NCBI GenBank assembly: GCA_037355855.1
Contig: CM074760.1
Location: 5,634,501-5,698,500 of the forward strand
DNA: 64,000 nt
DNA from: Pseudo-nitzschia pungens
Taxonomy: Eukaryota > Bacillariophyta > Bacillariophyceae > Bacillariales > Bacillariaceae
Reading direction: 5' to 3'
In this document: positions 1 through 64,000 of the stretch, piece after piece
Layout of the letters: each line of letters begins with the position of its first letter
Position numbering within the stretch: position 1 is the first letter of the stretch
The notes under the pieces: generated by a model
Databases searched by the model: none
The model's input: only the letters and a program-made list of their open reading frames with translations
Told to the model about the DNA's origin: nothing
Made by a program: the position numbers and the translations under genes

Positions 1-1477
1 GGTGTATCGATATCCATTTGCCCAAGAGAGTTGACTGGGCCGGAGTCGACGCTATCCGTTGCTGTACAATGTTCAAACAGGGATCTATCAAGTGCAGCAT
101 CCACTCTCCCATGGTCGGAATGTGAGGAGCATCGCAAAATCGAGAAATAACCCTGATGACACAAAGATACCTTGCGAGCGACTCCGTTGCAGTTTGTACT
201 GGCACGGTCATCCATTCTTGTGTGATGTTGCTTTGGGGCAAAGCTTTCAACGCACCATCAATGCGGTTGGTGACTGGCTGAATCAGGTCGGTTGTCATCG
301 ACCTCCTCGCTGTTTCGGGATTTACGAGCTTCGTGATCAATCGTGTAGCTCCTTCTGCTACGTTCGTCATTGCTTCTTCGTCGGTCGTAGACAAAACAGC
401 TTCCATGGAATGTCGCACGGAGGTTAAAATAAGCGACATGAACGAAGATGTTGGACTATTCCCGTTCTCTGCGACGGCGCCCATATCCTCCAAATCCGGC
501 ATCGTCTTCACCAGACACGACACATAAATGGCTCTCGTTGCCTTGGCTGCTTCCAGCGGCATTGCAACAAATGCCGATTGAAGGTACGCCAGCAGCTTTA
601 ATATTGCATGGGGCGGGCATTTCATCGAGCTCCAAGCAGGAGAGTAATTCCCACAAAAATTGACAGCTGCCCCCAGCAAGTATTTGTGCTGAGAGGCCAT
701 GGTTTCCGAATCCACCGCGATCAGTTGTTCCAGCAATTGCAGCAATTCGCGTTGCGTAGCTTGCCTATCCCCAGCAATCGACGTTCCACCGCCCGCGATA
801 GATCTGCAACGGGAGCACACATCCTTCGCTATCTGAGCGAGCGCAAACAGTGCCGACTCGGACATTCTCCAATCCGTGGCCCCTCGGACCTGGTTTGTCA
901 ACATTTGAATCATTTCGACGCGAAGCAAGTAATAACAGCTCACCAAGACATCTGCCACCATTCGACGAAACTCGTAAAAATCCGAAGAGTCCACCAATTC
1001 CAATTCGTTTTCCCAATTCGTAAAGTTCTCTGGGTACGCCATTCTCCTCAGCAAGATTTCGACCAAGTTTTCGAACAGGGGCTTTCTCCAGTGTTCGTGT
1101 CGTTCCGAGGTGGGAATTTCTTGAATGGTCAACCAACATTCTAGGGGAATCAGTGCCACCGACGTAGTAGGATGGGATTGAATCTCCAACAAGACCCGCA
1201 GACCAATATCGGCCGGTTGGTTCACAATACCCTCGGCGTTTTCCACCAAGAAGGTTGCCAGCACGCTGGCTAGAGCATGGGCGGCATCATTCCATTCGTT
1301 GACCGAGGCAACCCGAAGGGGATTGACGATGAATCCTTGCTGAGGAATGGCCATCCAGAAGGCACCGACCGCGGCTTGTCGCGTGCTTGTTCCATAATCG
1401 GAGTTGACCGAGATTGCAGCCGTCAAGGCCCGTGCAACGGTTTGAAGCGTCGGCTCGTCGAGATTGGTGTTTGACGA

Positions 1478-1508
<31 letters not shown>

Positions 1509-2260
1509 AACAGCTGGATCAGAATCGGCAACAATGCAACGGAACCTCCACAGGTTGGTGTGTTGATTTGTGTCAGGGAGACCCCGGCTTTTTCGATCCA
1601 AGCCAGCAACGCCTGGCAGGCCGGCAGAATCAATCCGGATGCCTCGCTGCCACCGCTCAAGCCCCTGGCAATCAGATCCAGTGCGGCCTCCAGATTCGAT
1701 TGCATGGCCTCCGTGGCCTGGGCGTTCGTTAGATCCTGCCGCGATTCGATTTCGGAGGGAATGCATCCCAGCAGACGCAACGCGGTCTCGGGCGGCAAAC
1801 CAATCGTGTTGTTGCGAGCATTGGCCAGAAATTCGGCCAGGCCCGTCCCCCCCTCGCTCCGCACGATCGTGATCGCGTTGCAAACACAGCACGGTCCGAC
1901 CAGGGATCGATTCGGGCCCGGTTGCTGCCGAAGGTATTCCCAGAGCTCGATCCGAAGAGCCGTCACGCTGTTTGGGTTCGTGCAAGACGACGGGAGCATT
2001 TCCTGCCTCAACTTCGCCTGCAGCATCGTCAGACACAGCATCTGCATCGGTATTTGATAGCCATCATCGGCACCCGCAACAACCCCGCCGGGACCCGATC
2101 TTTCTTGCTGCCGATAGGATGCCAGCCACTTGGTGTAGACATCCAGGGCGTCGGGCGTCCTCGTCCACTGTTCCAAGAAGCGGGACGCCTCCCGTCGAGA
2201 GACGGGATCCGTTGTGGGTTGCACCACGGCCAGCGCGGCCCTCGCCACCTGCTCTTCCAT
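1..2260 (-). CDS. Importin-beta family nuclear transport receptor (transportin-3/importin-13-like), 3' end off window
   Basis: A single open frame runs on the minus strand from an ATG at 2260 to the window edge, 753 codons without a stop or visible intron. The start MEEQVARAALAVVQPTTDP followed by a helical SRREASRFLEQW segment matches the importin-beta N-terminal repeat. The rest is HEAT-like alpha-helical sequence (for example RRMVADVLVSCYYLL and SALFALAQIAKDVCS), which best resembles TNPO3/IPO13/Mtr10 receptors that import SR-type splicing factors and other cargo. A poly-Ser tract from a TCG/GTC microsatellite (about 1470-1500) interrupts a loop. The family is usually 900-1000 residues, so roughly the last quarter lies to the left. 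The family is inferred from overall pattern; cargo is unknown. Confidence 0.72.
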
Positions 2261-3089
2261 CCTGTCTCTTGTCTCGTTCTTCAACGACCGAACGAACGAC
2301 CCAACGAATCAACGAATCAACAAATCAATCAACGAATCAATCAATCAATCAATCAGCCCAGCGGAATGGTCCAAAAGCTTGACGTGTACCGCTCGTTACT
2401 TGCACGTTGAATTCCAGTTTGTGCGGAAACGATTCGGATCGGAGGTTGTGTGCTTTGAGAAAGCAGATACTTGTGATTGATGATTGTGGTGTCAGATTAG
2501 AAGCATGCCCGTACGAGTATGATGATGTCTGTTGTCTGAATCAATTACGAGTATCTCACCACCAACATGGCCGTAATCTTATTGCTTCGAAAAACAATTC
2601 AAAAAATGGAAAATCAGTGATCACGAATGAATAACGCTAAGCATTTCACCATATTAGGGTTAAACCCAATAAAAATGGAAGGAGGGCGTAATCCTTACGC
2701 GTGCGAATTACGAATTGATTGAGAACAGAATAAAAACTTAACGTTATTTACTGGTAAAAAAGGCTTGGAATGACAATATAACGACATTTACTGGTAGAAA
2801 TGACGTTGTATATGCCCGACACAAACGGTTTGAATAAGAGGTTGTATTACCTGTACAATACGTCAACTTTCAACATTATTTCAATTCAAAAACAAACGGC
2901 TATCAGTATGTAAGATTTACCGTTTCTGAACTGAGCCAATACGCGACACTACGATATTCACCATTCACTATTCCACAAACCACCATGCAAATTCAAAATC
3001 GAACGATGGAACCCAAGCGTACTCGTACTTTGGATCGCAATTAGGCTTCGATATTGTTTGTATTCTACGATTGAAATTCCGTCTCGACC
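2261..3089. other. Intergenic region between divergent genes
   Basis: This is the shared upstream region of the importin-like gene (minus) and the two-TM protein gene (plus). It holds an AATC/CAAT microsatellite at about 2288-2355, directly upstream of the importin ATG, and AT-rich sequence beyond. I see no coding potential and no RNA gene. Confidence 0.6.
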
Positions 3090-4563
3090 ATGACAACTCC
3101 TACGAACCATACCCATTCGTCGTTGTTCGACTTCGGTGATCTGATGGAGCCGGAACCCTCCCAGAGCTCGCTGGAACAGAACTCGTCCATCGAAGAATCC
3201 CAGATCTTTGTCTCGGTGGGCGGAGACGCGTCGGGGCACACGCGGTTCAGCTCCAGCGCCCTGAGTGGCGCGTCGGGTTTGAAATCGAGAAACGGCGCGG
3301 TCCGCAGCAGCAGCAACAACAACAACAACAACAATTGCGATTCTGTCCTGGGACCCGTCGAAGAAGAACCGGAAACGCCCCTTTCCGCGGAGGATGCAGC
3401 TGTTCTAACGCCACCGCCGCCACCTCCGCTACCGCCGCCGCCACGAAAAGTGCACAAGAGTTCGAACAGCATACTGAAACCATCATCGTATTCGAATACG
3501 AAACAGCAGCAGCAACAACAGCAACAGCGCCAACAGCACCGTCGTTCGAAAGAACAACAAAAGGAGAATTTGGCGTTGAATACACATGCCGAATCCGGAG
3601 CAAGCGCAACCTACGGGGGGAATGGTGGTTCGGTTTTGAGTGCGCATCCGTTCAGTCCAACCGTTCACACTAGCAACCAGAGATCTGCAACGTTCAAACA
3701 GCAGGACGGGAGTCACCATCCGTTCAGTCCGACGTTGCGCAGAAGCAACCAGGCACCAGTAGGATTCAAACAGCACGATGACGGTAGCTCGCACGCGTTG
3801 AGACCGGCATCGAGTCCGGCATCGAGTCCGGCATTGAGTCTGGCATCGAGTCCGGCATTGAGTCCGACGTCGAGTCCGACGTTGAACGCCAGCAATCCGA
3901 CACCTTCCGGGTCCGGTCGGCAAATTATAGACAACGCTTTCGAGGAGCCAACTACCCATGTCCAGACACAGAATACAACGACAGAAGACGATCACGGGGC
4001 CGAGCGAGCTACGGCATGGGCCATTCACCTGGCGCTGATCTTCTTCTGTGTTCTGGTCGTCGCTTGTTCGTTGCTGACATTCTCCGTGATTCACACATAC
4101 GGATTCTTTACCTTATTTCTCATGACGATCGTGATTGCCTTTTGCGGATTTTTTGCCTGCTTTGTCGACACCACGATACTGTCCGAAAACCCCAAGCTGA
4201 AGCCCGTCCGCCAAAAGATTCGGGCGGCGGTGGAGGCAACGAGAAAAATGATCGAGGACGAATGCAAACTGTTTCTCCGTGACTGGAGGGAAGAAGTTCT
4301 CATGATTACGGACGGTCGGGAGTACGACGATTCAAACGGCACGGGGACTCGTTTTGACGGCGAAACGGAAACCAGCGCCGGTGCCATGTTGCCGCAACGT
4401 CGACGAAAGAAGAGCAAGGTCTTCAAACTGGTTCGGCCGTTTCTGGGTATCCGAAAGAAGTTATTCAAGGGAAAACACCGAAAGCAAAAAGCACGGAACC
4501 AAACGGCGCCGTCATTCGATGAGATGCCATCGTACAATCCTCCGGTAGTCGGAATGGTGGTGT

Positions 4564-4565
<2 letters not shown>
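3090..4565 (+). CDS. Disordered protein with two C-terminal membrane helices, unknown function
   Basis: The 491-residue frame starts at an ATG in good context (gaccATGac). The first 300 residues are low complexity: poly-Asn, poly-Pro, poly-Gln/Arg, a HPFSPT/RRSNQ repeat and a Ser-Pro-Ala repeat (ASSPALSPTSSP). Around residues 309-350 two hydrophobic helices follow closely (AIHLALIFFCVLVVACSLL, then FFTLFLMTIVIAFCGFFACF). A basic tail of about 140 residues follows, rich in RRRKKSKVFK-type clusters. This predicts a membrane hairpin with both ends cytosolic. I recognise no domain. The stop is followed at once by a (GCA)n microsatellite. Confidence 0.6.
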
Positions 4566-4594
<29 letters not shown>

Positions 4595-5118
4595 GGGGAA
4601 CAACAAACTGCGGTCACAATCCAGACTCAAACGATGGATTCATTCTTCTCTCATCCTTGTCATGGAGTGGGGAAGCGGGAATGCAAGGGCGGTATTCCGA
4701 AACAGGGGTGCTTACTACTATAGCGGACGGGATGGAAATTCATCCAATGCTCGTTGCTAACTAATTCACTAAATAGTACACGGTTCGGACACAAAATGTC
4801 CTATTGAAACACCACACTCTGCGTTACAAATATACTATACTCCTGTACTGATTCGTGCTTTAAAAGTTCACCACGTGATTCTCTTGTTGCAAGAATACTA
4901 TTACTATTACTAGTAGTACTAGTAGTAGGACTCGACGTGAAGCATCGAAAAAGGTCTTTGCGTGAAGGTAAACTTACTACTACTAGCTGCTGGTGTTTAG
5001 TTCGTTTCTTTCTTTGGTTACGTCGAAGGAGAGAAAAATGCGCCATACGTGTAGTATTATTAGGTGCTGCTGTTTTCCAAAGTTGTTGTTGTTCGTGAAC
5101 TAGTTCTAGTACTAGTAG
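4566..5118. other. Intergenic, TACTAGTAGT-rich left flank of the giant element
   Basis: There is no gene here. The stretch contains a CAG-type trinucleotide run (4566-4592) and several palindromic ACTACTAGTAGT tracts. The same kind of tract occurs beyond 21172, on the other side of the putative transposon. Confidence 0.5.
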
Positions 5119-5138
5119 TACGTCTAATAACTGATTTT
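5119..5138 (+). repeat. Left terminal inverted repeat with flanking TA
   Basis: TA followed by CGTCTAATAACTGATTTT. It pairs with 21154-21173 in inverted orientation, 17 of 18 bases plus the flanking GTA/TAC. Sequence further inside (TTTTGACCC at 5144-5153) has a loose inverted partner near 21141. Confidence 0.65.
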
Positions 5139-5334
5139 CGACCATTTTGACCCGTTTCGACCACCCCCCTCTTTTTTTTTAGATGTTTTTAGCTCCAATA
5201 TTTTTATTATTTGGAGCGAAAGCGCCTTTCTTAAGCTCGAATTATTATTTTTTGGCTCCAAAAATTAATTTTTTGCTCCAAACTCGAATATTTGGGTCGA
5301 AAAATTAAGAGCCGGGGTCGAAATTCGTTATTGA

Positions 5335-5435
5335 ACCACCATTAGGGTTAAGGGTTATAACGCTGTAGCGCTGTATCCCTGTAGCGCTGTAACGCTGTAG
5401 CGCTGTATCCCCTTTATCGCTGTAGCGCTGTAGCG
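5335..5435. repeat. Short tandem GTAGCGCTGTA repeats
   Basis: The words CGCTGTAGCGCTGTATCCC recur about six times here, and again at 5836-5885 and 6000-6035. Each contains the palindrome AGCGCT. They are part of the left subterminal repeat zone. Confidence 0.55.
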
Positions 5436-6700
5436 CAGTGCTAACTCCAAAGATACTAGGGTTGTCGCGTACGATTTGTACCAGTTGTACATACCCCGGG
5501 TATAGCATCCGCACTAATACAGTGTAGCTGAGTGCTACAAGGTTAGGGTTGCTAATGATAGTACGAAATATTAGATATGTTAACCTACCATGCTACCATG
5601 CTAAGATACTATGCTACCGCAGGGGTCGGGTCACTGGTGTACAATATGTACTATGACCGGACGCCTGACCCAGACAGTTACCCAACGCGCTAGCACACCT
5701 TTGAATCTAATTAATAAGCGGAGCTACGCTACGCTACTCCGCACACACTACGCTACCCGTAGAATACAGTACTGGAGCTACAGAGCTCTGTTATCTACGA
5801 GTTATCAGAACGATACGATACAGAGCTGAGCTGCGCTGATCCCCTGTAGCGCTGTATCCCCTGTAGCGCTGTAGCGCTGTATCGAGCTACGCTACGCTAC
5901 TCCGCACACACTACGCTACCCGTAGAATACAGTACTGGAGCTACAGAGCTCTGTTATTTTACGAGTTAGCGGAGCGCTGTCACGATACGATACAGAGCTG
6001 AGCTGAGCAGCGCTGTATCGCTGTTTCCCCTGTAGCGCTGTAGCAGCAACGCGTCGATAATACAGGGGGGGGGGCAGCAAGCAGCAAGCAGCAGCAACGC
6101 GTCGATAATACAGGGGGGGGGGGACAGCAAGCAGCAAGCAGCCGCAACGCGTCGATAATACAGGGGGGGGGGACAGCAAGCAGCAAGCAGCAGCAACGCG
6201 TCGATAATACAGGGGGGGGGACAGCAAGCAGCAAGCAGCAGCAACGCGTCGATAATACAGGGGGGGGGGGACAGCAAGGTTAGGGTTGCTAATGCTACGA
6301 AATACTGGAGATGCTAACCTACCATGATACTATTGCTAAGATACTATGCTACCGCCGGGGTCGGGTCATCATAGTACAATATGTACTATGACCGGATACC
6401 TGACCCAAACAGTTATTAAGCGAGGTAACGCTAATACGAGCTAGCGTTAGCGCAAGCGCGTGTTAAGGTTAGATACTAGGGTTGTGGCGTACGATTTGTA
6501 CCAGTTGTACATACCCCTGATATAGCATCCGTACTAATACAGTGTAGCTCAGTGCTACAAGGTTAGGGTTGCTAATGCTACGAAATAGTACTGGTTATTT
6601 TCACCTACCACGCTACCGTGCTAAGATACTATACTACCCCCGGGGGTACGGTCAGTGGTGTACAATAGGGTTAAGGTATGTACAGGAATATCAGTAGAAA
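5436..6700. repeat. Subterminal long repeats, three diverged copies
   Basis: A segment with GTACGATTTGTACCAGTTG, a GCTACAAGGTTAGGGTTGCT block and GGGGTCGGGTCA occurs at about 5440-5690, in part at 6275-6425, and again at 6465-6665. A separate 75 bp block around CTACTCCGCACACACTACG is duplicated at about 5721-5800 and 5886-5962. No coding potential is visible. This sits 0.3-1.5 kb inside the left TIR. Confidence 0.6.
6029..6276. repeat. Five-copy 50 bp minisatellite with G8-G11 runs
   Basis: The unit is CAACGCGTCGATAATACA, then a run of 8-11 G, then ACAGCAAGCAGCAAGCAG. Copies differ mainly in G-run length. The array encodes only spurious reading frames on the minus strand. Confidence 0.75.
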
Positions 6701-7028
6701 AAAATTCGATCCTATGGTACCGGTACAGCGTACGAGTACGTCATTTATTACTATTATTAATTTGGTATCTTTTACGTCATTACGACAATATGGGTGTCAA
6801 TAAGGACCCGACTCGACGACACCCACCGGTTGAGCCAATCAAAAAATTCCATTTTTCAGTACAAACTGTACCTACCATGATACCATTTCTAAGATACTAT
6901 GGTAAGGTTACCGCCGGGGTCGGGGTCATCAGGTGTCGCATGATCACAGTACAATAAAGCGTGTACAATAAAGCCAGTACATTAAAGTTAAGGGTTGTAG
7001 ACGCTCGGTCATTATTTAATATGTCCCC

Positions 7029-7604
7029 TTATCTGCACCTGGCCTTTTCTCCGGTATTTTCTCCTCTGACACATTCACACTCCACACAAATCATCGACTT
7101 AAAACGGTCCATTTGAAATGAATGAATAACGGCTCCACGTTCAATAATCAACCTCACCTCCTCAGGCAGGTAATTCTCGATACGGATCTCACGGACGATT
7201 TCTCTTCCCATGTAGCACCTGACAATGTAATTTGCATCCCGGTGATCCATAGGATTAGTAACATCCTTCTTCAACTCAAACGTGAAGGTAATCCTGTACG
7301 TCGGTACAAAATATCCTATATCATCCCTTTTGGGGTATTTGACCACAACCTCGAACCCGTCATCCCTGTACTCTACATTGCGAATAATCATACCTGTCTC
7401 CAGATCCCTGTCAATACCTTCGATCTCGCAATAATTTTTGTGATCAAAATGAATATCCAAAGTACCAAAAACTCCCTCTCCGAAATGGAAGCTGAATGGG
7501 GTGGTGCTGGTGGTTTGTGCGCTGTACCTATGAGGTCTATTTATGAATATGACCTTCATCTCATCTTGGCCTGCAGTTCCCGTTGTTGCGTCCGCGTTGG
7601 ACAT
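7029..7604 (-). CDS. Orphan cargo protein, 191 aa
   Basis: The ATG at 7604 gives MSNADATTGTAGQDEMKVIF. The protein is of ordinary composition, predicted mostly beta and mixed, with motifs such as FGTLDIHFDHKNYCEIEG and NYIVRCYMGREIVREIRIE. It ends in a short Cys/Arg tail. It is not low complexity although repeats surround it, which favours a real gene. I recognise no family. It lies inside the putative giant transposon, transcribed towards its left end. Confidence 0.45.
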   Translation of the reverse strand: MSNADATTGTAGQDEMKVIFINRPHRYSAQTTSTTPFSFHFGEGVFGTLDIHFDHKNYCEIEGIDRDLETGMIIRNVEYRDDGFEVVVKYPKRDDIGYFVPTYRITFTFELKKDVTNPMDHRDANYIVRCYMGREIVREIRIENYLPEEVRLIIERGAVIHSFQMDRFKSMICVECECVRGENTGEKARCR

Positions 7605-7611
7605 AATGGTC

Positions 7612-7820
7612 AAGTCGGGAACACCCTTTTTCAATAATCACGTTGTCTTGTTTTCGGTAACACCCTTTTCGAATAATCACCTTTTCTTGTCGTCGGGAAA
7701 ACCCAACAATCGGGAACACCCTTTTCGAATAATCACGTTGTCGTCGGGAACACCCTTTTTCAATAATCACGTTTTCCTTCACCGTATTTTTTCAATAATC
7801 ACGTTTTCCTTCACCGTATG
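7612..7820. repeat. Irregular tandem repeat, GGGAACACCCTTTT unit
   Basis: GGGAACACCCTTTTTCAATAA and close variants recur five to six times at 30-60 bp spacing, immediately upstream of the minus-strand ORF starting at 7604. Confidence 0.6.
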
Positions 7821-7984
7821 TTCTGTTGTATGTTTACAAATTTCGTTTTCTACTCATATCCCTGTACAAATTGTACACGAATCTTTGATTGGATATAATT
7901 CTACAATTGATTCAGCCAATAAAAATATTCGATTTCCCATTACAAACTGTACAGGAAAACCAGTAAGGTTTCTACGAGTACGAG

Positions 7985-8590
7985 TACCGTCGATCGATCC
8001 GTCGCTCCTTTCTGGAACAACCAAAAATCAATCGATCCGTCGGATCAATCGATCCGTCGCTCCATTTCATAACATCCGAAACTCGATTGATCCGTCGCTC
8101 CTTTCTGGAACAACCGAAAATCAATCGATCCGTCGCTCCATTTCATAACATCCGAAACTCGATTGATCCGTCGCTCCTTTCTGGAACAACCGAAAATCAA
8201 TCGATCCGTCGCTCCATTTCATAACAACCGAAACTCGATTGATCCGTCGCTCCTTTCTGGAACAACCGAAAATCAATCGATCCGTCGCTCCATTTCATAA
8301 CATCCGAAACTCGATTGATCCGTCGCTCTTTTCTGGAACAACCGAAAATCAATCGATCCCTCGCTCCATTTCATAACATCCGAAACTCGATTGATCCGTC
8401 GCTTCTTTCTGGTAACCGACCCATCGCTCCATTTCGTAACATCCAAAAATCACTCGATCGATCGATCCGTCGCTTCTTTCTGGAACAACCGAAAATCAAT
8501 CGATCCCTCGCTCCATTTCATAACATCCAAAACTTGATCGATCCGTCCGTCGCTCCATTCTGGAACATCGATCGATCCGTCGCTATTCAT
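7985..8590. repeat. 76 bp tandem repeat array with ATCCGTCGCTCC motif
   Basis: About seven copies of a 76 bp unit contain ATCAATCGATCCGTCGCTCC and CATTTCATAACATCCGAAAC, alternating with CTTTCTGGAACAACCG. The 3' end of the 8619-10550 ORF follows directly. Confidence 0.75.
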
Positions 8591-8618
8591 CATCATTCTC
8601 AGCATCCTCGTCATCATC

Positions 8619-10550
8619 TTAAGGATGAGCGTTGCCTCCAGCATTAGCATTGGCTGCAGCGATCGCAGCATTTGCTTGGTCCAAAGCATCCTGTGCATTG
8701 GCTGTCTCTTCCCGAGCTGCCAAGACCGCAGCTTGAGTTAATGTTGCCCCGTCCCGTGCCTCATTCCTCTCTTCCTGAGTGGCATTTGGATTTGCTTCCA
8801 CTGCCATCCAACGGGCCAACGCTGCTTGCCACTCTGCTTGTCTCTGAGCCTCAACTGCGGCTGCCTGTTCATGATTCACTTCTGCAGCTCGTCTTCGTCT
8901 TCTTTCTCTACCCCAGTCCAACAAGCAGAACACAAATGTTTCCGGACCGCGTCCCCCCCTTCCCATGCCATATTTGGTGTAACAATATGTGTTCTTAGTT
9001 GCAAAACCGATCTTGTTCTCTATACTGTAAACAGTCTCACCATCCTGTTTACCAAATGAGTCATAATGAATGCCGACTGGATGCTGGACAAGGGTCGTCG
9101 AATTGAGGGAAGAAAACTGATACAAAATGTCACCGATCTCCTGCCTTCTTGCCATTGCTATAGCTTTCCTGTGGTTTCTCAACTCCCGATCCACTGCAAG
9201 TGGCACCACATTCAGACCATTGACCATGTTTCCTAATTGTCTTAGCAGCAAGGCACTCACTATCTTCGCCTCAGTGAATGGTTGAAAGAATTTATAATCA
9301 GAAAACATATCCTCCGTGATAGGCCCAATCTGCCCACCAAACTGGGGGTTGCAATACGCAAAGTGAACAGCCTTCCCTTGCCTGTTTATGTAAAAAACAT
9401 GAATTGTTTGCCTGTCCGGAACAACAAATGCCCCCCGTCCGGACCTCGGTGTCACAATTGGGTTGTCGAGCATCCGGAAGAGTGCTCTAGTTGGTCCTCT
9501 GTAGACACCACTGCTGCCACCACTTCTCATCTGTTCTATGTTGTTATTTGCAGTCATGGACTCAACTTTCTTAAACAACGAGTGAACCTCTTTCTGGGTC
9601 ATCTGGAGTCGATCGCTTCCGTGATAGAATCTTGCCAACAACAGGTTGCACTTCTGCTTCCCTTCTTGTTCATTTTTGGGACCGAATGATCCAACAATAA
9701 GTGTCACATGGCATTTCTTCAACCTGTCACGACACGTGAACACTCTTGATTGTTTAATTCTTTCCATTGTGTACTCTGGCGTCTCCTTTATCTTGTTCTT
9801 GCACATCGTTCCGTGAATTATGATCAGTTGCACGATGTAAGTTCTTGTTCTGCTGGGATCCACTATATCAGAGCACTCAATTTTCTTAAATTCTGTTTTA
9901 ACCGTGTCCGTGAGCTTCTTTGCTGTTATTCCTGATTCTGCTATCTGACGTGCAAGCTCATATCCCACCACAAAGTGTTTCACTCCTGGCAGTTCAGGTT
10001 CCTCGCCCAATCCATGGCAGTCAACAATGTTTTCTGAATTGAAAGGAGTGTCAATCAGCAAGTCATACTCTGGTAGGACAAGGAACCCATCATACTTTAA
10101 TCGAACCGCGCGACTCGCAACATCAACGAAGTGCCGATGGGACCTCACCACTTGCTCCTTTTGGGCATAGTAGATACATCCATGACAAGTAGATACTACC
10201 CCAATATTGTTTTCTAGCGATTGTCTCATCTGCTGTAGCACAGAGGGCAGTGTAGTCTTCTCCTTGTCCATTCGGTTGAACAGTAGTTGCAGACATCTTC
10301 TGCAAGCAAAATTGCCACAGGACGTGCATGTTATGCCGTCATCCGTCATCGGACAGCTTGTGGTTCCTTTTGCAGTTCGTTTTCCTTTCTGTGTCAGTGT
10401 TGTGACCGAACCAAGAATACAGTGGCTTGGTTGGCACAGGGTGCTCTCGCTCAAGATTTTCTGTTGGATCCTTCTGTTGCATCTACCACCCCTTAGTTCC
10501 GCGTTGGTCTCCTCAGTGTCACCAATCTTTCGCCTGCTGGAACGTGTCAT
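8619..10550 (-). CDS. Orphan cysteine-cluster protein with coiled-coil tail, element cargo
   Basis: The first ATG of the frame is at 10550 (MTRSSRRKIGDTEETN), giving 643 residues. An N-terminal cysteine cluster reads CPMTDDGITCTSCGNFACRR, followed by CHGC about 55 residues later, which looks like a degenerate zinc-binding module of RING/PHD type. A long globular middle follows (for example VVGYELARQIAESGITAKKL and GAFVVPDRQTIHVFYINRQG). The C-terminus is a 110-residue Ala/Glu/Arg-rich helix. I cannot assign a family. The ORF is flanked on both sides by arrays sharing the ATCCGTCGCTCC word, so gene and repeats probably travel together. A DNA-binding role is possible but not shown. Confidence 0.6.
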   Translation of the reverse strand: MTRSSRRKIGDTEETNAELRGGRCNRRIQQKILSESTLCQPSHCILGSVTTLTQKGKRTAKGTTSCPMTDDGITCTSCGNFACRRCLQLLFNRMDKEKTTLPSVLQQMRQSLENNIGVVSTCHGCIYYAQKEQVVRSHRHFVDVASRAVRLKYDGFLVLPEYDLLIDTPFNSENIVDCHGLGEEPELPGVKHFVVGYELARQIAESGITAKKLTDTVKTEFKKIECSDIVDPSRTRTYIVQLIIIHGTMCKNKIKETPEYTMERIKQSRVFTCRDRLKKCHVTLIVGSFGPKNEQEGKQKCNLLLARFYHGSDRLQMTQKEVHSLFKKVESMTANNNIEQMRSGGSSGVYRGPTRALFRMLDNPIVTPRSGRGAFVVPDRQTIHVFYINRQGKAVHFAYCNPQFGGQIGPITEDMFSDYKFFQPFTEAKIVSALLLRQLGNMVNGLNVVPLAVDRELRNHRKAIAMARRQEIGDILYQFSSLNSTTLVQHPVGIHYDSFGKQDGETVYSIENKIGFATKNTYCYTKYGMGRGGRGPETFVFCLLDWGRERRRRRAAEVNHEQAAAVEAQRQAEWQAALARWMAVEANPNATQEERNEARDGATLTQAAVLAAREETANAQDALDQANAAIAAANANAGGNAHP

Positions 10551-10574
10551 TGTGGTGATCCTTTCTGCCGATTT

Positions 10575-10745
10575 CGTTCGATCCGTCGCTCCTGTACTCA
10601 ACAACCGAGAATCGTACGGGTATTACGTTCAATCCGTCGCTCCTGTACTCAACAACCGAGAATCGTACGGGTATTTCGTTCGATCCGTCGCTCCTGTACT
10701 CAACAACCGAAAATCGTAGGCGTCGCTCCTGTAATCAACAACCGA
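10575..10745. repeat. 51 bp tandem repeat, about 3.5 copies, ATCCGTCGCTCC motif
   Basis: The unit GATCCGTCGCTCCTGTACTC continues with AACAACCGAGAATCGTACGG. The array lies directly upstream of the cysteine-cluster ORF and shares ATCCGTCGCTCC and AACAACCGA with the 76 bp array at its other end, in the same orientation. Confidence 0.7.
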
Positions 10746-12301
10746 ATGAAAAAATTTTGTTGTTAGTTATGATTCTAGAGGAAACAGACAGCAGTACTCG
10801 ATAAAAGAAAAAAGAAGAAAGTATTTGTATTAAACTATGTCCAGTCATTCGTCTGTGAAGCGATCGCACCGTGCGTCGTCGTCCCTCTCAGCACCAATCG
10901 ATCGATCGTACCCGGCGTCGTTCCTGTTCGAAGCGATCGTACCCGCCGTTGTCCCTGTCCTAAGCGATCGTACCTTCCTCTTTATCGTCGCCGTGTCGCC
11001 GTCGTTCCCCTATGGAAAGACGAAAGTAAAAACAACAAACATCCTGTTAGAAGCGATCATAGCGATCGTACCCACGTCGTCACTCTCTGGAGCGATCATA
11101 CCTTCGTCGGCGTCGTCCCTCTCCACTCCAATCAGTCGTTTTTCTCTGGAAAGACGAAATAAAAAAAACAACGACAAACTGTTAGTACCCGCGTCGTCCC
11201 CGTCCGAAGCGATCGTAACCCCATCGTTCATCTCTGGAGCGATTGTACCCCCGTCGGCCCTCTCTGGAGCGATCGTACCTACGGCGTCGTCGTCCGTCTC
11301 CGCACCAATCGGTTGTGATTTTCGTCTTCGTTGTTTTCAATATCAGTACGTCGTATATCTGGGTAAGCCAGGTAGTTCCAGGACTTCCACACACCCGACC
11401 TCTGTGATATGAATCAGACAACAGAGCAGAAAGCAAGAGCGGCCGTTCTCAAGCTGTCCACAGCATGTGTGTCTTTTTCAAAAGAGATGGTCCCGGTGCC
11501 TGATGGCTAGGTTAAACTGGACCGGCCAGAATATTCCGATGCAAGATTTGAAACGAAAATGAAAAATGAAAATGAAAAATTATGACACATCCCATGAGGG
11601 AGATGTGGGGCGGAAAATTCGCCTCGCCTCGGAAAATGACGTAAGAAAAAAAGACAGAAATGTATGTACGATGCGGTACGAAGTATACATGCTGTACTGA
11701 ATATGCTGAAAAAAAATGACACGGTACATTACGGTACGCTGTACACTGTACGTATGTTACTAGTACATAATTTTTGGCGCGAAGTAGCATCATACACATC
11801 CTACTATATTGTACTAGTGTCTTCCCCACAATGAGCCAATCAAAAAATTCCTTACGAATGAACCAATCAAAAAATTTCTTACGAATGAACCAATCAAAAA
11901 TTTAGAAAATATTTTTAAGTGCAAGGAGTACGTAGTGTCGTTTGAATTTGAATTGGAAGGAGTTGCTTCCTTTACGGTTTAAAACTGATGTCAAAGTTTA
12001 AAGGCCGGGCCGTTTCACAATGGGTTTTTTTTTTGGAAATTGTTCGTTTCGAGCAAGGGCCCACGGTGGGGGGGAAACAACCCACGGTGGGGGAAATGGA
12101 AGTGCATCATCGTGACAACAAGTTACATCAATTCCGTGAACAGTTGGGGATGAGCTCAACCAGTTGAACCATTGCCGGAAAGGTTTTTAAGATGAATCAT
12201 CACAATTCAATCGGCTTGGAGATTGTCCCTCCTACAACAATCGAATCGGTCTCTATCTTTAACAATAAATCCAACAATCAGGGAATACCTGCAGATAAAT
12301 C
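10746..12301. repeat. Repeat-rich spacer with GCGATCGTACC words
   Basis: At 10855-11300 GCGATCGTACC(C) and CTCTCTGGAGCGAT recur about ten times at irregular spacing. At 11830-11905 a 27 bp unit (GAACCAATCAAAAAATTTCT) is repeated three times. The rest is AT-rich with GTACGGTAC-type words. Open frames across it simply translate the repeats. No RNA gene seen. Confidence 0.55.
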
Positions 12302-13675
12302 ATGGCAAGGCACAAAAAGAAAAAAGGCATTACATTTCCTGCGTCAGGACGCCCCACAAATAGAAGAAGATCTACCCGTTCCGCACCAGAAGAGGAAACT
12401 GAAAGCCCAACGTCCGAACCATCACCACGATCTGAAAGTGAGTCTGAGTCTTCAGCAGGTGGATGGCCTATACCTCCAAGTCTGCCATCCAAAAATCCAT
12501 TACCAGACTGGCCCATAGCTGTGCTTCAGCTCTACGAACAGGAGCAACAACATGGAGATTCTAGCAATTTGGAGGATACGACTGCCACTCCCGTCGGTTC
12601 CAACAATTCGGACCATTCCACTGCCCCAACCATGGACGACACTACCAACAGTGATGGTGCCAATAACAACAGTTCAAATAACTCGGATCGTTCCACTGCC
12701 CCAACCATGGGTGACAATTCGAACAATACTAATGGTACCAAAGGGGACTATAATGATCGCAAGTTCCGAAAGCAGCAGAGGTTGAACCGGAAAATAAATC
12801 ACAGGGCCGAATCTGTCATTGAGATGAAAGACAGTACTTCCATGAAGAAGTTTAAAATGGTGGCGGCAAACGTAAAAGTACTGCAGACACTCACCACCTT
12901 TGAGGATGAAAAAGAACACCTGGAATGTCCTGGCTCTATGCATGGTTTATTCTGCTACGACGAAGTTGTTGAGAAACCACATTTAAAACCAACTGTCACA
13001 ACCGAGAATGAGGACTACAAGAGAAAGGATGGGCCAAAACTAACATTCCTTGTTGGTCCAGGTTTTAATGCCTATCGGCGTTCCTTTGGAGAACGCTTGA
13101 TCGATGCTGGCAATTGGTTCGTAAACAATTCATTTGATCCCAACAAACCAGAAACCAAGTTAGATTGGTTCTTGGAAAATTCATTTGATCCTAACAAACC
13201 AGAAACCCACGTCGGACCTTATCACACAGAAAGTGTACGACAACATTACAGGGCAGTTTTTGGTGCTAGAGGGCGAGGTTCAGATGAGCAAGTGGAAGAA
13301 TCGGATGGAAGAATTGAGGAGGCAGATCAACTTTTGACAGAGGAACAAATCGAAACCATTATTAGTGGTGAAACTAATGGTATGACAATGCAACAAAGAT
13401 TCCACTTCCGTGGTATGGTATACACTCAGATCACAGATGACAACCCGACCGCTACTACTGTGTCACAAAGGAGTTTGGAAAAGTACATCCGAAACGTGAA
13501 ACAAGCCATCAAAGGGAAGAAGAAGAAGAAAAAAAAAGGGGGGGGGAAGAAGGGCAAGAAGAGCTCAACATCAAGCCTTCCGTTCGACCAGAGGAAAAAG
13601 CCACCACCAGGATCGGATCCAGGAAAAAAGCCACCACCAGGATCGAATCCGGGAAAGAAGCCACCACCTAAGTAA
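12302..13675 (+). CDS. Orphan basic/Ser-Asn-rich protein, element cargo
   Basis: 457 residues from ATG 12302. The N-terminus is very basic (MARHKKKKGITF) and then Ser/Glu- and Asn-rich disordered. The middle has a 10-residue direct repeat, NSFDPNKPET, twice (about residues 278-303). Near the end are a poly-Lys/Gly run and three copies of GKKPPPGSDP-type repeats before the stop. Central segments (MQQRFHFRGMVYTQITDDN) look foldable. No recognised domain. It lies between arrays in the giant element on the transposase strand, 1.4 kb upstream of the transposase. A nucleic-acid-binding accessory role is only a guess. Confidence 0.5.
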   Translation: MARHKKKKGITFPASGRPTNRRRSTRSAPEEETESPTSEPSPRSESESESSAGGWPIPPSLPSKNPLPDWPIAVLQLYEQEQQHGDSSNLEDTTATPVGSNNSDHSTAPTMDDTTNSDGANNNSSNNSDRSTAPTMGDNSNNTNGTKGDYNDRKFRKQQRLNRKINHRAESVIEMKDSTSMKKFKMVAANVKVLQTLTTFEDEKEHLECPGSMHGLFCYDEVVEKPHLKPTVTTENEDYKRKDGPKLTFLVGPGFNAYRRSFGERLIDAGNWFVNNSFDPNKPETKLDWFLENSFDPNKPETHVGPYHTESVRQHYRAVFGARGRGSDEQVEESDGRIEEADQLLTEEQIETIISGETNGMTMQQRFHFRGMVYTQITDDNPTATTVSQRSLEKYIRNVKQAIKGKKKKKKKGGGKKGKKSSTSSLPFDQRKKPPPGSDPGKKPPPGSNPGKKPPPK

Positions 13676-13794
13676 GACACAGGATGGGTATCAAAACATT
13701 GTAAAAATGGATCAAATAATTTAGGAATTAGTAGTAACAATTATGATAATATTATAATAAATCAATAAAGATGTACTCTTCCAACCCAAAAAAA

Positions 13795-14535
13795 CCATAA
13801 ACTTCTTACTACCAGGAGTTATAGTATGATGGATGTAAGGTCTGCTTTCTGAGTAAAATTCCCAGCACCAGAGTTTACACAACAGACTGTGCATATTTCC
13901 TGTGTATGGGTCAGCACACTATCACAAATTTTTTGTATTCCACACTGAATAATGGTGTGTACTATATGCATCTATTAGAAAAGTAAATAGGAATAAACTT
14001 CTTGCTACCAATTATATTATGAATGTAAGAAGTTCTGATTTGTCAGAAAAATTCTGAGGAACCGAGTTTACACCACAGAAAAGGCATATTTGCTGTGTAT
14101 GGGTCGCAGTGACTATCATTTGTTGTATTCCACACTGAATAATGGTGAGTATAAAATGAATAAACTTGCTACCAATTATATTATGGATGTAAGTTCTGCT
14201 TTCTCAGTCAAATTCCAACCACCATAGTTTACACAACAGCAGAAAGTGCATATTTCCTCTGCATGGGTCACACTGTCACAAATTTTTTGTATTCCACACT
14301 GAATAATGGTGAGTATAAAATGAATAAACTTGCTACCAATTATATTATGGATGTAAGTTCTGCTTTCTCAGTAAAATTCCAACCACCATAGTTTACACAA
14401 CAGCAGAACGTGCATATTTCCTCTGAATGGGTCACCCTGTCACAAATTTTTTGTATTCCACACTGAATAATGGTGAGTATATGCATCTATAAGAATAGTA
14501 AATAGGAATAAACTTCTTGCTACCAATTATGGTTC
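13795..14535. repeat. Tandem 165-195 bp repeats, about four copies
   Basis: Each copy contains ACTTGCTACCAATTATATTA, TTTACACAACAGCAGAA, TTTTTTGTATTCCACACTGA and AATGGTGAGTATA. The last two copies are nearly identical with 165-169 bp spacing. Non-coding. Confidence 0.7.
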
Positions 14536-14795
14536 CTTGAATGCTGGAAATATTCCAAAAAGTATTCATGAAGATGCAAAATAATACACAGATAAAGCAA
14601 GCACTAAATAAGACAAAAGAACATATGGGACGCCCACACAATAGGATCTTTTGAGTTTAATTCTTTTCATAGTCAGAAGCATACATATGGTGAGGAATAT
14701 GGTTACTTGAATGCTGGAAATATTCCAAAAAGTATTCATGAAGATGCAAAATAATACACAGATAAAGCAAGCACTAAATAAGACAAAAGATGAGA
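14525..14795. repeat. Direct duplication of a 93 bp segment
   Basis: The stretch beginning TTGAATGCTGGAAATATTCC and ending GCACTAAATAAGACAAAAGA occurs at about 14528-14621 and again at 14704-14790, essentially unchanged, with about 80 bp between. Confidence 0.7.
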
Positions 14796-15076
14796 GACAT
14801 GGGAGTGGCTTGAACTGACAGCAGCACAAGATAGCACATGCGCCTGTGTCACCACTAATTCACGATTAGCTTAAGAAAATGAAGAGTTTTTTCGTTCTTT
14901 AATTCATTTTCAATGCAAGTGCTGTACTAACGCTAAAGGATCATCTTTCCGTGACGACGATTTTGGTTCTTGCTTCCTTTCTTGAAACGACAAGGTATGG
15001 GTGAAATTAATGATAACAAGATAATGAATATTGCTGTCCTTTGAGACCCAGAAATCATTATCTTCTTGTTGACGTG

Positions 15077-18000
15077 ATGCCAAAGAAAAGAAAGTATTCC
15101 GATGGTGTTAAAATCTTGGCAGACTTCTACTGTCTGGCATGTTTTAAGAACACGAACACACTGAAAAAATTTCGTGGGTACAAAAGAGTGTCTAAAAAGG
15201 ATCAGTCATCTTTCAAATACGTTTGCAGCGGGCTTACAAGCCACTTGAGCAGATCAGGCGAATGCGGCAGATACTACTATCATAATGTAGTAGATAAAAC
15301 AGCCGCGTCCTTATACGAATTCCACCACACGGGTGGAGGTGCGGGCCGACACAACCCATCCAGTTTTTCCTTGACGATGACAGCAAATGGTCCACAGGGA
15401 GAAGCGGCATCTGATAGAATTTCGACCGGGGACCAGAATCAGGATTTAAATAGGCAAGTGGTACCAGACGTTCTGGTACCACCTATACAGCGCAATGTTA
15501 TACAGTCCTATTTAGCAGCTCCGGAGGTAGATCAAGAGGAAGATAATGAAGAGGAAGACAACGACGGAGGTACACTGATGGATGATGCAAATGAACAAAA
15601 AAGTACAGAACCGGATGCGCTCAATAACATGGAACAGATGTTCCGTTCCCACCCAATACCTGATACAACTCAGCAGCTACACGCTGAAATCAAGCTTATG
15701 AATCTAATGTCAAGGCATCGCTTACAATTAGGTACATTTCAAACCATAATGAATTGGGCAAAGGAATGTCAAAACCTCCCTGGTTTTGATTTTCGTACGG
15801 CGAAAATCAGAAAACGTGAAGTTGTTTTCCAAGAAATACAGAAGCATGTCAAAATACCCAACACAAGATTTGAACCAAAGCTAGTTACTTGGCTACCAGA
15901 CAAGAAACCTGCTCAGATTTACGTTCGCAATTTTAAAGAAGCACTGTATTCTCTTCTATCCAATAGTGAGCTGATGTGTGACCAAAATCTCTCCTTTCCA
16001 AGTATAACAACTCCGCTGCAGCCAGACAATGATCCTGCCATAACGGAAGACACATACATTTCAGAGCTTCATCATGGAACTTGGTGGAAGGACTCATGGA
16101 GGTTAATGTGCCAGCAAAACGCAGATCCTCCTGAAATTTTGGTACCACTGATTTTTTACATGGACGGGATCAGCCTGGATGCGCATGGCAGATTGTCTCT
16201 TACTCCTCTCAATATGACTCTGGGTATTTTCAGTGTAGAGACAAGAAAACGCCCAGAGGCTTGGACTACTATTTACTTCCATCCAGACAGCGAATGGGAA
16301 AACACCCATCATTCAAGGAAAGCTACGCCGACAGAAGGGGTACAGAACATTCATAATGCGATTGCCGTTGCACTAGAATCGTTGAGGGAAATTGATGCCA
16401 GAGGGGATGGAATTCTGTGGGATTACCTTCCCTATGCAGGGAAAGTGTGGAGCGTTAGAATGAAATTTGCGATTGCATATGTTGTAGGAGATACCGAACT
16501 CCATGACAAGCTTTGTGGAAAATATGGATCCCGATCGGCCAGGGTTAAAAAACTATGCAGACACTGTGATTGTGCAACAACTGAAATCAATAGGCCAGCA
16601 GCACAACAACATGTAAAACTGTGGAAACCAGACGACTTCGAAATACCAGACGGAGAAGATGCAACGGATTATTTCAAACAACAATCACACCACCGTATCG
16701 AGAACGCATTCCACAGTTTAAATTTCGGGTCCAATCTCAATAATATACACCTCGCAACACCAGGTGAAACACTACATATGCATCAATTAGGGGTAGCCAG
16801 GCGATGTGTGGAAGCAATAGAACAACAGTTGGTAAACACTACTGTTGAGTGTAAATACGCCGCGAACCTAAAGAAAGGGAGGGCGACGGTGGAAGCACTT
16901 GGATATATTGCTCAAAGATATGGTGCGCTATTATCAAGACAATCCGACAGGGATTTTCCTAGAACCAAATTTGGAACAAGCATTATGTCCATTGCGAAAA
17001 AAGAAGGAAAAGATTATAGCGGTATGCTATTGTGCATCCTTGTAGCACTGGCGTCGGAAGCTGGCCAAGAGATAGTGGGTGATCTGAGATTTGCAACTAC
17101 ACAAATTGACGTCATTGAACAAATCATATCAATGGAAGAGTTTCTCAAACATGGAAGAATTACTCCAAAAGGTCTCCGAAATCTACCAAAAACAATAATT
17201 CATTTTATTAACACAATCAATACTGCATGTATTCGGAAAGGAATGGGGACGAGACTCATCAAGAACCATCTATATTTTCACATCCCAGAGTACATAAAGT
17301 TGTGGGGACATCCACTGGGGTGGGATAGTAGCTTCAGTGAGAGTCATCACAAGACAGAGGTGAAGGCTCCAGCAAAGAACACACAACAAAACGCAGCTAC
17401 ATTGATTAGCCAAACAACAAAACGACAAACGGAAAAGTTGCTGTTGCGTACTGCCAATATGTGTTACGGGTTGGAGGAAAAGCATGAAGACCCGACAGCG
17501 AAACCCAGACCGAAGAAAGCCGGCTCACTATTCAAAATACACCGTGACGCCAAACAAAGTAAGGGAAGCATGACATGGCATAGAACTTCAAATAAGGACA
17601 AACCGTTTTTGCCATCGGTAATTCTGGATTTTGTCTGCGATTCGGTGTTGCCGTTACTAGTCGATGGCACATCGGTAGAAGCATTCACAGAACACAATCG
17701 ATGGGATTCAACAAACAAGGTCGGATATTTGTTTCGATGCCATCCCTCCTACAGATCGACATCTGGGCAAGTGAATGCCGTTTGGATGGATTGGGTAGTG
17801 GTCAGTGTTGATTCGGAAGCAATCCCGTGTCAGATTCTATGTTTTCTTGAACTAGATAACCTCAAACGTCCAACGGGTAGAGTGAATAATTACCCGGTTG
17901 AAAATGAAGGTCTTTATGCCGTCGTTAGAAAATTCAAGAAAGAGCCCACAAGGTTGAAGTCAAGATTTGTTTCCAAGGGTACTTTGGAAGAAGGTTTCTT

Positions 18001-18223
18001 TGTATTCAACACAGACGCAATTTTATCAGATATTGCTGTTGTGCCAGAGTTGAATAAAGATGGAAGTATCTCGGCTGCAAACAGGTGGCTAGTAGTGGCC
18101 AATCGTGGTGCTTGGTTGGACAGTTTTGAAGAAAGGAATGAGAGCCTGGCTTCTACATCATATGCAACACTTTACAGTCAATGTCAATTGGCAAACGACA
18201 TGGACGAAACAGAGGAAGAGTGA
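15077..18223 (+). CDS. DDE transposase of the CACTA/Plavaka (CMC) type
   Basis: 1048 residues from ATG 15077 (MPKKRKYSDGVK). A zinc-finger-like cluster C19, C22, C50, H56, C63 sits at the N-terminus, followed by an acidic linker. The catalytic-like core starts with PLIFYMDGISLD (Asp 363), which matches the IPLI..SD block of Plavaka transposases. Then come VVGDTELHD (Asp 472), the CRHCDC cluster (494-499), ETLHMHQLGVARR (His 567/569; compare the LH..DLG motif of TNP2/EnSpm) and SFSESHHKTEV (Glu 755) followed by a Gln/Asn-rich helix. These blocks keep the family order and spacing. The frame is intact. Assignment rests on motif reading; the exact subfamily is uncertain. Confidence 0.68.
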   Translation: MPKKRKYSDGVKILADFYCLACFKNTNTLKKFRGYKRVSKKDQSSFKYVCSGLTSHLSRSGECGRYYYHNVVDKTAASLYEFHHTGGGAGRHNPSSFSLTMTANGPQGEAASDRISTGDQNQDLNRQVVPDVLVPPIQRNVIQSYLAAPEVDQEEDNEEEDNDGGTLMDDANEQKSTEPDALNNMEQMFRSHPIPDTTQQLHAEIKLMNLMSRHRLQLGTFQTIMNWAKECQNLPGFDFRTAKIRKREVVFQEIQKHVKIPNTRFEPKLVTWLPDKKPAQIYVRNFKEALYSLLSNSELMCDQNLSFPSITTPLQPDNDPAITEDTYISELHHGTWWKDSWRLMCQQNADPPEILVPLIFYMDGISLDAHGRLSLTPLNMTLGIFSVETRKRPEAWTTIYFHPDSEWENTHHSRKATPTEGVQNIHNAIAVALESLREIDARGDGILWDYLPYAGKVWSVRMKFAIAYVVGDTELHDKLCGKYGSRSARVKKLCRHCDCATTEINRPAAQQHVKLWKPDDFEIPDGEDATDYFKQQSHHRIENAFHSLNFGSNLNNIHLATPGETLHMHQLGVARRCVEAIEQQLVNTTVECKYAANLKKGRATVEALGYIAQRYGALLSRQSDRDFPRTKFGTSIMSIAKKEGKDYSGMLLCILVALASEAGQEIVGDLRFATTQIDVIEQIISMEEFLKHGRITPKGLRNLPKTIIHFINTINTACIRKGMGTRLIKNHLYFHIPEYIKLWGHPLGWDSSFSESHHKTEVKAPAKNTQQNAATLISQTTKRQTEKLLLRTANMCYGLEEKHEDPTAKPRPKKAGSLFKIHRDAKQSKGSMTWHRTSNKDKPFLPSVILDFVCDSVLPLLVDGTSVEAFTEHNRWDSTNKVGYLFRCHPSYRSTSGQVNAVWMDWVVVSVDSEAIPCQILCFLELDNLKRPTGRVNNYPVENEGLYAVVRKFKKEPTRLKSRFVSKGTLEEGFFVFNTDAILSDIAVVPELNKDGSISAANRWLVVANRGAWLDSFEERNESLASTSYATLYSQCQLANDMDETEEE

Positions 18224-18674
18224 GTAAGAAATGGTAGTTACTTTTTTTTTTAATGTAAAAACTAAGATAGTCCCTACTTCGCAATTTTTTTTTTGGTAAT
18301 AGCTAAGATAGTCCCTAATTCGCAAATTCATCACGACGTGACCGCCCCAAAAAAACGTTACTATGTCAGGTACAGAAATTATAAGAGAGCAAAATTGGCG
18401 CGGGCGAGTACGCTTCCACCTTGAGAGGATGCAAAGCTAACAGAGAATATCATGTAGAGGATAAGTACGTTTTTTGGAAACAATAAAATGGCGCGGCATG
18501 ATGGCTTGCATTGATAGAGGAAGCCGTCCAGTAATTATTGGATGTGGACGTGTGGACGTGATTTTTGTTGTAATTCTTCGATCTTGATTTTTGCGGAAAG
18601 TCTTCATAATTGAGTAACACAACTGATTGAAAACAACTTTTCAGAAATTCCACTAAATTACAACATTAATCACC
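18224..18674. other. Spacer with duplicated AAGATAGTCCCTA block
   Basis: A 58 bp unit with a T-run and CTAAGATAGTCCCTA is repeated twice at 18236-18325. It separates the transposase stop from the next ORF on the same strand. No gene seen. Confidence 0.5.
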
Positions 18675-20405
18675 ATGAATAGAGAAGCATTGCAACTGAC
18701 TAAAGCTATTGCAGAAATTAGTCCAGTCTCAGCTGATGTGAACAGTCCAAGAAAGAATCGCAGTGGATTATCCCTACCCGATCCCAATGTGATAACACCA
18801 ACTGTGGCATCGGCGCGGAAGCAGCAGCAGCCGTCGACGAAGAAGCAGCATCAGCCGTCGACGAAGAAGCAGCATCAGCCGTCGAAGAAGCAGCAGCATC
18901 GGAAAACGAAGCACACAAATAAACCCCAATCCACCAAAACTTCGATAGACAATGTGACCTTCAGCACAAGAGGGAATGTGAACTTCAACGCAAACGGGAA
19001 CGTTATTGTCGCAGAGAATGCAAATATGACAGAGCCGAGGACGGTGCGGAACAGTGAATGGGACGACAGAGTCGCAGCAACAGAGAGACGATTAGCTGAA
19101 ATGGAGAAACGACTTGAAGAAAAGGAGAAACGACTTGACGAAAGGGAGAGAAAACTGGTTGAAAAAGAGACAGAAGGACAACGAACGGAAAAGGAAAAGG
19201 GCAACGTCGATAAGGAAGAAATCGAGCGGAAACTTAGGATCCATCAAGCGACGGTGTTGAGCCAAAGGGTGAATCAGTATGTAAAGCTAAATATTTTTCA
19301 GAGTCATAAATTTGTGGATAAGAAAGAGTCGATCCAAATTCTGAAAACAATGATGAAGGAGGAAAAGCTTCAACTACCGGAAGGCGTTGCCAAAAACGAA
19401 TTCTATGAATACAACTGGATGATAATCAGAAGGGCGGTAAATGACTTGAGAACTGCGGTGCAGTCTTTAGTTAGGAAGCATTGGATTGGTGAGTGCTAAT
19501 GCTACTAATGTAAAATGATGTGGGAATGATTATTATAATGAGCAAGTGGATGCCAATACTAACAAGCACACGGTTACCGATATATCGTTCCTGTTACAGA
19601 TGACTTCAAGAAGGCCAAAACAAGGAGAAACGAATGGGTCGTGCCCGAAGGATTTCCTGGCACGCTAAAGCTTATAGAGACGGAGGATGATGATGCTCCC
19701 GTCCTGCATCCGAGCTATAGGAAGAAGGAAGGAGCAGATGACTTTTATTATTTTGCGACCCGCATCTTGGCTGCATTCATACCATCGGTTTTTTCCCCAA
19801 CATGGCAAAAAACAAAATTGATTGGTGAAATATATTCCGTGAGTGATGAGGCATTTGCACTGGTTATAATTCATAACGAATATGCAAGATGGGTGAATTA
19901 CTTGGAAAGAGTTGATGACAAAAGTATTCCTGAGGTTAGCAAAAAATATTGTGACCCGAGAAGTGGAAACGAGGAGGGTTGGTCCGAAGCTGGAATAGAA
20001 ATGTATGAAAGAGTGTGTGAAGAACTGATGGATATCCGCTTCCCTGGCTACAACCTAGGGGGAAAAGAAGACAAAGACAAAGACGAGGAAGAAGACGAAG
20101 ACAAGGAAGAAGACGAAGACAAGGAAGAAGACGAAGACGAGGAAGAAGACGAAGATGAGGAAGAAGAGGAGGAAGACATCGAGGCAAGGGAAAAAGCAAA
20201 AATCGAGGCGAAAAAGCAAAAGGAAAAAGTGGTAGATTTTGAAATCGCCTTGATGAGACGAATCAACATGGCTTCGAAACGCAAAGGTGGAGGTGTGGCA
20301 TTACAATCAGATTCTGCTAGTAGCAAGACGAAGCGAAAGAAGAGGAGAAAGCATATTGATCCAATAATGAGTAGTGAGAGAAGGAAGTGGTTGGCGGAAT
20401 TGTAA
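18675..20405 (+). CDS. Spliced coiled-coil/acidic accessory protein of the element
   Basis: Two exons, 18675-19488 and 19600-20405, join across a clean 111 bp intron (GTGAGT to TTACAG) and restore one frame of 539 residues. Exon 1 has (KKQHQPST)n repeats, then a coiled coil (RLAEMEKRLEEKEKRLDER) and a foldable segment ending NDLRTAVQSLVRKHWI. Exon 2 has a globular part (FATRILAAFIPSVFSPTW, GEIYSVSDEAFALVIIHNEY) and then a long Asp/Glu/Lys run and a basic tail. It follows the transposase by 450 bp on the same strand inside the TIRs, so a role as accessory or DNA-binding factor for transposition is plausible. No known family recognised. Confidence 0.6.
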
Positions 20406-20459
20406 ATGGATGGTAATATTGAGGTTGATTAGTGATAGTTTAAATTAAAAGCAATTTGT

Positions 20460-21060
20460 GGTTGGAAACGGCGTCGCTCCATAATACCATAGGGTAGACA
20501 AAACGATCGTTCCGTCTCGAAAATTAATGGGCGTTGCCTCACAAATTGATGGGCGTTACCTCGAAAATTAATGGGCATTGCCTAGAAAATTAATGGGCGT
20601 TGCCTCATAAATTAAGGGGCGTTGCCTCGAAAATTAATGGGCATTGCCTGGAAAATTAATGGGCATTGCCTCGAAAATTCATGGGCGTTGCCTAGAAAAT
20701 TAATGGGCGTTGCCTCATAAATTGATGGGGCTTGCCTCGAAAATTAATGGGCATTGCCTAGAAAATTAATGGGCATTGCCTAGAAAATTAATGGGCATTG
20801 CCTGGAAAATTAATGGGCATTGCCTGGAAAAATTATGGGCATTGCCTGGAAAAATTATGGGCATTTCCTGGAAAATTCATGGGCGTTGCCTCGAAAATTC
20901 ATAGGCGTTGCCTCAAAAAGTAATGGGGCTTGCCTCGAAAAGTAATGGGTATTGCCTCGAAAATTTATGGGGGTTGGCTCGAAAATTTATGAGCAATGCC
21001 TCGAAAATTTATGGGCGTAGCCTCTAAAAATAATTGGCATAGGCTGTAAAATATATATGG
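20460..21060. repeat. 22 bp minisatellite, about 25 copies
   Basis: The unit is GGGCGTTGCCTCGAAAATTA plus AT, with CGTT/CATT and CTCG/CTAG/CTGG variants. It decays into diverged units towards 21060 and ends about 100 bp before the right TIR. Confidence 0.8.
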
Positions 21061-21153
21061 TACGGGACTGAAAAAATGAAGCCGGGGGACAATCCTTTGG
21101 TCAAAATATTTGACCCCAAAAGGACCCGGCACGAAAATTTTTGACCCACGTCT

Positions 21154-21173
21154 AAAATCAGTTATCAGACGTA
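21154..21173 (-). repeat. Right terminal inverted repeat with flanking TA
   Basis: AAAATCAGTTATCAGACG followed by TA. It is the inverted partner of 5121-5138. The host flank to its right resumes with ACTACTACTAGTA tracts like those left of 5119. Confidence 0.65.
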
Positions 21174-22478
21174 CTCCTCAATACTACTACTAGTACGGTG
21201 CAAGAATCAGCAGCAACACTACTACTACTAGTAGTACTAGTACTCTTTGGTATTGGTGCTGGTTCTTCGTCTTGCACTGAAAGGAGGGAATGCACGAAAC
21301 ACCTGCAAAGAGATATGCCGCTTTTAATGAAGAAGAATAGTGCCTCCTCGTGTCAGTGACAGGAATGCAGAAGTTGCAAGAGCCCAAACTAATCGTGGTG
21401 ATACTGTTAGTAGTAGTAGTACTAGCACTATTACTCTACTCTAGTAGTAGTACTAGCAGTAAGGTTTACTACTACTAGTACTACTAGTACTAGTAGTAAG
21501 AACAAACAAAAATCACAGATGATACGGCCGCCCAAATAATGATCGAGATTCTCCAGCACCATGTAACTTACGGAACAAGGTGCAACGAATGCTTGTGATA
21601 GATTCTATCACTTTTGTGGTTGTTATCTTCCTTTAGCAGCATAGTAAGAACGGTGACATTGAAAAATACTAGTTTGCCGAAAATGAAATATTTTGCGTTT
21701 CGTACCCCTGACATCAATAACGTGCCGGCCGTTGGTTGTTGTGTTCCAGTAAAAAAAAGTTTTTGGAGTGAGTCTTTGTTCATTCTTTTAAAAGTGCAAG
21801 CAATCAAAACAATAGTTAACTGTAATGACAATTACTCTCACAACGAACCTTGATGTCTCGTACTCGACTAACAAGCCTCACTATCCACACTCAACATAAT
21901 ATTATGAACAATTTTGTTCCCGCACACCAAATTTTTTGGAATTTCCCAAGCCCTGGTCAATCCAATGCGCGCGCGTAACGTGTACGGTACGTTACGGGTA
22001 AGGTTTTTACGAGTACCTACGGCACCGGATAAATACCTACCGGATAGATTCCTTCCTTTGTCGACCGGTGCTTTCTTGGAGGGAATGAATCACTCCTTCG
22101 AAATCAATCCAACGCAACCCTAATTACCGTAGATTCGTACCGGTACATGAAAGCCTGCTCCCCAACTGCGAATTCGTAAGGGAAAAAAAGGGCAAGACCG
22201 TCTCCAATACCGTCGCGCTTAAATTCGCGTCAGATGAAGGAGTGAAGGAATGAATCATCATCGATCGATCGGTCGATCGAAAATCAAAAATCGAAAACTT
22301 CTTTTCGAACCACCAGCCGTCGAGGGTTTACAGCTCTTCGAACCTTTGGGAACCCTCGTCCAGTAACCTTAACATCCATGGACAGGTGACAAAAAAAAAC
22401 GAGGAAAAACAATACAAGAACCCAACAACAAGAATACAATAGAATACATCACAATTCACACGATTGGAATCGGCAATC
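21174..22478. other. Intergenic, right flank of giant element
   Basis: Palindromic ACTACTAGTAGT tracts are dense at 21182-21240 and 21405-21500. The rest is AT-rich with GTACGG and TACCGG words. No gene or RNA was recognised. The last 250 bp are the upstream region of the DOMON/cytochrome gene. Confidence 0.5.
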
Positions 22479-23081
22479 ATGTTTCTCTCTGCTCTTCCGA
22501 ACAAGGCAGCAACATACCTCCTCCTCGCCCTCGCCTCGTTGGCATTGGGCGCGACCGGGCAGAGATTTCCTCCCCTGGGCCTCACGACCGTGGGACTGGG
22601 AGGCCAATTGGCGGGCACGACCCTGGAATACGTTGTGAATCGGGCCGATTTCCGCGCGGGAGGACAGGACACCATCACGATGATCTATACGATCCCCCAA
22701 TCGTCCTGGGTAGCCATCGGCTTTAGCAGCAACGGGAAGATGATGGGTGCCGATGCGGTGATTGGTTTTCCCAACACCGGAGAGGTCTTGAAATACAGCA
22801 TGTCCTCCTACGACATGTCGGGAGTCCTTCCCATGCCGCCGGCGAAGCAGACACTCATCGGTACTTTGATCGTCCAGGAGAACGGAAGCACGACCATGCG
22901 ATTCACAAAGATCATGGACGAAGAGGGTGAGCAGACGATCGTGCCTGGTGCCAACATCTTGCTGGCAGCCATGGGCAGTGGGAATCAGTTCTTTTATCAC
23001 GCCAAGCGGGAGGCCTTTGGCATCATGCTGGAAGCTCCCCCGCTACCGGAACCCGAGCCAGAGCCAGAGCCCGAGCCAGAG

Positions 23082-23142
<61 letters not shown>

Positions 23143-24554
23143 TGGAACCAGGGCAGAGCTTTCCTCCCCTGAGCCTCACGACCTTAGGACTGGGAGGCCA
23201 ATTGGCCGGGACCACTCTGGAGTACGTCGTGAATCGGGCCGATTTCCGCGCGGGAGGACAGGACACCATCACGATGATCTACACAATCCCCCAATTGTCC
23301 TGGGTAGGCATCGGCTTTAGCAGCAATGGGAAGATGATTGGTGCCGATGCGGTGATTGGTTTTCCCAACACCGGGGAGGTCTTGAAATACAGCATGTCCT
23401 CCTACGACATGTCGGGAGTCCTTCCCATGCCGCCGGTGAAGCAGACACTCATCGGTACCTCGATCGTCCAGGAGAACGGAAGCACGACCATGCAATTCAC
23501 AAAGATCATGGAGGAAGAGGGCGAGCAGACGATTGTGCTCGGTTCCAACATCTTGCTCGCAGCCATGGGCAGTGGGAACCAGTTCTTTTATCACGCCAAG
23601 CGAGAGGCCTTTGGCATTATGCTGGAAGCTCCCCTGCTGCCGGAACCAGAACCGGAATTCGAAGAAGTTGCTACGGAAGAGGACGCCGACAAGTCCGACA
23701 CCGAATCGCAAACCGATTCCGAATCCGAGGTTGTATCCACGGACAAGGACGTCGAAGAACCCGAACCCGAGCCCGAGCCCGAGCCCGAGCCAGCTGAAAC
23801 CACCCAATCCAACGGAGCCACCGCGACCGCCGTGACCTTTGTCATCGAGACGCGCAACCGAAGCCTGTGGAAGGCGCACGGCGTGTGCGCCACCTTTGCC
23901 TGGGGAGTCTTTGCGCCCCTGGCCATTGCGGTCGCCGTCCTCCGGTTCTGGCTGGAGGACTTTGGGGGCTTGTGGCTGAAACTCCACTACGGATTGAACC
24001 TTGCCACGGGCTTTTTTACGATGCTCGCCTTTTTCCTGGGGGTGGCCGCCATCAACTCGGAGAACACCGGGATTCCCCACACCCATTTTGCGTCCAGCCC
24101 GCACGCGCACCGGTTCGTCGGCCTGATGGTCTTTTTGCTGGCGGCCTTTCAGGTGGTGAGCGGGGTGTTTCGGCCCCACAACCCCGAAAAGGGCGTGGAA
24201 AAATCCCTTACCCGCCGCGGGTGGGAAATCTTGCACCGGATGCTGGGTCTCACGCTCCTGTTTCTGGGCTGGTACCAGATCCATTCCGGGATCGCCATCT
24301 ACCAGACGATCTTTGCCGACAGCGCGGATGCCAATCTGAAGGGCGCTTTCTGGGGGATCATGGGCACCTTTTTGTGCCTCGTTGTGGCGGTGTACGTTTG
24401 CACAAAAGTCCTGATCGACGACGAGGACGAGGACAAGGACGAGGACGAATACTCCACCGATGAAAAACGACTGGAGGAAGGAGAGATAGACGAGGATATC
24501 AACGACGATAACGATGGCAGCAGCTCTCCGGAGAAGGAGGAGTTGGAGAGATAA
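22479..24554 (+). CDS. Double-DOMON cytochrome b561 membrane protein
   Basis: ATG 22479 opens a signal peptide ([18 protein letters not shown]). Two nearly identical DOMON domains follow, about residues 30-190 and 225-385. Each has [17 protein letters not shown] and contains [10 protein letters not shown]; they are joined by a (PE)n linker. After an acidic linker comes a cytochrome b561 domain (about residues 450-640) with helices and candidate haem histidines in [31 protein letters not shown] and ILHRMLGLT, then an acidic cytosolic tail. DOMON-b561 proteins move electrons across membranes; ferric-reductase or ascorbate-linked activity is a family inference. The domains are copies at DNA level with 594 bp offset, so the duplication is recent or homogenised. 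Confidence 0.85.
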
Positions 24555-24639
24555 TCCTGCAAGAGCGGCAATTTTATTTGTGAAGGTTGTCTGTTCCGAA
24601 GAAAAGGAAGCATTTCCCGGTCTGGTATTCGCAATAGAA

Positions 24640-24775
24640 CGACGACGAGCATTGTTATTATTATTAATATTATTACTATAGCAATCCATTCAACTCATGT
24701 TTTTGTTGTTACATTGTTATTATTATTAATATTATTACTATAGCAATCCATTCAACTCATGTTTCTGTTGTTACA
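24640..24775. repeat. Tandem duplication of 61-62 bp in 3' flank
   Basis: TTGTTATTATTATTAATATT through CAACTCATGTTT is present twice in a row. It sits between the convergent DOMON and SR-rich genes. Confidence 0.7.
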
Positions 24776-24850
24776 ACAACAGATTGTTGCCTCAACTTAT
24801 ATAATGCCTCCATAATTTGTTTTGTTTTGTTTCGCGTCGATGCGGTCCCG

Positions 24851-26521
24851 CTAGGGCGGATCGTTGCGCGGAGCGATCGTCAGCTTGGTGGTGATGGTGC
24901 CGTCGGCTTTCCCCCGAAGGTGTTCGAGGCCCAGCTGCTTGAGCATGTTCGCCTGCCGTTCCCGCTCCTTGGCCCGGAGTTCCTCGATGCGATTGTTCCG
25001 CCGCTCGTTCGCTCGCTCCTGGTGGTTCTTTCTGCGGTTCAGGGCGGCCCGAAAGGAGTCGTCTCCGCCACCGCCACCGCCATACAGGTCCGCGTCGGAA
25101 AGCTCCATTCCGGCAATCGCCCCCTCCCGGTCCTTGGAAGCCCCGTGGATGCGAGCCGAGTGCTCGCGCTTTTTTTCGAGGAGGCGCTCCCGTCCGTCTT
25201 TCCGGCCTCCCGTCAGCTCGTCGTGGGCGACCCGGACGTCCTCGCGGAGCCGCCGGTCCGCGCGGCGCTGCTCCAGTCGCTCCCCGGGCGTCGGACGAAA
25301 GGAACGGTCCTTCGGCGGCGCACCCAGCGGCACCGCCGTCGCCCTGGGAGTGGGGGCCTCCATCCCGGTGATGACCTGGCAGACGCCGCTGTTGTTGATT
25401 TTGTTATTGTTATTGTTATTGTTATTGTTCGTGCTATTGTTACGGCTGTATTCGGTCTGCAGCCGGACCCCCTTTTGGAGGTCGTCGAGACTCCTGCGCT
25501 CGGACTGTGTCGTCTGAAAGTTCCACGAGTGCTTGGTCGTCTTGCTCTCCTCGACGACCCCGCTCGGAAAGTTCCGGCTGTAATAGGGTTCCTCCAGCGC
25601 GCCGGTGTTGTAGGCGGCCGCAAACCGCGAAAAGGCGGCGTGGGCCTCGTCCGTATCCACGTCGTTGAAGCAAGTTCCCTCCTCCCGAAAGAGATAGATG
25701 GAAAACTCCTTGTGGTAGGCAAAATAATCCTTTTCCGGGTCTACGGCAGAGTCCGGGGGACGACCCCGGGGGTTTCCCATGGGGCAGAGGGTGGACTTGT
25801 CGACCCTTTTGGTCGGAGGTGAAGACTTTGGTTCCCGTTTCGATTTGGACGACGCTTTCGATGACTTTGAAGACCTGGACGACGATTTCGATTGTTTGTG
25901 TTTTTTCTTGTGTCGCTTTCGCTCGTCTCTGTTGCGGCTGCCGCGATTGGAATCGGAATGGGAATGGGAATCGCAATTGGATTCGGACTCTCGACTGTCG
26001 TCGTCCGAGGATCGATCTCTGTCGCGGCTGCTCCTGCTCCTGCTTCGCTTTCGTTTTCCGTCCCTTTCCCTTCGCTTACTGCTCCGGTGTTTTCGGTCCC
26101 GGCTGCAATCGTGGCTGTCGTTGTCGCTTCCAGACTCGTACCTGCTGCCGCGGTGGTCTTGATCTCTTTCTCTATCTCGGTCTCTATCTGTTTCTCTATC
26201 TCTACTGCCGTATTTGCGGTTGCGGTTGCGGTTGCGTCGCTCATCGTGAACCCTTGCTTTGGGCTTTGAGTTGTTCTTGCTCCGGCTCCTGCTCCCCCCC
26301 GTCTCTTTTTCACGATCTCTGTCGCGATCCTTGTCTCGTTCGCGATCCCTAGGTCTCTCGCGATCTTTGTCCCTATCTCTTTCACGATCCCTAGGTCTCT
26401 CGCGATCTCTCTCGCGATCCCTGTCTCGTTCGCGATCACGATCCCTATCACGATCCCGCCGTTCTCGTTTTTCGCCGCTGCGATTTCGATCGTCGGAGCG
26501 ATGGCTTTTGCTCGTACCCAT
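24851..26521 (-). CDS. SR/RD-rich nuclear protein with SCI1-like domain
   Basis: 556 residues from ATG 26521 with no intron. The first 240 residues are alternating Arg-Asp/Arg-Glu and Arg-Ser dipeptides, as in splicing and transcription cofactors. At about 265-320 a conserved-looking domain reads DYFAYHKEFSIYLFREEGTC, followed by AHAAFSRFAAAYNTGALEEP and YYSRNFP. This resembles the KDYF.K..EF..WL block of plant style cell-cycle inhibitor 1 and related eukaryotic proteins. The C-terminus is a basic coiled coil (RANERRNNRIEELRAKERER) ending QLGLEHLRG. Likely nuclear. The relation to SCI1 is by eye only. Confidence 0.65.
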   Translation of the reverse strand: MGTSKSHRSDDRNRSGEKRERRDRDRDRDRERDRDRERDRERPRDRERDRDKDRERPRDRERDKDRDRDREKETGGSRSRSKNNSKPKARVHDERRNRNRNRKYGSRDRETDRDRDRERDQDHRGSRYESGSDNDSHDCSRDRKHRSSKRRERDGKRKRSRSRSSRDRDRSSDDDSRESESNCDSHSHSDSNRGSRNRDERKRHKKKHKQSKSSSRSSKSSKASSKSKREPKSSPPTKRVDKSTLCPMGNPRGRPPDSAVDPEKDYFAYHKEFSIYLFREEGTCFNDVDTDEAHAAFSRFAAAYNTGALEEPYYSRNFPSGVVEESKTTKHSWNFQTTQSERRSLDDLQKGVRLQTEYSRNNSTNNNNNNNNNKINNSGVCQVITGMEAPTPRATAVPLGAPPKDRSFRPTPGERLEQRRADRRLREDVRVAHDELTGGRKDGRERLLEKKREHSARIHGASKDREGAIAGMELSDADLYGGGGGGDDSFRAALNRRKNHQERANERRNNRIEELRAKERERQANMLKQLGLEHLRGKADGTITTKLTIAPRNDPP

Positions 26522-27831
26522 GGTGGATGGAACCGACTGACGACTGTTGTGAGGGTCAGATCAGATCAGGTCAGGTCAGGTCAGGTCTTGCTTTCGCATC
26601 GAGCTTCCAACCGGATCGAAAGGTGGCTGTGTGAGAACGCTGTTCACTGGGAATGGGACAAGTAACTTACGGTAACCTTACGGTGATGGTTACGTGAATT
26701 AGGTTGTCATCGTGTGTTGCGGTTTGGAGTTTGGAACAGGGTTCGGAACAGTTTTGTGCCCTGTGGTTCGTGCCACAGTTTGACACTGTCGATCAAACAT
26801 CAAACGCATGGCTGTGTCCGTCGTCCGTACACGAAAAACAGGGCACCGACGACATCCGGGACTGTCGATGCGGGACTGTCGCTTTGTTATCGTCTAGTCG
26901 CGGCATAAAAATCGAGGGTAATACCCTCGATTTTGGGCATCCCTTTCTGGTACTAATTTCTACGTGAGACTCATTCGACTAAAAAATTGGTTATTTCAGT
27001 CGAAGTTACATTTTTAATCTTTTTAGTCAAATATTACTCATCTTCGATCTCCGGAGCGGTCGGAAATAGAAAAACGCGCGCAAGTTTTTCAAACTGATAT
27101 AAACCTACGTATTACGTATATCACACGTTGATATATGTAGTATGTACGGTAAGTTCATACGTATCATTTTGAAAAAACTTAACCTCTTGCGCGGTGCGCG
27201 CATTTTTCTATTTCCGACTTTTTCTATTTCCGACCGCTCCCGCCGAAGACCCATTATTATTAATCAAATGGGTCAACCTAGTACAAAAAATACGTAGAAA
27301 CTCGATGCCCAAAATCGAAGGTACGTACCTTTTACACTCATGTGTTTTCATATGTCTACTTCATTGAGTATTTGCAACAACTAGATCACTTCTGAAGTAT
27401 ATAAAACCATATACCTATGGAAAGAGGAGAGTGAGAGCTTTCTAATGAGCCATTAACTTACTTGTGGTTATTGGTTTAAAATACTTTAGAAGTTACAATT
27501 TTTGCAAAAAGGACAAGTGATATAGCTTCGATTTTGGGCAATGCCGCGACTAAACGATAAAAAACATAAACGAAGCAAAGAACTGGGGAGTTTTGGGAAG
27601 TTTACTGGCACAAATCGTGAGAATTGAAAAAATTATTACAGTATCTGGGGATTTTGGGGAGTTCACTGGTACAAATCGTGAGAAGGCAAGAAATCATACT
27701 TATGATCTTACCGGTATGCATATACTGTCGTACCCTTGGAAAACAAGAGAAAGATCGAGATAAAAATAATGCTTTTGATGATAATCTTTTGGAAATGAGA
27801 ATCAATATAAAATTACGATTTTGGAAACTGT
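26522..27831. other. Intergenic with a large palindromic element
   Basis: Upstream of the SR-rich gene lies a short (TCAGG)n run at 26557-26588. The region 26887-27561 is an imperfect palindrome listed separately. No gene is visible in the remainder. Confidence 0.5.
26887..27561. mobile_element. Palindromic (foldback) element, about 675 bp
   Basis: The outer arms are TATCGTCTAGTCGCGGCAT (26889-26907) and its inverted partner ATGCCGCGACTAAACGATA (27541-27559). Inside them, CTCGATTTTGGGCAT (26926-26940) pairs with ATGCCCAAAATCGA (27305-27318). Further in, GGTCGGAAATAGAAAAACGC (27058-27077) pairs with GCGCATTTTTCTATTTCCGA (27198-27217). Nested inverted segments without an ORF suggest a non-autonomous foldback transposon. 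Confidence 0.55.
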
Positions 27832-28059
27832 TACTACGGATCGCCTAACAATTGAAATAAAAGTTTTTTTACCGGACGTGTACCAAAAAAAAGAACCAAT
27901 AAAGAGATCACTGAAAACCCTCAGACCGTCATCATTTCCATGTATTGACAGACTCAGAGGGGGGTCTGAGGGTTTTCAGTGATCTCTTTATTGGTTCTTT
28001 TTTTTTGGTACACGTCCGGTAAAAAAACTTTTATTTCAATTGTTAGGCGATCCGTAGTA
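27832..28059. mobile_element. Near-perfect hairpin element, 96 bp arms
   Basis: The left arm begins TACTACGGATCGCCTAACAA (27832) and ends ACCCTCAGACC (27927). The right arm (27963-28059) is its reverse complement apart from one extra T in a homopolymer. The loop is about 35 bp. Arms this similar imply recent origin or gene conversion. Ends fit TA + CTAC...GTAG + TA. Confidence 0.7.
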
Positions 28060-28360
28060 TCACACATTTTTTACTAAGATTACTATTACTACTTCTTCGT
28101 AACCTTACCACTTATCAGTCGTCACTCTTACATTCGGGTAAGTAAGGGTTAACTTACTTACGGTAAGATTTAGGGTAAGGTTTACGTTACAAATCAAGTA
28201 AGGTTTAACCTTAATTCCTTCAGACGTTAGATTTTGATTTTTTAATTTTTATTTTATGTTAAAAAAAGAAAGAAAAAAGTTTGATGGCTGCGCGAAAAAA
28301 AAGATATGGTGATTTTTGGCGAGTTCATCGGGACACGTTTTGGGCTTATTAGTGGACAAA

Positions 28361-28455
28361 TACTACAGAATTCCTATCAGCTGTCCCCGGGTTTCAGTAG
28401 AAATTAGTAGTCGGGGACGTAGAACCCGGGGACAGCTGATAAGAACTTTGTAGTA
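28361..28455. mobile_element. MITE copy 1, TACTAC...GTAGTA
   Basis: The terminal inverted repeat starts TACTACAGAATTCCTATCAG and continues CTGTCCCCGGGTT. The right arm ends CAGCTGATAAGAACTTTGTA + GTA. It is the same family as 44972-45072. Confidence 0.7.
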
Positions 28456-29300
28456 GACGCATAGTTTGTCCATTTGTCCATTACCGTAATATAGAATGTT
28501 TACCGTAGTAGAATAATAATAATAATAATTATAATAATATACGTATTTAAATAACTTTAATCACCAAAGTAGAAAAGGTGAGAATGCAAGAAATTATTAT
28601 GGTAAGACTTACCAACGTATCGCCAAGAACAAGAAACTCGGGCTCTTCTTCCGGAACAGTGTTGCAAATGCACACCTTGCAACTGGAACAACACATATAT
28701 CAATGAAGAATTCCCCAGGGACAGGAATGATTGGAGACCCCTCAATAATATCGATCGATCAGCTGCTTCGATTAACCAAACCTTGTTCTATTGGATCATG
28801 ACGTACAAGTACTTTAGTGTTTTTAGAATGTGGGTTCTTGCGAGGACACTACATCATGTCGGCATCTGGTCGATCCCCACAGTAGTCTACTTCGTGTGTC
28901 GAAGTGATCTTCAAGTAGATTACACTAAGAAGAAGAAAATGACGATGCCAAAAATTGGGGAAGTTTAAACCTAGCCTCAAGCAGTGAAACACAACAACAA
29001 TTGACGGGGTAAATAAAATGACAACAATGAAGGAAATTTTATCTTTGAATCGGAAAGGCTTAAATAGTGATTGCATCATAATTGATGGGGAGTCGCTCAC
29101 ACAGAAGAACGCATTTTGCCTTTTTTTAGCAACGAACATTTCTTTCTTTCAAATCTCACATTGTTATTATAATATGCGTCTATTCTGTAAGGTTTCATAA
29201 GATTGATCTCCTGATTCAAAATCTCGTGTCTCAGCTCCACTGCTGTTCCAAGCATAAACATCCCCACTCAAAATCCTTCATCGAAGCAAGTAGTTCTGAA
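28456..29300. other. Intergenic, nothing recognised
   Basis: AT-rich sequence with an AATAAT run at 28510-28550. Short frames exist on both strands but none has recognisable content. Confidence 0.4.
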
Positions 29301-30453
29301 ATGTTGAACCCAACCATCAAGCATCGTTTTCCTTTCGTGTTTCCTTTCATGGAAAGTCCTCAACCCCTGAGAAAGACCACCACCACCCCCAGAGACGTCA
29401 ACCTTCTCCTGGGCATCCTGAAGCATGAACTCCAAGAAAAGCATTTCGCTTGGATCCCAGGGGACACCTACCGCACTCTTCTTCTACATTTCGGCGCGTC
29501 GGAAGAAGATTTGCTCATGATGGAAACAGGGATCGTTCACCAACAGGTCCAGAGAGACATCGAACCAACTATGCATTTCCGTCAAATAGCGTTTCATCGA
29601 ATGCTACTGGATCGCGAATCATTTTTACCATCACCGACATTATCGAGTCGTCTCGAGGCAAACACGAATCTCAACCAGCCACATCTGTTTTTTTCTCTGA
29701 TCTACATCTTCTGTTTCTGGTGCCACTTGGTAGTCCGGAGAAACCTTGTTCGTTTGTCCAAAATATCTGCAGCGGGTTGTAACGCTGTCACCCAGTTATC
29801 GAGCGACGAAATATGTTCCGATGAAGGAGCACATGTTTATTTCGAAAGAGCTGGGACCAGGAAATGGAACATGCCTCCCAGAACATACGCCGAGAGCTCT
29901 TTGCCGCTTGCAATCGCAAGGATCAATGATTTCCTGCAACCCGAGCGTCACCACCACCAATCAAGCGTCAATGCCGAGTCAAAGATCACGATCAACGATC
30001 AACTCATTGATCAGAATCAACAGATCGGACGACGCGAATTGTGTCGCGGAGCCTACACCGGAAGGCGTTCACCAGGACGGAACAGAGATTTCGAGCGTGA
30101 CACTCATCCAACGCCGCAATGTGTCATCGATCGGAGCCGAGTCCCGCATCTGGAAGCTGGAACAGCCCATGGGCAATTACGAGAGTCCCAGATTTGGCGT
30201 CCTTTCCGAGAACTCGAAGCGTTCGGATGGGTTCGCATGGGAAAACTGTCTCTTTGACAAGGCGCTAGAGTCGCCGTGGGAGACCATCCTCTTCAACGAT
30301 AGGTTGGTGAAGCACGAGGTGCGTCCGTTTCATCGCGAGATGGGCACAACCGGCCCCTGCTACCGCGATGTCATCGTCAATTTCGTTCGAAAGCCGCTTT
30401 CGGATGGTTCCGACTTGAAAAAATCCAACGGTGCCTTCGTTGCCATCAAGTGA
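29301..30453 (+). CDS. Doubtful two-exon gene, unknown protein
   Basis: From ATG 29301 a frame reads MLNPTIKHRFPFVF and then GDTYRTLLLHFGASEEDLLM, with ordinary composition to about 29660. A different frame carries the sensible sequence from about 29785 to the stop at 30453 (SIGAESRIWKLEQPMGNYES; DVIVNFVRKPLSDGSDLKKS). A splice between them is needed. GTAGTC at about 29730 to CTGCAG at about 29770 is a possible but weak pair. It could also be a frameshifted pseudogene. No family recognised. Confidence 0.35.
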
Positions 30454-30487
30454 GAAGAAATAGATTCTATTGTACTACTGATTACTG

Positions 30488-30646
30488 TATTTTATCGCTT
30501 TGCAAGAACATCCGTACACGTACTCTTACCGTTAATTAGATATTTTATCGCTTTGCAAGAACATCCGTACACGTACTCTTACCGTTAATTAGATATTTTA
30601 TCGCTTTTCAAGAACATCCGTACACGTACTCTGACCGTTAATTAGA
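30488..30646. repeat. 53 bp tandem repeat, three copies
   Basis: The unit runs from TATTTTATCGCTTTGCAAGA to CTTACCGTTAATTAGA. Copies start at 30488, 30541 and 30594; the third has two substitutions. Confidence 0.85.
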
Positions 30647-31267
30647 CATACACGTATTATTTTTTTAAAAAAGTGTTCTCGCAAAGAAGGGAGAAAGAAT
30701 ACGGTAAGGTTACTGTGCTTTATGAATCCAAATCCTTCGTTACTATTTTTTCTATTATTAAAAACATTATTACGAAGTACGTGTACCGGTAAGGTTACCG
30801 TACGTTAAGATTACGTCGAAGAATGATTATTTTTGATTCCAAACTTCCCCGTGATGGGAGCAGTTGGGGATTTAGGTTTGGATTTGGGTTTAGATTTTGG
30901 ATTGAACTAATCCACAAAATCATGCTCCAGTATTATACCCTCGCACATATACTTGTATGTACTATACATACTCTCGTACCTGAAATGTCACGGAACAGAA
31001 CAACTCGAAAGTTCCAGCCTCTACAGTAAGATTACGGGTAAGGTTTACCGTAGTACGGTACACTTGACACTTGACACTCGACACAGAACACTCTCAGCAA
31101 AACACTCTCTCAATCAACAAAAGACCAAGGATCTTGCGGCAAGATAAGGTTACCGTATCATCAGAATCTGCCACACAATTGCTCGCACTCGACGAGCAAC
31201 CGATACAGAAACATAGTAGATAGATATAGTGCTGTGCACGCAGTCAACAGGAACCGGAACCCCCACG
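30647..31267. other. Upstream region of the GH89 gene
   Basis: No gene. GGTAAGGTTAC and GTAAGGTTTACCG words recur at about 30703, 30790, 31036 and 31145, as they do in other intergenic stretches of this window. Confidence 0.45.
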
Positions 31268-34200
31268 ATGACGCCGATCGGTGGACGGGAATGCTCACAA
31301 CAAAGCCAGCGAGGGATTCCGTCTCGGTGGTTGGTGTTCCTCGGCGCGAACTCGATTTTGTTCGCGTTCTTGATTCTGGGATGGTTCGGGGAATCGGGGA
31401 ACTTGGTGGTCTGGGCCGGCGCAACCGATGGAAAGAGGATCGGATCCATTGTGAGGAGAGGTGGTGCTTATGTTGATGCCGATGCTGATGCCGATGTTGA
31501 TCCTGATGCTGATGCTGATGCTGATGCTGATGCTGATGCCGATGCAAGCGTCAGTGAATTTGGTGGGAGTTCCGGTGACTCAGGTCCTCCTCTGATTGGG
31601 ACCGTGGATGCCGTTTACGATTTGATGGATCGCGTCCTAAAGGATCCCGATGCCAAGAATGCGTTTCGCCTGCGCATTGTCACCACCGACGACGACGTCC
31701 ATAACAACAACAACAACAACAACAACAATGGAGACGAGGCGTCGTCCGCCTGGTTTCGACTGGAGCAGCTAGGCAGAGACAGCGACAGCGACAGCGACAG
31801 TAACAGCGACTCAATCGTCATTGGCATTACGGCCACCTCGGCGAGCGAGCTGACGGCCGGCCTCGGTCACTACTTTCGCAACTACTGCAACTTTACGCTC
31901 GAGTGGTCGACCGGGGGCCGGGCGGGTGGATCCCACATTGTGCTGCCCGAGCAATGGCCCGTTCCGCTGGGATCCTCCGAGGCATCGGCATCGGCATCGG
32001 CATCGGAATCGACAGAATTGGTGGTGGTTCGGCGCCGTCGGACCACCAAGTGGAGGTGCGTGGGGTGAACTGCCGTCCGGTGCCGATTGCGGTACGGAAC
32101 CGGTGCGGCGAGGGTTTTGGGGGTTTGCATACCATTCTTCGTTCCTTGTGGCAAATGGTTGTTTGCCGTGCGACCCTTTTCTCACTCGTGGTTCGTCGTG
32201 TCGCTGCATGCCGAATTCGCCCTCGCCCTTTTCATTTCTTTCTGTTGTATATCTGTTCTATTTTTGTTCTGTTTTGCTTTGTTCTGTCACAATCCACAGC
32301 TATCTGATGAACGTTTGCACGCACAGCTATTCCTTGGTCTGGTACGACTGGCCCGCGTGGGAGAGCCTCATCGACAACATGGCACTCCGCGGCATCAACA
32401 TGGTCCTGGCCATGACGGGACAGGAAGAACTCCAGCACCGCGTCTTTTCCAAGCTGGGACTGGACGACCGAGACATTCGGTCCTGGTTCAACGGACCCGC
32501 GCTCTTAGCGTGGAGCCGCGGACAAAACGAGTACGGGAGCGGCATTGCCGGTCCGCTGCCCCGGTCGTTCATGAAATCCCAGTGGGAACTGCAGCGCAAT
32601 CGCATACTGCCGCGGCTCCGAAGCCTGGGAGTGGTGGGCGTCCTGCCGGCCTTTCAGGGGAACGTCCCGGTGCAGCTCAAGAAATTGTACCACGACGCCA
32701 ACATGACCGAGCAGGGCGCCACCGGGTGGATCGATGCCCTCGATCCGCTCTTTGGTACCGTTGCCGATCTCTGGATGGAAACCATGATCGAGGACTTTGG
32801 GACGGACCACTACTACCAAATGGACGGCTGGTTCAACGGGGGTGTCCCGCCCTGGATGGCGGCTAAGAAAACGACGAAAACGCCCGATCGAGGGGACACG
32901 CTGCGGGAGGAACGACGAAGGCTCCGAGCCGTCAATGCCGATGCCAATGTCGATGCCGATGCCCACGTTGCGTTGCTGCGGGGGGTTGCAACCCCCGCAT
33001 CGGCATTCATGTGGTCGTCATCGACATCATCATCATCATCGACATCATCATCATCATCGACATCATCATCGACATCATCATCGACATCATCATCGACATC
33101 ATCGGCAAGTCTCCCCCGCGACGACGATTGGTACCAACGGGGAAGAGCGGCCTACGCCGGCTTGAACCGGACCGATCCGGACGCCCACTGGATGTACCAG
33201 GGCTTTGCCTTTGTCGGGTGGGAGACGGAAAGGGAGGCTTCCTACCTCCGGGGATTTGTGGACAGCGCACCGCACGGAAAGTTTGTCGTCATCGACATGG
33301 GGTATCAGTCGGAGTGGGAAAAATGGGGCAATGCTTCCTTTTTTGGAGCGGTGAGTCGAGTGCAGCAGAGCGCACCATAGCTCTGCGATGTACAGTGGAC
33401 GAGGTGCTTCGTCTCGAATGTTAACGTTCTGACACAATGCTTTTTACTGTTATTGCTATTGCCGTTGTTGTTGCTGCTGCTGCTGTGTACTGTTGCGGAA
33501 TGAACTATTTTGATTCGTAATGGTTGATATCGTATTCGTTCGTTTGTGGGGAGAAACAGCCATTTATCTGGACAAAACTGCACAATTTCGGTGACACCAA
33601 TGGAATGCGCGGGAACCTCCCGGAATTGAATTGGGCGTTTCCGCATCAAGCCCTGGCGAATCGGTCCTCCATCATTGGGATCGGCGCAACCCCCGAGGGG
33701 ATCGACCAGAATCCGGTCTACTACGATTTCTTGTACGAACAAAATTTCCGCACCGATCCGGTGGCCAATCTCACGTCCCATCTGATTCGGAGTTGCTCAC
33801 AAACGATACGGAATGCGCAACACGAACGACAATCGCATCGCACAGGCCTGGTCCAGCTTGCTGAACAGCTCCTACAGCCAAGACTTTAGTGTTCAAGACC
33901 CGACAGGCGTGAAACTCCTGGACCCTCCCGAGTCGAGATCTCTCTTTGAAAGCGACCGACAAACACCCAAGCCTTTGCTGTGCAACATTTTCGATGCTTG
34001 GAAGAATCTTGTGCATGTCGGGGACAACATGGAAGATCCCACGAATCCGTTTTTGTACGATCTGGTCGACGTCGGCAGAGAAGTCTTGGCCCAGCTGACG
34101 GTGCCCGTGGCTCGGAACTTTTTCGACGCGCGATCGAAAGAGGCAATGGACCACGAGGAGCTCGTGCGCACGGGGGAATCCTACATTGAGTTATTGCTCG

Positions 34201-34753
34201 ATCTGGATAGTCTCTTGGGAACAAACCGGGCCTTCCGGCTGAGCTCCTGGCTCGATGCCGCGCGGCGTCTCGCACGAGAGGACGCAACGGGAGAAGCTCA
34301 ACACGATTGCGTTTCACCAATCCTGGGCAATCACAGCGACTGCCGGCTCCTGCTTCTCACTTTTACGAATTCAACGCAAGAACCCAGGTTACTACATGGA
34401 ATCCGACTCCGCACGACGCCGATGAAATTCCCGATGGTCCAATCGATTATGCCGGAAAGCATTGGAGTGGGTTGGTCCGGGAATATTACGCAAAGCGGGT
34501 CAAGATCCTCCTTGAACAAGCGTTGCGAGACCAAGCAGATGGTCAGTCGTTAAACTCCACAGCGGTCAATCGACTATTTGCGGTTCATGCCTACGAATGG
34601 ACAACTTCAGAAAGCAGTACCGCAGCAAGCCATCACATAACTATATCGAATTCGAATAGCAAGGAACAAAGCACTCCTTTACAGACAATAGAAGTGTCGA
34701 AAGAGATGTTTAAAAAATACTCCCATTGGTTCAAGTCTTGCTACGACTGTTAG
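31268..34753 (+). CDS. NAGLU: Alpha-N-acetylglucosaminidase (GH89), three exons, two frame breaks
   Basis: Exons 31268-32055, 32300-33350 and 33560-34753 join at GTGCGT/CACAG and GTGAGT/AACAG introns of 244 and 209 bp. The N-terminus has one hydrophobic anchor and a (DA)n repeat. The small N-domain ends GHYFRNYCNFTLEWS. The barrel starts LMNVCTHSYSLVWYDWPAWE, with GPALLAWSR, VLPAFQGNVPV and FGTDHYYQMDG. Then come PFIWTKLHNFGD and the helical C-domain (FDAWKNL, FYEFNARTQVTTW). The family removes terminal GlcNAc from heparan-type glycans, in lysosome/vacuole or secreted. Two single-base frame changes, near 33790-33803 and 34290-34310, cancel each other; family residues continue across both. The usual catalytic Glu positions look substituted (see findings). 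A Ser-rich insert sits at 33010-33105. Confidence 0.8.
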
Positions 34754-34923
34754 TTGGACCATAGAAATAGAAAGACACAGAGTAGAACAACTTCTCCCAC
34801 CCGATTTACATACCAACATCTTGACCTTTTCATGCTGGTAGATGATCCCTCGCATAGTAGTGCCCGGTTATCCATTTCGACAGCGTCCGTTCCATTCAGA
34901 CATCCTTGCCATGAATGATTTCG

Positions 34924-37900
34924 TTAAGGTTCGGCTGCTTGACCCTTGCGCTCAAAAGTAATGGTTACCGGTCTCTTTGCATCCTTCAGGCGCGCGCAAA
35001 CGTCAGAAAGAGTTTCGTTTCTGATTTCATGATCTTCAATTGCAACTATGAAGTCTCCGCTTCTGACACGTGTCTTGTACATTGGATTGTCGACTCCTAC
35101 CACACAAATTCTTTTGAGTTCCCCTTCTTCCACTTTCTTTAGCATGAGTCCCAACTTATCTGCGTGAAAAGCGACCCTTAGCTTTGTTGTTGCATCTCCG
35201 CCATTCTGGACGAGACAATGGGTCGTCTCTGATGTACCTGCTGGCTTGTCCGCAGATTTGTCAGCAGATCTGCTCGCTCTGTTTCTTACTTTTCTTTTCA
35301 AAAGATCCACAATCTCTTCATTTGATAGAGTTTTGAGTTCGCTAGCTTTCAAATCCCTCATTTTCTCGTACTCTTTCTGGCAGCCTCGGTATTCACTCAT
35401 GAGTGACTTGATCGCAGGACTATTGCAATACCTGTCATCCGAGGTTAAACACGTCAGAACTAGTAAAGCACTATCGAAGAAATCAACTCTGGGTTTGAAA
35501 CCTGCGCCCCTCCTTATACCGGGAGGCATTAGGTACCAATCGTTGGGGCGTGTTCCTCGTTCAATAGACCATTTCATCTCGAGAAGGCCTTTCACGAGAA
35601 CATTCCAGAACAAAAGTTTCTTCACTGGCGTGGTCAGCTTCCTGTAGCCACAAGGCTTGCTTTTTTCAGGCTTGGAGGACACACTTCTTGCAGCGGGTTT
35701 TGAGAGAGATTCGATGATTCGATCATCTGGACTGTTGCCCGTAGAGTAAATCGTACGGAATTCCCTGCCGAAAAACAGTCTCGACTTGTGATCAAGCTCA
35801 ATGTCACCAATCATGAACAGCGATGTGGTCTGTACGGTTATATCGACCTTCTCACAGAGAGCTGCAAAAGAGTATGACTTCTCATCGATGAGATATTTTT
35901 TGGCAAAGGTGTCCGCCAAAAAGACAATCTGCCGCGTCAGGTACCAGGGTTTGTGAATCGTTTTCAACAGTTGCGATTGGTCAGAAAAAGAATCTTTGCG
36001 CTGCGATTTTTCAGAGGAAGAATCTTTGCGCAGGACGATTGGTGCCGGCAACCTCAATTCGGGGCCATGGCAGTCGTTGGCCAGGGTGAGGACGCATTCG
36101 GTCCCAGCGGGCTCTTTCGGTAGATTTCCACGGTTGTTCAACGCGTATCTCATCCAAATCGTAGAATCGAATTTGAGATCATCGAGGCTTTTGGGATTCC
36201 GAATCTCCTCCGAAGCTTTTGCAACTATCTGCAGGAAAGCAGCAGAGAGATTTCCCAGAGGTTTTGCTTCTTTGTAGTCCCATCTATGTCTTGCGATCAA
36301 ATAGCACAAATCATGTGTCAAGGTTGAGGCCACACCACACCAGACCGCTTCGTTGCACGGACAAAACAAGGTTGTATTTACGCCGTAGCAAATTTCTTCC
36401 GTGACTTCTTCTCGAAACTTGGCTCTCAGATTGATTCCCCTTTTATCAATCAGATTTGGATGTTCATCCAATCGATCCATGAGGCGTGGCCACAAACCCC
36501 AATCCAAGGCTTTGGCATTTTCGGTGCATCGGTTTAGAATGGACATGTGCCATACGGCAAGAGGATCCTGCTCGCCAGATTTCTCGACCTTTCTCCGAAC
36601 GTTTTCAATCTTTTTCAAGAAAAACGGTTTTATCCAATTGAGGCGTCGCAATGCCACTATCTGCTGTGCAAATGGTACGTAGACTCCTTCTGGCGTTGAT
36701 TCGATGTCAGCCAACAACAAAAGTTTCTACGATTTCGGCGAGTTTGCCACGAATTCCATCCAAAAATTCGGAAAGTCGATAGAGTGTCATCGCATCTCTA
36801 ACCTCGTACAGAACCTCTACCATATCGTATCGTTCGATAAAATTTCGTTCCAAAAATGTCGGCAAGTGGTCGTCACTGCGGACCTCTCCGCTTTTGTTCT
36901 TTTGTCCGTAACCCTTTCGTTCCCGAATCCTGTGGAATGGTGAACAACACGATTGCAGCAAGTGATGTGATGAGAACAGCTCTCGAACATAGCGGTACAT
37001 CAAGGGATGCAACCGAGATTAATACAGAAACACACCGATGCATGCAAGATGCATCCATACTCACTCGTTGTAGGTCCCAAAGTACGAAATCAATAGCTCG
37101 ATCGTTTCCCCCTTTTTCATGGGCTTGTCGGTTTGAATGAAATAATTGACTTCCCGATCCATCACCTGTTGCGACCAAACCGTTTGTTGCAGGTCGGGGT
37201 CACCACCGGTCTCGTTGACGTACATGCAAATGTTTTGTTTCGCAACGTGGTGCGGCATCCCTGTCACATCGTCCGTCACATCGGCAACTTGTTCTTCCCC
37301 ATTGAGATCCTCGAGTATGTCGAATCCCCATTCCGACGTTTCGTTGGAAAACACAAAATTCTTCATGTCATAGTGCAGCTGGGTTTTTCGATCCGACCGT
37401 CGAAACGGGCCGTATCGGCCCAGTTCGATGGTGGAGCACCCCTCTCCGCTAGTGGAAAAGAGCCGGTCCGGGATTTCGGCGTACTCCGCCACCAGCCGCT
37501 TTCCCTCCGGACCGAGTTTCCAGGGATATCGGCTGCTTCCGTCCACCACCAGTTTCTCCGCCGACCCGTGCACCGATGGCACGGTCGTCGTCGGAGGATA
37601 CCGGAAGGTCTGATCCCCCGTTTCGAGTTGTTCTCCCACAACTCGTACGTTCATGTGATACCCATCCGAATCCTTCGATACCAACGGTTGTCGCACCTCT
37701 GGCTGCGACGCCGCGTCGAGATCCGCGATTCCCGGAGACCGAGCTTCCCGAGCACCCAAAAACGTCAAAAAGGCCCCGTTCCCGGCATTCGGAATCCAAG
37801 ACGGGTTGGCTTCCACTCGAAACTCGTATATGGTGTCTTGGGACGGAGAGCGCAACAAAAAGAGAAAGTGAGTGAGAAATAACAGTTTCGGTCGAAGCAA

Positions 37901-40258
37901 CACGAAAACAACACGCGCTCGCCCCGTCGTCGTGTCGTGTCGTCGTTTCATGTCACACCATGTCGTATCAAACCGCGCCCCGCCACGCCGTTTCGTACCT
38001 TTGGACCGGGTGTCGTACACCGCAAATTGGTACACGGGCAGCCCCGTCTTCTCGTTGAGGAATCTCTTGCTGAGCGGCGGAACCAGAACCATGCAGTTGG
38101 ACGAATCGATGTCGATGCCCTCCTGGTCCTCGGCGACTCCCGCGACGAGGGACGACGACCGGTTTTTTTTGACGCCCTTTCCCCCGCGTCCGCCCCCGCG
38201 CAGACCGTCGCCCGTGACCAACCCAATGTCCTCGCGCGTGGCCTTGGTGACTTTTCCCCCGGGGTGTTTGACCAGCGTGTTGTCCTTGATCCACCTCCTC
38301 CAGTTGTAGACGGCCCATTGGACGTTCTGGACGGGCGGCACGCCCTGGCTCTTTCTCCAGTCATTGACGTGCTTCGCCAGGCCCCGAAACAGGAGGACCT
38401 CCTCGGCGGTTTTGAGTCCCATGTACTCAATGAAGGATCCCCCGCTGGCCGGCAGCTCGTCCAGGGAGGGATACACCAGGGTCTTGCCCGGGTTGGCCAC
38501 CAGTGCCGAAGCGCCCCTCTCCCCGAGGAGTCGCTGCCGCTTGGGGGATCGTGCCACGGCTTTCGCCGTCGAAGAAGTGCTCTTGCGCTGTCCCTGTTTC
38601 TTGGCGAGGACCTTGATGTTGTCCCGGACCTGCCGCCGCAGCGTCTTTATGTAGTTGGAAGGATCGCTGAGGGGTGCCGAGTTTCGGTCGTGCCTCCAGG
38701 CATTGACCTTGGGTTCCAGGGTCTTGGCCTTGACCAGAAACTCCCTCGGGTCGGTGATTCCGGCCCAGACCACGATAAAGTCCTTCCCGTTCATGTAAAG
38801 ATTGTCAAAGGCGGCACTGGTGCTGCTGCAGCTGCTGCTGCGCCCCGTCTTGGCGGCAGCTCTCGCCTTGGCCCAGGAAGTTTTGCGGGCCGTCTTTTTG
38901 GCCTTGGAGGATTGAACCGTTGTGTTTGGGGTCGATTCGGGTACCGAGAGGGGTCCCTTTGCGGCCTCGGACATTCCGTTCGTCTTTGGAGGTGGTGGTA
39001 GAGGTGCCGGTGGCTTTGGCGGAATCGCTTCGTTGCGAGGAACGCTGGTGTCTTCGTCCCCGATTATTGGTGGGACGTCGGTGCGACTGTCGTCGGTGTC
39101 CGGGGACACCTCGGGGGCACCGGGGGAATCCCGGTCTCCGGATTGCTCCGAGCTCATGGCCGCTGGAAGGGGACTCGTACCACTAATTCTCGGCTCCGAA
39201 CAAGCTTCCGCCGGATCTCTTTCGGTGGCGATCGGCTTTCGATGGAGGGGCTCGGATTCCTCGTGTCGGTGTTGTGGTTGTGGTTGTGGTTGCGGTTGTT
39301 GTGGCTGAGATTGATGTTGCGGTTGTTGTTCGTGTTTGCGCAAGTGTTCGTTGGCATCCTTGTCACCACCGAGCAAGGTGGCATCCCCGTAGTCCTGGGG
39401 ATCTTCTTCCTCGTCGTCCCGATGCCGATCGTACTCGCTCTCGTCCTCTTCCCCGCGCGTGTCGCTGTCCTCGTGTTCGGTTTCGCCAAAGGCTGTGTCC
39501 CGATCGAACCGTTTGTTGCGGTTGCGCACCGCTTCCATCCGACGCTGCCGATTGCTCAGGTGCCGGGCGTTCATCGCGGGACGCCGGGGACTGTTGTTCG
39601 CGTTGTTGCCGGAAACAACGCCGAGAACCTCGATGGAGGAATCGTCGTGATCGTCATCGTTGTCATCGTTGTCATCCTCATTATCGTCATAATCCCCGTC
39701 GCTCACATCGCTGCCATCGCCATCGCCATCGCCATCGCCATCGCCATCTCCGTCACTGGTGGAAGTGTCCTCACCGTGGCTGTCCTCGAGCAATTCGATC
39801 GAGGTCTTGGCGGAAAAGCCCCCGTTCCAGAGCAACTGGTTCCGAAAGTCCTCGTCGTTGCTGTCCGAGCTTTCATTGTCCGAATCCATGATGCTCCGGT
39901 AGACTTCCCGGGACCGCTGGGTCGACGAGGCACCGGAAGCCGCCCTTTCCCTCAGAAACGAGTCCATCACTTGCTTGGCCCGGTGCTGCCGGCTCGCTGG
40001 CATTGGGTTGCCATTGCCATTGCCATTTCCAATCCTATTGCCAATTCCAATTCCATTGCCATTTCCAATCCTGTTGCCAATTCCATTGCCGATTCCATTC
40101 CCGACATCATCGACTTCCACGTCCATGTTGTCGTCGCTGTTGCTGTCCTCGTCGGAAGACGACAAGAGGTCGATGGCTTCCACCCTTCGCGGCGCTTTTC
40201 GTTGGTTTGCGGATCCCATGCTCGCTCCGGGCCCGAATTGTTGATTCGTTCCTGCCAT
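34924..40258 (-). CDS. SET-like region plus C-terminal PDZ domain protein, three exons
   Basis: I join 40258-37999, 37836-37065 and 36929-34924. Intron 1 (162 bp, GTACGA...CAAG) is in frame. Intron 2 (135 bp, GTGAGT...CCACAG) hides an apparent stop just after SYFGTYNE. One extra base in a T-run near 36720 breaks the frame (EIVET / LLADIESTPEG). The first ATG is 40258 (MAGTNQQFG). About 480 disordered acidic/Gln-rich residues come first, then two copies of a roughly 55-residue unit (AKTLEPKVNAWRHD; GLAKHVNDWRKS). Next is a SET-like stretch (NAGNGAFLTFLGARE ... GETIELLISYFGTYNE). After about 550 residues of unknown helices comes a PDZ domain (KLGLMLKKVEEGELKR, GDFIVAIEDHEI). Chromatin or scaffold function is possible; substrates unknown. 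Confidence 0.6.
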
Positions 40259-40305
40259 GGCGTTCTCTGCGATTGGAGTTTTTTGGGCAGCGCTTTTTGT
40301 TGCCG

Positions 40306-40340
<35 letters not shown>

Positions 40341-41811
40341 GCTGCGTTTCCCAAGTGATGAGTTGTCTTGTCTTGTGTTATGTCGTGTTGTGTTGTGTCT
40401 TCGCGTTCTCCTCGGGGTTTCGGGAAAAGCTTGCAATGCAATGCCGTCCTATCTCTGGTGCGGGAGTCTAGTCCTGCTGGTGTTCAGATATAAAGTGTTG
40501 TGAAATAATGGAGAATTCAATAATATGCAGTGGACATCATGATGATACTCCCTCTTCCCTGATGGCATGGAACAATGATGGAGTCAAGATGAATGAACGA
40601 ATCAAAGCGACAAAAAAATTACAGTATCAAAATCGATGAATGAAAATCCAACTACAAAATTACGAAGCGTTGTACAAGGGACAGATGTACAACTGATACA
40701 AGTAAAAATTACTTTCGCGGGTACCTTACTCGTACACGTAAGGTTACCGGGTAAGGCCTTACCCGTACAAGTACCGTACTGAGTACCAGTGATATCAGAT
40801 TACTACTAGTACGAAGCAGTAAGTCAACATTATTTTTTTCATTACTAAACACAGAGGTGAGATCCAAGATGAGATTGGTGCGGTCCGAGGTCCGAGGAAC
40901 GGTGTGACTCGACCTCTCTACGAATTCTACTGCCACTGAACGTACGGAAGAAGGACAACTTACTGAAGTCAGAAGGATAAATCTTACTTGTACCGGTACC
41001 GGTAAGGTAAGGTTTACGGTACACCACTCCTCGCTGTTCTTTCCGCCAAAAACAGGGCAAACCGAAAATTTTAACTCACACTCTCAACTCTAGAGAGACA
41101 GAACACACAAAACCGTGTAATTACCGAACAGATGACCCCTTGCGAAGGGAGCAGGTAAGTTAACCTTATGGCGCGCCGAGGTATGGCGCGCCGAATATAT
41201 TGCGCGCCGAGGTATGGCGCGCAACCACAAAGCAACACGACATGGCTACGTAAGGCTTACGTACTGTACCGTAATTACCTTACAGATTATGGTGTACCAG
41301 TATTCTATGCGCGAAAAAGTACGACCCAAACTTCCATCTCCAAAAACAACACTCTTCGGATTGATGAGATGATTTTTTTTTTTTTTAAATAATATGAGCA
41401 ATTACTAATTACGGGTTAAGGCTTAGTACCTGGAACCTACTTCCAGTTTCCAAAGCTTGTCCTCTTTCGAGTCATGAGCAACCGATACAATTTTGATAGG
41501 ATTGTGACGATGATGTTGGGGCAGAACATCGGTACGGGTAACCTTAGCATTGTTACTCTTCTAATGAAGAGGGATGGTAAAAAAGAGTTCAAAGCACCAA
41601 TATCATGAAATAATAATGACGATGATTGAAACTTGTCAGAAACTCAAACAAAAAAAAGATCTAGTCGGTGAAGGACCATTGTCAAGCACGAGGCAACTCT
41701 CCATCCAGAACTCAATATTCATCCATCCGTTGATTCATTCATTCATTCATTGATTCATGGACCATCCAACACGGCACACGCACCAGCAGCCATCGCCTGC
41801 CGCCGTCGTGC
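40259..41811. other. Intergenic
   Basis: A (GTT)n run at 40302-40341 lies in the leader of the minus-strand SET-PDZ gene. GGCGCGCCGAGGTATGGCGC repeats at 41169-41224 contain closely spaced GGCGCGCC-type palindromes. GTAAGGTTACCG words occur at 40738-40790 and 40990-41020. An ATTC microsatellite (41730-41755) lies 3' of the hydrolase gene. No gene seen. Confidence 0.5.
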
Positions 41812-41948
41812 CTATCCGAATATGGCCGCCTTTCCCAGCGGGCTCTGGAACATGAACGAGTGGTCGTGGTCCGACGTGGGTATGGTGTGCAGGGCGTGCA
41901 CCAGTTGTGGCGGTGGGGACGACGAACTCGATCCTTTGTCGTTGTTGG

Positions 41949-41985
<37 letters not shown>

Positions 41986-44350
41986 CGCGTTCGTGTTGTG
42001 CTGTTGCTGTTGCTGTTGCTGTTGCTCTTTCTGTTTGTTGGTGTCGTTGTAGTAGTATTCCTGCAATGCGTCGTAGAAACGAACCGCGCGCTCGTGCCGA
42101 TTCCGTCCCTGCACAAGGTTCCCGCATCTCTCTTCGGGCTTGGGGAGCGTGTCGTGCTCTCCCGTGAGATAAATCTTGGCGTGTTATTGATTGAGTGAGT
42201 GAGTGAGTCGGTTGGTGAGTAAGTTGGTGAAGAGTTGAGTGAGTGAGTGGGTGAGTGAGTGAGTGAATGAGTGAGTGAATGAATCAGTGGATTGGGTTTT
42301 GCGCCGTGCAGTGTGAATCCATCTGGTGGTACAGCAATTGGATTGCACCGCAGCATTGCATCATGGTTTTGCATCGGAGTTTGCTTGCACCGCAGCATTG
42401 TTCCGCATAGCATCGCATCGCATTCCGTTTCACTCACCACGGTACGGGTCGCGTATCGCTCGGCAATGGCCGCCGCGGAACCCATTTCCGCTACGGCTCG
42501 GTCTCGGTAGGGACACGGGAGTTCGTTGTTGGGATCGTCCTGCAGCCCCCAGATCCAGTAGTTGTACCAGGGACAATACTCGTCGAGGACCGTCTCCCGG
42601 GGTGGGACTCCGAAAGACCATGCTGTGGGTGTGACCGGAGACGATGCCAGTTGCGTGGTCGTTGTCGTTTGTTTTTGCGTTTGCCTTTTCGTTTGCCTTT
42701 TTGTTTGCGTGTGCTCCCTTGGTTCCGGCGGTCGTTTCGTGGCCGTGCACCGTGGGATCGTTTGGATTGCTGCCGCTGCCGCTTGCTGCTTTGATCGTTG
42801 GCGCGTTGTTCGGTGCCGAACGCATCAAACCAGCGGCGATCGTCGAGGTAAGCGTAACCTCTCGGATTGGCAACGACGGCCCGGATTTGCAGGGTGTTCC
42901 ATGCCGGAATGTTCGAGAGAAGCGCCCAGCGCTGGACCATCTGTCCCCCGGCTGGCCAGCAAACAATAAATCGCATTCGCATCGCATCGCATCGCATTCC
43001 ATTCCATCAAATCGAAACAGGACAATGGGTTTGGGTCAGTCAACATCATCAAAACCATTGGACTCTTGGTGCGGTGCCGCAAGATTCATTCTGTGTTCCG
43101 TGCCAAGCTGCGGTGCCCCGCGATCCGGCCACCGAATGCTCGTGTGCGCAACGCATGGAGTCTCACTAGCACTACTACTACTACTACTACTTACCGGAAT
43201 GGCCGACCACCGTGATTTGTTTCAGGTTCGGAAAGCGATCGACGGACGAGGCGAGGTGCTCCACCATCTCGTCGAGGGCTCGAAAGCTACTGATCGGGGC
43301 GTTGAACGCGTCGGCCCCGTATCTCCACACGTGGCGGAGGATGCTGTTGAAGGCGGTTTCTTGTTCGTCCCACACCAAAACCTCCTCCGGCTTGTCATTG
43401 TCATTGTCACTGTCATTGTCACTTCCATCGTCACTGTCATCGTCGCCGTTTCGACCCATCTCCCCCGTATCGTCGTACCGCGAGGCAATCCAGGGGGCAA
43501 TCACCATTACCTTGTCTTCGTCTCCTTGTTCGATGAGCGAGAGCCCCGTGCAAAAGTAATCGTCGGCATCTCGGAGCGAACCGTGAATCACGACGACGGC
43601 CTTTTCGACGGTGGAAGCGTCCGACGTGTCCGAATCGTTGTCTGCGGTGATGGATCCCACGCTGGAATAGTAGGCCAGGCGGTACACCCGATCCCTTGTT
43701 TCGTGTTGGTGTTCGTGTTCGCATTGTTCCGACTCGGAGGCATTCACGCTTACCGGAAATCCGTGCAGGGTTTGCATCCGGGTCGGAATGCGGCAGACAT
43801 CGTAGCGGGGAGTGTCCCTCGCCTTTGGATCGAGGTTCCGCACCTCGTCGGTAACCTTACAGTACTCGTACTCGTACTCGTACTCGTGATGGTGGTTGTC
43901 GGGATCCGAAGCAGCGATACTAGTAGTGGTGGCAACGGCGCACTCGTAGCCCCATCGGCATCCGGTTACCAATGTCGCTGTCGCTGTCGGAGTAGTCGTC
44001 GTAGTCGTCGTCCCTGTGGTTCCCTGTTCCGTACGGCAGCATTGGGTCTTGGGCTCGTTCGGAGCGCGGTAAGTCGAGCTTGACCAGCGGGATGCACGCC
44101 GACACCCCGGGGGTTTCCGTGGGGCAACACGTGGCGCGATCGGGGCAGATTCCGCCGCCCTCTTCTTCCGAGCACGGGGTCCAGGCGAGCGCAAAGACTC
44201 CCGCGCCGTTTGGAAAACAGGAGGGAGGAACGAACCCCGGTCCGACGAGAAGCAGTGCCACCACCAACCACGCCAGCGCCGGGTTCGCGACAACCCGACG
44301 CCTGTGCTGCTGCTGCTGCTGCTGCTGCTGCTAGTACGCTGTGCTGCCAT
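41812..44350 (-). CDS. Secreted alpha/beta hydrolase, three exons, frame breaks
   Basis: Exons 44350-43195, 42951-42438 and 42174-41812 have clean GTAAGT/GCCAG and GTGAGT/CCAAG introns. Joining exons 1 and 2 makes the nucleophile elbow GHSAGG. Upstream is KAVVVIHGSLRDADDYF; downstream come GYAYLDDRRWFDAF, DEYCPWYNYWIWGLQDDP, IYLTGEHDTL (acid) and IPTSDHDHSFMFQS (His). This is a full Ser-Asp-His layout, so esterase-like activity is likely. The N-terminal hydrophobic ALAWLVVALLLVGPGFVPPS and the Cys-rich CPDRATCCPTE and CRWGYEC lie in different frames. At least three frame shifts are needed: in the AGC repeat near 44310, near 44050, and in low-complexity sequence near 42700-42830. Poly-Gln and (DN)n interrupt exon 3. 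Assembly errors or pseudogene. Confidence 0.65.
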
Positions 44351-47300
44351 TGTCTGCGTCCTGTTTTTTCTTTTTTCAAGGAATGTGCCGAGTACGTGCA
44401 CGGATGTGTTGTTTTGTTTTGTTTTGTTTCGTTTGTTTGGCTTGTACGAAATTTCATACAAATGGGTTTGGCTCTCGTAGCATTGCTTCCCAAACTCCTT
44501 TCAACAAAAATAATGCGGAAAGGTCACTCCAGGTAAGAATACAGAACCAGTAAGTTACCGAGACTTATCGCGATCGAAGCTTCTCAGCAGCGGAAAAATC
44601 GGATTTTTTTCGGATCGGGCTTCTGGAATTTTCGTTTCTTGCTGCTTTTTGTGGTTGCCGAAACCCAAACTTAGATGCTTCGGTTGATTCCGTCTTTGTG
44701 TCGATGACACGACCTTCTTGTTGTAATAACAGTTATATACATACTGTACCTTCATGGCGGGAGGGGATCCGATTTGCAATCCAGAATTCCAATACAGCAC
44801 TACCATCAAGATCTTACTTCTACTAACTAATGTGGTGGAAAGGACTCGTCAGTTGATTCATTCATTCCCAATTCTGAATTCCATGGAAAAAACAGAATCT
44901 ATATTATTTACTTCGTAATTGATACTTGTATTACTCCTAAGGTTACGTATCGTAGTACGTTAACTTACTTGTACTACAAAATTCCTATCAGCTGTCCCCC
45001 GGTTCTACATCCCCAACTACTTGTACTCGTTTCTACGGAAGCCGGGGGACAGCTGATAGGAATTCCGTAGTACGAGGCCGACGACGGCTTTTCCGGCCAC
45101 TCGTACGAGTAACTAAGTTAACTTACCTGTACGGAGTTCGATTTCGAAGGACCATCGAAACGAAGTGTGACTCGAGGAATCTCTCAACAAAATTCAAAAA
45201 ATCGATCACGTCGATGATTATTCGATTCATTCATCCCAAAATTTCAAAATCGGGAACACTTGCGCACGTTACTGTAAGAAGGCACCAATTCTACAACTAC
45301 CAGTACCAGTACCAGTACCACCAGTACTCGTACGTACGATACCGGTACGTCAGTCTTGCGGTGGTCGTAAGGGGCAACGCAGGCGCAGCATTTTCCCCGT
45401 TTGCTTGTTCCAACAAAACCGTTCCCGCTCACAGCAGTGCTGGTGGTGTTTGGCATGGCGCTCCTCCTCGAAGGATAGGTTCGGTGTATCATCTACAGTA
45501 CGGTACTTGTACTGTATGATGTTCGTACTCGCATCTCAACATACCGTACATCCACGCTTCTAGTAAGAACTTCTCACATGGAGGCCCACCAGTGCCGCAC
45601 ACTACTAGTACTATCGATTCCAAGGTCATTTTGAGAGAATCATCATGTGGACAACTGTACGAAACTACTACTATATACAGTACAAGGCAGAGGATCTCGT
45701 GGCCATTTTGCAATCCGGCAAGGTAATCCGGCATCAATCAACCTCTTTGCCAACAAGTCGAGTGCCATCCCTCCACCAAGAACTCGCCAATGCCACCACG
45801 CTACTTCTACTACTACTACTACTATGCACAAAGAAACGTTGGCAATCGTCATCGAGTCGCACGCACCGGTGCAAAATTTCTGGATGCACGCCGGTTTGTT
45901 GGTGAGAGATGGATGTTCAGGGATGGAAGAATGATCGGGGGAACCGAGAAACCATCCGGGGCAGCAGCAGCGGCGTCGGTGAAATTTACAGGAGCCGGCA
46001 AGAAGCGGGGTGCCACACGCGAAACGGTCGGGGCATTCTTCTCGTTGTTGCTCTTCTTCTCCTTTGTTGCATCCATCGGAAGCGACACGATTGTTTCCTC
46101 GATGGCAGTACCACGCACTTTGCGGTGAAAGATCACAGATGATGTTGACTGTTGTACTACTAGTAGTAGTACTGCCGGAATGGGAACGGCACGGAATTCG
46201 TCATCCATCTGGTGCCGTTCGGTGGAACCGATGTTGCCGGGGCTGTCCAGCACCACCACATTGCGGATACTACTACTAGTACTGCGACAAGTACTAGCAG
46301 CGAAAAAACTGCGCCACCGGTTCTTATTCGACTCCCTGTCCCTGAAAATAGTGCTGCTAGTACTACTAGTACTAGTAGTCTCCTTCCAGCATTCTGCTAC
46401 TATCATCCCGTTCTATCCAAATCGAATATCGGGAACGTACCCGCGTACGTGCAGGGTTTAATCATGCTTCGTCATTTTTGAGCGAAGTAAGGTTATCCAA
46501 TAGCCAATTTTCTGTCAAGAGTTTCAAGTTGTAAGAAAAAAAACTGATTACGAAGTACTTCGAAGTAGTACTGTACGAAGTAATCTTACCCGTAGTTACT
46601 ACTTGCACTAGTACTTGTTGTACTTGAACATGTTATTTTTTTAATATCATGACATTGCACAAAGCCACAACGTATCGAATGAATCTCCAACCTCCAACCA
46701 AAATCTGAAAAATACAGACAAGTAAGGTTACTAATCTTAAAAGGTACCGTACGAACTTGGTGATCTTACGGCAGAAGCAGGATCTTACTTCGTCACCGAA
46801 TGAATGAATGAACATCGAATCAATCATGCTTAGATGATTAGAATTCGAGAGAAACTGCTCATCCCGATCGCAATCGACCACAACGATTGGGTTGCGTCTC
46901 AGAGGCAGATTTTTTTCGAAATGTCAGAAAAAGTATTTTCCCCGAACTCCCCATCCGGAAGCCACGTGTAATGCGACTCGCGGCTTGACTTTGCGATCGA
47001 CAGATTCCTTCGTTTCGGTTTTTTCATCAAACGTTGTTTGGGCAAGCATGACTTCCATCGAATCGTCTCTCCAAACCAAACACAACACACTACCGAATTC
47101 GTACGAATATCGTACGAGCACAAGTAATTACGAGTAATTACGATTCCGAGTACGAAATCAAGTACGAGTCCATGCCACCGCAATCACTTTTTGGACACGG
47201 ACGCCCGGGGTGAAAGACAACTGTTCTTGTTACGGTAAGCCTCATTGTAACCTTCAAACTATCAAAAGAGATTGGAATATTTCTAGTACGTACTACCAAC

Positions 47301-47563
47301 AAACCCATCGGAAAAGCGCAGCAAAACCAACGACGACACTTACACATTCAGCCATCAACGTCTAGTCCTAGAATACAATTGAGATGACAATATAAGCCAG
47401 GCACTGACCACGTGTAATAGGCAAGTGTGATAGAGTGAGACAATTATCGGTCAGCAATCCGTCGGGAACCATCCATCCCACGCTGAGCACCGAATCGAAT
47501 CGACCAATCCATCGCGTCAAAGCAAAGCAAAGCAAATCGAAACGACACGCATACTAGACAAAT
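44351..47563. other. Intergenic with one MITE
   Basis: Long AT-rich stretch with frequent GTACGAGTAC, GTACTAGTAC and GTAAGGTTAC words (for example 45300-45350, 46560-46625). The MITE at 44972-45072 is listed separately. A 185-codon minus frame at 45849-46406 has no recognisable content. I see no RNA gene. Confidence 0.45.
44972..45072. mobile_element. MITE copy 2, TACTAC...GTAGTA
   Basis: The left arm is TACTACAAAATTCCTATCAG + CTGTCCCCCGG. The right arm reads CCGGGGGACAGCTGATAGGA and ends ATTCCGTAGTA. About 33 of 38 terminal bases match copy 1 (28361-28455). Internal sequence differs. Confidence 0.75.
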
Positions 47564-50500
47564 ATGTTTGATGTGACGAACTTCCTGATGAGATGGCTCT
47601 TTTTGAGCAACCTGGTGAGAGACATTGCCGAAATCCAAACCCTTCCCTACACTCCCAGTGTCCCCCAATCACCGCACGTAACACCCGTCAATTACGAAGA
47701 CCAAACGACAGCCTCCGCCGGCTACGGACAAGTGGTAGCTCATCACCATTACAACAACAATCCGTCTTCGCTGCCGTCTCTGTCCACGGCCACCACCGTC
47801 CGATGCGAAGACGAATGGAGGGATCAATGCCTGAGGGGGATTCTTTCCTATCCACCGGGATCGCAGCGCCTACTGATCATGGATGCCATGAGGGCCGAGT
47901 TGGTGGAACGACTCGCTTGGTCCCTGAAGGAAGCGGACAAAACACTCGACAACCACGAGCGATCCCGGCGTCGGCGAGAGACCGAGGAGTACGAGTACCG
48001 CCAAGCGGAAGAAGAAGAAGGCGATGCATCATCATCATCATCTGTGGAACCGGTGCCGGAGCTAACGATATCGAAGGAAACGTCATCCGGAGATGAGGAC
48101 GCGAAAGGTGCCGGAGAAACGCTCGAGGGTGACACAGATCCGCAGGCCCGAATAAAAGAAGCGGACGGAGGTGACGAAAAGGACAACACACCAACAGCAG
48201 ACGAAGAAACACCGAAGACCGACCCGATAATAGGATCGCCGCCAGACGATGACGAACGGGAACCCGACGAACCGCCGGCACCCTCCGCCGAGGAAGTCAG
48301 CGATGCCCAAAACACGATACGGGTGGTCCGCGATTATCTGCCGCAACTCGTCTCCGTCGTTCTCAAATCTCCGCCGGCGTTCGACCCGAGGTTGGTGAAC
48401 CCCGTGGAAAAACTGCGGCGTCTCATTGTCCGGCGTTGCGTCGAAGACGCCAACTGGGGGGTCGACATGTGTTGGTTGCTGGAGGCGGAGGTCGGCAGAG
48501 CGTGGAAATCCCTGTTCGAGCACCGACAGCAGACCGGAAGGCGGTTGATCATTGTTCTGCCGGCCGACAAGGCCGCCGTTTTGGCAACCATTGGAACGGG
48601 CAAGAGGGAAGCCTTCGATCTGCTCCAGGATGCCGAACAAGCCACGGCTTTTGGCCACACGATTCCGTTGGAAGATCACATGTACTATCGGGACCCCCAC
48701 TATCCGCATCAACACTATCATCATCATCATCAACATCAATCACCACCACAACAGCAGCAGCAGCAGTATTATGGCCACGAGGACAGACCTCCACCGGGCA
48801 AGAAATTGCCATCGAGTTTGAGTCTTCGAAGATGCAGTCATTTTGGGGATACCATGCATTTCATTGACCGGCTCACCAAAATATCCCTCGACATGAGAAA
48901 CGTCCCCGTTGTTCATCGCAATGCCTACCTGCAGGAAAGTCTCAGGGAAATGAACAGAAGGGTGCGACGACGGATGATCACTCGCGGAGACGTCAGTCTG
49001 GATGTCGAAGATCACCGTGGCCCGGATGATTGGCCTTCGATTTCCGATGTGACGTCCGACATGCTGATGTACTCGGTGCATCTTCCCTTGGATCCCAAGG
49101 TGAGTGTCGAGTGGCGCTTGGGCTTCGCCTTGTTCGTCTCGATGAATGCAATGCGATGCAATGCGATGCAATTCTCATCCTTTCTTTTTTTCTCGGATTC
49201 TCTCTCGTCCATCAGCAAGACAAATTGTGGCCCGGATGTGAGTCGATGCCATCCGACGCGAACGAAGGCGCCGTTCGAATTTTGAACATTGTGGTCGACG
49301 AGGCTTGCGTGCTTTCTTCACGGGAGCGGTGTCCGTATCTCGTTCGCGTAGAAGTAGCAGACACAAATCTGAGAGGGAACGATTCCCGATTGTATGCTTC
49401 TGGTGCGCCCGGCCTCGGAGCCACCATGGAAGAAGCCCTGGCCATGAGTTCCAAGGCCACGTCCGATGCATCGCCGGGCGAAGAACACATCGAGGATCAT
49501 TCCAAGTGTTATCACATTCCGTCGGAGCTCCTCGCGCCGACCTCTAGCAAGATGAAGGATCCACAAACTTTGACAATCACAAAGAAAGAACTTCTCATGG
49601 ATGTCACGCCGAAAGAGATGCCAAGGGGAGGATGGCAAGCAGATGAAACGGTCTTCTATTCCCACAGTCCGGAAGATGTCTACACTTCCAATCCATACGA
49701 TACTGTCCGGGAAAACGAATTCGAGCAGCTTCACCAACAAATGTACCACGATCAAGTGTACAACGAATACGGTATGACGGCGCACCCGCCATCGGCAACG
49801 GGACAAAGGTACGTAAAACGGTTCAATCAATGTGTTGGGTGGTTGTCGGAATGAATGTTGCTCACGTAATCCGTGACGAATGTTTGCAGTGGTCAAACGG
49901 TATCCACCGGAGGTGCGCTCCTGGACAGAATTTTTGGACAGCCCTTGGCAGAAAAGTGCGAAGAGATTCGACAGGCCTCGCCGTACGGGAAGGTAGAAGG
50001 CTGGCGCCTTGCCTCTTTCATCATGAAAGCCGGGGAGGACATTCGCAGAGAAGCCCTGGTCATGCAAATCATTTCCAAGTTGAACGACTGGTTCAAGATA
50101 GATATTCCCGAATCATATCGTCCCTACATGCGTCCTTACACAATCATGTGTGTGGGAGGTGATGCCGGCATCGTTGAGTGCCTTGCGGATGCGAAGAGTG
50201 TGGACGAAGTGAAGAAGAGAACCGATGGTTTCCACAGCTTGCGCGATTATTTCGAGCGTGCATATGGTGCTCCGGGAACATACACTGGCGAACCGAGAGC
50301 CAACGGCGCGTTGTCGTTTGAGGAAGCGCAAGACAATTTCCTGCGTTCATTGGTGGGATACAGTGTGATTTGTTACATCTTACAAATCAAAGATAGACAC
50401 AACGCAAACATTTTGATGGATCGTCAAGGGAACATCATCCACATCGACTTTGGGTTTGTTCTTGGCGATACCCCCAAAATGTGCAAGGTTCCTATTTTCA

Positions 50501-50859
50501 GTGAAAAGGCACCTTTCAAATTGAGTGATGAATACTGGGACGTATTGGGGGGCTGGAACACCAATCAGGGTGGCTTGGGTGTGCGTTTCTGTCACATGTT
50601 CGAGCATGCGTTTGCTTGTGCCTCCGCCCACTCGGAAGAAATAGCAGCACTGGTGGAAGCAAGCATGTTGACAATGACACAAAATTCCCGACAAGCTAGG
50701 ACGTTAGCAGACGGAGTAAGGAAGAGACTGAAGATGAGGGGTCCACCAGGATCAAACGAACAGAAAGCATTCATAATGGAACTCGTGAATGCGGCTCGCA
50801 CCAGCATGGGAACTGCCACATATGATTGGTTACAAAGGAATATGAATGGCTACCAATAA
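47564..50859 (+). CDS. PI4KB: Phosphatidylinositol 4-kinase, type III beta-like
   Basis: Exons 47564-49099, 49216-49808 and 49890-50859 join at GTGAGT/ATCAG and GTACGT/TGCAG introns of 116 and 81 bp, giving 1032 residues. The N-terminal half is acidic and disordered, with a helical LKRAD/lipid-kinase-unique-type segment (VDMCWLLEAEVGRAWKS). The beta-type block reads MLMYSVHLPLDPK, then AVRILNIVVDEACVLSSRER and CPYLVRVEV. The kinase domain in exon 3 has GWRLASFIMKAGEDIRREAL, the catalytic loop LQIKDRHNANIL and the activation loop IIHIDFGFVLGD. It makes PI4P at Golgi membranes. All motifs are intact. A His-rich insert (about residue 386) is a CAT microsatellite. Confidence 0.93.
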
Positions 50860-51018
50860 CAGTCATTAAGAATTTTAAAAAATAGAGGATTATTTTAAAA
50901 CTGTACTGTTCCCGCCATGTTCGATGATTGTATGATTTCTTTTTCATTTCTACAGTTAGAAGAAACTACTCATCGAAGTGATAGACTAGTGAGATGTTGA
51001 GATACAAGCATTATACCT

Positions 51019-52756
51019 TTAGCGCAAAGAAACCAATACCTTCTCTTCCTGTTGTTTCTTGGCGATCCGTTGTCCCTTGGTTGAGAAGGCAACTTCAGCC
51101 AAATCACGCGCAATATCAAGTGTTGCAGACGGACGAGCTGCGGCCAAGGCCGCTTGTTTCATTGTCCTTAGTTTCTTCGGCGACTTCAACCATGAGCTCA
51201 CAGTTTCTGCAATTTCGTTCGGGTCGCTACTGTACTTTCCAAAACCAGAGTCTTCAACAAACGGGATGTTGCCCTCTTCTTGTCCAGGCCTGTGAGACAG
51301 ATGAGGTGATGTTGTCAGGGTGAGATAAAGAGAAGTATTTTTGAATATATCATGGCTCAGTTGAAAGAAAGTTACTTACAGATAAGCAAAGAGCATGCAA
51401 GGAAGACCGCAGATTGAAGCTTCGGCAATGGTTCCAGGACCAGCTTTTGTGACAAGACAGTCGCTTGCCTTCATCCATTCGTCCATGTTGCGCACAAAGC
51501 CTTGAATGTTCACCTCTACGCCCTCGGGCCAATTCATCTGCTTCAACTTTTGTTGCGCTTGTTGATTGTTACCACATACGACAACCATCTGATATTTGGA
51601 ACCATCACTTCCGAGAGATTTTCCTAAATTGGAAGCAATGTCGACTATGCCACCCATACCATCGCCACCCCCAACGACGAGAACAGTGGGAATATCATAA
51701 ATTCCCAGCTCTTGCCGCACGTCGGCGACCTCCGTGGGCGAAATAGATTCACTATCGTGCATTGATTTGGACCAAAATCCCTTTCGGATTGGGAGGCCGT
51801 ATTGTACAATCTGGGAAGTAGTGTCCAGTCCACGAGATTGGGCCTTTTCGTTCAGAGCATCGGATGGAACAAAACACTTATCAACACCTGAATCGAAATT
51901 ATTACAACAGCAGCGAGAACAAACATTCAACCGAAATTCAGTTTTTGATGAGCTGGCTTGCCTTGTATGCGTACAGACCATCCACCGTGAAAAATCATTC
52001 ATTCCCAATTCCACCGCTGGACTTACCCGGATTGAACCACGTCTTGTGTGCACCACCCAGGTCGGTAACCACCGTCACGAACGGGGTGGTTTTCTTGGAA
52101 TCGGCATCCAACTCGGCCAAAATCTTCAGGGGCAGGTCCTGGCAGAGGGGGTGCACGGAAACCACCATATCGGCTCGTTTCTGGGTCGATTGGAATTTCC
52201 GGTCCAGACATTTCGAAAACGACTGGTGGCAAAATACATCGAGCATCCATTCGTTCAATCGGAGGCCGAACTCGGTTTCTCCAAACTTGTAAAACAAATC
52301 CCACGTCCAAGAGAATTCCGCCATGAGCTTGTACATTCTGACCAGATCGTTATACGGCCAGAAGGGACCGTAATCCGTGTATATGTCCACAATGTCACAC
52401 TCGAATCGACCCGGGTACAAGGAATTCAGGGCGTCTTCCAGGGCGATTGCGCTGGCGAGGTGTCCACCGCCGGTGGCACTCATAAGGATCTGTACCGTGC
52501 AGACCTCGTCGGGATCCTTGTTGTCGGCAGTGGCAACTAGCTCGTCGAAAAAGCCGACTTGGGTTGCAGAGTATAGAGGAGCAGCAGCAGTGGCTGTTCC
52601 TACCGGCTGGTCGGAAACTCTTGGTACCGAAGCGAAGGTGCCAGCTTTCTCCTTCCAAACAAAGGAAGAGGTGAAGGCATCGGTGAAGAGAAAGAGCGAC
52701 TGGAGAGAAAAGATGATGGGTGCGATCCACCGCACTACTTGTCGGGTTTTCGTCAT
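51019..52756 (-). CDS. MGD1: Monogalactosyldiacylglycerol synthase, plastid-targeted
   Basis: Exons 52756-52027, 51887-51380 and 51289-51019 (introns 139 and 90 bp, GTAAGT/CAG both) encode 502 residues. The chosen ATG gives a signal peptide ending FLFTDAFTSSF, an ASAFAP-like A/F junction expected for import into a four-membrane plastid. The GT28 N-lobe begins VQILMSATGGGHLASAIALE. The exon 1/2 join makes TWFNPGVDKCFVPSD, typical of MGD. The donor lobe has LVVGGGDGMGG and DCLVTKAGPGTIAEASICGL, and across the second intron FAYLPGQEEGNIPF. It transfers galactose from UDP-Gal to diacylglycerol, making the main thylakoid lipid. Confidence 0.95.
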
Positions 52757-53492
52757 TGCGATAGGTATTGGTTGTCGGAACGTAATGGAGGGATGAATCA
52801 ATACAACTAATTACTTTTATGTTCGATTTTAGGTGGATGGAGGATCTGACATGATACATAATACCGTATGACATCACAAGATGTAATCATACGGGTATTT
52901 CGTATTTCGTTCAGATCGGTTGATATCTGGAAACACATCTGCATCATGAATGGCCGATTTGCAACGTCCGGCACTCCAATCGATTCATCGGAATGCATTA
53001 CTCTAAATGGCCCATAAGTTTCCTGCAACAGCTGTTCCCCTGTGACGCAATTTTATTCTTTATGACGCATGGTCCGGACCACATCCGAGTCGTATTTTTT
53101 GATTTGTGATTTTTGTGATTGAAATGACACCCAAAGCTTGGCCCCTCTGCCGTATTGACGAATAGGGGAATCGGAAAAAAATACGGAGTAATAATTGGTC
53201 CCCAGCGCGTACACGTACTCGTACACTAGTACATTTACATAGTATATAAGAAGAGTATGTAAATATCTTACCTCTCCATCCAGAAGCACTGACATTGAGA
53301 AAAAATGAAAATGATGGATTTGGACACCATGAAAAAGGGATTTCAGAAAACTGACAATGGCACCAATGCTGTCGATAGTCGAGAGTCAGAGTAGAGAGTC
53401 GAGAGTCAGAGTAGAGAGTCGATCAACAAGACATGTGCACATTTTCGAGATATCAATGTTAGACCTGTTGCTGCAGCTTTACAATTTTCAAA
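52757..53492. other. Divergent promoter region, MGDG synthase / seipin
   Basis: No gene. A GAGAGTCAGAGTAGAGAGTC repeat lies at 53382-53422. An AT-rich stretch at 53235-53260 could serve core promoters. I recognise no specific sites. Confidence 0.45.
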
Positions 53493-55205
53493 ATGGACAA
53501 TAGATTCAACAACGACAACGGCTACAATTCCAACTACAACGCCGCCCAGCACAGTCGAGGCCCCCACCGCGTGCGGAACGACACGGCTGCGATTCGATTT
53601 TTGTTGCGGGGAGCGGAATCAATGATCGTTCGCCCCCGGATGCTCGGACAGTATCCAGAGTACTATCAGGATGAGCATTCGCAGTTTATGCACGATGGAG
53701 AACCAGGTGCGCGTCCACCTTCCCCATCGTCCTCCTTCATCGGATTGTTTCCCTTTATTTTCAAGGTTTCTGTGTACGGGACCTTGGCAACTCTTCTGCT
53801 TCTGGTATGTTTGGGAGAGTTTGGCATATTTTACAATCTAATCATGCCCAAGCTGCACTCTAGTGACACTCTATACTTCGATTACACTGGCACGAGTGCA
53901 GCGAATTTTATGCCATCGCAAGTCCCACACAGTGTTGTTCCTGATGCTGCTGCTGCTGCTGCTGCTGCGATCCGAACCAGCACAGAGCACAAAACCACAA
54001 ATCCATTCGAAGACGACAGAGACGATGTTGTGTGTGATGCAGAGAATAGTACAACTACCGAGAAAGTGTCGTCTTCGCCCCCGAAAGTATCCTGGGGTCC
54101 GTTCCAAAACAAAGAACACTTTGAAACCTCGCGACGATCGATGCAATCCGCTCCTGTCGCTGTCGTGGATCTGTTTTCGAACCACGCTTCATGGCAACAC
54201 TACCATCCCGACGTTGTGCCGCCGCCAAAGCAAGCGAAACACGTCCTAACGAAGGGAGCCCCCCATTACATCGAAGTCCTTCTCGACCTGCCAGAGTCCG
54301 AAGTCAATCGAAACAAAATCGGTATGTTCAGTGTCGTAGTGGATTTGCATTCGTCGTCGTCGCCGTCGTCCAAAGACGACGAGACAAGTGACACTGGGGG
54401 CACTCCTTCCACGCTTGCGACCACTACCACAACTCTATTGGCATCGTCGACTCGAGGAGCCAGAATTCCTCACGAGTCCCATTGGATATCGGTCTTTCGC
54501 AAATTTCTGTGCATTCTACCGCACGTGTTGGGCGCCATGCCGGAAAGCCGAAGGGTGACGGTTCCGTCCTTTCGCTTCTTTGTCGAGAGCGAGGAATTTC
54601 CCCTGCGCTATGTAACGGTCCGCCTCTTGGTATCTCCGGAAAACCGGCAGAGGGGAGAACAGGTGGAGGTTGGACCAGGGATTTTGCACATAGGAGAAGA
54701 AATGGTGGGGTTGCAGCTGATCCTGAAAGAATGGTTCTTTACGTTCCTGACGATCGGAACCACGGTCTTGTTCGTTTGGCAACTGACCCTGGCTCTTGCC
54801 CTGCAATCTCTTTTGGAATACAGACGCCAGCTTCGACGCGAGCAAGAACAAGAAAGGGAACGGGAACGGGATCGCATCATACTCGAAGACGACGTCTCGG
54901 AAGGTCTTGGCCTAGCTGGATTCGACGACGATGTTCCACACGGCAACGGAGATGGTGGAGCTCGCGAGGAGTCGTCCACGGACAATGTTGGCGACGCAGG
55001 ATCGTCCGGGGAGCAGCGAGGGAACACCGGCAATATCGGCTACGAGATCGAGGGCGAAACAGGGCTGTGGGAAGACCTAACGGAACAGGGTTCGCGAAGT
55101 ACCCCTCCCAACGGCGGCGACGACAGTGAGAACACCCGTGGTACGGCCAGAGAAGATCCCCAACCATCCACCGAGGAACTCCGACACACGATTCCCGATG
55201 ACTGA
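53493..55205 (+). CDS. BSCL2: Seipin family lipid-droplet assembly protein
   Basis: 570 residues, no intron. The topology is seipin-like: a first TM at about 86-116 (VSVYGTLATLLLLVCLGEFG), a lumenal domain and a second TM near 413-440 (FFTFLTIGTTVLFVWQLTLA). In the lumenal part, HYIEVLLDLPESEVNRNKIG followed by MFSVVVDL is the seipin hallmark. FPLRYVTVRLLVSP and GILHIGEEMVGLQLIL follow. The lumenal domain carries extra Ala/Ser-rich inserts (about 150-245 and 295-320). The C-terminal tail is acidic and long. Expected at ER-lipid droplet contacts. Confidence 0.85.
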   Translation: MDNRFNNDNGYNSNYNAAQHSRGPHRVRNDTAAIRFLLRGAESMIVRPRMLGQYPEYYQDEHSQFMHDGEPGARPPSPSSSFIGLFPFIFKVSVYGTLATLLLLVCLGEFGIFYNLIMPKLHSSDTLYFDYTGTSAANFMPSQVPHSVVPDAAAAAAAAIRTSTEHKTTNPFEDDRDDVVCDAENSTTTEKVSSSPPKVSWGPFQNKEHFETSRRSMQSAPVAVVDLFSNHASWQHYHPDVVPPPKQAKHVLTKGAPHYIEVLLDLPESEVNRNKIGMFSVVVDLHSSSSPSSKDDETSDTGGTPSTLATTTTTLLASSTRGARIPHESHWISVFRKFLCILPHVLGAMPESRRVTVPSFRFFVESEEFPLRYVTVRLLVSPENRQRGEQVEVGPGILHIGEEMVGLQLILKEWFFTFLTIGTTVLFVWQLTLALALQSLLEYRRQLRREQEQERERERDRIILEDDVSEGLGLAGFDDDVPHGNGDGGAREESSTDNVGDAGSSGEQRGNTGNIGYEIEGETGLWEDLTEQGSRSTPPNGGDDSENTRGTAREDPQPSTEELRHTIPDD

Positions 55206-55472
55206 GTTTGGAATTCATAGGAAAGATAGAATGAACGAACCATCCCGTCTGTTTCAATGCACAGTGCTCTTATACAACAGTTGGTACCTGTATGTTAAGT
55301 TATTGTAGATTGGTAAATGTAAGATAACGTGGTTTTCGTTATAGATGCTCTAGTTTTCATTGTATTTATATTATATGTATATACCTGTGTGATAGCGATG
55401 ATAAACTGACAAAGTCGGAGGCCCGATCATATTAGGTCTATGCGTTTGTTCGTGCAAACGCACGAGTCGATG

Positions 55473-56753
55473 CTATATTTCACCATTCTTGTCCGTTCCA
55501 GTGACCGTTGTCGTCCTTGTTGTGCTCGATTCAGAATCGTTCGTTCTGAATTCCTGACAAATGTGAAGATTCCTCTCCTTGAGCTCCTTGAGAGCAGCTT
55601 GGAAGTAAGGTCGCGTTTCGGTGATTCGAATGGCTTCGTCGATGTCCACAACTTTGCGAAATCGACCTTGTTCGGGCCATTCCTTCATCACCTCAGTAAC
55701 ATACAGAGGAAACAAACTCATCTTGATATGGGTTTGACCCAATGATGTCTCGGATGCAACAGAGACATTGTCGAGGTCCGATATTTGTGACGGCGTAGTC
55801 TTGTGTTGTGTTTGTGTTGGCCGTTCACTTTTCCCCGAAGTGGCGTCTTCGTCGGTTGGCCGACACGAAGCATCTATCGACGATGCAGACATTACAGTGT
55901 CCTTAGACGAGGTCGAAATCTGACGGCAGGGAGTGCCATCATTGTCGGATGTAGGAGTTACTACAGCCTTCAGACCCGAAGATTGTGACTCGCGTATTTC
56001 CTTCACCTTCCTCTGCACTTCCTCGTACTCGATTCGCCGTTTCTTCCCTTTACGAGTTTCGTATGCAATCTCGCTGAGGACCGGTCCGATGATGCCAAAA
56101 ACCCCAGCTTCTTCAAATGTCTCGCGAATGGCGCTTTCTTCCATGACCTCATCATTCTCCCAACCTCCCTTCGGAAGAATCCATTCCGGCTTGCGACTAG
56201 CCGAACAAAACAATATCTTGCCATCCTCCAAAATCGGAATACACCCAGTAGTCATCCTATATAAAATATTCGTTGCAGGGTCGGTGTAATACCTCTGCGT
56301 CTGTCTTCCGTTTCGTGAAATAGTTTGAGTCTTTACCTTGAGATTGGTGCGCTCTGACTCTTCCTTTCGACGCAGAAAGTCACCATCGGCGAAGCTCATG
56401 GTTGCGATGACCTTATGTTTCCCACCACAATGCCCCTGGTCATCTGACCCGGTGATGATTACGTCTGACGAGCTATTCTCACGAGAAGCCGTGGAGGAAC
56501 CGGAGGAAACCACCGAATACTCTTGCGATCCACCATCGAGGGGCACCTTGTTCGCCGTTTGCATGAAGCTTGCAACCCCGGGAGTAAAGACTAATTTAGA
56601 GATCTCGATGCTGGAGGTAGACTGCTGTCTCAACGTGGCATCGAGGCACACGGGCTTTGGTTTAATCCTCCCGATCATGTTGCTCAAATCGACCTGAACC
56701 TTTCCTGGTTTCGCTCGCTGGTGCTCGTTAGTTACAGCGGTAGTTGCCGTCAT
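55473..56753 (-). CDS. Nudix hydrolase, diphosphoinositol polyphosphate phosphohydrolase-like
   Basis: ATG 56753 gives 426 residues. After a Ser-rich leader the Nudix fold begins TGCIPILEDGKILFCSASRK, with WILPKGGWENDE and a perfect Nudix box GGWENDEVMEESAIRETFEE + AGV (about 196-218). The closing strands (FPLYVTEVMKEWPEQGRFRK, VVDIDEAIRIT) match DIPP/Aps1 enzymes, which hydrolyse diphosphoinositol phosphates and Ap(n)A. An insert of about 100 disordered residues (roughly 255-350) separates the box from these strands. Cytosol or nucleus likely. Confidence 0.85.
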   Translation of the reverse strand: MTATTAVTNEHQRAKPGKVQVDLSNMIGRIKPKPVCLDATLRQQSTSSIEISKLVFTPGVASFMQTANKVPLDGGSQEYSVVSSGSSTASRENSSSDVIITGSDDQGHCGGKHKVIATMSFADGDFLRRKEESERTNLKVKTQTISRNGRQTQRYYTDPATNILYRMTTGCIPILEDGKILFCSASRKPEWILPKGGWENDEVMEESAIRETFEEAGVFGIIGPVLSEIAYETRKGKKRRIEYEEVQRKVKEIRESQSSGLKAVVTPTSDNDGTPCRQISTSSKDTVMSASSIDASCRPTDEDATSGKSERPTQTQHKTTPSQISDLDNVSVASETSLGQTHIKMSLFPLYVTEVMKEWPEQGRFRKVVDIDEAIRITETRPYFQAALKELKERNLHICQEFRTNDSESSTTRTTTVTGTDKNGEI

Positions 56754-58509
56754 CCTTTCTTCAGTGTATAATCGGGACAATTTTCTAGTTCACTTAATGA
56801 AATGCAATTGAGTTCAGCTTAAGAGCTTCTGCGCATTACATTAACAACGATAAACCGTTTCGAAAACAATGCTTACATCGAATGAGCGCAACACTCAAGC
56901 TTCCAAGACACCCAAGCGGAAAATAGAATCAATCGTTTTCTTCCTTACAGTTGATGCCAGTTCCTGCTTAGTTGCTCTTCACGATGCTGTTTAGCTTGCT
57001 TCTAGCCGAAAGCTTACTTGTCAGGGACAGTGAATCACTATCAAATAATAACTGATGAGGACGGTGGATAACTTTGGGTTACTTCATCGATACACTAATT
57101 CTTCTTGGGTGATTGGACTGTATGGTGAGCATTTGTTTGATACGGTGGGAATACGGAATGGAGGTGAGACAATTATCTTTACACGGGTAGATTACGAAAA
57201 ACAACAGCTGGTTATTTTTTACCGTACGAGTAACCTTACGTGAGGAGATCGAAGGAAATTATTTTTTAATTCACGAGGGTGAGTGAGGGTTTCCGCAGCC
57301 CGTCATTTGAAAGAAGCGAAGCATAATCCACCGCTAATTCAGTTACGAAGACTTCTCAAAAAAATTCGAGCCGGCATACACGAGACGTTGAGTTGTAACG
57401 TAGTACTATTATTTGATTGGTACGACGTAGTTATTCTTGCAGGCGCATTACATCGCATTTTGGGTTGGAAAGCATAAACAAAAAAACACTGATTCGGTAA
57501 CACGTACCTTCGGGAGACTCCGTGTTGTACGGTACGTGTACGGACGCTGATAGTCACCCTTTTCCGAAAAACTTCTACCAGTGCGAGGTCGTAAACAAGT
57601 CAGAAAATTGCAACGCGTTGCACGTTTAATCGCACGTCTAAAAACAGCAGATGCTGCAAATACGAAGTAATGTGTTATGATTGATTCAGCGAAGGAGCAA
57701 AATGACCACGATTTGATGACTGAGGAAGACAATAACCTTACCACAACTATAGATACTACTTTTTCGTAGGTCATTACTGCTTCGAATGATACGAGTAATG
57801 TTATCATCATCATTGTTCTTTGTTCTGGTTGAAATCATTACTACCCACGTTGTTGGAATGCAATACGTAGTATTTGAAGTGAATTGTTCTTACGAATTCG
57901 GAGAGGATTATTTAGAAGAAGAGATCCGGTATCATCAACCTAAGAATACAATGTATAAATCCTTGGAGGAGTAATCTAGTAGAACCCAAAACAAAGTTAA
58001 CACCATCACGGTTGAGGCACAGTGCTCTCACTTTAGTTCTGATTTCCTGTGGTGTGTTGCTACCCATGGGCAAACCATATTATCCATACTATTCCTGTTG
58101 TATTACACAACAAACAGGTGAGTTTCATTAACAAAGAAACTCGGAGAGTTTGTTCCCCATTATGATGAGAAGCTGAAAATTAGGTTGTTTTGTCCTGCAT
58201 CATTAGAATTATCACACTGTGGAATGACAACCAAATGAGAATACTTTGTGGCACTGGTGCAGATTGGCAGTATAACATACTACTCATCCATATGTTTGAG
58301 TTTCAAAGAGCTGATGACACACACTGGTTAGCCCCAATGCGATCCATGAACTATCCTTATTCCCAATTCGGTTGCCAATGGTTTGTTTCAGTGTCCAGCA
58401 AAAAGTGATTCTAAAAGTGATTCTATTTTTTCGTCATCGATTTGAAATATCCAATAAATCCTGAAGCATGTCATACAATAACCAGAAAGCAAATGTTTCC
58501 CCTATTTTG
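56754..58509. other. Intergenic, nothing recognised
   Basis: AT-rich sequence with short GTACGAGTAACC-type words near 57220 and 57530. Short frames on both strands show no recognisable content. The 3' UTRs or leaders of the neighbours must lie within it. Confidence 0.45.
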
Positions 58510-60660
58510 CTAAATACAGTCGTTCGCAATCCTCGAATGCAACTTGTTATTCACGAGGTCGAGTACCTCCGAGACACTCGTGACGTCAGCCTTTCGAATC
58601 TGGTGGATCTTGTCGAAAATCCCCTTCCCGATAAAATCTGCTTTGTGCGCCAAGAAACAGGCGACGTCCACTGCTTTCTCGAGGTGAAGGCTGTCTACTT
58701 TTTTCATCTTCTTCTCTTTGACTTCACCGCCACCTTCGGTTTTCCCTTTCCCGGCATCTTTTTCGCGAGATACGTGAGAGAGTTGCTGAGTATCGACATC
58801 AAATGTTCGAAGATCGAGTCCATTTCGGTGCAAGAAGAAGAGCATGCGTTGCATGTGGGCTTCACCGGGACGATAGTGTCCAGAGTGCGGATATAATCGA
58901 GTCAAATAACCTTGGGTGTCGGTAATGAAGATTCCCGCCGATGCTACTGCCTTCCCACCAAAGAAGGAGGAGTGATGAAATCGCTGTTTGGAATGGCCCG
59001 AAACCGATGTAATTTTCGGTGCACCATACGCGACGTTATCGCGAAGAATGAAGATCCAACCGTCGGGTCCAGTTTGTACGGGATCCCCGTCTACATTGAC
59101 GACAAGACCGCGGCCGTCGTCGCCAGGAACAATATTGAGTGCGTACCCCTCGGTCACATCTGGATTCGTGATGTAAAGAACTGTATCCGAATCTAACACG
59201 GACCTAGGGCATTCATCAAGGTTTGGAAGGGAATTTCCGGCTGCTTCACCTTTGGAATCGAGCCAGTCAAAAAATTGGTTCGTTGGAAAACCCAATCGTT
59301 CCCAATAACGATAATATAGACGAAGATTCTTCCCGTAACGATGATATTTATCGCTAACCTCCAGCCAGGCCTTTCTGTGCAGTTGCGCATAATTACCCCG
59401 TTGAATACCGCGCTTTGTAATCTCCGGAGGGTTTGCACAAATCCCCTTGTACACAAAATTCGTTCGATCTCCTATTCCGTTCGATAAGTGGTTCATGGAA
59501 CCAAACTCAATGTCTAAGGGCTGTTCGAAGGGCCACGTTTGACGCGCTTTTCGCCGATGAGCAAAGTTAACGGGTGCAAAATTTGCGGATTTTTTCAGTG
59601 GCGTATCGTGATCCATTGAATGCATCGGCTTGATTTTTTTGGGAGCCATGGGCGACATTCCAATCAAATATTCCGATGACAGAACATTCTCGTGAATGGA
59701 GTGGTTCAATGCCGCTTTTTCTTTTGATTCTTCGTCCTCCTGATTCAGCTCATCATCGTCGTCGTCGTCATCATCATCGTCATCGTCAATCTCAGAATCA
59801 TCAATGATGCACAGATCATCTGGGTTTATCGAGACTGGTTCGCGTACGGATTGAGCAAAAAGGATGGCATCGCTCACACGTCTCCGAGCCGCCATGCCGT
59901 CTTTCTCGATATTGGTGAACGAAACGTCCTTTCCTAAAGAATCGTTTTGTTTGGTCTGTTCCGCTCCCTCCCGTTCTTCGTGACTCGCTTTCTGTTGCAC
60001 GGTGGTCTCTAATGACGTGTGTTGGCTGCGATTCGAACCGTCATCCCTTGGTTCGGTCACACCGTTCTCGTTGACCTCTGACGTGAAAGTTCGAATCTCT
60101 CCAGACAAGAGCTTACGGATACCATGATCACGGTGCTTTGCGGGTGTGGAAGGAGCCGAACGAAATAGATCTGCTTCCTGGTCTTTCTGCGCAAGACCCG
60201 AGTGCGCCGAGGACCATCCGTTTCCCATGGTTGCTCCGCCCTCTGGTAGCGACGTGTCTTTCTCGTTACCCCTAAAGCTCAAACTCATGCTGATACTGCG
60301 ATACTTGTCGTTGGAGTCTTGGTTCGTCGGCAAACTTTCGCTCGTCGAAGCAAGGGGCATCGATATAAACGGGACGTCCTGCATTGGCAAGGAACGATCC
60401 TTCGGTCTCAACAGGGGAGTTCCATCGGGTGTGTATTGAGAAACTTGGGAAGAGGCGTAGTGCATCGACTCTAGTAAATCGGCGTCTTCCTCCCGCATTC
60501 TGGGAGATATGGACCTTCCGGATGGGCCATGTGAAATGGCGCTCGACGCTGTAACTTTCATTTCATCAGAGTTCTTGTTCGGCATTGGACCTGCAGGCGA
60601 TGCATTCCGCATCGACAGCATTCGTGTTTGCATTTCTCCTTCCTCTCGGTCCTCCTTCAT
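58510..60660 (-). CDS. IQM-like (calmodulin-binding family) protein
   Basis: 716 residues from ATG 60660. The first 340 residues are disordered with a poly-Asp run. From about 365 a conserved region reads QLHRKAWLEVSDKYHRYGKN, LRLYYRYWERLGFPTNQFFD, LDECPRSVLDSD, GPDGWIFILRDN, FHHSSFFGGKAVASAGIF and YPHSGHYRPGEAHMQRMLFF. This matches, block by block, the HRYG.NL..YY..W and HSSF..G....AG and PHSGHY.P motifs of plant IQM proteins. In plants these bind calmodulin through an IQ motif; I do not see a clear IQ motif here. The biochemical role of the domain is not established. Confidence 0.75.
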   Translation of the reverse strand: MKEDREEGEMQTRMLSMRNASPAGPMPNKNSDEMKVTASSAISHGPSGRSISPRMREEDADLLESMHYASSQVSQYTPDGTPLLRPKDRSLPMQDVPFISMPLASTSESLPTNQDSNDKYRSISMSLSFRGNEKDTSLPEGGATMGNGWSSAHSGLAQKDQEADLFRSAPSTPAKHRDHGIRKLLSGEIRTFTSEVNENGVTEPRDDGSNRSQHTSLETTVQQKASHEEREGAEQTKQNDSLGKDVSFTNIEKDGMAARRRVSDAILFAQSVREPVSINPDDLCIIDDSEIDDDDDDDDDDDDELNQEDEESKEKAALNHSIHENVLSSEYLIGMSPMAPKKIKPMHSMDHDTPLKKSANFAPVNFAHRRKARQTWPFEQPLDIEFGSMNHLSNGIGDRTNFVYKGICANPPEITKRGIQRGNYAQLHRKAWLEVSDKYHRYGKNLRLYYRYWERLGFPTNQFFDWLDSKGEAAGNSLPNLDECPRSVLDSDTVLYITNPDVTEGYALNIVPGDDGRGLVVNVDGDPVQTGPDGWIFILRDNVAYGAPKITSVSGHSKQRFHHSSFFGGKAVASAGIFITDTQGYLTRLYPHSGHYRPGEAHMQRMLFFLHRNGLDLRTFDVDTQQLSHVSREKDAGKGKTEGGGEVKEKKMKKVDSLHLEKAVDVACFLAHKADFIGKGIFDKIHQIRKADVTSVSEVLDLVNNKLHSRIANDCI

Positions 60661-61464
60661 AACGTAAGCTTACGCAACTGATGGAGGGAAAAATTGTGTT
60701 GAATAGTGGACTCAGACAAGCTCGTCAGATGCCAATTTGTTTGATGAAAACGGTTGATGATGAATCTTGGTCTTGGTTGCCAGCACAACACTTATTATTA
60801 TTTTTAAAATGCCTCTCGAATCTCTGAATGAATGAAGAATCTCGGAAGACGAATTTTCGGCTGTGAGACTCTGAGACCCTCTTTTTCTTTGCCCTCGACC
60901 ACCATCACACAACCAAAAACCAGATGCCATTTTACATTTTACGACGAACGGGACCCACGAGAAATACAATCGACAAAAAATTTGGCTGTTTTCTCCGCCC
61001 CTTTTCAATCACGAGTGTGATCCGAAGGTGTCAACGGAATCGAAGCCCGGTTGGAAACAAGATGGCACAGTTGGAAAAACGTCACGCGCTCGACGCTTGC
61101 TCTCACCTCGTCCGCATCCTTCCGAAATCCATTTCAAGATGGTTATGTAGTAACCTTACGAAGTATTTTTTTGTAATTTTTGATTGTTTTTTGCATGATC
61201 CAATCCAAACGGCCATCGCAACATCAACTTGTGATCCGTTGCCCAAAATACCGGTAACCTTACCTCTTATCTTGAACCTGAGTCTGGTTGCCGCACTGCG
61301 TCACAGCACAACACAATTCTGTCACTCGTACTATTGTTCGACGCAAGGATATTTGAGTACGTGCACTAAGTGGGCCTTGGAACAATATACCGTTACGACA
61401 AGTTTGCGACGATCGTTCGCCACACAACGCAATCGGTTTTTCGCGTAGAATCATATCCAACGAC
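60661..61464. other. Divergent upstream region
   Basis: It lies between the IQM-like gene (minus) and the SET gene (plus). A 174-codon plus-strand frame ends just before the SET ATG, but its sequence looks non-coding. No motif recognised. Confidence 0.45.
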
Positions 61465-63252
61465 ATGACAACGACCCATCACGGATTTGGGATTTTCCTC
61501 CTCAGAGGAAGCATTTCTGTCCTTGTCTTGCTGCAAGCGGCAGCTGCTTTTCAGCATTTGCCTGCTCAACATTCCGCGAGCATCTTCGGAATTGGAACGA
61601 AAACCACGTCGCGTCTCGATGCAGTCGCCAGCCGACAAAAACGAGTTTCCAACTTGAAAGATTGGAGCAAAGACGATGCGGGCATTCAAGTAGCAAATAT
61701 TCTGGGGATAGAAGAATCAAAAACAACCGGTGGGTTGGGCCTAGTCACGAGCGGTGCATCCGGCAACACCGATGCGAACAGTGTCGTTGTTACGGTCCCG
61801 GCTTCGTTGGCTCTGTCCGTCGAACTCCCAAGCGGTGGTCCCGACGATCGCAGTGTCGTGAAAGAATTGGTCGAGGATCGCCAGGCATTTCGCACCCTGC
61901 CGTGGTATGCACAGTTTGCATTGTACCTCCACAAACTGGACAAGGTTTCATCCAAAAAACTCGAGGGAGATGTTGACTTGCGGCCCTGGTTGGATTCGTT
62001 GCCACGAAAATTTGGAACGCCAATTCACTGGACGGAACAAGATAGAAACGATTGGCTGCAATATCCGCACATGGTGGAGTCGGTGCAACGACAAGAAAAA
62101 TCATGGAACGACATGTACAACACACTCCAATCATGTGGAACGAATCTCATGAAAGGCATGTCATTCGACGACTTTCTATGGGGGTGTGAATGTGCTCGAT
62201 CCCGAGCCTTCAGCGGAGGATACACCGGTGCCCCGTTCAATCCCTTCGTGTACGCCTTTACACTGGTCTTGGTGACTGCCTATATCGGCCTCAATCTGGG
62301 AACGCTCGAACAAGCTGCCAATGGTGCCGGACTCGTGTTTTGTGCCTCCGTCCTGCGAGACTTTGTGTTGCCAAAGTTTTTCAAGACCAAAAAATACGTC
62401 ATTTGCCCCGTGATCGACATGGCGAATCACGATTCGATGAGAACCACGGGCAATGTGGCATACGAATTCTTTGCCAACGCGTACAGTTTGTCGACGACAT
62501 CCACCGTTCCTTCCAACTCGGAGGTCTTCATCAGTTACGGCAGCCGATCCAACGACCAATTGTTGCAATATTATGGTGAGTTAGAATAATTAATATCAAC
62601 AATACACAGTGGCTGCCTTTCCTTCTCTCTTTGAGACTTACTCATTTTCGTGTGTACAAATTTTCCAGGTTTTGTGGAACAGGACAATCCTCATGACAAC
62701 TATGTGATGCCACCTCTTCGAGATTGGGATATTGCCGCCCTCGAAGAAGCTTGCGGCGGAACTCCCTTCCCTCTGGACCGATTACAGAAACTCGACAGAG
62801 CCGGCTTGTTGGGAATCAGTTTGACCGACGATATCGTGACTACCACACCGGCGGATGACGAATCATCGAGTGCGGAAGAAGGAGTGGTTTCCGAAGGAAA
62901 TCCTCGTGGGGGTGTAGTACTGAGCAGAGCAGTTGGAATCGATCCTGCGGTTTTCCAAGCTTTGCGGGCGCTTGTTTCGAACGCCCGAGAGTGGGAAGAT
63001 GCGGGAGAGGCAGTCGGTAATTTTGCGGCCGAAGTGAGCCCAGACAACGAACGAAGGGCGCGCATTGCGGCCCGAACAGCAATCGAAATGGAAATCGCTT
63101 CAAAAGCTACGACATTGGAAGAAGACCGTGAACTTTTGAAACGTCTGAAATCATCCAAATCCGGTCTGCAAGAGCCCGACGAACTAACGGCTATCATGTT
63201 CCGTATCGAAAAGAAAAAGGTGTTGAAAGAGAGTCTCGACAGGTTGCTGTAG
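61465..63252 (+). CDS. Plastid-targeted SET-domain methyltransferase (Rubisco LSMT/SETD-like)
   Basis: Exons 61465-62575 and 62669-63252 join across a 93 bp GTGAGT/TCCAG intron, giving 564 residues. The N-terminus SVLVLLQAAAAFQHLP is a signal peptide with an AAF junction as in diatom plastid leaders. SET features are WGCECARSRAF, the catalytic-core block VICPVIDMANHDS and the closing VFISYGSRSNDQLLQYYGFV, which spans the intron. The last 200 residues fit the Rubs-substrate-binding helical domain of the LSMT family, which methylates lysines of Rubisco large subunit, aldolase or other proteins. About 60 residues with hydrophobic stretches (FVYAFTLVLVTAYIGLNLG) are inserted between the RSRAF and DMANHD blocks. 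Confidence 0.85.
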
Positions 63253-63294
63253 TAATTGTTTGAAAACGAACATAGCTATAGCTGAGCTTAAAAC

Positions 63295-64000
63295 TTATAA
63301 CACCATGGCATCATTGTAGTCTTTGACACTCGTAGCTGCGTCATCGGATTGGGTAATCGCACTGATGACTGCGATGCAATCGGCTCCTGCCTCTCTGTTT
63401 GCCTTTGCCGCTTCCAAACTATTGATCCCGCCTATTGTCACGAATGGCATGGATGGAGGTATCAACTTTCTCCATCTTCGAACCGTATCGAGCCCCTGTG
63501 GATGGAACTGGATCTTTTTCGAGTTTGTTGCGTACACTGGTCCCATGCTGATGTACGTGGGGTTCACGCCCAGGGCTACAGCCAACTCTCCGTAGGAATG
63601 CGTCGAAATTCCAAGCGCCATGCCTTTGGATTTCAGCCGGTCCAATCCTCCAGCTAGCATGCACTTCACCAAATCTTCCTGTCCGACGTGAACACCGAAG
63701 CAACCCGCTTCTACGGCAGCCTCCCAGTAATCATTGATCCACAGGTTGACTCCATTAGATTTGCAGTATTCTTGGCACAACTTGACACGCTCGTGAATCT
63801 TGACCGGATCGGTCTCGTCCTTGATTCGCAACTGGATATCGGTCACCCCCGGTATCTTTGTGAGTTGTTCTATCTGCTCCACTGTGTCTACGATCGGAAG
63901 AATCCTACCGAGTGTCGGGATTCCATCTCCGTCGTTGTCGGTGTCGGTGTCGTCGTTCACTGACGAAAACGTTCTCATGACACCAAAAGCGCCGCGCCCC
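63295..64000 (-). CDS. thiE: Thiamin phosphate synthase, 5' end off window
   Basis: The frame is open from the right edge to the stop at 63295. An ATG at 63978 is available, but the frame stays open upstream of it, so the start may lie outside, possibly with a leader or fused partner. Motifs: PGVTDIQLRIKD (strand 2, pyrophosphate/substrate), LWINDYWEAAVEAGCFGVHV + GQEDL, LGISTHSYGE, YISMGPVYATNSK, PFVTIGGINSLEAA and ADCIAVISAI. The INDYW and ISTH variants resemble gamma-proteobacterial ThiE. It joins HMP-PP and thiazole phosphate into thiamin monophosphate. In diatoms this step is expected in the plastid. Confidence 0.9.
   Translation of the reverse strand, partial: GRGAFGVMRTFSSVNDDTDTDNDGDGIPTLGRILPIVDTVEQIEQLTKIPGVTDIQLRIKDETDPVKIHERVKLCQEYCKSNGVNLWINDYWEAAVEAGCFGVHVGQEDLVKCMLAGGLDRLKSKGMALGISTHSYGELAVALGVNPTYISMGPVYATNSKKIQFHPQGLDTVRRWRKLIPPSMPFVTIGGINSLEAAKANREAGADCIAVISAITQSDDAATSVKDYNDAMVL

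Follow-up and report, generated by a model that had tools for sequence, protein, structure and literature searches.

A probably autonomous, giant Plavaka-related transposon in the diatom Pseudo-nitzschia pungens with a gene cassette common to a second transposon family

The window, that is, the whole stretch of 64,000 nucleotides of Pseudo-nitzschia pungens DNA analyzed here, contains a 16-kb transposon that encodes its transposase along with four other genes, of which one is spliced. An earlier note on the sequence had proposed this arrangement, with all unusual content inside the ends and recognizable host genes outside, and the annotation supports it: the transposase, the accessory open reading frames (ORFs), and the large minisatellites lie within the element, and a recognizable host gene, coding for a DOMON protein (22479-24554), lies beyond it. 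Silicon transporters mark the host genome as probably that of a diatom. The features are as follows (TIR, terminal inverted repeat; families A and B are the two transposon families compared, B1 and B2 being family B elements).

5119-5120, unstranded: target-site duplication TA, left copy
5121-21171, + strand: whole transposon of family A, 16,051 bp, with a TIR pair, a 2-bp duplication, and 10 more copies aligned with both ends
5121-5138, + strand: left TIR, A at position 6, CGTCTAATAACTGATTTT
5358-6278, unstranded: left subterminal tandem repeats of 8/33-bp and 48-bp units, in a region common to other A copies and three non-autonomous ones
7029-7604, - strand: accessory gene, 191 aa, found in each of the 11 A elements read, though L025 has a shortened form
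7614-7819, unstranded: 39/32-bp minisatellite, left edge of the cassette slot
7990-8584, unstranded: 76-bp minisatellite, start of the homology to B2
8587-14530, unstranded: exchangeable cassette (643-aa and 457-aa genes), with two long DNA matches to B2 (95% and 86% identical)
8619-10550, - strand: cassette gene, 643 aa, whose product is rich in Cys in its N-terminal part and RING-like there only below threshold
12302-13675, + strand: cassette gene, 457 aa, with a counterpart in B2
14001-14481, unstranded: 164-bp tandem array that closes the cassette slot on the right and recurs in B1 and B2
15077-18223, + strand: transposase, 1048 aa, Plavaka-related (D363, D472, C494/C497, H731/H735, E755)
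18675-19488, + strand: spliced accessory gene, exon 1
19489-19599, + strand: its intron, GTGAGT..CAG, with the donor in 10 of 11 A elements and a matching acceptor in 9 of those 10
19600-20405, + strand: exon 2, open from 19602 to the stop, with an ORF counterpart in all 11 A elements
20516-21040, unstranded: right subterminal array in which a 22-bp unit is repeated about 24 times, common to non-autonomous copies
21154-21171, - strand: right TIR, G at position 6, CGTCTGATAACTGATTTT, one difference from the left TIR
21172-21173, unstranded: target-site duplication TA, right copy

The 18-bp inverted ends, 16 kb apart with one mismatch and a TA beside each, are located where the earlier note had placed them, and they are the only matches to the 18-mer in the window at up to three mismatches (0.04 would be expected by chance). 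The element is not a single one, as had been thought, but belongs to a many-copy family: the genome has 278 matches to the 18-mer (145 + 133) with at most two mismatches, and a reversed control has none. The suggested search of the genome for paired ends yielded, among the matches listed, 36 inward-facing pairs (72 of 100 sites, 5.8 to 26.8 kb apart), and in 35 of them TIR position 6 is A at one end and G at the other. The 18-mer is therefore dispersed, yet as paired TIRs with duplications and not as a common word. The close copies of the transposase do not have different ends either, since among the matches listed at least 13 of the 18 have both exact ends and 4 have one; the remaining copy is on a contig beyond those matches. 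Thirteen elements, sized 10 to 17 kb, were read whole, and non-autonomous copies of the family retain just the ends. Empty sites, also proposed as a check, were found for three A-family elements other than that of the window, the joined flanks matching uninterrupted sequence without gaps over 290 bp (L013), 238 bp (L047), and 298 bp (L049); the empty site of L013 reads AC, and the duplication there is AT.

Transposase copies in the genome fall at 91 to 100% (18 copies), 56 to 57% (25 copies), and 69% (one copy) identity to that of the window. One Plavaka-related transposase family is present in all 11 A copies read, with a median dN/dS of 0.21; the spliced accessory gene has values of 0.40 and 0.27 in its two exons. 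The gene content is fixed only in part: the outer genes are kept in the A copies, but the middle two form a variable cassette. They occupy a slot that separates the 191-aa gene from the transposase gene and is edged by minisatellites; a 401-aa gene is its alternative content in family A. Among the 18 close copies, the slot holds the 401-aa gene in 13, the 643+457-aa pair in 4, and a remnant of the pair in 1, and none has both.

The history of the cassette differs from that of the transposase. Between the window and B2, the 643-aa proteins are 95.3% and the 457-aa proteins 88.6% identical, against 56.4% for the transposases; the pair has synonymous divergences of 0.075 and 0.093, a measure that is saturated for the transposase. 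Between B1 and B2, the transposases are 96.0% identical and the cassette proteins 59.9% and 28.5%. Because the pair is 95% and 89% identical in the window and B2 while the transposase is only 56% identical, the comparison indicates that the 643+457-aa cassette has moved between two transposon families. The 457-aa gene is under weak constraint, and AlphaFold2 prediction of the 643-aa protein without an alignment (mean 39.4) was confident in a C-terminal helical stretch only.

It could be argued that the cassette is a smaller nested mobile element, inserted separately into transposons of families A and B. Its presence in both families and its lack in most A copies would agree with this, and since 18 of the 46 typed matches to the 643-aa protein have no listed transposase nearby, free-standing cassettes may exist. 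However, the edges of the homology lie in tandem arrays that are found in other elements too, the cassette fills the same slot in family A as the 401-aa gene, and no terminal repeats were noticed in passing at its edges, so that we consider a nested element rather improbable. Much less likely still is descent alone, with an ancestral cassette lost or replaced at various times and no exchange between A and B. The cassette genes of B1, whose proteins are 57.5% and 32.6% identical to those of the window, do resemble ancient relatives within family B, but shared descent would hardly yield both the low synonymous divergence of the window-B2 pair (0.075-0.093) and saturated transposases. Given that the cassette dS between B1 and B2 is 1.4 to 1.8, no reason is apparent for an extreme synonymous conservation of the cassette alone.

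The 401-aa protein is perhaps an Fe(II)/2-oxoglutarate dioxygenase, judging from H321-x-D323 and H373 (after GEALLF), candidate residues for the HxD..H metal site of a double-stranded beta-helix, which are invariant in five copies; the invariance is weak evidence because these copies are 94 to 96% alike. Searches with the protein in Pfam and PHROGs gave no dioxygenase family, and in the PDB two matches, taken as chance, but no dioxygenase. A search of viral contigs gave no confirmed relative of this protein, the 643-aa protein, or the transposase.

The assignment of the transposase starts from the Plavaka profile PF18759, which matched residues 251 to 450 (E = 9.8e-8; 32.0 bits, cut-off 26.3), covering only positions 40 to 203 of the 325 in the profile, in the region of the first D. 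The same profile scored 25.1 and 24.9 in B1 and B2, under the cut-off, and found 61 places in the genome, 56 of them above it (best E = 3.9e-7). A Pfam scan of the full-length window transposase gave no match to Plavaka or any other transposase family, a negative that is probably a filter effect, because the 200-aa piece did match; pieces around the second D and the E had no Plavaka match. In the CMCT clade, C(2)C and H(3-4)H stand between the second D and the E; the candidate residues for this pattern, here with H(3)H, are invariant between A and B and were assigned by motif reading, with the profile backing only the region of the first D. PF02992 (Transposase_21, EnSpm/CACTA) had no match in the genome, and the control genomes were equally silent. 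A PDB sequence search with the transposase found no match, and an AlphaFold2 model of residues 301 to 800 without an alignment (pLDDT 34.5) was of no use.

Neither the CA..TG termini of most CMCT cases nor the CAC..GTG termini and 3-bp duplication of EnSpm/CACTA are present. The ends are CGTC..GACG in all 31 family A pairs, which were chosen by this end, and also in B1 and B2, the ends of B1 having been located without using the motif. A 2-bp target-site duplication, within the CMCT (2-5 bp) and Plavaka (2 or 3 bp) ranges, accompanies 30 of the 31 family A pairs (all but L019), compared with 28% of mispaired flanks. The flanks are rich in repeats: shifted 2-mers agree in as many as 10 of the 31 pairs, and 2 pairs agree at 5 bp as well. 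As for the TA flanks of the earlier note, they hold at both window ends, but the target is not TA specific: the duplication is TA in 16 of the 30 and another dinucleotide in 14, and TG and GG in B1 and B2, respectively. A TA-targeting giant element of the Tc1/mariner or KDZ type, which the TA flanks of the window copy and the giant KDZ elements known in brown and green algae might suggest, is scarcely credible and was rejected, together with TA-specific insertion, on this survey of 31 end pairs, given the 14 non-TA duplications, the lack in all 31 of the 7- or 8-bp duplications of KDZ elements (Kyakuja and Zisupton; PMC12730594), and the lack of any KDZ or Tc1 profile match to the transposase, whole or in pieces, while Plavaka matched.

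Giant multigene CMCT transposons are already known from red and brown algae. Those of Chondrus crispus (EnSpm/CACTA, 16-20 kb, 4-5 ORFs; Arkhipova and Yushenova 2019, PMC6431247) are, compared by description only, similar in size, number of ORFs, broad clade, and algal host; the CAC..GTG ends and 3-bp duplications described for fungal EnSpm (Kojima 2025, PMC12730594) are absent here. In Ectocarpus, giant EnSpm (up to 15.2 kb), KDZ, and Sola-1 elements carry additional transcribed genes (PMC12477816) and share with ours the giant size, the added genes, and a stramenopile host, while cassette exchange goes unmentioned in the parts of that description used for the comparison. Fungal Plavaka, also CMCT, resembles the window element in the profile match above cut-off, in the 2-bp duplication (as in PlavakaA), and in carrying extra genes that pass between transposon lineages (PMC12730594). 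It differs in host and in the termini given there, TGT..ACA (A) or CATCA..TGATG (B) (Kojima 2025), as opposed to CGTC..GACG ends, a length of 10 to 17 kb, accessory genes, and a swappable slot in a diatom. The TET/JBP-carrying transposons of fungi likewise have cargo common to different transposon lineages (PMC12730594), possibly a dioxygenase in both cases, but here the shared cargo is a two-gene cassette with edges in shared minisatellites, and the 401-aa protein is a candidate dioxygenase only. Literature searches gave no report of a giant transposon with TIRs in diatoms or of a transposase superfamily in diatom genomes, and matches to Plavaka with diatom concern, by title, a green alga and a mushroom. 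The CGTC ends and the swappable slot are what is new relative to the known giants, as set apart by their descriptions.

Taken together, the sequence data point to an intact, probably autonomous, giant cut-and-paste transposon of a diatom, related to Plavaka, with an exchangeable slot cassette common to a second family (probability of about 0.86). The DDE-type transposase would bind the TIRs and the subterminal arrays, perhaps with the product of the spliced accessory gene acting like TnpA, excise the element, and join it to the target with a 2-bp stagger. Arrays common to nested or neighboring copies may have let cassettes move, through recombination or gene conversion. The cassette proteins might keep the element from being silenced, and the 401-aa protein could conceivably do so as an Fe(II)/2-oxoglutarate dioxygenase; we propose this protection with low confidence. 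A bolder version, which we hold only tentatively and think doubtful as a whole, is that of a giant diatom lineage with a dedicated slot, in which the flanking minisatellites are recombination docks, families swap accessory modules, and one module is an anti-silencing nucleic-acid dioxygenase.

The ways in which giant transposons of eukaryotes acquire and exchange cargo are poorly understood. In this one genome, members of two families carry the same accessory pair; its synonymous divergence is low while the transposases are saturated, and the exchange edges lie in shared arrays, which opens array-mediated exchange to direct testing. The combination of CGTC ends and a 2-bp duplication adds to the range of termini described for transposases of the Plavaka type. 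If the slot with its minisatellite docks is real, it would be a eukaryotic counterpart of the modular exchange seen in phages and integrative elements.

The 18-mers that bound the window element, at 5121-5138 (+) and 21154-21171 (-), have no further match in the window at up to three mismatches (0.04 matches expected by chance), and at up to two mismatches the genome contains 145 + 133 of them, with none for the reversed control. Among the 100 places listed of the 278 in all, 72 form 36 inward-facing neighbour pairs less than 30 kb apart (5,783 to 26,815 bp long), besides two outward and three same-strand neighbours. In 35 of these 36 pairs, position 6 of the terminal inverted repeat (TIR) is A at one end and G at the other, so that left and right ends can be told apart. 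The inverted pair bounding a 16-kb element that the earlier note had described is confirmed, and the search of the assembly that it had suggested turned up many more such pairs.

Flanks were compared in 31 pairs picked, non-randomly, from the exact-match list (the window element, 10 further transposase-bearing elements and 20 further pairs). An exact 2-bp duplication was present in 30, the exception being the family A element L019, while agreement over 3 or 4 bp was seen in none and over 5 bp in two. Mispaired flanks agreed over 2 bp in 28% of combinations, and 2-mers moved three bases outward matched in 10 of the 31 pairs, because the flanks are rich in repeats. The duplicated sequence was TA in 16 of the 30 pairs, TG in four, CA in four, and six others once each; the TA noted beside each end is thus one form of a 2-bp duplication rather than a fixed target. 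Three shorter copies (L079, L080 and L081, 6.2-7.8 kb) are non-autonomous, keeping both ends and the subterminal arrays but no intact transposase; L080 retains the spliced gene.

Joining the flanks and comparing them with the retrieved loci gave gap-free matches to uninterrupted sequence for three insertions: L013 (290 bp, 97.2%), L049 (298 bp, 92.3%) and L047 (238 bp, 89.5%). The counterpart of L013 lies inside the spliced gene of the family B element B1, with AC where the filled site has AT, and a second match, in B2, has nine gap positions. L027 sits within tandemly repeated sequence and L041 among repeats resembling the left subterminal arrays of A elements; both insertion sites are compatible with a 2-bp duplication but repetitive. 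All three empty sites are paralogous rather than allelic, and the retrieved loci contained none for the window copy.

At least 44 transposase matches, scored from 242 candidates, fall into three identity classes: 18 at 91-100%, one at 69% and 25 at 56-57% (family B). Among the 18 close copies, 15 are full length at 1048 residues (a stop interrupts one of them), one is missing residues 1-40 and two end near residue 857. Residues 251-450 of the window transposase match Pfam Plavaka (E 9.8e-8, 32.0 bits, cut-off 26.3), although the full-length protein gave no Plavaka match; full-length L019 transposase is over the cut-off (1.2e-7, 31.7 bits), and those of B1 and B2 are just under it (25.1 and 24.9 bits). 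A genome-wide search with the profile gave 61 places, of which 56 exceeded the cut-off (the best at E 3.9e-7), and many of the 61 are within the listed transposases; one control genome gave a signal, under the cut-off. Residues D363, D472, C494-x2-C497, H731-x3-H735 and E755 are unchanged between families A and B, a pattern that appears to fit the CMCT clade as defined by Kojima 2025 (PMC12730594), with D2 and E assigned by motif reading. The pieces around D2 and E matched no Pfam family.

Two family B elements, one per cassette type, were read whole:

C7:3836593-3851271, B1, 14,679 bp, perfect 24-bp TIRs starting CGTCCGAAAACTG, TG duplication
C4:6161446-6178011, B2, 16,566 bp, perfect 24-bp TIRs starting CGTCCGAAAACTG, GG duplication

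Searched genome-wide at up to two mismatches, the initial 23 bases of B1's end gave 223 + 223 occurrences (control, none). B2 also contains a 510-aa ORF (L078, C4:6173724-6175256, -) that by eye resembles a retrotransposon's RNase H part and is probably a nested insertion. Another apparent nested transposition is the A element at C1:5058744-5076116, which sits within repeats resembling A-element subterminal ones and encloses a pair of B ends (C1:5063230-5069070).

The transposase, the 191-aa gene and both exons of the spliced gene were found in all 11 A elements read. All are open in the window copy; elsewhere the transposase is split (L023, L025) or shortened (L027), the 191-aa gene shortened (L025) and exon 1 shortened (L019). 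In the window, the spliced gene reads as follows:

to 19488 (+), end of exon 1
19489-19599 (+), intron
to 20405 (+), exon 2, no internal stop

Its donor is present in 10 of the 11 elements (not found in L019), and in nine of those 10, all but L015, the acceptor TTACAG can be seen directly ahead of ATGACTTC. Median dN/dS between A copies was 0.21 for the transposase and 0.44 for the 191-aa gene, from 49 and 53 of 55 pairs respectively. The two exons gave 0.40 (exon 1, 49 of 55 pairs) and 0.27 (exon 2, all 15 pairs of the six elements that supplied frames), and the 401-aa gene gave 0.46 (14 of 15 pairs, six elements). Individual pairs go up to 0.84-1.00 in the 191-aa gene, in exon 1 and in the 401-aa gene. 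The 643-aa gene gave 0.23 (one of three pairs) and 0.29 to B2, and the 457-aa gene 0.34 and 0.54 (two of three pairs) and 0.67 to B2, values that suggest weak constraint on the latter.

The interval between the 191-aa gene and the transposase is a cassette slot. In a census covering 46 of 63 rows for the 643-aa gene and 20 of 28 for the 401-aa gene, 13 of the 18 close A transposases had a match to the 401-aa gene no more than 12 kb away (broken in L023), four had a 643-aa gene, always with the 457-aa gene, and none had both; the last, L027, has only a 643-aa gene remnant. The 25 B transposases are accompanied by an A-like 643-aa gene (93-96%) in nine cases, one of them in pieces, by a divergent one (52-59%) in 13 and by none in three, and the 69% transposase copy by a divergent one. 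No listed transposase lies near 18 of the 46 and seven of the 20 rows. A separate set of matches to the 401-aa gene, at 62-63% identity (C10:2866936, C6:4841687, C1:3242788 and C11:1827868), has no listed transposase within 12 kb.

The window element and B2 share 95.3% identity in the 643-aa protein and 88.6% in the 457-aa protein, whereas their transposases are 56.4% and their first exons 26.0% identical. B1 and B2 show the reverse, with 59.9% and 28.5% for the cassette proteins against 96.0% for the transposase and 94.8% for exon 1; synonymous divergence agrees with this contrast. Outside the transposase, DNA homology between the window element and B2 starts within the minisatellite of 76-bp units (7990-8584) and reaches 14530, ending with the array of 164-bp units (14001-14481). 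Those A elements that carry the 401-aa gene differ from the window element across roughly this stretch.

The window lies at C3:5634501-5698500 of a 66.9-Mb genome of 28 contigs (G000), in which a profile search for silicon transporters (PF03842) put 11 matches above its cut-off, the best at E 4.1e-232; one of 14 control genomes gave a signal and none passed the cut-off. The host is hence a silicifier, which we read as a diatom. A single 1696-aa open frame (C3:7803825-7808126) has four consecutive silicon-transporter matches, apparently a fused multi-domain transporter, and window positions 24650-24775, directly downstream of the DOMON gene, hold a tandem duplication of 62 bp (98% matches). Giant elements are reported from Chondrus crispus (EnSpm, 16-20 kb with 4-5 ORFs; PMC6431247) and Ectocarpus (giant EnSpm, KDZ and Sola-1 elements bearing accessory genes; PMC12477816). 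Neither large size nor the carriage of several ORFs is therefore new; for CGTC..GACG ends and an exchangeable slot, a limited literature search found no earlier description.

As for the cassette proteins, cysteines 66, 75, 78, 83, 86, 122 and 125 of the 643-aa protein are kept between A and B1, and its matches to RING are sub-threshold only. In the 401-aa protein, the motifs CHTDRD and GEALLFNSTILHS are tentatively read as the core of an Fe(II)/2-oxoglutarate dioxygenase; the profile and structure-sequence libraries searched gave no support for a dioxygenase. Fungal transposons of several lineages bear TET/JBP dioxygenases and hand them on, according to PMC12730594, and by this analogy an unproven anti-silencing role for a cassette protein would be plausible.
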